IMG/VR virus record: IMGVR_UViG_3300020474_000080
Span: 1 to 28,230 of that record
Length of the DNA: 28,230 nucleotides
Reading direction: 5' to 3' (one strand)
From: a virus
Shown: piece after piece, positions 1 through 28,230 of the stretch
How the letters are laid out: every line of letters begins with the position of its first letter
How positions within the stretch are numbered: the stretch's first letter is position 1
The notes under the pieces: generated by a model
Seen by the model: only the letters and a program-made list of their open reading frames with translations
The model's database searches: none
What the model was told of the DNA's origin: nothing
Made by a program: the position numbers and the translations under genes

Positions 1-961
1 TGTTGCCATTTGTTGGACAAACTGAATATGAACTTTCTGGATGTGGTGCTGTTCCATCACTTCTTACAGCTTTAATATTACCAGTGGATGCAGAAATTTT
101 AATGTCAAGTTTTCTGAATTGCAGATTAGTGAAACAAGATGCACCAAAAATTGTGTTGTCTGTGTTCGTGCCACCAAATCTTGAAAAATCTTTAATTGTA
201 ATAAACAATGTCATGTTTGAACTTGGCATGACACCGCTATATCCTATATACCCAGATCGTGTTGGATCTGTATTGTTGAAATGAAATGCATTTTTGACAA
301 TGTCTGAAGTTGTGGTTTCACCTGTTTGTGTTAAAGTTAAAGGTGTTGTTAATGTGTTAACTACTGCATTCAATGATACAAATTGTCTTTCAGAAACGCC
401 CAATGTCATTACTGCACTTAAATTGATATGCGAATACCAAGCAAGATTGTGAGAATCTGCTTCGATTGGAAGTGTAAAATCATATCCACTTAATTGTTCA
501 CTATTAAAGTAAGGAATAAGACATGCTGTTGCTTCATTTGGTGTTATTACATTAAATGTAGTTGTCCAGCCTGAACAATTGTCTGGTTCAGTGTCAATAA
601 ATGGTTGACAAACAACAGGAACATCCATTTGAATGTTTGTGTCTTCATTAATAAAATATTTACCTTGTGTTAGTTCTTTGCAGATGTCTTGAAGAATAAG
701 CAATGAATCAGAAAGACATGTTGCTTCATTAGTCATTTTATTACTTGCAACATCATATCTGTCAAACACTACAACATCAAATCCATAAACAATTGTCTGA
801 TCATCTATTGCAGTGCCTGTTGGTGTCAAGTGTAAAGCAGGATATTTTGTGAATTTATCCTTGTCAAACAAATCAATTTCACCATAAGTAAATGAATTAA
901 TTTGTTGATGTGCATCACATATTGCTTCAAAATATGAAATGATTCCTTTATATGTTATCAT
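1..961 (-). CDS. N-terminal part of a 412-aa lectin-like tail/receptor protein (runs off the left end)
   Basis: The frame is open from ATG at 961 to the window edge (320 codons) and resumes at the right end, where it stops at 27852; the joined protein is about 412 aa. The start overlaps the preceding frame's stop as ATGA. The N-terminal part (MITYKGIISYFEAICDAHQ) is not a family I recognise. From roughly residue 205 the sequence (AWYSHINLSAV, MTLFITIKDFSRFGG) looks like a beta-sandwich, and the joined C-terminus resembles a concanavalin A/LamG-like fold. It sits between the chaperone-like pair and the gp10-like tail protein. A virion role in carbohydrate or receptor binding is inferred from fold resemblance and position. 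Confidence 0.8.
   Translation of the reverse strand, partial: MITYKGIISYFEAICDAHQQINSFTYGEIDLFDKDKFTKYPALHLTPTGTAIDDQTIVYGFDVVVFDRYDVASNKMTNEATCLSDSLLILQDICKELTQGKYFINEDTNIQMDVPVVCQPFIDTEPDNCSGWTTTFNVITPNEATACLIPYFNSEQLSGYDFTLPIEADSHNLAWYSHINLSAVMTLGVSERQFVSLNAVVNTLTTPLTLTQTGETTTSDIVKNAFHFNNTDPTRSGYIGYSGVMPSSNMTLFITIKDFSRFGGTNTDNTIFGASCFTNLQFRKLDIKISASTGNIKAVRSDGTAPHPESSYSVCPTNGN
7..101. repeat. Left copy of terminal overlap (circular junction)
   Basis: These 95 bases match 28136-28230 at 94 of 95 positions; the mismatch is A25 against G28154. Bases 1-6 do not match the corresponding 28130-28135, as expected at an unreliable contig end. The repeat lies inside a gene whose frame continues across the junction, so it marks circular closure of the assembly rather than a separate element. 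The implied unit length is 28,129 bp. Confidence 0.93.
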
Positions 962-1206
962 CTACGAATTTTTTGATTTTGTTTTCTTCTTTCTTTTTCT
1001 CTTTCATACATTCTGTCAGCATCAAGTGATAGTTTGTTTAAACACAAGTCCAATGGAAGTTCTGTAATCTTATCAAAGTTTAAAAGATTACCATTACACA
1101 AATTGTCAATTATTGCAAACCAACCATATCCACTTGTTGCTGATTCTTTTTTGTTTCCTTTAAATACTGATGGATATGATTCAATTGTTGATTTCCTAAA
1201 TTCCAA
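958..1206 (-). CDS. -1 frame extension of the 198-aa gene (candidate frameshifted tail chaperone)
   Basis: This 82-codon frame has no ATG. Its first possible start is a TTG inside a T9 run, and a stop (TAA) lies only a few codons upstream in the same frame. The simplest way to translate it is a -1 slip from the overlapping 198-codon gene, giving a fusion of about 249 aa: residues 1-167 of the upstream frame plus 82 more. The segment has protein-like features, including GYGWFAIIDNL and a basic tail ending KQNQKIRR. Its stop overlaps the ATG of the lectin-like gene as ATGA, so it fits the tight gene packing here. An undercalled homopolymer (T9 for T10) would give the same appearance. Confidence 0.65.
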   Translation of the reverse strand: MEFRKSTIESYPSVFKGNKKESATSGYGWFAIIDNLCNGNLLNFDKITELPLDLCLNKLSLDADRMYEREKERRKQNQKIRR

Positions 1207-1706
1207 AAAAAAACCACTATTGCATTAGCAATGTTAATTGAAAGTTTTTCAAAGTGTTTTTTATTATTTATATGATCAACATGATATGGTTCAATGTCAT
1301 ATCTGTTTCCTTGTTCTTTTGTTATTGGTCTATATAATACACACATCATGCTTGCCAAGTCATTATCTTTTGCAAAGGTTTCAATATCTACATACTCGCC
1401 CATTGTCAAATCATTTATCTTTGGATGAAATCCGAACATCTTGCCATCAATGTTTATTTTGTTTATGATTTGTTTGTTTACTGGTTTGCTTATTAGCTTT
1501 TGTAGATTCTTTTGAATCACTTTCAAATCTTTTAACTTGATATGATTTAATATATCAAAAGAAATATCACACATCACACTTATTGTGATTCTGGAAATTT
1601 CATCTTCATCTGTCACATCTTGAATTGCTGAAGTGTATTTTATATACTTCTTGATGCTTACTTCACTCCAATCAGTTGGAATTGATATTTCAAATGTCTT
1701 CTTCAT
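1110..1706 (-). CDS. Tail assembly chaperone-like protein (0-frame, 198 aa)
   Basis: The start is MKKTFEISIPTDW. The protein is predicted mainly helical, with a conserved-looking centre containing LTMGEYVDIETFA and MMCVLYRPI, and it reaches FF at residues 166-167 at the T9 tract. The last 31 codons after that tract are rich in N, Q, K and H and look less protein-like than the -1 frame, which supports frameshift expression or a homopolymer error. The gene lies 37 bp after the large terminase. Tail chaperones are usually next to the tape measure, which is not the case here, so the role rests on the frameshift architecture and general resemblance. It could be another packaging or tail protein. 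Confidence 0.6.
   Translation of the reverse strand: MKKTFEISIPTDWSEVSIKKYIKYTSAIQDVTDEDEISRITISVMCDISFDILNHIKLKDLKVIQKNLQKLISKPVNKQIINKINIDGKMFGFHPKINDLTMGEYVDIETFAKDNDLASMMCVLYRPITKEQGNRYDIEPYHVDHINNKKHFEKLSINIANAIVVFFWNLGNQQLNHIHQYLKETKKNQQQVDMVGLQ
1205..1213 (-). other. Candidate -1 ribosomal slippery tract (T9)
   Basis: On the minus strand the upstream gene reads GTG GTT TTT TTT TGG here, so it contains a T-TTT-TTT heptamer (1212-1206) in the X-XXY-YYZ phasing used by -1 frameshift sites. Slippage moves ribosomes into the 82-codon extension. Lambda G/GT-type tail chaperones use this strategy. A downstream stimulatory structure was not assessed. Confidence 0.5.
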
Positions 1707-1743
1707 TTCAATAGTTTAAAGTTTGTTTTTCAATAATTTACTT

Positions 1744-3060
1744 TCAAAAAGCATATACACCATAATTTCCCTTTACTTCATACCACATTCGCATCATCAA
1801 TGCATCTGCAAAGTCTGGTGATCTTCCAAGCAATGATTTAATCGTATCTTTTGGAATAATAGAAAGTTTCTGTGTGTCTTTGTCAATTTTATCTCTTTTA
1901 ATAATTTCAAGTTCTTCAATAATTGTTTGTTTGTGTCTGCTGTCTTTTATTGCAATCTTACCATTGTTAACCATTTCAGCAAGTTTAAAAAAACATTGTG
2001 TCTTTAAGTTCTGAAAGTTTTCTGATTTAAGTGCTTTGCTTCCATTGACAAACCCTTTACAACCTGACAATGCATCTTTGACACCTCCTCCAACTCCATC
2101 TTCATCAACAATGATGTGTGATCTTTGCACACCATTTTGAAGTGACATTGTTTTAATTGCATCAATTGTTTCTGTCACTGATGATTGATTTATTGCAACA
2201 ATCTTTTCGACATTAAGACCATTCCAAAGAATGATAATTGTTTTATCAGCACCAAATCTTGCAACATCACAAGTGATATGTTTCAATCCACTTTCAACAT
2301 TATTTGTAAACATATCATGAATTGAATCATAATCAAATAAAAGTGCATCATCTTCATTGTATTCCCAATCACCAAGAAGAAGTCTTTGTCTTGATACTTT
2401 GTCCAGCTTTTCAAGTTGCTTGACATAGTGTTCTGAAATTGCAGTGTTGTCAGATACAAGTGACTGAATAAATTGTCTATGTTTTGGCAATCTGTTTTCT
2501 TTAGCTGGTTTGTAGAATTCAGAATACAACCATGACTTTGTTGGATTGCAAGTCATTAATGTTTTTGGAATCAAATTATACTTGTCAAGCTTAAATCTAA
2601 TTCTTGAATTTAATATGTTAATTGCCTTGTGTGATACTTCAGCACATTCATCAACAAAAGCATCTGTGATTTCAAGACCACCAAGTGATGTAAAATCTGG
2701 ATCTGATGGATACAAGAACAAGTCTTTTAAATATATGATTGATTGATTAAAGAAAGTGATTGTTGATTCTTGTGCATTGTATGTAAAGTCTTCATTTGGT
2801 TTTAACCCAACAAAGTCTTGTGCTACTTCAAAAAATGTGTTCAGTGTTGTTGCTTTAAGATTCTTCAGCTTACTTCTTCCAATCACACTTCTTGTCTTTG
2901 GGTATTCAAGTCTTCTGTGAATCTGCCACAAGCAACCTGTGAATGTTTTTGACCCTCCTGCTCCACCACCAAACAAAACTTCTGTTGTGACTTTATCTTC
3001 AAGATATGCAAAGCAGTCTGCTTGTTTATCAAACAAATCAATGTCAATTGTTTTTGGCAT
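1744..3060 (-). CDS. terL: Terminase large subunit
   Basis: This is the ATP-driven DNA packaging motor and headful nuclease. The N-terminal ATPase has Walker A GGGAGGSKT (31-39), Walker B ending in D137-E138 (AFVDECAEV) and the coupling motif TCNPT (170-174). The C-terminal RNase H-like nuclease has acidic residues at D265 (CDVARFGADKT), D319 (IIVDEDGVGGG) and D416/D419 (SPDFADAL). The 438-aa length is usual for the family. The ATG overlaps the end of the small-subunit candidate by 17 bp. The protein should dock on the portal, although the portal gene lies far away here. Confidence 0.96.
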   Translation of the reverse strand: MPKTIDIDLFDKQADCFAYLEDKVTTEVLFGGGAGGSKTFTGCLWQIHRRLEYPKTRSVIGRSKLKNLKATTLNTFFEVAQDFVGLKPNEDFTYNAQESTITFFNQSIIYLKDLFLYPSDPDFTSLGGLEITDAFVDECAEVSHKAINILNSRIRFKLDKYNLIPKTLMTCNPTKSWLYSEFYKPAKENRLPKHRQFIQSLVSDNTAISEHYVKQLEKLDKVSRQRLLLGDWEYNEDDALLFDYDSIHDMFTNNVESGLKHITCDVARFGADKTIIILWNGLNVEKIVAINQSSVTETIDAIKTMSLQNGVQRSHIIVDEDGVGGGVKDALSGCKGFVNGSKALKSENFQNLKTQCFFKLAEMVNNGKIAIKDSRHKQTIIEELEIIKRDKIDKDTQKLSIIPKDTIKSLLGRSPDFADALMMRMWYEVKGNYGVYAF

Positions 3061-3331
3061 TTAGTCTGTTTAAGTTTATCACAATTGATTTGTCTGTGAT
3101 GTCTGCTTTGACTTCTGTTCTTGATAGTTTTGGAACAATATATTCAGACATCTTTAATATGATCTCCAATGCTCTTTCGGGATCTTCTTGTGCAACATCA
3201 GACAACCAGACTTTCATATTGTCAAGATTGTCTTCAACAAGTAATTGAAAAGCATTCCTTATTTCAGCAGTTGTCTTGTTTGGAATTCCTTTGCGACTTC
3301 CTGCAAGTTGATTTCCTTTTTCAAATGGCAT
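3044..3331 (-). CDS. terS: Terminase small subunit candidate
   Basis: This is a 95-aa protein starting MPFEKGNQLAGSRKGIPNK, a basic G-R-K-G-x-P-N-K opening seen in small DNA-binding phage proteins next to terminases. A helical segment follows (AEIRNAFQLLVEDNLDNM, then DPERALEIILKMSEYIVPKL). It lies immediately upstream of terL and overlaps it, the usual place for a small subunit that recognises DNA and recruits the motor. It is shorter than most TerS proteins. Its start shares one base (TGATG) with the stop of a membrane micro-ORF. The assignment rests on position and the basic N-terminal motif. Confidence 0.72.
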   Translation of the reverse strand: MPFEKGNQLAGSRKGIPNKTTAEIRNAFQLLVEDNLDNMKVWLSDVAQEDPERALEIILKMSEYIVPKLSRTEVKADITDKSIVINLNRLNAKNN

Positions 3332-3408
3332 CAGTCTTCTTGTATTAGTTTATAATAAGCAACACATGATGCAATGATAATTGGTACTAATAGAAAAATG
3401 TAAATCAT
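3331..3408 (-). CDS. 25-aa single-span membrane micro-protein
   Basis: This 25-codon frame encodes MIYIFLLVPIIIASC followed by VAYYKLIQED: one hydrophobic segment (residues 2-19) with a short charged tail. The I-A-S-C at 12-15 fits a lipobox pattern, but the positively charged N-region of a lipoprotein signal is missing. The stop overlaps the TerS-candidate ATG as TGATG, the coupling arrangement seen at many gene junctions here, and the frame nearly fills an otherwise empty 82-bp gap. No function is recognised. Confidence 0.5.
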   Translation of the reverse strand: MIYIFLLVPIIIASCVAYYKLIQED

Positions 3409-3413
3409 AATAT

Positions 3414-3764
3414 TTAGTTTATGTCATTTGATGTCACTTTCACATCTTTATTGTCTGGTGATATTTCTTCTGGTATTAATTTATGAAGTTGTATTTCTTT
3501 TGATCCTGATTCAAGTGCATCTTTAAAGTTAATTGCTGTTGACATAGACATATCAAGTGCATATCCTTTGCATATACCTTTTACATAAGATGCAACACCT
3601 ATTTGTTCCGGAAACATTTCTTCAATCATAGTCATAAAATCTGGTCGTCCATTTGAAAGTCTTGGAATCTCTTCCATTTGTCTTTCTGCTTCTTCTTTCA
3701 TTGCTTGTTCTGTTTCTTGAAGAATTTCAACATGCTTTTCATTTTCTGGATTGAAGTCTTTCAT
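3414..3764 (-). CDS. Hypothetical acidic protein (116 aa)
   Basis: I do not recognise a family. The protein begins MKDFNPENEKHVEILQE and has a strongly charged helical N-terminus (residues 1-35, rich in E and K). A middle segment follows (GRPDFMTMIEEMFPEQIGVASYVKGIC), then a polar acidic C-terminus. Its start overlaps the HNH gene's end by 26 bp and it precedes the small-terminase candidate. A packaging-related helper is possible from position only. Confidence 0.75.
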   Translation of the reverse strand: MKDFNPENEKHVEILQETEQAMKEEAERQMEEIPRLSNGRPDFMTMIEEMFPEQIGVASYVKGICKGYALDMSMSTAINFKDALESGSKEIQLHKLIPEEISPDNKDVKVTSNDIN

Positions 3765-3996
3765 TATGTCTTTTTTTAAGTAGTTGTTTATATTGTTTTT
3801 TATCTCCGTATTTTATATGACATTTTCTACATAATGCCATTAAATTTTCAATTGTGTCTTTTAATTTAGATCCACCAGCTTGTCTTGGTTCAATGTGATG
3901 AATGTCAACAGCTTCTTTTCCACACATCTCACAAGGTACAAATTCTCCAAACAATGCATCAAAATAATTCAAATATATTTTAGTATGCTTCTGCAT
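3739..3996 (-). CDS. HNH endonuclease
   Basis: This HNH/zinc-finger nuclease has paired cysteines CEMC, the motif DIHHIEPRQAGGS, then IENLMALCRKCH, giving the His-Asn-His core plus a four-Cys zinc site. I place the start at ATG 3996 (MQKHTKIYL, 85 aa); the longer frame to 4020 would need a TTG start. Free-standing HNH proteins beside terminase genes are known packaging accessories in HK97-like phages, where they help DNA cleavage by the terminase. A homing endonuclease is the alternative. The location, three genes before terL, favours the packaging role. Confidence 0.88.
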   Translation of the reverse strand: MQKHTKIYLNYFDALFGEFVPCEMCGKEAVDIHHIEPRQAGGSKLKDTIENLMALCRKCHIKYGDKKQYKQLLKKRHNERLQSRK

Positions 3997-4354
3997 CAAG
4001 TTTGTCTTTGATTCTGTCAATTGTTCTGTTCATGTATTTTAAATAAAAGATGTCAAATTCAATGTCTTTTTGTTTATGTTGCTTCCAATAAACATACAAA
4101 ACTGCTCTTAATCTTTGTGATGGTGTTTTTCCATCTGTTTTTTCTGAATCTAATTTAAAGCCATCCAACGCATCCAATTCTTCTTGTGAAATATTATCAC
4201 TTGATAAATACATTAATGCTTCAGACTTTCTTAAATCAAACAATTTTACTGCTGATTGTGTGTTAAGTTCATAAGTACCCATGACAATCTTTACAGATCC
4301 ATCATGTCTTGTTGCAATTGTTTCAACACTGACTGGTAAAACTAATTTTGCCAT
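3980..4354 (-). CDS. Conserved-looking hypothetical protein (124 aa)
   Basis: The protein starts MAKLVLPVSVETIATRHDGS. An N-terminal beta-rich part (roughly 1-45) is followed by an acidic linker with SQEELDALDGF and a helical aromatic C-terminus (AVLYVYWKQHKQ, then FDIFYLKYMNRTIDRIKDKL). No catalytic motif is visible. It overlaps the HNH gene by 17 bp and follows the cysteine-rich gene by 3 bp, so it belongs to the same transcription unit. The function is unknown; a DNA-metabolism or packaging accessory role is only a guess from position. Confidence 0.75.
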   Translation of the reverse strand: MAKLVLPVSVETIATRHDGSVKIVMGTYELNTQSAVKLFDLRKSEALMYLSSDNISQEELDALDGFKLDSEKTDGKTPSQRLRAVLYVYWKQHKQKDIEFDIFYLKYMNRTIDRIKDKLDAEAY

Positions 4355-4357
4355 GAT

Positions 4358-4765
4358 TTATTTTTCATATTCTTGAACAATTTGTTTCATTTCTCTTAAT
4401 GCTGATTTTAAACAAGGAACACAATTTGTTGTTTTTGTTTTTCCACCAAAATATTTTCTTCTCATTTCAAACAACACTTCTTTCTGTTTTGTATTTATAG
4501 TGTTGTCCACTTCATTCAACAATTTCTTTATCGCAAGATAGTCATTTTCAGTGACTTGAAGAAATTCCCACTTGTTTAATGGACATCTACTGAAAGACAA
4601 TTTTGTTTTTGCATCCATAAAACAACCACAAGTTCTTGTGTCACCAACTTGATCTCCAATTATAGCAGTTCCACATGTTCTTGTATTAGATTTAAAGTGT
4701 TTACATTCTTCACAAATCTTTATTCTTTTTCTTGCAAGTTGTTTATCAGCTTTAAATGGTATCAT
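4358..4765 (-). CDS. Cysteine-rich putative zinc-binding protein
   Basis: The 135-aa protein has an N-terminal cluster of cysteines: ICEECKHF, then TCGT, TCGCFMDAK and SRCPLNKW, with another C-x-x-C near the C-terminus (NCVPCLKS). This suggests one or two zinc ribbons. The rest is helical and charged. Its ATG overlaps the sigma-factor stop as ATGA, implying coupled translation. Zinc-ribbon proteins next to a phage sigma factor could act in transcription, but no family with known function is recognised and no enzyme motif is present. Confidence 0.8.
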   Translation of the reverse strand: MIPFKADKQLARKRIKICEECKHFKSNTRTCGTAIIGDQVGDTRTCGCFMDAKTKLSFSRCPLNKWEFLQVTENDYLAIKKLLNEVDNTINTKQKEVLFEMRRKYFGGKTKTTNCVPCLKSALREMKQIVQEYEK

Positions 4766-5289
4766 ATTAAATCTTTTATGTTTTTTCTGACTTTTTGTAT
4801 TGTGTATTGAATAGATTTAAAACTTATTCCTGTTTCTTCTGACAATTGTCGTACTGACAATCCAGTTTCATAATATAATTGAAACAATTTTCTGTCATAT
4901 TCATCAAAGTGCATTAAGCAATTATCAATTCTTTCATTCATATCATTTAAAGTGTTTTGATAATCTTGTGTTGAATTTATGTTTGCAAGATGTTCAAGAA
5001 ATGATTCATCACTTTGTATTTTTTTTCTTTTATATTGAACAATTTTTTTGTTGAATTGTGATTTTGCAGAATAATATTTTACCATCATTATTTTGCAGAT
5101 ATATGTTTTGATTTTTCCGGAATCAATAATGATTAAAAGTTTATTCTGATTCATGGTCATCAATTGAAGGAATGTTTCTTGAACTAAATCTTCAGACAAA
5201 TCTTTGTCTTTTGTTTGCTTAATTGCAAATCCAAGATAATATGAATAGTCTTTATATATCCACTCAATTGGATGCCACTTGTTTTTCAT
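4762..5289 (-). CDS. ECF-like sigma-70 family RNA polymerase sigma factor
   Basis: The 175-aa length and two-domain layout fit ECF-type sigma factors. Region 2 is around residues 10-66, with LSEDLVQETFLQLM matching the typical D-x-x-Q-E-x-F core. Region 4 is at about 128-172, with LSVRQLSEETGISFKSIQ as the -35-binding helix-turn-helix and a basic recognition segment (KVRKNIKDLI). The gene is late in the early operon and just upstream of packaging and virion genes, so it may redirect host RNA polymerase to late promoters. Its start overlaps the VRR-NUC stop as ATGA. A region-4-only transcription activator is the alternative. Confidence 0.82.
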   Translation of the reverse strand: MKNKWHPIEWIYKDYSYYLGFAIKQTKDKDLSEDLVQETFLQLMTMNQNKLLIIIDSGKIKTYICKIMMVKYYSAKSQFNKKIVQYKRKKIQSDESFLEHLANINSTQDYQNTLNDMNERIDNCLMHFDEYDRKLFQLYYETGLSVRQLSEETGISFKSIQYTIQKVRKNIKDLI

Positions 5290-5702
5290 TTCTTAATTAT
5301 GTAGTTGACATCAATATCTGGAATTGTGCTGTTTATGTACCATTCAATTATTTCAATTGCATGATCAAAACCTGTGCAAACATAAGATTCATATCCTTTT
5401 TCAGATAATTCATTCAGTGTTCTTCTTTGTGTTTCTGTTGCATAATTTCCCTTTACTTTTAATTCAACAGCAAGACCATGTTTAATTTTATTGTCTATTA
5501 TTCTTGATTCATAAATAAATAAATCGGGAAAACCCTTTTTATATCCAGCTTGTTTCCCTTTTAATCTTTGTGAATGATGTTTAATATATATTCCACCAAG
5601 TGATCCATTTATGAAAACTGATGGATGTTGCAACTTCATATATTTAATAATTGATTTTTGAAGTTCATGTTCAGTCTGTTTTCGCATATATTTTCTTTCC
5701 AT
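5286..5702 (-). CDS. VRR-NUC domain nuclease
   Basis: A PD-(D/E)XK-type nuclease of the VRR-NUC family used by phages as a small, often resolvase-like, structure-specific endonuclease. The core is visible: GFPDLFI (D60), GLAVELKVKGN (E80, K82), then TETQRRTLNEL with Q92, followed by the GYESYVCTGFDHA segment typical of the family end. The length (138 aa) is normal for phage single-domain forms. ATG 5702 is used; a second ATG at 5687 (MRKQTEHELQ) would reduce the overlap with the upstream micro-ORF. It lies in the DNA-metabolism block between the ABC/GNAT fusion and the sigma factor. Confidence 0.9.
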   Translation of the reverse strand: MERKYMRKQTEHELQKSIIKYMKLQHPSVFINGSLGGIYIKHHSQRLKGKQAGYKKGFPDLFIYESRIIDNKIKHGLAVELKVKGNYATETQRRTLNELSEKGYESYVCTGFDHAIEIIEWYINSTIPDIDVNYIIKK

Positions 5703-5793
5703 TAATTGTTGGAACTGATTTTTCTATATAGTAATTTTTGTGATTTACATAAAATTCACCATTGTCTTTTGTTCCAAATTGTAATTCCCACAT
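5671..5793 (-). CDS. Small hypothetical protein (40 aa or slightly longer)
   Basis: This frame fills most of the 126-bp gap between the ABC/GNAT gene and the nuclease gene. From ATG 5793 it encodes MWELQFGTKDNGEFYVNHKN and ends INGKKIYAKTD. An in-frame GTG at 5805 would add VTKT, and a TTG near the upstream stop could extend it further. It overlaps the nuclease start by 32 bp. The composition is protein-like and beta-rich, but no function is recognised. Confidence 0.45.
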   Translation of the reverse strand: MWELQFGTKDNGEFYVNHKNYYIEKSVPTINGKKIYAKTD

Positions 5794-5828
5794 TGTTTTA
5801 GTCACCAACTTAATTTCTTTTTTATCTT

Positions 5829-6968
5829 TCAAAACATTGATATTTGATTCTGTGCAACATCTTTGTATGCATCAGCATTGAACATAATAAAGTCAGAAAC
5901 ATCTTCTGATTTGTGTCCAATATATTTATATGAATACGATTCACGCATTATTATCTTTCTGCCACTTGTATCATTTGATGGTTTTCTTAAATTCCCAGCA
6001 GTTGCAATCCATTCATCATCTTTTGATAATGCAATTCCAAGTGCTGGTTGCATTGTTCTTATAAACATCTGATGATCTTCTTTCCAATATATTGAAGATA
6101 AATAATTTAATATTTTTTTTCCAATACCCAAACCCTGAAAATCTGGAAGAACAACAAGTCTTGAAACCCTTCTTGTTTTGGGATCACCAACACCAGGAAA
6201 AGGAAGTATTCCAGCAAATGCAACTGCTTTATCATTCCATGTAATTAAATATGATTGACAAGATGTGTTCAAATCACTGCTTAAATAATGATGTTGTTTA
6301 AATAAATTCCAAGTTTCATATCTGCATCTGAATATCTGAAGTTTAATTTTTGGTCGGCATTGCCTGGGATCTAATTTTTCAAGTCTTCCTTTTGCAGGTG
6401 AATAAACCCAATCAGGCAACAACCATTCAATTATATCATAATGACATGATGCAAATATAATTTTTTTGTTGTGTCTTTTAATATATTTACCAATAGCATA
6501 AGACATTGACTTTGCAACATCACGATCAACAACAGATGTGTATTCATCAATTAATATTGTTTCATTGTCTTGTGCTTTTCCAATTAGATATGCCAATCTT
6601 GCTCTATATTGTTCACCATTTGACAATGTGTGATATGGTCTTAACCATGTTGGAACAGATGAAAGTCCTATTGCTGACAACAATCTTGTTGCTTCAGCTG
6701 GTTGTAAAAAATCAAAATTTGATATTAAAGAATCCGTGTCAGAAAAATGCACATTTTTTATTGTTCCAAATGATTTAAGAATTGATGTTTTACCACTTCC
6801 AGATCCACCATAAACAACTCCAATGTTAAAATCAGAATTTACAATGTTGTGAATATTGTTTTCAATTGTTGTAATTGTTTCTTTTGAATTCTGAATATCA
6901 TAATTTTCTATGACATATCTTGTATATGCATCATCATTAATTGATGATTTATGAATTATCTTGTTCAT
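5829..6968 (-). CDS. ABC-type ATPase fused to a GNAT acetyltransferase-like domain
   Basis: This is a two-domain protein of 379 aa. Residues about 30-200 form a soluble ABC ATPase: Walker A GGSGSGKT (54-61), signature LSNGEQ (115-120), Walker B TILIDE (137-142) and switch histidine H176 in FASCHYD. No transmembrane segments are seen, so it is not a transporter. Residues about 205-350 resemble a GNAT domain: FKQHHYLSSDL (223-233), then VSRLVVLPDFQGLGIGKKIL with the acetyl-CoA-loop pattern Q-x-x-G-x-G. The domain order matches the COG2401-type ABC-ATPase/acetyltransferase fusions. The HHYL-type GNAT is reminiscent of Mom-like DNA-modifying enzymes. The substrate is unknown; DNA or base modification is inferred, and protein or small-molecule acetylation is also possible. 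Confidence 0.85.
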   Translation of the reverse strand: MNKIIHKSSINDDAYTRYVIENYDIQNSKETITTIENNIHNIVNSDFNIGVVYGGSGSGKTSILKSFGTIKNVHFSDTDSLISNFDFLQPAEATRLLSAIGLSSVPTWLRPYHTLSNGEQYRARLAYLIGKAQDNETILIDEYTSVVDRDVAKSMSYAIGKYIKRHNKKIIFASCHYDIIEWLLPDWVYSPAKGRLEKLDPRQCRPKIKLQIFRCRYETWNLFKQHHYLSSDLNTSCQSYLITWNDKAVAFAGILPFPGVGDPKTRRVSRLVVLPDFQGLGIGKKILNYLSSIYWKEDHQMFIRTMQPALGIALSKDDEWIATAGNLRKPSNDTSGRKIIMRESYSYKYIGHKSEDVSDFIMFNADAYKDVAQNQISMF

Positions 6969-7496
6969 TTAATTATTTTTTTTTAACCAATCTTTTTTTG
7001 TCATTTCACTTGTTCTTTCTGCAAGACTTGACCAATTTGAATTGTATTGTGAATGTTGTTTTTCTCTTTCAGTAACAATCATGCCTGTTCTTGTGATGTC
7101 GTATCTGATTAACCATTCAAAAATCATACCTCCGTCAATTCTGTCAAATACTTTTTCATTCATTTTAGCAAGTTTAAAACACATTGCAAGATCATACCAA
7201 TTGAAATAAGAGAATTTTTCTACTATCATGTATGAAGTTTCTTCAAGCTGACTTTTATCCATCTTGTTTTTGCAATTGTAAAAATCTTGAAACTTTATTA
7301 ACAACAACATAATTATGTCAATTGTTTTTTGTTCTTCTTTTAAGAATTGTTTTTTTAATGATGGCGGCTTGTTATCAAGAGCAATTGAAACAATGTCATT
7401 CATTTTCATTTTCAGAATTTGTTTATTAAATTCTGGTTGCATAGGTGACAAAATTTTATTGTCGATACTTGGCAAGGATGTCATTTGCAATGTCAT
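6969..7496 (-). CDS. Replication-module hypothetical protein (175 aa)
   Basis: The start is MTLQMTSLPSIDNKIL, and a second ATG four codons later is equally possible. The protein is helical, with a distinctive segment FNWYDLAMCFKLAKMNEKVF followed by DRIDGGMIFEWLIRYDI, and a polar tail ending MTKKDWLKKNN. Similar segments occur, as far as I recall, in Bacteroidota phage and prophage proteins beside replication initiators. It overlaps the initiator-like gene by 41 bp. A helicase-loader or initiator-partner role is possible from position, but no ATP-binding motif is present, so the function is unassigned. Confidence 0.72.
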   Translation of the reverse strand: MTLQMTSLPSIDNKILSPMQPEFNKQILKMKMNDIVSIALDNKPPSLKKQFLKEEQKTIDIIMLLLIKFQDFYNCKNKMDKSQLEETSYMIVEKFSYFNWYDLAMCFKLAKMNEKVFDRIDGGMIFEWLIRYDITRTGMIVTEREKQHSQYNSNWSSLAERTSEMTKKDWLKKNN

Positions 7497-8208
7497 TTTG
7501 TTTAGTTGTTTGTTTTAGTTGTTGAATAATGTTTACCAAATTAGAATTTATCTGTGACAATTTAACTTGTTTTTGCAAAAATGGTTCAAGATTATTCCAA
7601 TTTTTAAATATGTATTTTAAAGCATTTAAAATATTTTCTTGACTATCATCACCTTTCTGTTTGCAAAGTGTCTTTAAATAGCTTAAAATTGACTTCATTG
7701 CTTTACCTTGAACTGAATCAATCTTTGCAGGTGCATCAAAATTTGACAAACAAAATTTGTGATAAATGTCAATAGACATTTTATATATGGTTTTAGTATC
7801 TGTGTTTTTAGTATATGGTATTGGTTTCTCTTTTTCATCAAATGCATTTTGCTTTTTATCAGATTGCATTTCTGTTTTTATAGAATTGCATTTTTGTTTA
7901 AGAAGAAATCTTTGTTCATCTACTATTGCAAACCATTTTGTTCTATCATATTTTAACTGATTGTAATTACCAGACTTAATGATTTTTTGCTTTTCAAGTG
8001 ATTTAATAGTTCTTGAAATTTGATGTTTTGTCAAATAAGGAAACAAACCACCAAATGCACTCACTGAATTATAAGTCCAAGTGTGTCCATCATGGTGGTG
8101 TTTCTTATTATGTTTGTTCTTGCTGATCCAAAAAATGAAATGTTTCATCATTATGGCTTCAGAAAGACCAATTTCTTTTGCAAGATGTATGTCAAAAGAA
8201 TGTTCCAT
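7456..8208 (-). CDS. Replication initiator-like winged-helix protein
   Basis: The N-terminal 110 residues look like the winged helix of phage replication initiators: EHSFDIHLAKEIGLSEAIMM, then DGHTWTYNSVSAFGGLFPYL, TKHQISRTIKSLEKQKII and DRTKWFAIVDEQ. A polar linker with charged K/E/T residues follows, then a helical C-terminal domain (residues about 150-250). The start is placed at ATG 8208; the longer frame to 8214 would begin with TTG. It lies downstream of the SSB-like and HTH genes and upstream of a partner gene. No phage polymerase or helicase is present, so it likely recruits the host replisome at a phage origin. Confidence 0.78.
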   Translation of the reverse strand: MEHSFDIHLAKEIGLSEAIMMKHFIFWISKNKHNKKHHHDGHTWTYNSVSAFGGLFPYLTKHQISRTIKSLEKQKIIKSGNYNQLKYDRTKWFAIVDEQRFLLKQKCNSIKTEMQSDKKQNAFDEKEKPIPYTKNTDTKTIYKMSIDIYHKFCLSNFDAPAKIDSVQGKAMKSILSYLKTLCKQKGDDSQENILNALKYIFKNWNNLEPFLQKQVKLSQINSNLVNIIQQLKQTTKQNDIANDILAKYRQ

Positions 8209-8210
8209 TG

Positions 8211-8417
8211 TCAATTGTTTATTGCTTTGAATATTTTTAATTCAGAAATCTGCTTCAATTTAGCAATTTTTTTAATTTGTGAATTCATCAAACTTGGATC
8301 TGAAAGATAAGTGTCAAGTGTTACTCTTGACAAGTTCAGTTCTTTTGCCATGTTTGATTTTGATTCAAACAAATTTTTAAACAATTGTTCTGCTTTGTTT
8401 TTAGGTGACCAAGTCAT
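8211..8417 (-). CDS. Small helix-turn-helix DNA-binding protein
   Basis: This 68-aa basic protein has a probable HTH at residues about 20-45 (NMAKELNLSRVTLDTYLSDP), resembling homeodomain-like or Cro-like motifs, followed by a helical tail. Its ATG shares a base with the SSB-like gene's stop (TGATG). The initiator-like gene follows immediately. It could be a transcriptional regulator of the early operon or an origin-binding helper. It is too short for a CI-type repressor and no integrase is present. Confidence 0.72.
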   Translation of the reverse strand: MTWSPKNKAEQLFKNLFESKSNMAKELNLSRVTLDTYLSDPSLMNSQIKKIAKLKQISELKIFKAINN

Positions 8418-8923
8418 CAGAATGGTAAGTCATGATTGTTTACTGATTGACCAGATTGTTCAGCAAAACTTTCCATTTCTTTAATCACTTCTTTTCTTAA
8501 TGTTGTGACTTCCTGATTTGATGACATATCTGATTTATTATCCATGACCCATTTAACAATTTGATCAGCTACTTTAAAAACAGAATTTAAGTCTGTCTTA
8601 TTATTAGCAATACACAAGTCAGATGCAACTTTTAAAGATGATTGCTTTACAATCATTCTTTGTCTGTCTGGATCATTGTTGTATTTGTTAAATGAACCAC
8701 CACTTGGCGCATTGTAAACTGGTTTTACTTTTGGATATTTTCCGTCAGTAAATTCATATTCTGTTTCATGACCAATTACAAACTTGTTTTGATCTAAAGA
8801 CTTTGATGAATATTCACCTGTGTCACCATTTTCAAATGTCACTTCAAATTTATACATTGTTCCATAAGACCCTTCCCATGTTCCATTTGCTTGAACATTT
8901 GTCACTTTACTTTTTTTCTGCAT
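8417..8923 (-). CDS. SSB-like OB-fold protein
   Basis: The 168-aa protein has a beta-rich N-terminus (GTWEGSYGTMYKFEVTFENG, then FVIGHETEYEF), consistent with an OB-like fold. A helical middle contains SLKVASDLCIANN, and the acidic polar C-terminus ends NNHDLPF. That ending matches the D-L-P-F tip by which SSB proteins recruit partner enzymes. The canonical SSB core sequence is not obvious, so single-stranded DNA binding is inferred from the tip, fold resemblance and placement before replication genes. Confidence 0.72.
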   Translation of the reverse strand: MQKKSKVTNVQANGTWEGSYGTMYKFEVTFENGDTGEYSSKSLDQNKFVIGHETEYEFTDGKYPKVKPVYNAPSGGSFNKYNNDPDRQRMIVKQSSLKVASDLCIANNKTDLNSVFKVADQIVKWVMDNKSDMSSNQEVTTLRKEVIKEMESFAEQSGQSVNNHDLPF

Positions 8924-8924
8924 T

Positions 8925-9203
8925 TTAATTGTTTTTAAATGTTTGATTAATTAATTGATCCAATTCAGATATTGGATCTCCAAAGATATGATTCAATGAA
9001 TCACATTTTAAAGTTTGATTTTTTTTATTTGGTTTACCAAGTGCATTCCATTCTTCAATTGTATTATCTAAAGGATTGCATTTTGATCTTGCATCATGCC
9101 ATTGTTGTTCATTTGATTCAGCTTCTATTCTTTTAGCTTCATCATACAAATGTGGATTGCTTCCAAATACTTCTTCAATAAATTTTTCAAATAGTCTTGA
9201 CAT
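8925..9203 (-). CDS. Hypothetical protein (92 aa)
   Basis: I do not recognise this protein. It begins MSRLFEKFIEEVFGSNPHLY, continues with a charged helix (DEAKRIEAESNEQQWHDARS), and ends with FGDPISELDQLINQTFKNN. Its start shares one base with the preceding stop (TAATG), and its stop lies 1 bp before the SSB-like gene. It belongs to the cluster of small early genes; a host-interaction or replication-accessory role is only a possibility. Confidence 0.72.
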   Translation of the reverse strand: MSRLFEKFIEEVFGSNPHLYDEAKRIEAESNEQQWHDARSKCNPLDNTIEEWNALGKPNKKNQTLKCDSLNHIFGDPISELDQLINQTFKNN

Positions 9204-9415
9204 TAAAATTCTTCTTTAAAAAGTTCATAAATGTGTGCAAAACTTCTGTTGGATAGATAGTTTGCAATGTCAGTTGATTCAGCAATTGTCAATTGAATGA
9301 CATATTCTTTTTGTTCAAGTGTTTTGAATATAGATTCTTTCATGTGCGGATATTCATACATCTTGTCAACAAGAACTGCTTTGAATTCTGGTTTTAATTT
9401 AGCAAGTAAATTCAT
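9203..9415 (-). CDS. Hypothetical protein (70 aa)
   Basis: This 70-aa helical protein starts MNLLAKLKPEFKAVLVDKMY and ends FAHIYELFKEEF. No domain is recognised. It is the first gene after a 50-bp gap that contains a 16-bp palindrome, and so may begin a regulated sub-operon that includes the SSB-like and initiator-like genes. Its stop overlaps the next start as TAATG. Confidence 0.7.
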   Translation of the reverse strand: MNLLAKLKPEFKAVLVDKMYEYPHMKESIFKTLEQKEYVIQLTIAESTDIANYLSNRSFAHIYELFKEEF

Positions 9416-9453
9416 AAAATTAAGATTAGTTGTTTAAATTATTGTGCAATATA

Positions 9454-9469
9454 GTAAAATATATTTTAC
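9454..9469. promoter_or_regulatory. 16-bp perfect palindrome in an intergenic gap
   Basis: GTAAAATATATTTTAC is a perfect 16-base palindrome. It overlaps the final codons of the 74-aa gene and is followed by AT-rich DNA before the next ATG at 9415. This 50-bp gap is one of few in an otherwise overlapping early region. An operator for the downstream genes is possible, for example for the phage HTH protein, but AT-rich palindromes also arise by chance. Confidence 0.35.
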
Positions 9470-9690
9470 AAATCTTCAATTATATCAAGAAATTTATCAT
9501 TGGCTTTTCCAATAAAGTATTTTGTTGTGTATCTTGAATCAAGCATTTCAAGTTCACCAACAACTTGTCTTTTAACATTTCTGATCAGTTCTTTTTCTCT
9601 ACAAGCAAGTTGAAATTCCATCATTTTGTGAATGTGTGCATCATCAAAACTACTTGCTTTGATTTCATTTGACATAAGTTGCAATCGCAT
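9466..9690 (-). CDS. Hypothetical protein (74 aa; 82 aa if the upstream start is used)
   Basis: This helical charged protein begins MRLQLMSNEIKASSFDD, contains FQLACREKELIRNVKRQVVG and ends KANDKFLDIIEDL. I chose ATG 9690 because it overlaps the upstream stop as TAATG, like neighbouring junctions; an in-frame ATG at 9714 would add eight residues and overlap by 25 bp. No function is recognised. Confidence 0.68.
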   Translation of the reverse strand: MRLQLMSNEIKASSFDDAHIHKMMEFQLACREKELIRNVKRQVVGELEMLDSRYTTKYFIGKANDKFLDIIEDL

Positions 9691-9962
9691 TAAGAATTGG
9701 TTTCTGTCTTCCATTGTTCTTGTAATAATTTAATTGTTGATTTTTGATTGTCATTCATGTATTCATAAATCCATTGTGGAAATTCAACATGATATTCTGT
9801 TGCCCAATAAAGACCATCTTTTTCAATTATGTCTTCTTTTATTTTTGTGTATTTCTTTGACAAGAACAACATTGAATCTCCATATTTAGAATACTTTATT
9901 GCATAAGCTTTATCTGTGTCACATCTTGCAACACGCTGACTTTTATTCAATCTTAATTTCAT
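9690..9962 (-). CDS. Hypothetical protein (90 aa)
   Basis: The most likely start is ATG 9962 (MKLRLNKSQRVARCD), which overlaps the upstream stop as ATGA; the frame is open to an ATG at 10028, but that would overlap the preceding gene by 70 bp. A beta-rich middle (AYAIKYSKYGDSMLFLSKKY) is followed by WATEYHVEFPQWIYEYM and a helical tail. No family is recognised. Confidence 0.7.
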   Translation of the reverse strand: MKLRLNKSQRVARCDTDKAYAIKYSKYGDSMLFLSKKYTKIKEDIIEKDGLYWATEYHVEFPQWIYEYMNDNQKSTIKLLQEQWKTETNS

Positions 9963-10303
9963 AAGTGTTTTTTTAGCTGATTTAAAATTTGCAATTGTGA
10001 ATCTATTCTTTGAGCCAATGAAGTGCATGTGTCTTGTAGTTCTTTTTTATTAGCTGGATAATAATATCCATTTGAACTTGAACAAATTGGCTCACCTTGA
10101 TTTCTTAAATAATTAATGATCTTGCGAAGTCTGACACCTTGCAATCTGTGTTTTGTTCGATTGTTAAACCCTGAACAAATCTTTGATCCAGTAATTGCAT
10201 TTGATTTTCCAATGTATTTTTTCAATCCTTTTTTGACTGATTGTGCAATCTGCAATTCTTCTTCTGACAGATCACATGTTTCATCTTCAAAGTTCTTTAG
10301 CAT
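9959..10303 (-). CDS. Winged-helix-like hypothetical protein, first gene of the early operon
   Basis: The 114-aa protein has a central segment RLRKIINYLRNQGEPICSSS followed by NGYYYPANKKELQD, the helix-plus-wing pattern of small winged-helix proteins common in phage replication regions. A C-terminal helix follows (SLAQRIDSQLQILNQLKKH). The N-terminus is acidic (MLKNFEDETCDLSEEEL). It is the first gene after the strong terminator at 10376-10413, so it heads the early transcription unit. DNA binding or regulation is inferred from the fold resemblance only. Confidence 0.72.
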   Translation of the reverse strand: MLKNFEDETCDLSEEELQIAQSVKKGLKKYIGKSNAITGSKICSGFNNRTKHRLQGVRLRKIINYLRNQGEPICSSSNGYYYPANKKELQDTCTSLAQRIDSQLQILNQLKKHL

Positions 10304-10375
10304 AAGTCATTCATGATTGTCATCAATGTCTTTCTTTTACGAAGTGAAAACATTGACACATTAATATTGTAATAC
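10304..10375 (-). promoter_or_regulatory. Leader of the early operon, probable promoter region
   Basis: This gene-free, AT-rich stretch separates a terminator from the first early gene. It holds a 7-bp inverted repeat, TCAATGT at 10323-10329 and ACATTGA at 10350-10356, with a 20-base spacer. I could not identify a convincing Bacteroidota -33/-7 promoter (TTTG and TAnnTTTG). The promoter call rests on position. Confidence 0.35.
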
Positions 10376-10413
10376 AAAAAAAGATACCTTTGGACAACTT
10401 CCAAAGATACCTT
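10376..10413 (-). terminator. Rho-independent terminator after the 90-aa gene
   Basis: Read on the minus strand, a 14-bp stem (10413-10400 with 10394-10381, two G-T wobbles) with a 5-base loop is followed by a T run (10382-10376). It closes the 90-aa gene's unit and insulates the early operon downstream. This is one of the two strongest terminators in the window. Confidence 0.88.
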
Positions 10414-10445
10414 CTTGCAGTGTGCATGTTTCAGCACTTGTTTGA

Positions 10446-10718
10446 TTAAGCAGTTTTGAAACATTCTTTATATTCTATTTTAATAAATTCAGTTAATTCA
10501 GTTTTAAATTTATTCAATTCTTCAACATAGTCTTTTGATAAGTCAATAAATCTAACAAAAGAAGACCAATGTCCTTGACATGACCAAGAAGTGCATTGAT
10601 AGTCCCAATTAAAAATATAACCATCAGCAGTTTTTTCAATTGAATAATTTTTAAAATTACTTTTACCATAATTATTTTTTAAATATGATATTACTTCAAG
10701 ATTGTGAAAACTTTTCAT
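10446..10718 (-). CDS. Isolated hypothetical protein (90 aa)
   Basis: I do not recognise this protein. It has an N-terminal helix (SFHNLEVISYLKNNYG), a beta-rich middle with aromatic and Cys residues (ADGYIFNWDYQCTSWSCQGH), and a charged C-terminal helix (VEELNKFKTELTEFIKIEYK). Unlike other genes here it overlaps no neighbour. It has its own AT-rich upstream region with a perfect dyad and its own strong terminator, so it looks like a one-gene unit at the late/early boundary. Such singletons are often regulators or host-takeover proteins, but nothing in the sequence proves this. Confidence 0.7.
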   Translation of the reverse strand: MKSFHNLEVISYLKNNYGKSNFKNYSIEKTADGYIFNWDYQCTSWSCQGHWSSFVRFIDLSKDYVEELNKFKTELTEFIKIEYKECFKTA

Positions 10719-10832
10719 TTTGTTAAGTTTAGTTAATTAATATGATGCTAACTTACAAAGAACATTTGTATTGTACAAATATTTAAACAATAATATTCAT
10801 AAGTTTTTTTTGTGATTGGTCTGAATCAATTG
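10719..10832 (-). promoter_or_regulatory. AT-rich intergenic region with a perfect operator-like dyad
   Basis: This 114-bp stretch precedes the 90-aa gene. It contains ATTTGTA-TTG-TACAAAT (10764-10780), a perfect 7-bp inverted repeat with a 3-base spacer, ideal for a dimeric regulator. AT-rich sequence on both sides could host a promoter, but no clear consensus was found. No terminator is evident after the 50-aa gene upstream. Confidence 0.5.
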
Positions 10833-10985
10833 CTATTCTTCTGATGTAGGAATGAAAAAGATGTCAAGTCTAAACATCAAAAAGAAGATATGTACTTCTG
10901 AATATGGAATTTCTTCTGTTTCATCAAAGTGTCTGATTCCAATCATAAGACCTTTGAAGATTGCAAGTCCGATTTCTATTCTCAT
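10833..10985 (-). CDS. Small hypothetical protein (50 aa)
   Basis: The frame starts at ATG 10985, overlapping the metallophosphoesterase stop as ATGA, and encodes MRIEIGLAIFKGLMIGIRHF, a charged turn (DETEEIPYSE), then VHIFFLMFRLDIFFIPTSEE. The pattern of two hydrophobic beta-strand or membrane-like segments around an acidic loop resembles small proteins seen in other phages. It is last in the late unit. Function is unknown. Confidence 0.65.
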   Translation of the reverse strand: MRIEIGLAIFKGLMIGIRHFDETEEIPYSEVHIFFLMFRLDIFFIPTSEE

Positions 10986-12187
10986 AAGTTAAAGAATTGA
11001 TGACAGACAAGACCATCAGTCTTGTGCCAGATGAATGATTCTGCTGATTGTATATTCTGAACATATCCTTTTAGATTGTGCCAAGCATCTGTTCCAGAAA
11101 GTGAACGCATATATCTTATTGTGCAACCTTTTTGTTCTGCTACTGATTGAAACTGAAATTGCTTTTTGTGATGCAGATGTCCAAGATGCCATTCATGATA
11201 CTTTGTTTCTGACCACATCTTCTTCTTTTCTGATGCCATAAGCAACGGAAGTTCAGATGTCTTTTCATTGTTTCCATGTGTCAGTCCAATCAAGTTTTCA
11301 CCATATTTAACATACTTTCTTGGTGTTGCATCATTGTTAATTGATACATTTTTATTGTTTCTGAACCATGCATCAAGAGAATCTCCAAGATAATATGATC
11401 TTTCAAAGTCATGATTTCCTTGCACAATGACAACATCTACATCAGCAACTTGCATTAACTTTTCAATACCTTCAACAATCAGCTTTCTTCCATTTCTGAA
11501 TGTCTTCATCCATCTTAAATCTTCATCTTGTGGTGTCAAGTTTGTTGTTGTGTTCTTGTGATTGTCTGAATTAAAGAAATCATTTCCAATTGGAAACAAA
11601 ATTTTGCTGATATTATACACTGATGCTTTCTGAATCAAATCATCAATTGCAGAATGAAATCTTTTTGATGCAATTTTTGTGTCATAATCTTCACCAGTTT
11701 CACCATTCCAACACAACTTTCCAAAGTGAAGATCAAAGATGTTGACTTCAAGCATGTAATTACCACCATTATCAACTCTTTTTATCGCTTTTGGTGTATG
11801 CTTTTTAAAATCTTGATGTAGTTCATCAAGTATTCTTTTGCGTATCTGCAACGCTTTGTTTTTGACAAGTGATGCTTTAACTTGAAATAATTCTTCAGTC
11901 ACCATCTGTCCATCTATTTGGGCAGAAACTTCCCATTTATTGACATTATATTTGTCAACATGATATTTTTCCAAGTCAACTTCAGCAACATGAAGAAGTT
12001 GTTCAAGTGTTTTAATTCTTGAACTTGACTTTGATACAATGTTCAAATGTTTTTTGTTTTCAGAAGTTTCAATTTTGTCTGACTGCAACATTGCTTTCAA
12101 CAAATGCAGTTGTTGACTTTTTGGAAGTTTTCTGAACTCTTGTATGTATGGTCTTATTGCATCAGACCATCTTGGTCTGAACTGCAT
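10982..12187 (-). CDS. Calcineurin-like metallophosphoesterase with an N-terminal extension
   Basis: Residues about 145-345 hold the dinuclear metallophosphoesterase motifs in order: FDLHFG (D152, H154), PIGNDFFN (D203), VQGNHDFE (N258, H259), LTHGN (H304) and HLGHLHH (H337, H339). The first ~140 residues are helical and basic with a small insert (KYNVNKWEVSAQIDGQM), unlike typical SbcD/Mre11 starts. Similar proteins occur in other phages, often near structural or lysis genes, with undetermined substrates; nucleic acid or phosphodiester hydrolysis is likely. Its start overlaps the spike-base-like gene's stop (TAATG). Confidence 0.88.
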   Translation of the reverse strand: MQFRPRWSDAIRPYIQEFRKLPKSQQLHLLKAMLQSDKIETSENKKHLNIVSKSSSRIKTLEQLLHVAEVDLEKYHVDKYNVNKWEVSAQIDGQMVTEELFQVKASLVKNKALQIRKRILDELHQDFKKHTPKAIKRVDNGGNYMLEVNIFDLHFGKLCWNGETGEDYDTKIASKRFHSAIDDLIQKASVYNISKILFPIGNDFFNSDNHKNTTTNLTPQDEDLRWMKTFRNGRKLIVEGIEKLMQVADVDVVIVQGNHDFERSYYLGDSLDAWFRNNKNVSINNDATPRKYVKYGENLIGLTHGNNEKTSELPLLMASEKKKMWSETKYHEWHLGHLHHKKQFQFQSVAEQKGCTIRYMRSLSGTDAWHNLKGYVQNIQSAESFIWHKTDGLVCHQFFNL

Positions 12188-12456
12188 TAATGAATTGCTA
12201 CAAGATCACTTGCTGTTGTTCCTCTTAAATGAATCTTTTTAATCATAACAAAATCAATCAAAGTCCCATTTGGAATATTTTTAAGTGTGATTGTTTGATC
12301 TTCTGTTGTGTCAATTTTTAAATCTCCACCTGTTCCAACATACAACTTTTCAATAGTAACATCAAGATCATTTCTATCATCAGGTGTAATTGATTCAACA
12401 AGACCTTTATTTTGATAACTTCTTGCTTTGTGTTTTTGTTCTCTTGTTAATGACAT
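12187..12456 (-). CDS. Spike-base-like small virion protein
   Basis: The 89-aa protein has a basic helical start (MSLTREQKHKARSYQNKG) and a beta-rich remainder ending IHLRGTTASDLVAIH. The sequence IPNGTLIDFVMIKKIHLRGT followed by TAS matches the recurrent phage pattern of a hydrophobic strand, then R-x-T-G-T-T-A and a short terminal strand. That pattern occurs in small decoration or spike-base proteins, including the gene-transfer-agent spike base family. It lies between the membrane-protein gene and the metallophosphoesterase. The assignment is by pattern only. Confidence 0.55.
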   Translation of the reverse strand: MSLTREQKHKARSYQNKGLVESITPDDRNDLDVTIEKLYVGTGGDLKIDTTEDQTITLKNIPNGTLIDFVMIKKIHLRGTTASDLVAIH

Positions 12457-12458
12457 TT

Positions 12459-12701
12459 TTATTCTTTATTAAGTTCACATTCTGGATCACACTTTGATTC
12501 AAGAAATGACATACATAATGGTAATACTGCAACAAATGTAAGTGCAACAACCATCCATGACAAAGGATTTGATTGAACATAATCTGCAACAACATAAACA
12601 AGTACACCACTTATTGTTCTTTTAGCTGACCATTTTTTATTTTTGTCTTTTAATAGATCTGGAATAATGCTTAAAGCACTTTTGATAATATCTTTTTTCA
12701 T
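12459..12701 (-). CDS. Membrane protein, holin candidate (80 aa)
   Basis: A basic N-terminus (MKKDIIKSALSIIPDLLKDK) is followed by a hydrophobic segment (SGVLVYVVADYV, about residues 31-43), a short polar turn (QSNPLS), a second hydrophobic segment (WMVVALTFVAVLPLCMSF, about 49-66), and an acidic Cys-containing tail. Two spans and small size match class II holins. It lies 10 bp downstream of the endolysin gene. The 51-aa protein on the other side of the endolysin is a competing candidate; one may be a holin and the other an antiholin or pinholin. Confidence 0.65.
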   Translation of the reverse strand: MKKDIIKSALSIIPDLLKDKNKKWSAKRTISGVLVYVVADYVQSNPLSWMVVALTFVAVLPLCMSFLESKCDPECELNKE

Positions 12702-12710
12702 AATTTATTT

Positions 12711-13070
12711 TTAATATGTCCACATCACATTTTGTGGAAGTTCATCATCCACATCAACATGAATAAATCTGTTTGATACTCCTATTCTGTTAAAACCAGC
12801 AGTCAACAATGCTTCAATCATATACATTCTTGTTGTTGAATTTGAACAAGCCAAGTCAACAGCATTTCCACTTAAATGGGCAGATGATTTGACTCCACCA
12901 ATTTTTGCATTGTGTTCTTCACTTCTCCATGATGATGTAATCTTAAAAGGAAAACCACACATATCTCTTGCAATGTCCAATTTTGCAAGTAAGTCATGAT
13001 TCATTTTGTCAAAACAATTTACACCATTGCAGTGAAATTCTGATTCTGAAAAATATCTATATTTTGTCAC
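12711..13070 (-). CDS. Endolysin, M15-family D,D-carboxypeptidase-like (Peptidase_M15_3 type)
   Basis: The protein cleaves peptidoglycan peptide cross-links to release phage. Motifs present: YFSESEFHCNG, the conserved SSWRSEEHNAKIGG segment, the zinc motif SSAHLSGNAVDL with its His and Asp ligands, and FIHVDVDD with the third His. The start is uncertain: GTG 13070 gives 119 aa beginning (M)TKYRYFSESEF, preceded by an A-rich leader like other starts here; TTG 13097 would add nine residues. It overlaps the 51-aa membrane gene. No signal peptide is seen, so it needs a holin. Confidence 0.9.
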   Translation of the reverse strand: MTKYRYFSESEFHCNGVNCFDKMNHDLLAKLDIARDMCGFPFKITSSWRSEEHNAKIGGVKSSAHLSGNAVDLACSNSTTRMYMIEALLTAGFNRIGVSNRFIHVDVDDELPQNVMWTY

Positions 13071-13212
13071 TTTTAATTTTTTTAATGTTGTAAACAAGTG
13101 CTGAAATTAGCACAGCAATTGTCAAGATGCTTTCAACATCCATAAATGAAAGAGATATTGCACCAATATTTATTGAATTAAAACTGATTAATTCTGTCAG
13201 CTTGTTTTCCAT
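13057..13212 (-). CDS. Holin-like single-span membrane protein (51 aa)
   Basis: The frame from ATG 13212 encodes MENKLTELISFNSINIGAIS, LSFMDVE, then a hydrophobic span SILTIAVLISALVYNI and a lysine-rich end (KKIKSDKI). A membrane span followed by a positive tail, located directly upstream of and overlapping the endolysin gene, is a classic holin arrangement. It is shorter than most holins. Its start overlaps the 40-aa basic protein's frame by 35 bp. Confidence 0.65.
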   Translation of the reverse strand: MENKLTELISFNSINIGAISLSFMDVESILTIAVLISALVYNIKKIKSDKI

Positions 13213-13300
13213 GTCTTTTTTTTAAATATAATTCCAACAATCTCTTGTTGATTTCTCTTTTTTCTTGATTGCTTTTGCAACCTTTTTTTCTTCCAGCCAT
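13178..13300 (-). CDS. Small basic protein (40 aa)
   Basis: The frame begins at ATG 13300, overlapping the connector gene's stop as TAATG, and encodes MAGRKKGCKSNQEKREINK with further basic residues and the ending ADRINQF. About a third of residues are K or R, suggesting nucleic-acid binding or a virion-internal role. The N-terminal G-R-K-K-G resembles AT-hook-like starts of small phage proteins. Function is unknown. Confidence 0.55.
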   Translation of the reverse strand: MAGRKKGCKSNQEKREINKRLLELYLKKRHGKQADRINQF

Positions 13301-13860
13301 TATTTGCAACAATTCCAGTTTTGAAGTCTGTTCATTCTGTTTGCTCCAGAAATAGTCAAACCACCTTCAGAATAAGTCTGTGTTTCTGGGAACATATCTG
13401 CACCAGAATTTGATGTGTATTCACTGAACAATGATGAATTGTTTTGCAAGTAATCAATCAATCTTTCTGAATAAAATTGTGCATTGCTTCTTTCAATGTC
13501 AACTAATCTTGCAACTTCATTTTGTGATAATGCAGTAATATTGTCAACATTTCTTGAACCAATTGTTCCATTCATTATTTTACCTTGCAAATATGGATAA
13601 AAGTGAACTAAAAACCATTTTAATGTAGTCATTCTTACATAGTCATTCAACAATGTATCATAATCACCAGTGATTGTTCCAGCAGTAATTTCAGATTTTA
13701 ATTTATTAAACAAGTCAGTTCCAAGTATCGGTTGAATCTGTGAATCTTGTGCTTGAATTATAGATGGCAACATGTCTTTTTCATCCACACTTCCATCAAT
13801 GTGTGAATATGCTTTTATATATGATGCATCAATGAAGATGACTTGTGCTGTTAGTCCCAT
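13300..13860 (-). CDS. Head-tail connector-like protein (186 aa)
   Basis: The protein begins MGLTAQVIFIDASYIKAYSH and contains IIQAQDSQIQPILGTDLFNK, LNDYVRMTTLKWFLVHFYPY and NEVARLVDIERSNAQFYSER. This helical arrangement resembles Bacteroidota phage connector-like proteins (DUF6712 type, as far as I recall) and functionally gp6/gp15 adaptors. It follows the portal by 6 bp, the usual adaptor position. It would form the ring below the portal to which the tail attaches. The identification is by pattern and position. Confidence 0.72.
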   Translation of the reverse strand: MGLTAQVIFIDASYIKAYSHIDGSVDEKDMLPSIIQAQDSQIQPILGTDLFNKLKSEITAGTITGDYDTLLNDYVRMTTLKWFLVHFYPYLQGKIMNGTIGSRNVDNITALSQNEVARLVDIERSNAQFYSERLIDYLQNNSSLFSEYTSNSGADMFPETQTYSEGGLTISGANRMNRLQNWNCCK

Positions 13861-13866
13861 ATTTTT

Positions 13867-15930
13867 TTAGTCTTTCATAAATGGTGGATTGACTTTTGCA
13901 TGTTTTGGCATGTCATAAGGTGCAATCGCTTCTGTTCCTTTTTGTCTGATAAATGGATTGTTTCCAACTCTTTTTTCATTGTCAAGACCTTTTGATGGCA
14001 TAAATGTTCCATCTACATTTCTTTTTCTGAAATATATTCTTCTGATCCAACCATGTCTGCAATAGCATCCACCTTTGTATTCAAATAGATCATATCTTGA
14101 TTGACCTTTCATTGCAAATTCACCATTGATTGAATCATCTGACATCTTTTGAATGTCTTCAAATGTCCATTCAAGACCTTGTTGTGACCAATTCATCATA
14201 ATGTCACAAAACTTTCTTGACTTGTTTCCAGGTTTGTTTGGAGTATTGTTTGTCTTTTGATATGAATATCTGACTTTATACATTCCAACATCATGTTGTG
14301 ATTTTCCATCTGGATCTGCCATTGATTTTCTTGGCATCTTATTTGCAAACTTGTGAAAGTTTTTTTGTGATGTGTCAATTGATTCTTCAATTAAAAGTTC
14401 CCATGCATCATCATCATTTTTTTCACCACACTTTTCAAGTCTTGACAAAAAGAATTCAGATTGTTCATCACTTAATTTTGGTCTGTCATCTTTTTTTTTT
14501 GATGACATTGCTTCAAGCAATTGTGAACCATCATCATTAAAAAAACCTTTTGCAACTTCTTCTGGTAATTGCAAGAACTGAACCAAGAAAACAACTGCTT
14601 GTTCTTTAGTCAAGACACCTTCTTGAACTTTTGCAACAATGTCAATTGCAGAACTAATCTGTGCGCCATTGTATGATGCATCAACTTTTTCAATTTCTTC
14701 TTCTTCTACTTTGTCAACCATTCCACCAACTTCATCAGATATTGTTGACTTCGCATCTGGAATTACTTCTGTTGCAACTTCTTCATTGATGACTTCTGCT
14801 TCAGTGTCTGCAAATTCTGTTTTGAATAAATCAAAAGGTTTGAAAAATAAGTCAAGTGTCATTCCACTTTCTGCAAGAATCATTTTAAGTGCATCAAGAA
14901 TTACATCTCTAAATGGTTCAATTACCGTTTGTTCAAACAATGCTGATGCTGTTTGTAATTCTTCAGCATTATTTCCAAGTCCACCTCCGTCAATGATTCC
15001 AAATAATCTTGGTGACACAACACGATTTGAAACCATTATTTTCTTTTGACATTCTTCTGACAAAAATTGAAATTGTTTGTCTGCATCACTTAATGGAACA
15101 GGTGTTATTTCTGGTGTTGTATCTCTACCATCTGAAAATGTACACAAAAATTTTCCACTATTTCTTGATCCAGCCAATTCAGCTTCAATTGTTCTTTTTA
15201 TTTCTTCACGCTTTTCCCTTGCTGGAATACCATTTGCAAAGTTAATAACAAATGATGGTGCAAGTCCATGTTCAATATTTGACAAATGAAACTGACTGAT
15301 GTTTGCTTCAAGTTCAGCATAGTTCCAAGAACCAATCCAATCTGGTTTTGGATAGTAATAAGATCCCACAGAATTCATTTTAACACACATCACTTGATTT
15401 GGATATATGTCTTTGTGCTTTGGGTTAAATGCTGGTAGTTCAGTGTATTTTGCCCGTCTTCCGTCTTCCCAATTGTATGAATGATAATATGTTGTGACTT
15501 CTCCTTCATCATTTGTGTGTCCTGCTCTCATAGTTTCAAATGGCAAGACTTCAATTTCTGTGATTGATTCTCTATCCAATGAATAAGAAACAGACAAATA
15601 AAAACCTCCATGAAGTTTTAAATCCATACACATTAATTGCACATCATTTTTTCCAATCTGTTGATTGATTAGTTTTTGAAGTGATGTCCATTCTTCTATG
15701 TTATTTGATTTGTCATCTGCATCAAGTCCACCACCATAGATCCAAGCAGATATTGAATTGACAAGTGCATTAAGTGTTGATGAATTTTTATACAGCATAT
15801 TTGTATGCTGTGGGAACAGATTGTCATGACCATAATATATATAGTCAAAACCTTTTTTTACTACTTCTGAAGAATCTGTCATATCATAAGAAGATCCCAT
15901 TGCAGAAAATAAAAATTCGTTTTTATCCAT
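13867..15930 (-). CDS. Portal protein with an additional C-terminal domain
   Basis: Residues about 25-375 resemble portal proteins: an initial region (FDYIYYGHDNLFPQ, NALVNSISAWIYGGG), a stem/wing (GGFYLSVSYSLDRESITEIE), a helical segment (AREKREEIKRTIEAELAG) and IMVSNRVVSPRLFGIIDGGG with an ordered GLGNNAEEL. An acidic linker (about 375-420) and a helical part with LTKEQAVVFLVQFLQL follow. The final ~140 residues (about 545-632) contain RYSYQKT, SRKFCDIMM, WTFEDIQKM and FEYKGGCYCRHGWIRRIYF, a conserved C/H pattern reminiscent of MuF-like minor head domains. It overlaps the 172-aa gene by 8 bp. At 687 aa it is longer than usual for this group. Confidence 0.9.
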   Translation of the reverse strand: MDKNEFLFSAMGSSYDMTDSSEVVKKGFDYIYYGHDNLFPQHTNMLYKNSSTLNALVNSISAWIYGGGLDADDKSNNIEEWTSLQKLINQQIGKNDVQLMCMDLKLHGGFYLSVSYSLDRESITEIEVLPFETMRAGHTNDEGEVTTYYHSYNWEDGRRAKYTELPAFNPKHKDIYPNQVMCVKMNSVGSYYYPKPDWIGSWNYAELEANISQFHLSNIEHGLAPSFVINFANGIPAREKREEIKRTIEAELAGSRNSGKFLCTFSDGRDTTPEITPVPLSDADKQFQFLSEECQKKIMVSNRVVSPRLFGIIDGGGLGNNAEELQTASALFEQTVIEPFRDVILDALKMILAESGMTLDLFFKPFDLFKTEFADTEAEVINEEVATEVIPDAKSTISDEVGGMVDKVEEEEIEKVDASYNGAQISSAIDIVAKVQEGVLTKEQAVVFLVQFLQLPEEVAKGFFNDDGSQLLEAMSSKKKDDRPKLSDEQSEFFLSRLEKCGEKNDDDAWELLIEESIDTSQKNFHKFANKMPRKSMADPDGKSQHDVGMYKVRYSYQKTNNTPNKPGNKSRKFCDIMMNWSQQGLEWTFEDIQKMSDDSINGEFAMKGQSRYDLFEYKGGCYCRHGWIRRIYFRKRNVDGTFMPSKGLDNEKRVGNNPFIRQKGTEAIAPYDMPKHAKVNPPFMKD

Positions 15931-16441
15931 TGTATGATATTGTTGCTGGTATTGTCAATTCTTCAACACCATTAATTGAATTCTGATAATGATTGTTTAC
16001 ATAATTATCATTGTGTACAAGTGCCATTCCAGAATATACCATTGCCACAATTGCATTGCTGTTTTTTGATGATGCTCCTGATATACCCCAATAGACTTCA
16101 AAATTATACAAGCCATCTTCAAGTTCAATGTGATTATCAACAGGTTGTCCAGATTGTAATTTTGCACCATCACAAAATATAAAAAATTGTTTTGTTCTTG
16201 GAAAACTACTTGTCTGAACTATATTTTCACCAAGAATTTCAAAGTGTTCTTCTTGTGTATTCTGATTTATAAAGTTGATATAATAAGCATTGTTGTTTAA
16301 ACTTTGATTGATGCCAGATGTTCTTAAATATTGAGTATTTGAAGACCAATTTGGTGCATTTATAGTTGATCCAAATTGATTCATGTACACATTTATTGAA
16401 AATGTATTTTGATAACCTTTAGAACTTCTTAAAAACAACAT
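15923..16441 (-). CDS. Putative structural protein (172 aa)
   Basis: The start is MLFLRSSKGYQNTFSINVYM. The protein is beta-rich with many N/S residues, a segment LEDGLYNFEVYWGISGASSK and IVAMVYSGMALVHNDNYVNN near the end. This resembles small virion proteins next to portal genes in related phages, but I cannot name a family. It lies between a 61-aa gene and the portal and may be a head fibre, decoration or neck component. Confidence 0.62.
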   Translation of the reverse strand: MLFLRSSKGYQNTFSINVYMNQFGSTINAPNWSSNTQYLRTSGINQSLNNNAYYINFINQNTQEEHFEILGENIVQTSSFPRTKQFFIFCDGAKLQSGQPVDNHIELEDGLYNFEVYWGISGASSKNSNAIVAMVYSGMALVHNDNYVNNHYQNSINGVEELTIPATISYNG

Positions 16442-16442
16442 A

Positions 16443-16628
16443 TTATTCTACTTCATCAGATTCAACTTCTTTTTTCTTTGGTGCTTTCTTTGGCTTTTTT
16501 TCTTCAAGATAATGTGGATATTCATTTTTCAACATCTCCATTGTTCTTTCATCAACAACTTCTGACAAATGAATGGCTCGTTTTCCTTTGTATATAAAAT
16601 GACCAATAAATTCTTTCTTAATTTTCAT
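16443..16628 (-). CDS. Hypothetical small protein (61 aa)
   Basis: It begins MKIKKEFIGHFIYKGKRAIH, continues with SEVVDERTMEMLKNEYPHYL, and has a lysine-rich then acidic tail (KKPKKAPKKKEVESDEVE). The first half looks like a compact beta/helix domain and the tail is disordered. It is the first gene after the terminator at 16640-16672, one base before the 172-aa gene, and may be a small head or neck protein. Confidence 0.68.
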   Translation of the reverse strand: MKIKKEFIGHFIYKGKRAIHLSEVVDERTMEMLKNEYPHYLEEKKPKKAPKKKEVESDEVE

Positions 16629-16639
16629 ACTATAAAGAT

Positions 16640-16672
16640 AAAAAAAAGGTGATGGATAATTCCACCACCTTT
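16640..16672 (-). terminator. Rho-independent terminator after the tail tube gene
   Basis: On the minus strand an 11-bp stem (16672-16662 pairing with 16655-16645; one G-T wobble) encloses a 6-base loop and runs into eight T residues (16647-16640). It is strong in form and sits 22 bp after the tail tube stop, separating it from the 61-aa gene and portal. Confidence 0.9.
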
Positions 16673-16694
16673 AATTAATTAATCAACTAAACAA

Positions 16695-17300
16695 CTATGC
16701 TTGACACTCCTGGTAATTTATTGCTCCAATTTCAAGTTGAGAACTTGTCCAACCTTTGAATGGTGAAGTTGTGCTTAAATTGTAAGCTGGTTTTAATTCT
16801 GTTCCACTAAAGTTTAGAACATAACCAACATAATCTGTGTACGCTACATCACCACCATGAGCATAAGTACCACCAGAACATTCAATTCCATTTTCAACAC
16901 CACAAAGATAATAAACTCCATTGTTGTCTAAAACAATAGCATACATTAATGATTCAACAAGTTGTTGCATCTTTGCCCAAGATTGTTCAGAATCACCAAC
17001 CATGTGCAATTCTAAATCTTGTTGATATGCAACTGACCCCCCAGAACCAGTCACAATTGTTTGGTTAAAAGAAGAAAGTTGTCTATCTAATTCAAATTGG
17101 AAAAAATATACATCACCGTCATTATCTGGAGTATGTATGTCTGTAACAACACCAGCATCACTTACGGTTACACTTGTAATTTTTTGACTTGGATTGGATA
17201 AAGAATCATCTCCATCAAAAGTTGCGAAATACACTTTTTTGATACCACCTACTTGTGAGCAACAAAATCTATTTCTACCAACTGAAACTGAACATGCCAT
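16695..17300 (-). CDS. Major tail tube protein candidate
   Basis: The 201-aa protein is beta-rich: MACSVSVGRNRFCCSQVGGI, VYFATFDGDD, VYFFQFELDRQLSSFNQTIV, then YQQDLELHMVGDSEQSWAK and a strand-rich end (GYVLNFSGTELKPAYNLS). The size, the F-x-F-E-L-D-R pattern and the location downstream of the capsid gene fit a siphovirus tail tube subunit that polymerises around the tape measure. Terminator-like hairpins on both sides suggest an insulated, possibly highly expressed unit. A head decoration protein is the main alternative. Confidence 0.72.
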   Translation of the reverse strand: MACSVSVGRNRFCCSQVGGIKKVYFATFDGDDSLSNPSQKITSVTVSDAGVVTDIHTPDNDGDVYFFQFELDRQLSSFNQTIVTGSGGSVAYQQDLELHMVGDSEQSWAKMQQLVESLMYAIVLDNNGVYYLCGVENGIECSGGTYAHGGDVAYTDYVGYVLNFSGTELKPAYNLSTTSPFKGWTSSQLEIGAINYQECQA

Positions 17301-17315
17301 AATTTATTTTATTTT

Positions 17316-17356
17316 AAAAAGTTAAAAAGTGAAAGATGACTTTGACATCATCTTTC
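17316..17356 (-). terminator. Terminator-like hairpin between capsid and tail tube genes
   Basis: On the minus strand a 9-bp perfect stem (17356-17348 with 17339-17331) with an 8-base loop is followed by two T-rich runs in the next 15 bases. It lies 9 bp after the capsid gene stop and before the tail tube start, so it may attenuate readthrough or stabilise the capsid mRNA 3' end. It is AT-rich, so weaker than the terminator at 16640. Confidence 0.7.
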
Positions 17357-17364
17357 AATTATAT

Positions 17365-18288
17365 TTACGCATCATTTTTGAACCAAACAACATCAGCCAC
17401 AACACCAATTGCTGTTCCAACTGCATAACGCATTGTGATTCTGTAATTGTCTGATCCATCAAGTGGAGTCATGTCAATTGCTTGTGCAAGTGAATCTGAA
17501 TCAGCAGTACCGATTCCAACAAATAAATTGTTTTTACTTGCCAAACATGCTTCACCTGATGCAATACCAGGAGCAGATACTAATTTGTATCCAACAAAGT
17601 TTGTTTGCCCACCATTAGCGGCAGCATTGTCATATCCATTTCCAGCTTGTCCAATTGCAAGATTGTATGCTGAAATTGTTGCTGGATTTACATATATGTT
17701 TGTATTCTCAAAATCACCAACAAGACCGGCTGGCATTGCTGAAATAATTTCTTGTAAACCTTCAATCACTTCTGCTTGATCAACAATTGACTTTGTTAAT
17801 TCAGTTGCGCCAGCTGTATTTCCTGAAGCTTTTTTGAAACCATCAAAGGCAGCATAACCAGATGTAGTTGCACCACCCATCCAAATATTGTGTTCAATGT
17901 CTGCTTGTACATATTTAGCAACATATAATAAGATTGCATCTGCATAGTCATCTGGAACACCAGAATTAATTGAATATGCATCACCTTGCCACCATGTGTT
18001 AAATTGTTTTTTACATAATTGAAGATTGACCATTAAGTCTGTAACGGTTAGTGTTGCTTCATCAAGTAATGATGTAGCTGTTTCATCAAAGTCACATGCA
18101 CCTGCTTTTATTAAAGCATCATCACCAGTTCCAAAAGACATTACAGGAATGTGTGCTTTGTATCTGATACCATCTAATAGTGTCACATTTCCACCGTGCA
18201 ATGTTGGTGCTGAAACAACTGCCGCATGTACATACGGAAGTGCTAATTCACCAGCATAACTTGTGTTTGTTAAAGTTGGATTTGCCAT
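17365..18288 (-). CDS. Major capsid protein (HK97-fold, inferred)
   Basis: The 307-aa protein is rich in A, G, T and D, with no extended low-complexity region. It contains ALPYVHAAVVSAPTLHGGNV near the start, then the helix-rich DYADAILLYVAKYVQADIEH (spine-helix-like) and NIYVNPATISAYNLAIGQ, with a C-terminal strand end (YRITMRYAVGTAIGVVADVV). It is preceded by XkdF-type protease and scaffold genes, the standard HK97-like capsid cassette. The protein starts with no long delta-domain, consistent with the separate scaffold. It should be the most abundant virion protein. Confidence 0.85.
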   Translation of the reverse strand: MANPTLTNTSYAGELALPYVHAAVVSAPTLHGGNVTLLDGIRYKAHIPVMSFGTGDDALIKAGACDFDETATSLLDEATLTVTDLMVNLQLCKKQFNTWWQGDAYSINSGVPDDYADAILLYVAKYVQADIEHNIWMGGATTSGYAAFDGFKKASGNTAGATELTKSIVDQAEVIEGLQEIISAMPAGLVGDFENTNIYVNPATISAYNLAIGQAGNGYDNAAANGGQTNFVGYKLVSAPGIASGEACLASKNNLFVGIGTADSDSLAQAIDMTPLDGSDNYRITMRYAVGTAIGVVADVVWFKNDA

Positions 18289-18291
18289 TTT

Positions 18292-18885
18292 TTATTTATT
18301 TTTTATTTTATTAAAGATTGCAAAAATTCTTTCATCTTGTGAAAGTTTCGTTTTCACTTCAGTCTTTGTTTCAGACTTTGGTGTGTTTTTAAAAGTTTTT
18401 GTTGCAGATAACTTCTTCACTTTTTCAAGTTCAGTGTTCTGTGCTTTTATTAAATCAGCAATCTTCAATTCAACTGCTTCAGTAATCATTTTACCAAGTT
18501 CAAATCCATCTTGTTTAGTCATGTAATTTGACAAATCAACTTCTGGTTTTTCTTCCTTGGTTTCTTCTTTAGTTTCATCAGCAGATAATTCTTCATCAAC
18601 TGATTCTTCTTTTGCTTTAGAAATTGCAACAATTTTTCCATCTTTAACATCCATATCAGTGCCATCTTCAGCTTGATATGATCCATCAGGAACTGCAATT
18701 CTTTGTTCATTGTCGCCCATAACAAAGACAGATGCACCTTCTTCAAAAGTGTCTGAATCAGTCATGACAATTGTACCATCAACCAACACTTTTTCAGCCA
18801 TCATTTTGACTTCTGTGTTGTTTTCTTCAGAAAGTTCTTCTTTGAATCCAAGAAGTTCTTTCAAGTCTTTGTAAATGTTTTCCAT
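18292..18885 (-). CDS. Capsid scaffolding protein
   Basis: The 197-aa protein lies between protease and capsid genes, 3 bp from the latter. An N-terminal helix (MENIYKDLKELLGFKEELSE) is followed by a small beta-rich domain (EKVLVDGTIVMTDSDTFEEG, then SYQAEDGTDMDVKDGKIVA), a highly acidic helical stretch of E/K repeats (about 100-125), and a C-terminal helix (MITEAVELKIADLIKAQNTE) ending in a basic tail. This mix of a coiled, acidic centre and basic end is typical of scaffolds that bind the capsid by their C-terminus. It is probably degraded by the adjacent protease. Confidence 0.78.
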   Translation of the reverse strand: MENIYKDLKELLGFKEELSEENNTEVKMMAEKVLVDGTIVMTDSDTFEEGASVFVMGDNEQRIAVPDGSYQAEDGTDMDVKDGKIVAISKAKEESVDEELSADETKEETKEEKPEVDLSNYMTKQDGFELGKMITEAVELKIADLIKAQNTELEKVKKLSATKTFKNTPKSETKTEVKTKLSQDERIFAIFNKIKNK

Positions 18886-18919
18886 GTTTTAGATTTAATT
18901 TCCAATAGTTTAAAGATAT

Positions 18920-19720
18920 TTATTGCTTTTTTTCTTTTCGCTTTTTAGATTTCTTTTTGTATGACTTTTTAAATACATCTTTTATTTTAGGAATTAACGA
19001 ATAAGATATTGTTCTGTTCTTAATGGCAGCACAAATTTTTTCAGCAGTTTCTTCATCACCATATTCACTTTTCATATCACTGATACATTGATCCCAAGGA
19101 TAGGATTCAAGATATGTTGTTTCTGCTTCTTCAATCATTTCTTTTATCAATTGAACTTTTGATTCTTCATCAGTTGATTGTGTTGACAATGTTTGCATCT
19201 TGTCAGTAAAAAACCCTTCAATGCTAAATCCAAGTACATCACCATTTTTTACTTTGTTCCAAATTTTATCATTCTCCACTTTCATGGTAACAAACCAAGT
19301 TCCAATTGGACAATGCTCAAAACCATATTTGACTGATTTGTCAATTGGTGATTCTTTTATCCAAGATTCAACAACACACAATCCATCAATATCTTTTTCA
19401 TGTTCAAGTGTTGTTGATTGCAAATGATTTCTTTTCATGTACAATTCAGATGCTTTTTTTATTGTGTCTTGACTGAACCAAACATAATAGTCAGATCCAT
19501 CTTCTGACATTCTAAAAATGTGCTTATTTGGAACAAGAGCAGGTGCAATCAATAGTCTTTTGTCCTCATCTACTTTTGCAAATTTTAACTGCTTTTGCTC
19601 TTTACTTAATGCAACCCAGTATTCATCAATTGCTGGATCTTCAACAAGACTAATTGCAAAGACTCCGTCTTGATCTTCTTTTTCTTCTTCTGAAATAATT
19701 AATTCAACGATTTTTGTCAT
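18920..19720 (-). CDS. XkdF-type prohead serine protease
   Basis: The 266-aa protein matches the XkdF family: GVFAISLVEDPAIDEYWVAL, ALVPNKHIFR, YYVWFSQDTIKKA, the catalytic-His segment QSTTLEHEKDIDGLCVVESW (H107) and DVLGFSIEGFFTD with the candidate nucleophile Ser166. It would cut scaffold and itself during capsid maturation. A C-terminal module has YPWDQCISDMKSEYGDEETA followed by EKICAAIK, a C-x(n)-C pattern that recurs in other Bacteroidota phage head proteins as far as I recall. The terminus is strongly lysine-rich and may bind DNA or scaffold. Confidence 0.88.
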   Translation of the reverse strand: MTKIVELIISEEEKEDQDGVFAISLVEDPAIDEYWVALSKEQKQLKFAKVDEDKRLLIAPALVPNKHIFRMSEDGSDYYVWFSQDTIKKASELYMKRNHLQSTTLEHEKDIDGLCVVESWIKESPIDKSVKYGFEHCPIGTWFVTMKVENDKIWNKVKNGDVLGFSIEGFFTDKMQTLSTQSTDEESKVQLIKEMIEEAETTYLESYPWDQCISDMKSEYGDEETAEKICAAIKNRTISYSLIPKIKDVFKKSYKKKSKKRKEKKQ

Positions 19721-19732
19721 TTTGATTTTAAT

Positions 19733-21568
19733 TTAAAATTTAGATTGTTGTTCGATTTGTGTATTTATTTGTTGTGCATCTGTAACATTTTGTTCTATAA
19801 CATACGCTTGAACAGGTTGTTGTTCTTCTTGTCCAAAGTCTGCATTAAATTGATCAACAAGTGATGGTGTGTTATTTAGTTGTACAAGTGATTCATCTCT
19901 TGCCGCTTGTGCTGCCGCATCACTACCTCCACCACCAGAACCACCACCACCACCACCAGCAGATGGTGTCTTTCCTTTGCTTGAAAGCAAGTCTTTTGCT
20001 TTCTTAATATTTGCAACAATACGAATCATTCCTGATAGAAATTGAAGAACACCAGCACCACCAAATGATACTGCATTGGCTGGGTTTGCTTCTGAATTAG
20101 CAGTCAAACTCGCAACTGCTCTTGCTGTGTCAATTCCTATTTCTGTTAATGCAAATGCCTTGTAAGCATTTGTACCTTCAGCAAACAAAGATTTTGCAAG
20201 TGTAAATGATGCTTGTTCAATCTGTGCTTTCTGTTGTGCTTTTGCTTCATCAATTTTAAGTTGCTCATCAGCCAATTTTTTGTCTGCATCTAAATCTTCT
20301 TGTCTAAACTTATCTTTTAATGCTTGAAGATTCATTTGATATTGTTCAGTGATAAGATAGTCTTCTTCACCAGCCAATCTTGCAAGTTCTTGTTTTGCCG
20401 CATAATCTTGTGCAAGTGCTTCAAGTTCTTGTTCACGATCAGACATTGTTGCAAGTCTTAATTCTTCTTGTGCATCTTTCTTTTCTTGCATCAATGCAAC
20501 TTCATTTGTCAATTGTTCTGATCTTTGACCAGCGATTCTTTCTTCAATGTCTATCTGTTCAAGAAGTGCCTGTTGATATGCCGTTTGCAATTCAACAGAT
20601 TCTGCATTTGTGTCAAGTTCAAGTTTTGCAATTCTCACTGATTCATCTGCAATTGCTTGTTCTTTGGCAAGTTGTTCATCAAGTATTTTTCCAAGTTTGT
20701 CATTTGCTTCAATTCTTTCTTCAAATGTTTTTGTAATGTCATCACGAACTTGTCTTTGTTGTTCTGCTTCTAATTGACTTTGAAGTTGTTGTTTTGCTCT
20801 TATAACTTCAAGAAGTTCTTCATTCTTTTTTGCATCAGCAAGTGCTTTTCCAGTAGCAATTGCACCACTGACAGATATTTCTTCAATACCTTTTGAACCA
20901 ACATCAGCGGCAATTGTTACAGCACTTGAAATTTCTGTGATTGCTTCACCAATATTTTCACCTATATTTTTGACTGCATCAAGACCATCTGTTGCAACTT
21001 CTTTCAGTGCATCTTTTGTTTCTTGTATGTCAGCAGTTAATTGTGCAATTTTGCCTTCATCACCACCACCAAGAAAAGAATCTTCCCAAGCCAACATTGC
21101 TGACTGAATTCCAAGTTTAATTGCATAGAATGATAACTTTAATGGTGTGACTGCTACATCAAGCAAACTTCCCATCACTGCTTTAAGACCTTCAAAACCT
21201 TCTGATGATTTTGAAACTGCATCAAATACATCTGTGATGACTGATGATACTTGATTAAATATCACACCAGCAGTTTCAGTTGCAACAGATACTGCATCAA
21301 TTACACCTTGATTCTGCATCATGATGTCTTTTAAGAATGTGAACGCTTCAATGACAAGACCAATTCCAAGTGCCTTCATTGCAAGTCCCATTCCTTTAAA
21401 ACCTTTTCCGATTTTACCAAGAGCAGTTTCTGTTCCTTTGCCAGTCTTCTTTATATCTTCAAGACTTTCATTAGTTTCAGCAAGTGTGTCTTTAACTGAT
21501 TCCAAGTCTTTGGATATTTTGCTGACATTGGTTTTAAACTCTATGTCAACAACTATTTCTTCGGCCAT
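19733..21568 (-). CDS. Tape measure protein
   Basis: The 611-aa protein is helical, beginning MAEEIVVDIEFKTNVSKISK and containing GKGFKGMGLAMKALGIGLVI, hydrophobic segments (about 60-90, 110-160) and a long charged coiled coil (about 250-450, E/Q/A/K-rich heptads). A second hydrophobic part follows (SFTLAKSLFAEGTNAYKAF), then a glycine-rich stretch (AGGGGGGSGGGG, around 540) and a Q-rich tail. It sets tail length and guides tail assembly; at about 0.15 nm per residue it implies a tail near 90 nm (inference). It overlaps the 81-aa gene by 16 bp. Confidence 0.88.
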   Translation of the reverse strand: MAEEIVVDIEFKTNVSKISKDLESVKDTLAETNESLEDIKKTGKGTETALGKIGKGFKGMGLAMKALGIGLVIEAFTFLKDIMMQNQGVIDAVSVATETAGVIFNQVSSVITDVFDAVSKSSEGFEGLKAVMGSLLDVAVTPLKLSFYAIKLGIQSAMLAWEDSFLGGGDEGKIAQLTADIQETKDALKEVATDGLDAVKNIGENIGEAITEISSAVTIAADVGSKGIEEISVSGAIATGKALADAKKNEELLEVIRAKQQLQSQLEAEQQRQVRDDITKTFEERIEANDKLGKILDEQLAKEQAIADESVRIAKLELDTNAESVELQTAYQQALLEQIDIEERIAGQRSEQLTNEVALMQEKKDAQEELRLATMSDREQELEALAQDYAAKQELARLAGEEDYLITEQYQMNLQALKDKFRQEDLDADKKLADEQLKIDEAKAQQKAQIEQASFTLAKSLFAEGTNAYKAFALTEIGIDTARAVASLTANSEANPANAVSFGGAGVLQFLSGMIRIVANIKKAKDLLSSKGKTPSAGGGGGGSGGGGSDAAAQAARDESLVQLNNTPSLVDQFNADFGQEEQQPVQAYVIEQNVTDAQQINTQIEQQSKF

Positions 21569-21798
21569 TTGAATATGTTTTTGAATTCTTTCATTACTTT
21601 GTCATGATGATCTTTCTGTCTTTCATACCATGTCAAACATTTGTTGTTTTCATAGTTAGTAAATTCCATGTTTTTAAGTGTTTTTGCTACAAGCATACAA
21701 CCACCAGTCCAATATTTCGACATTGGTGAAAAGTCCAAAACTTTCATCTTTGGAAATTTAACTTCTTTTGTTGATGTTTTAATTTTTAAGTATTCCAT
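21553..21798 (-). CDS. Hypothetical small protein between tail-tip and tape measure (81 aa)
   Basis: It starts MEYLKIKTSTKEVKFPKMKV and contains SPMSKYWTGGCMLVAKTLKN, YENNKCLTWYERQKDHHD and a lysine-rich end. It overlaps the large tail gene by 13 bp and the tape measure by 16 bp, so translation is coupled to both. A tail-assembly cofactor is plausible from position; no family is recognised. Confidence 0.68.
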   Translation of the reverse strand: MEYLKIKTSTKEVKFPKMKVLDFSPMSKYWTGGCMLVAKTLKNMEFTNYENNKCLTWYERQKDHHDKVMKEFKNIFKWPKK

Positions 21799-24700
21799 TT
21801 TGTTTCTAAATAATTAAAGACTTGAACTCTTTGAGCTTCTGTCAATTCAGTGTCATAAACAATAACTTCATAAATTTTACCATCAAATTCATAAGTCACA
21901 GAAGATGAATTGAATTTACCACCACCAACTGCAAACTGATCTTTTGTTGATGTAGTCACACCAGTTGTTGTTGTAGTTTGTATTCCATTTGAATTTATAA
22001 ACTTACAAGTGTTAGTTCCATCAAAAGTTCCACACACAACTTGTTTTGTTGTTGGTGCAATGTCATTTGAATCACAACTTCTGTCAAGTGAATTGTTACA
22101 ATAACCAACATATCCAACGCCACCTCCACCATAATCTGAATTAGCTTCACCAAAGATACCGTTTGTTTGTCTTCCACGATATGAATTACCTGCAATATGA
22201 TGTCCATATCTTCCACCATCAGATGATGTGTCTGCTTCAAAGACTACAAAGATTGTGTTGTCTGAATCTGAATAATCATACAAGCTTGAATCTTGATTTA
22301 TAAGAGCAACATTTGATGCACCAAATTGAACATAAGGATTGTATATTACATCATTGTAAGTTGGATAAGCACCACTGACAACATTTGTGCAATGATGATT
22401 ATTTCCAGACTTGTCAGCCCATTGTGAAATATCTGTCCCACTATTGAATGTAAATGTTGAATAATCTGCTGAATCAAGCCACAACAAACAACCTGTTATT
22501 GATGTTGGAACAAAAATCTTTTGACCAGCAGTTCTTGACAAGTTTTGCAAACCAACTAAAGAATATTTGAAATCAAGTGTCCAATCTACATTGTCCAGTT
22601 TTGGGCAACCAAGTGTTTCCAATTCAAAATAGAATTGTCCATCACCAACATATTGATTGTCAATAAATGCACTAATTACTGGAATTATACTTAATGAATA
22701 ATTTGCAAATTCAGAATCTTCTTTTTGAATATCAAGTGTAATATTTTTTGCAGATATGTTTCCAGAATTGTTTGTGTTTTGAATTACTCCAGTGTATTTT
22801 CTATATGATGAAATCTGACTTCTTGCACTTGATGTTCCACGATTGTTTCCAACAACAATTAATTCAAAACCAATAATTGATGGATATGTCATTCTGTATG
22901 CGTTTTCAATTACTGATTGATAATATGATTGACTTGAAGATCCTAAATCAAAAGCACCTTTCTGACCAATCTTAATAAGTTCTTGATCATCAGTCCAACC
23001 AGTGACAACAAAATGACCTGATGCACTTCTTCCTTTTGCATTGTATAAAGTATCAGCACCACCACTTATTACATTGTCACCACTGCCTAATGGAACAGCA
23101 TAATCACCAGTGATGTTTACATTTGAAATTGATGCATAAGATTTTAATTTTAATCTTGAATTATCAGATGAAACATAATATGGAACAATCTGATTGTAAT
23201 TTCCTTTTATTGATGCACCAATTGTGTCCAATCCAATGATATTATTGTCACCATTGATTACTGCTTTTGCAGATGTGTTTCCAATGTTGTTGTTTGAGCC
23301 TGTGACATTATTCATCCATGTTACATTGTTGTTTCTTCCAATAACAGAATTTAAAGTTCCTAAAACACCATTGTTTCCACCCTTAATATTGTTTTGATCA
23401 AATGCTTGATTGGCTTGTGGTCTTTGTTCGCCAAGTTGAAAATTGAAACATTTATAACTTGTTCCGCCACTTGGATCAATATATTCATTAAATGGAAATG
23501 ATTCACAACAATCTTGTGATACTTGATTTGGAAATACCATTGAACCATCTTCTGTGTTGTAAAAATACACAGCACCATTTCCTGATATATATGCAATTTC
23601 AAGTCCGCATGGGTTGTTTTCAACAACTTTAATAAGTTCAACTTTGCAAGTACCTGACCCAACTAAAGGATAGTTTGTGATCTTGTTAATTCTGTAATAA
23701 GAATCATTTACAAATACAATGTCATTAAAGTTTAAAGTGTTAATGTCTAAAGCATTAAGATAAAAGTGTGCAATTAATAATCTTGAATCAACTGCATAAG
23801 TTTCAAGAAAGAATCTTTCCCAATAAGTTTTAAAAGCACCATTTACTGAATAGGGTGCATAATTTGATGGCATAGATTCAAATGAAATACATTCACTTGT
23901 ACTTGTTGGAACTGCATCTTTACAATTTTGGAATACTGCATAAGCAGTATATCCAGTGACATTAAAGCTGTCTGTCAAATAATAAAGTTCACCATTGTCA
24001 GATGTATTAAAGCCACAATAATAAGACAATCTATTCCCACCAACTGGTTCTTGATTTTCACCATAACATATTGCATTGACAAATGTTGTATCTGGAATAT
24101 GTCTTGAAATAGTTGGTGCAAATATTGTTTCAACTTCATCTTTCTTTTTTCCAAAATCATTGTCTTGTTGCAATACTTTTGTTCCATATCTTTCACCAGA
24201 TTGTTGCAGATACCATCTGTTCCACAAGTCTGAAGATTCACCATCTTGAAATTTTATCAGCTTTGCTTGAAGATTAGTTGTAGGTTTATATTGTATGTCT
24301 TTAGACTTGTCAAGTTTTTCTGTCCAATCAAGATCCTCTCCTTGTGTAATCCAATTACTATATGGTTCAATATAAAGATGTGTAAGTGTCAATCTATCTG
24401 GAATGATAACTAAATTGAATTTTTTACATAGTGAAGTCACAAAATCAATTGCTTTTATATCACCAAAATTGTATTTAGTTTTAAATAAAACAGATGCATC
24501 AAATTGTTGATTGTTCCATTGCACATAATATGGTTGTCCATTAATAGCTTGTGGATAAAAATTCCAATATGCCGCATCAAAGACAATTACATCACCGTCT
24601 GATTGTGTAATTGAAGTACATTCAATTGCCATCTTATATCTTTTGGTCGTGTCAAGATTAAAAGCACCCATTTCCCATTCGACATCAACCGTTTGTGTTG

Positions 24701-25796
24701 CACCACCTTGAACAAGAGTACCAGTGTATAAAGTTGATGTTACTTCTGGATAATCAAAGTTTCCAGAATTAAGAACTTCTTCTTTAAACAATATTATTCT
24801 AAAGAAATCAAGATTCCCAAGATCACCTGGATTTGTGACATTTCGCAATCTAAATGAAAACCACATGATGCAGTTTTGCCAATCAGATGATGGTGTCAAT
24901 ATGTTTGTCACTGGATCATATTGTCCAGCTTCATTCAAATAATCAGTCCAACTTGTATCAGAAAAAGTGATGAATTCTGTAACACCTGTTTCGGCAGTGA
25001 ATGTTTGTGACAGATTTCCAGCAACATTCATGACATAATAATTTTGGTCACCTTGTGAAATAGTTGACCGACCATTATTTAAGTCCATGTATAGTTCTGC
25101 AAATTCTGTGTCTATAAAATTTGATTCATAAGTAAAACCAGCATCATCAATTATTTTGTCCCAGATGGTTTTCAATCGCATCTGTGGTTTTAAATTTCTT
25201 ATGTTGATTGGTGAAAATGGTGAATTTACACCTTCATAAGCTGGTGTTGTTCCTAAAAACCCAGCACCATAATCATATAAAGAATAAACAATGTCACCAT
25301 TTTTAAATGGTGTGACATCTCTATTCATTGACTGAATCACAACACTTGTTGTAATTGTATGATCGTAAAATGACCAATCATAATCTTTTAAAAGCTTATT
25401 GTCAACAATTTGCCCCAAAGATGAAACAGAATTGAAAACAACACACTGATAAAATGAAATATTACCATTTGAAGAAATGACATTTGTCAATTGCAAATAA
25501 CCAGAAAAGACTTGAAAAGTGTTAACAACAATTTCAGCTTCAACTTTTTTTCTTGTGTCATAATTACCATAAGATGTAACATCAAAGTAATTGTTGAAAA
25601 ATACATTGTTTTTTGGTGTGCTTGGTATTCTGAAATTGAATGTGTAATTTCCACGATTTGATTTTACATCTTGAATATCTTTAAATTGATAATTCGCAGT
25701 AATTGGTTCATTCTTGGACAACTCCAAGTTAATTTCTTTTGGAACACTTAATATTCCAATCTCATAACTTGCTTTAACTCTTATTTCTGTTGCCAT
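21786..25796 (-). CDS. Giant tail-tip/receptor-binding protein with a C-terminal LamG-like lectin domain (1336 aa)
   Basis: The N-terminal part (about 1-300) has an N-R-G-x-Y-x-F-x-F-R-I-P-S-T motif (48-60) and looks like tail-tip or hub proteins of Bacteroidota phages. Residues 804-870 contain a repeated G-x-N-N-x-(V/I)-x-G pattern (GGNNGVLG, GRNNNV, GSNNNIG, GDNNIIG), suggesting a beta-roll or beta-helix stalk. Residues about 1098-1336 form a LamG/ConA-like domain with SITGCLLWLDSADYS, ISQWADKSGNNHHCTN, AVGGGKF and the end KIYEVIVYDTELTEAQRV. The C-terminus probably contacts the host glycan. It is followed by the 81-aa gene and the tape measure gene. Confidence 0.85.
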   Translation of the reverse strand: MATEIRVKASYEIGILSVPKEINLELSKNEPITANYQFKDIQDVKSNRGNYTFNFRIPSTPKNNVFFNNYFDVTSYGNYDTRKKVEAEIVVNTFQVFSGYLQLTNVISSNGNISFYQCVVFNSVSSLGQIVDNKLLKDYDWSFYDHTITTSVVIQSMNRDVTPFKNGDIVYSLYDYGAGFLGTTPAYEGVNSPFSPINIRNLKPQMRLKTIWDKIIDDAGFTYESNFIDTEFAELYMDLNNGRSTISQGDQNYYVMNVAGNLSQTFTAETGVTEFITFSDTSWTDYLNEAGQYDPVTNILTPSSDWQNCIMWFSFRLRNVTNPGDLGNLDFFRIILFKEEVLNSGNFDYPEVTSTLYTGTLVQGGATQTVDVEWEMGAFNLDTTKRYKMAIECTSITQSDGDVIVFDAAYWNFYPQAINGQPYYVQWNNQQFDASVLFKTKYNFGDIKAIDFVTSLCKKFNLVIIPDRLTLTHLYIEPYSNWITQGEDLDWTEKLDKSKDIQYKPTTNLQAKLIKFQDGESSDLWNRWYLQQSGERYGTKVLQQDNDFGKKKDEVETIFAPTISRHIPDTTFVNAICYGENQEPVGGNRLSYYCGFNTSDNGELYYLTDSFNVTGYTAYAVFQNCKDAVPTSTSECISFESMPSNYAPYSVNGAFKTYWERFFLETYAVDSRLLIAHFYLNALDINTLNFNDIVFVNDSYYRINKITNYPLVGSGTCKVELIKVVENNPCGLEIAYISGNGAVYFYNTEDGSMVFPNQVSQDCCESFPFNEYIDPSGGTSYKCFNFQLGEQRPQANQAFDQNNIKGGNNGVLGTLNSVIGRNNNVTWMNNVTGSNNNIGNTSAKAVINGDNNIIGLDTIGASIKGNYNQIVPYYVSSDNSRLKLKSYASISNVNITGDYAVPLGSGDNVISGGADTLYNAKGRSASGHFVVTGWTDDQELIKIGQKGAFDLGSSSQSYYQSVIENAYRMTYPSIIGFELIVVGNNRGTSSARSQISSYRKYTGVIQNTNNSGNISAKNITLDIQKEDSEFANYSLSIIPVISAFIDNQYVGDGQFYFELETLGCPKLDNVDWTLDFKYSLVGLQNLSRTAGQKIFVPTSITGCLLWLDSADYSTFTFNSGTDISQWADKSGNNHHCTNVVSGAYPTYNDVIYNPYVQFGASNVALINQDSSLYDYSDSDNTIFVVFEADTSSDGGRYGHHIAGNSYRGRQTNGIFGEANSDYGGGGVGYVGYCNNSLDRSCDSNDIAPTTKQVVCGTFDGTNTCKFINSNGIQTTTTTGVTTSTKDQFAVGGGKFNSSSVTYEFDGKIYEVIVYDTELTEAQRVQVFNYLETKWNT

Positions 25797-27271
25797 TATA
25801 TAGTACGATATTTTGGATCTGCAAAACTAAACTTCAATTCATAGTTGTATAATTTTGACACACCTTTTTGTTTTCTGTCAATTTTATTTGTTTTACAAAT
25901 AAGTGCAACCCATGAATCCGTATTTTCACCATCTGCATCATTTACACACATGTGTATTTGTGGTGACATAATTAATTCTTGTATTCTTGATAATTCAGAA
26001 TCATCCAAGTTTTGTGTAAACAATGACAATTCTTCTTCAACCTGAATGTTGACAGGCATCACACCTTGATGTGGCATGTCTTCTGCATAAGTGTTTGTCA
26101 CGGTTGCTTCAAGTAATGTATTAAGTGGAATTTCAGTATTCACAATTGGTTTTGTGATTGTATCTCTTTTTACTTTTAATGTGTCTTTTCTTTCTTTGTT
26201 AAGATTGATGTATTCCCAACATCCATATCTATTCATATAAGCAAGTCTTGTTTCTTCATATCTGTCACAAGGTGTTGTCAAAATGAATTTATAAGTTTCA
26301 CTAATTATTGCTTGTGAAGTGTTTTCAACATGAATTGTATAATAAGCAATTGTGTCACCTGTTGCTGATTCTGCCGCATCAGGTGTGAATCCAAGATAAG
26401 AACTTTGTGTTGTATCAACTTGATTTAAGTTTTTTAACCCAGCACCAATTATCAAAAACAAAGACCTTTCATCATTGTTTGCACCAGTCACACCACCATA
26501 TTTTCCGCCAGATATATCTTCGTTTTCACATCTTAAATAACTGACTTGTGTATCAGTAGAATTATAGTAAATAAATTTAACATATTTTGTGTCACTTGTA
26601 TTTGCTTCATGACCATTGGCAAATGTCATTGTCATTCTTTGATTTCTTCCAATGTAACCAATATATTCTCCACCCACTTTTTTATAGTTGTTAGTAAGCA
26701 TTTTTTTTGTTTGTGATGTCAATCGAAAATCAGTTAAATAATTTTTTTCTGGTTCATCATTTCTTTCACCACGACCATAAAAAACATAATTGATTTCTTC
26801 AACTGGTGTACCTTGTATTGTTGGAATGCCACCAGAAGTTGATGAATACATTTCATTGAATGTCAAATCTATTCGATTGCATTGACCTTGAAAAGTTAAA
26901 AAGCCACTTGAATCATTTACAAATGGTCTTGAAAATAAATATTGATCATCACCTTTGCCAATTGGCAAATTGTGAATTGGTATGATGTCTGCTGGTATTG
27001 TTGTCGTTTTATAGTTTTCAAGACTATGTGTTCTGATCATTGGTGTCACAACACTTTTATAAATTTCTGATAAATTAAAGACACCAACACCATTTGAATT
27101 TTTTGGTTGAACAAATGTGCTTACTTTTGTTGCAGTTTCACCATCAATATAATATTCTATTCGACAATGAAATCTGTATTTAAAAACTCCAGTTGTTGTT
27201 GTTGTACAAATAATGATGTTTGTACCTGTCGACATCTTTGGTCTTGTAGATGTGTAAACGGTTAATGACAT
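25796..27271 (-). CDS. Tail or baseplate protein of unknown type (491 aa)
   Basis: The protein starts MSLTVYTSTRPKMSTGTNII and is beta-rich throughout, with GVFNLSEIYKSVVTPMIRTH, a segment YEETRLAYMNRYGCWEYINL and a C-terminal SKLYNYELKFSFADPKYRTI. The latter arrangement resembles C-termini of tail proteins in related phages. Its stop overlaps the next gene's start as TAATG, so it is made with the 1336-aa protein. A distal-tail or tail-tip adaptor role is plausible, but no family with proven function is recognised. Confidence 0.68.
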   Translation of the reverse strand: MSLTVYTSTRPKMSTGTNIIICTTTTTGVFKYRFHCRIEYYIDGETATKVSTFVQPKNSNGVGVFNLSEIYKSVVTPMIRTHSLENYKTTTIPADIIPIHNLPIGKGDDQYLFSRPFVNDSSGFLTFQGQCNRIDLTFNEMYSSTSGGIPTIQGTPVEEINYVFYGRGERNDEPEKNYLTDFRLTSQTKKMLTNNYKKVGGEYIGYIGRNQRMTMTFANGHEANTSDTKYVKFIYYNSTDTQVSYLRCENEDISGGKYGGVTGANNDERSLFLIIGAGLKNLNQVDTTQSSYLGFTPDAAESATGDTIAYYTIHVENTSQAIISETYKFILTTPCDRYEETRLAYMNRYGCWEYINLNKERKDTLKVKRDTITKPIVNTEIPLNTLLEATVTNTYAEDMPHQGVMPVNIQVEEELSLFTQNLDDSELSRIQELIMSPQIHMCVNDADGENTDSWVALICKTNKIDRKQKGVSKLYNYELKFSFADPKYRTI

Positions 27272-27272
27272 A

Positions 27273-27851
27273 CTATTTTAATTGATTTTTTAACGAATTA
27301 TTTATCCAGTCAAGTGCCATTGCAACAGCTACTTCACCACCTTCTTTTGGCACTGCTTGTTCTACTGCATCAGCATAATATTTCACTGCTGATATACCTT
27401 TTGTTGCAACAGCACGACCAAGAACAAAAGCAAGTTGTTTTTTTGCTGTGTTTGTATTCTTTGAAAACTTACCTGTTCCTTGATCTCTTAATCTTATTGG
27501 TTTGTTATTGATCCAAGAAGACATCACACCTTTTGGCAAATTCTTTGACTTAAATTTAAAAGGTGATTTTTTTGCACTTCCTTTTGTGCTTTCTGACCCT
27601 TTGACACCTTGTTCAACAAATGATGCATAATCAACTGATGAAGTAAGTTCAATTTTAAAACCCTCACTGAATTGACCTGTGCTTGTTCTGTTTTGTTTTA
27701 CTCTATACCCAAGTGACTTTCTTAATGCACCAGTTGAATCAGTCACACGCTTCTTTCCATCAATTGTTTGTGATGCACCAAGATTAATCATTGCAAGTTT
27801 TACAATCTTTGCACCCAGCTTTTCAGTCTGTTGTTTAGTAGTTCCAATCAT
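27273..27851 (-). CDS. HK97 gp10-like tail completion/minor tail protein
   Basis: The 192-aa basic protein has KLGAKIVKLAMINLGA near the start, the family-like strand-helix segment SSVDYASFVEQGVKGSESTK, a lysine-rich central part and NTAKKQLAFVLGRAVATKGI before a helical end. The Y-A-x-F-V-E-x-G-V and A-x-x-x-x-x-K-G-I spacing resembles HK97 gp10 family neck/tail terminator proteins that cap the tail for head joining. Its ATG directly abuts the stop of the lectin-like gene. Confidence 0.78.
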   Translation of the reverse strand: MIGTTKQQTEKLGAKIVKLAMINLGASQTIDGKKRVTDSTGALRKSLGYRVKQNRTSTGQFSEGFKIELTSSVDYASFVEQGVKGSESTKGSAKKSPFKFKSKNLPKGVMSSWINNKPIRLRDQGTGKFSKNTNTAKKQLAFVLGRAVATKGISAVKYYADAVEQAVPKEGGEVAVAMALDWINNSLKNQLK

Positions 27852-28230
27852 TTATCTATATTTTAACCATTGTCTGATTGCATTAATATCATTAACTGAC
27901 AAAAAGCCACTATTTACAACAAGAAATTCTTTCATGTAAAAATCACAATCATCTGTATTATATCTATTACCAATAAAAAATTCACCAATTTCATTAATAT
28001 CAAAATCATTTCTGTCAACTTCTATATATTCAGCAAAGTCATCATTGTAATATATACGAATATTATTTGTTGTATTGAATCTAACTGCTATTGTTAAAGG
28101 TTCAATTCTTCTGTGTGCATGTGCTTTATGACCAGCATTTGTTGGACAAACTGGATATGAACTTTCTGGATGTGGTGCTGTTCCATCACTTCTTACAGCT
28201 TTAATATTACCAGTGGATGCAGAAATTTTA
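27852..28230 (-). CDS. C-terminal part of the 412-aa lectin-like tail/receptor protein
   Basis: This frame enters from the right edge without a start and ends with TAA at 27854-27852. The first 31 residues match the left end of the window (TAPHPESSYPVCPTN against SYSVCPTN, a single Pro/Ser difference), so this is the end of the same protein. The unique part contains IAVRFNTTNNIRIYYNDDFA, EIGEFFIGNRYNTDDCDF and ends MKEFLVVNSGFLSVNDINAI with QWLKYR, a typical end of LamG/ConA-like domains. The following gp10-like gene starts at the next base. Together with the left part it forms a complete 412-aa protein. Confidence 0.85.
   Translation of the reverse strand, partial: KISASTGNIKAVRSDGTAPHPESSYPVCPTNAGHKAHAHRRIEPLTIAVRFNTTNNIRIYYNDDFAEYIEVDRNDFDINEIGEFFIGNRYNTDDCDFYMKEFLVVNSGFLSVNDINAIRQWLKYR
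28136..28230. repeat. Right copy of terminal overlap (circular junction)
   Basis: This is the second copy of the 95-base overlap with bases 7-101 (94 of 95 identical, difference at 28154). It lies inside the lectin-like gene and defines circular closure at a 28,129-bp unit. The base difference changes Pro to Ser and may be population variation or an end error. Confidence 0.93.

What the first reader, a model, noticed from the sequence alone, without database searches (positions are those of the whole stretch)
5829..6968. ABC-ATPase fused to a GNAT domain with a Mom-like HHYL segment in the DNA-metabolism operon
The ATPase half has every ABC hallmark but no membrane part; the other half has a GNAT-like acetyl-CoA loop and an F-K-Q-H-H-Y-L-S motif. 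The order matches the COG2401 type of fusion. GNAT-fold Mom modifies DNA adenine in phage Mu, so a DNA-modifying or anti-restriction function is attractive. The neighbours are a VRR nuclease and replication proteins. The function of this fusion is not established.
Basis: partly seen in the sequence, partly recalled or inferred. Interest (0 to 1): 0.75.

Follow-up and report, generated by a model that had tools for sequence, protein, structure and literature searches.

The report
Phage ABC-ATPase/acetyltransferase DNA-modification candidate
A phage gene joins an ATP-burning clamp domain to an acetyl-transfer domain; close relatives of it sit exactly where other phages keep Mom, the enzyme that disguises phage DNA from bacterial defences, so it is probably a second, ATP-driven way of chemically disguising phage DNA, from a family that was predicted before but, as far as could be found, never tested.

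Summary
The N-terminal half is a hydrolysis-competent, membrane-free ABC ATPase. The C-terminal half is a canonical GNAT with an intact acyl-CoA loop and an almost invariant F-x-x-H-H-Y-L motif (119 non-redundant relatives; confident AlphaFold2 model). It belongs to PHROG 11143. The family was already predicted by Iyer/Aravind to acylate a DNA base (named example: Tenacibaculum phage pT24, 50% identical). I found no experimental test in the papers I could search.

New evidence from here: (1) in Mu-like prophages the sister clade sits directly behind com, the translational activator of mom; (2) in two related Porphyromonas phages the cassette and mom occupy the same slot between homologous flanks; (3) the more distant clade is tied to an upstream ParB-like gene, and ParB also precedes some mom genes; (4) a ~45-residue ParB C-tail occurs only with this family; (5) some cassettes add a formyltransferase-like gene.

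The window's own clade lacks ParB, Com and formyltransferase. Best explanation: ATP-dependent acylation of a DNA base, a functional counterpart of Mom. Membership of the Mom family is not supported; the 'COG2401 order' claim is doubtful. The modified base, acyl donor and protection are untested.

The parts
5829..6968 (-). ABC-ATPase/GNAT fusion gene, 379 aa
   Evidence: ORF and translation; PHROG 11143 E=2e-137; AlphaFold2 pLDDT 90.4, pTM 0.85
6360..6968 (-). ABC ATPase half (residues 1-203)
   Evidence: Motifs in 119 relatives; fold search matches ABC nucleotide-binding domains; shared with an archaeal GNAT-ABC protein, hhalign E=3e-17
6786..6809 (-). Walker A GGSGSGKT (54-61)
   Evidence: Invariant G54 S56 G57 G59 K60
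6603..6626 (-). ABC signature LSNGEQYR (115-122)
   Evidence: L115 S116 G118 R122 at 100%
6522..6560 (-). Walker B and D-loop, TILIDEYTSVVDR (137-149)
   Evidence: D141 E142 S145 R149 at 100%
6408..6449 (-). H-loop with family-specific SCHYDIIEWLLPDW (174-187)
   Evidence: C175 H176 D178 W182 W187 at least 99%
5901..6359 (-). GNAT half (residues 204-356)
   Evidence: Pfam GNAT; model pLDDT 92.5; fold matches to RimI-type GNATs
6279..6302 (-). FKQHHYLS motif (223-230), in register with Mom HYS
   Evidence: F223, Y228 100%, H227 99%, L229 92%; weak Mom alignment
6120..6161 (-). Acyl-CoA loop RLVVLPDFQGLGIG (270-283)
   Evidence: R270 V272 P275 G279 100%, Q278 98%, G281 96%, G283 95%
6969..7496 (-). 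Upstream neighbour, unknown function, abuts the gene; not a ParB
   Evidence: PHROG 35728; no ParB_N anywhere in the record
7456..8214 (-). Replication initiation / helicase-loader-like gene
   Evidence: PHROG 11233 E=3e-35, PHROG 6493
5671..5832 (-). Small 53-aa ORF directly downstream
   Evidence: ORF scan
5286..5702 (-). VRR-NUC nuclease
   Evidence: Pfam VRR_NUC E=2e-8
4762..5289 (-). Sigma-70-like factor
   Evidence: Pfam Sigma70_r4_2 E=5e-6

Best explanation
The protein is a phage nucleobase acyltransferase for the phage's own DNA. The ABC half, probably dimerised around ATP as other ABC domains do, binds or clamps DNA and uses ATP hydrolysis to present a base. The GNAT half takes an acyl group from an acyl-CoA bound at the RxVxxPDxQGxGxG loop, and residues around HHYL put it on an exocyclic amine of that base. 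The product would shield phage DNA from restriction, so it works like Mom while being a different, ATP-driven enzyme. Shown here: domain anatomy, conservation, purifying selection, and (in a sister clade) com linkage and occupation of the mom slot. Inferred: that the target is DNA, the dimer and clamp action, the acyl group and base, the protection, and that the window's solo form has the same target as the sister clade. A mechanistic precedent from general knowledge is TmcA, which joins a RecD-like ATPase to a GNAT and makes N4-acetylcytidine in tRNA with ATP.
For: Intact ATPase and acyl-CoA motifs in 119 relatives; confident model of both domains. Com (PF10122) above cut-off and directly upstream in seven Mu-like loci, one Com match per record, none in 14 control genomes; none of the nine Mu-like records has Mom. 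In two Porphyromonas phages flanks of 85% (3.2 kb) and 83% (87 bp) identity enclose tail ORF + ABC-GNAT + formyltransferase-like gene in one and Mom in the other. ParB lies upstream in 62 of 71 genome loci and also directly upstream of some mom genes. The published prediction for the family is the same.
Against: No base modification has been measured. Com and mom-slot evidence comes from the formyltransferase-linked clade (9 leaves, support 1.0), not the window's clade, which is 57 of 59 without ParB and sits among replication and recombination genes. The GNAT half looks like ordinary protein and small-molecule GNATs. Mom homology is marginal. Phage PX29 carries both Mom and this gene, so they are not strictly interchangeable.
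Confidence: 0.62

Rival explanations
1. It acetylates a host protein (for example RNA polymerase, a ribosomal protein or a defence protein) to take over the cell, as phiKMV Rac is described to act on RNA polymerase; the ABC half supplies a switch or a protein-binding platform.
For: The GNAT half's fold matches include RimI and other protein acetyltransferases; several phage GNATs are described as protein modifiers; the window gene lies in an early-looking replication region.
Against: Does not explain occupation of the mom slot, com linkage or the ParB partner.
Confidence: 0.17
2. It acylates RNA (tRNA or rRNA), a phage counterpart of TmcA.
For: ATPase plus GNAT architecture resembles TmcA (general knowledge); the ABC half has weak sequence similarity to ABC-F and ABCE proteins that act on ribosomes.
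Against: Neighbours are DNA replication, recombination and packaging genes, ParB, and the com/mom locus; no RNA-modification neighbours seen.
Confidence: 0.11
3. Catalysis on DNA is not the point: the ABC half senses a host nuclease or damaged DNA end and the GNAT half marks or neutralises the attacker (direct anti-defence).
For: Best PDB sequence match of the ABC half is AriA of the PARIS defence system (E=1e-5).
Against: The similarity is generic to soluble ABC ATPases; nothing ties the family to a particular defence system, while com and mom-slot linkage points to DNA modification.
Confidence: 0.06
4. It is an ATP-binding subunit of a membrane transporter, as many databases annotate it.
For: Records annotate it as 'ABC transporter' or 'hemin importer ATP-binding subunit'.
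Against: No permease among the recurrent neighbour families identified, no conserved Q-loop glutamine, fused or paired with a GNAT, phage DNA-gene context.
Confidence: 0.01

Closest known systems
ABC-ATPase/GNAT family predicted for DNA acyl modification (Iyer et al. 2013; jumbo phage paper PMC7824862, example phage pT24); PHROG 11143
   Same: Same domain pair in the same order; 50% identity to the pT24 protein, 68% to Nonlabens phage P12024S; same predicted activity
   Different: The window copy is a solo gene without ParB, Com or formyltransferase; the Com and mom-slot evidence here comes from a sister clade. The 2013 paper could not be read here
Phage Mu Mom (PF25680, PDB 8bv8)
   Same: Acyltransferase-superfamily enzyme (per literature); HYS in register with HHYL; shared Com and ParB neighbours and the same slot in related phages for the sister clade
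   Different: Mom shows no RxVxxPDxQGxGxG loop in its alignment and has no ABC half; no significant Mom-family match for P0001
TmcA tRNA cytidine acetyltransferase (general knowledge)
   Same: ATPase plus GNAT in one chain, acylating a nucleobase amine at the cost of ATP
   Different: RecD-type helicase rather than ABC ATPase; acts on tRNA; not compared by computation here
Archaeal GNAT-ABC fusion L359, candidate for the COG2401 type
   Same: Homologous ABC half (hhalign 98.9%, E=3e-17); GNAT with FHYRG and RIVIHPEFRGMGLG
   Different: Reverse domain order (GNAT first) and 630 aa
DndD-type ABC ATPase in DNA phosphorothioation
   Same: Soluble ABC ATPase serving a DNA-modifying system, with ParB-like DndB as a companion in many genomes (PMC10853773)
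   Different: Sulphur chemistry and a coiled-coil ABC ATPase; no GNAT in the modification module

Membership tests
Phage ABC-GNAT family (PHROG 11143; predicted DNA acyl-modifier) | Full-length homology to the family | tested here: met
   E=1.9e-137 over 3-357 of 379; 49.6% to pT24 over 98%
Phage ABC-GNAT family (PHROG 11143; predicted DNA acyl-modifier) | Intact Walker A/B, signature, H-loop | tested here: met
   Key residues at least 98% conserved and present in the window protein
Phage ABC-GNAT family (PHROG 11143; predicted DNA acyl-modifier) | GNAT fold with acyl-CoA loop | tested here: met
   Model pLDDT 92.5 and GNAT fold matches; QGLGIG loop
Phage ABC-GNAT family (PHROG 11143; predicted DNA acyl-modifier) | ParB-like partner or ParB C-tail upstream | tested here: not met
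   No ParB_N in the window; this partner is typical only of the more distant clade, so I do not treat it as family-defining
Phage ABC-GNAT family (PHROG 11143; predicted DNA acyl-modifier) | Acylated base in phage DNA | not testable with these tools
   Needs nucleoside mass spectrometry
Mom family (PF25680) | Match to the Mom model above cut-off | tested here: not met
   No PF25680 match for P0001; relatives only 14-15 bits against a cut-off of 27.1
Mom family (PF25680) | HYS and SFAD-type conserved segments | tested here: inconclusive
   HY in register with HHYL; the remaining Mom segments did not align
Mom family (PF25680) | Occupies the com/mom locus | tested here: not met
   Not so for the window gene; it holds only for a sister clade: seven Com-linked loci and the Porphyromonas pair
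COG2401-type fusion | Same domain order as the cellular fusion | tested here: inconclusive
   One archaeal relative has GNAT-ABC, opposite to the window; its COG identity was not verified, and no COG library or paper was on hand
ABC transporter ATP-binding subunit | Q-loop glutamine and membrane partner | tested here: not met
   No conserved Gln between Walker A and signature; no permease among the recurrent neighbour families identified

The most novel reading that the evidence does not exclude
An ATP-driven DNA-base acylation machine that replaces Mom in some phages: an ABC-GNAT engine that works with a small adaptor derived from the ParB C-terminus (found only with this engine) and, in one clade, a formyltransferase-like enzyme that elaborates or supplies the acyl group, giving a DNA base modification not yet described.
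Probability: 0.4. Interest if true: 0.78.

Novelty: new member of a known kind. Interest (0 to 1): 0.52.

Why it matters
Mom is the known example of a bulky adenine modification made by a GNAT-fold enzyme. A widespread second enzyme that takes over its genomic slot, carries its own ATPase and has dedicated partners would be a different route to protected phage DNA, relevant to restriction escape, to sequencing artefacts in phage genomes, and as a possible tool enzyme. It turns a decade-old computational prediction into a direct test with named phages: P12024S, the Porphyromonas phage pair and Komp_PAO1_1.

Tried and rejected
Transporter reading: rejected (no permease among the recurrent neighbour families identified, no Q-loop Gln). 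Mom-family membership of the GNAT half: not supported. ParB partner for the window gene: searched and not found in the record. A Mom scan with a single sequence gave only close copies, so it was repeated with an alignment. Literature: Iyer 2013 and the 2020 ABC ATPase classification are not held; 'COG2401' has no hits. The archaeal survey was limited to 156 genomes of one phylum; one GNAT-ABC relative was found. The promoter and terminator scan gave promoter-like matches at chance level (45 found, 47 expected) and was not used. L168 has the tail ORF and formyltransferase, but its Com match lies at the end of a contig where the locus is not, so it was not counted as com-linked.

Full report
OBSERVATION. 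The reported coordinates are exact, but the gene is on the minus strand: plus-strand translation is full of stops, while the minus strand gives a 379-residue protein, P0001. Pfam sees GNAT at 217-293 (E=2e-8) and only sub-threshold ATPase matches. PHROG 11143 (unknown function) covers nearly the whole protein at E=2e-137.

ANATOMY. In 119 non-redundant full-length relatives the Walker A, the signature L115 S116 G118 R122, D141 E142, D-loop S145 x x D148 R149 and H176 are essentially invariant, so the ATPase should bind and hydrolyse ATP (the inference is mine). A family-specific stretch, SCHYDIxEWLxPDW, follows the H-loop. No Q-loop glutamine is conserved. In the GNAT half F223, H227, Y228 and the loop R270-V272-P275-Q278-G279-G281-G283 are 95-100% conserved. 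The AlphaFold2 model is confident (pLDDT 90.4, pTM 0.85). Its first half matches ABC nucleotide-binding domains. The GNAT half modelled alone (pLDDT 92.5) matches ordinary GNATs such as RimI at TM about 0.65. Close pairs of relatives have dN/dS 0.03-0.3. In several Gram-positive phages the two halves are separate adjacent genes.

PRIOR ART. A 2021 survey of jumbo phages states that the authors had earlier identified a GNAT coupled to an ABC ATPase, predicted to make an uncharacterised acyl modification of a DNA base, and names phage pT24 (PMC7824862; reference 136 = Iyer et al. 2013). P0001 is 49.6% identical to the pT24 sequence over 98% of its length. The window gene is therefore a member of a family whose function was already predicted but, as far as I could find, not tested. 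The 2013 paper itself was not readable here.

CONTEXT IN RELATIVES. I collected 178 non-redundant loci. An upstream ParB-like gene or tail was found in 62 of 71 genome loci and 9 of 16 named-phage loci, but only 4 of 90 viral loci, which were chosen by closeness to P0001. By similarity to P0001, ParB occurs in 3 of 81 close and 71 of 95 more distant loci. On the tree the window lies in a clade that is 57 of 59 without ParB (support 0.979). Its own neighbours are replication, VRR-NUC, sigma-like and packaging genes, in an order similar to P12024S.

LINK TO MOM. In seven Mu-like loci (L091, L141, L143, L149, L151, L166, L176) a Com gene (PF10122) lies within about 450 bp upstream; Com activates translation of mom in phage Mu (PMC6483171). 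Com passes the Pfam cut-off in these records, each has a single Com match, and none of 14 control genomes has one. None of the nine Mu-like records has a Mom gene. In the Porphyromonas pair phage006a (L092) and phage012a (L256), 3.2 kb to the left (84.7% identity) and 87 bp at the right end (82.8%) are homologous; between them one phage has a tail ORF, ABC-GNAT and a formyltransferase-like gene, the other has Mom. In Pseudomonas phages Komp_PAO1_1 and JD024 the com region is alike (70%) and is followed by ABC-GNAT in one and Mom in the other. ParB-like genes also stand directly upstream of mom in Microbacterium phage Appa (L258) and in L355 and L356. T4-like phage PX29 carries both Mom and ABC-GNAT at separate places. 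This is contextual evidence for interchangeable function, and it belongs to one sister clade.

A PARB TAIL. The C-terminal 45-50 residues of these ParB proteins occur with the ParB domain in 61 genes directly upstream of ABC-GNAT and without it in 10, mostly as short ORFs. In the Com-type loci the short ORF ends at the ABC-GNAT start and in most overlaps the end of com, as mom overlaps com in Mu. The four ParB proteins in Mom loci lack the tail. I infer an adaptor that binds ABC-GNAT. The window clade lacks it.

FORMYLTRANSFERASE-LIKE PARTNER. A Formyl_trans_N gene (PF00551) follows ABC-GNAT in a monophyletic clade (9 leaves, support 1.0) and in 0 of 103 Mom loci. Its motif reads G-Y/F-HPSLLP where, from general knowledge, classical formyltransferases have N-x-H, so its chemistry may differ.

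RELATION TO MOM AND COG2401. Profile comparison puts HHYL in register with Mom's HYS, but P is only 0.019 and one of 60 column-shuffled controls scored higher. In P335, LE4 and Pmp13 the only Mom-model match in the phage genome falls on this segment, below the cut-off. Mom's alignment shows no comparable CoA loop. So the protein works like Mom, if the context is a guide, but is not shown to be a Mom.

MECHANISM. Shown: motifs, folds, selection and genomic exchange in a sister clade. Inferred: ATP-dependent DNA clamping by an ABC dimer, base presentation, acyl transfer from acyl-CoA to an exocyclic amine near H227/Y228, protection from restriction. TmcA is the mechanistic precedent I know of (general knowledge). 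The acyl group and the base cannot be named from sequence.

VERDICT. A real, well-conserved member of a known but untested predicted family, with new contextual support that it is a functional counterpart of Mom.

Noticed in passing
L091, L092, L141, L143, L149, L151, L168, L176 (short ORFs ending at the ABC-GNAT start): 42-82 aa ORFs that consist mainly of the ParB C-terminal tail without the ParB domain, ending at the ABC-GNAT start.
   Followed up: partly
L006:1823-2473, L166:9026-9625, L091:5981-6598 and relatives: Formyltransferase-like genes next to ABC-GNAT that lack the classical active-site Asn (G-Y/F-HPSLLP instead of N-x-H); none in 103 Mom loci.
   Followed up: partly
L359:511-2403: Archaeal 630-aa protein with GNAT first and a homologous ABC half second; found in 1 of 156 genomes of its phylum.
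   Followed up: partly
L003:5001-6173 (phage pT24): The pT24 copy is annotated as two ORFs in one frame (253 and 113 aa), so a stop lies inside the GNAT half, although this is the family's named example in the literature.
   Followed up: no
L096:5525-6355; L004:4998-6161; L005:4986-5663: Misleading public annotation of family members: 'DNA polymerase', 'hemin importer', 'ABC-transporter'.
   Followed up: no
L074:6970-8765; related clusters in L079, L082: Uroporphyrinogen decarboxylase and coproporphyrinogen oxidase genes beside ABC-GNAT on viral contigs.
   Followed up: no
L098, L099: Contigs filed under archaeal MAGs carry genes 41-53% identical to the window protein; they may be phage contigs binned wrongly.
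   Followed up: no
L095 (Aeromonas phage PX29): A T4-like phage with both Mom and ABC-GNAT, a good strain for asking whether the two make different marks.
   Followed up: no
window 4762-5289: Sigma-70-like factor in the same minus-strand gene row, also present near the gene in P12024S.
   Followed up: no
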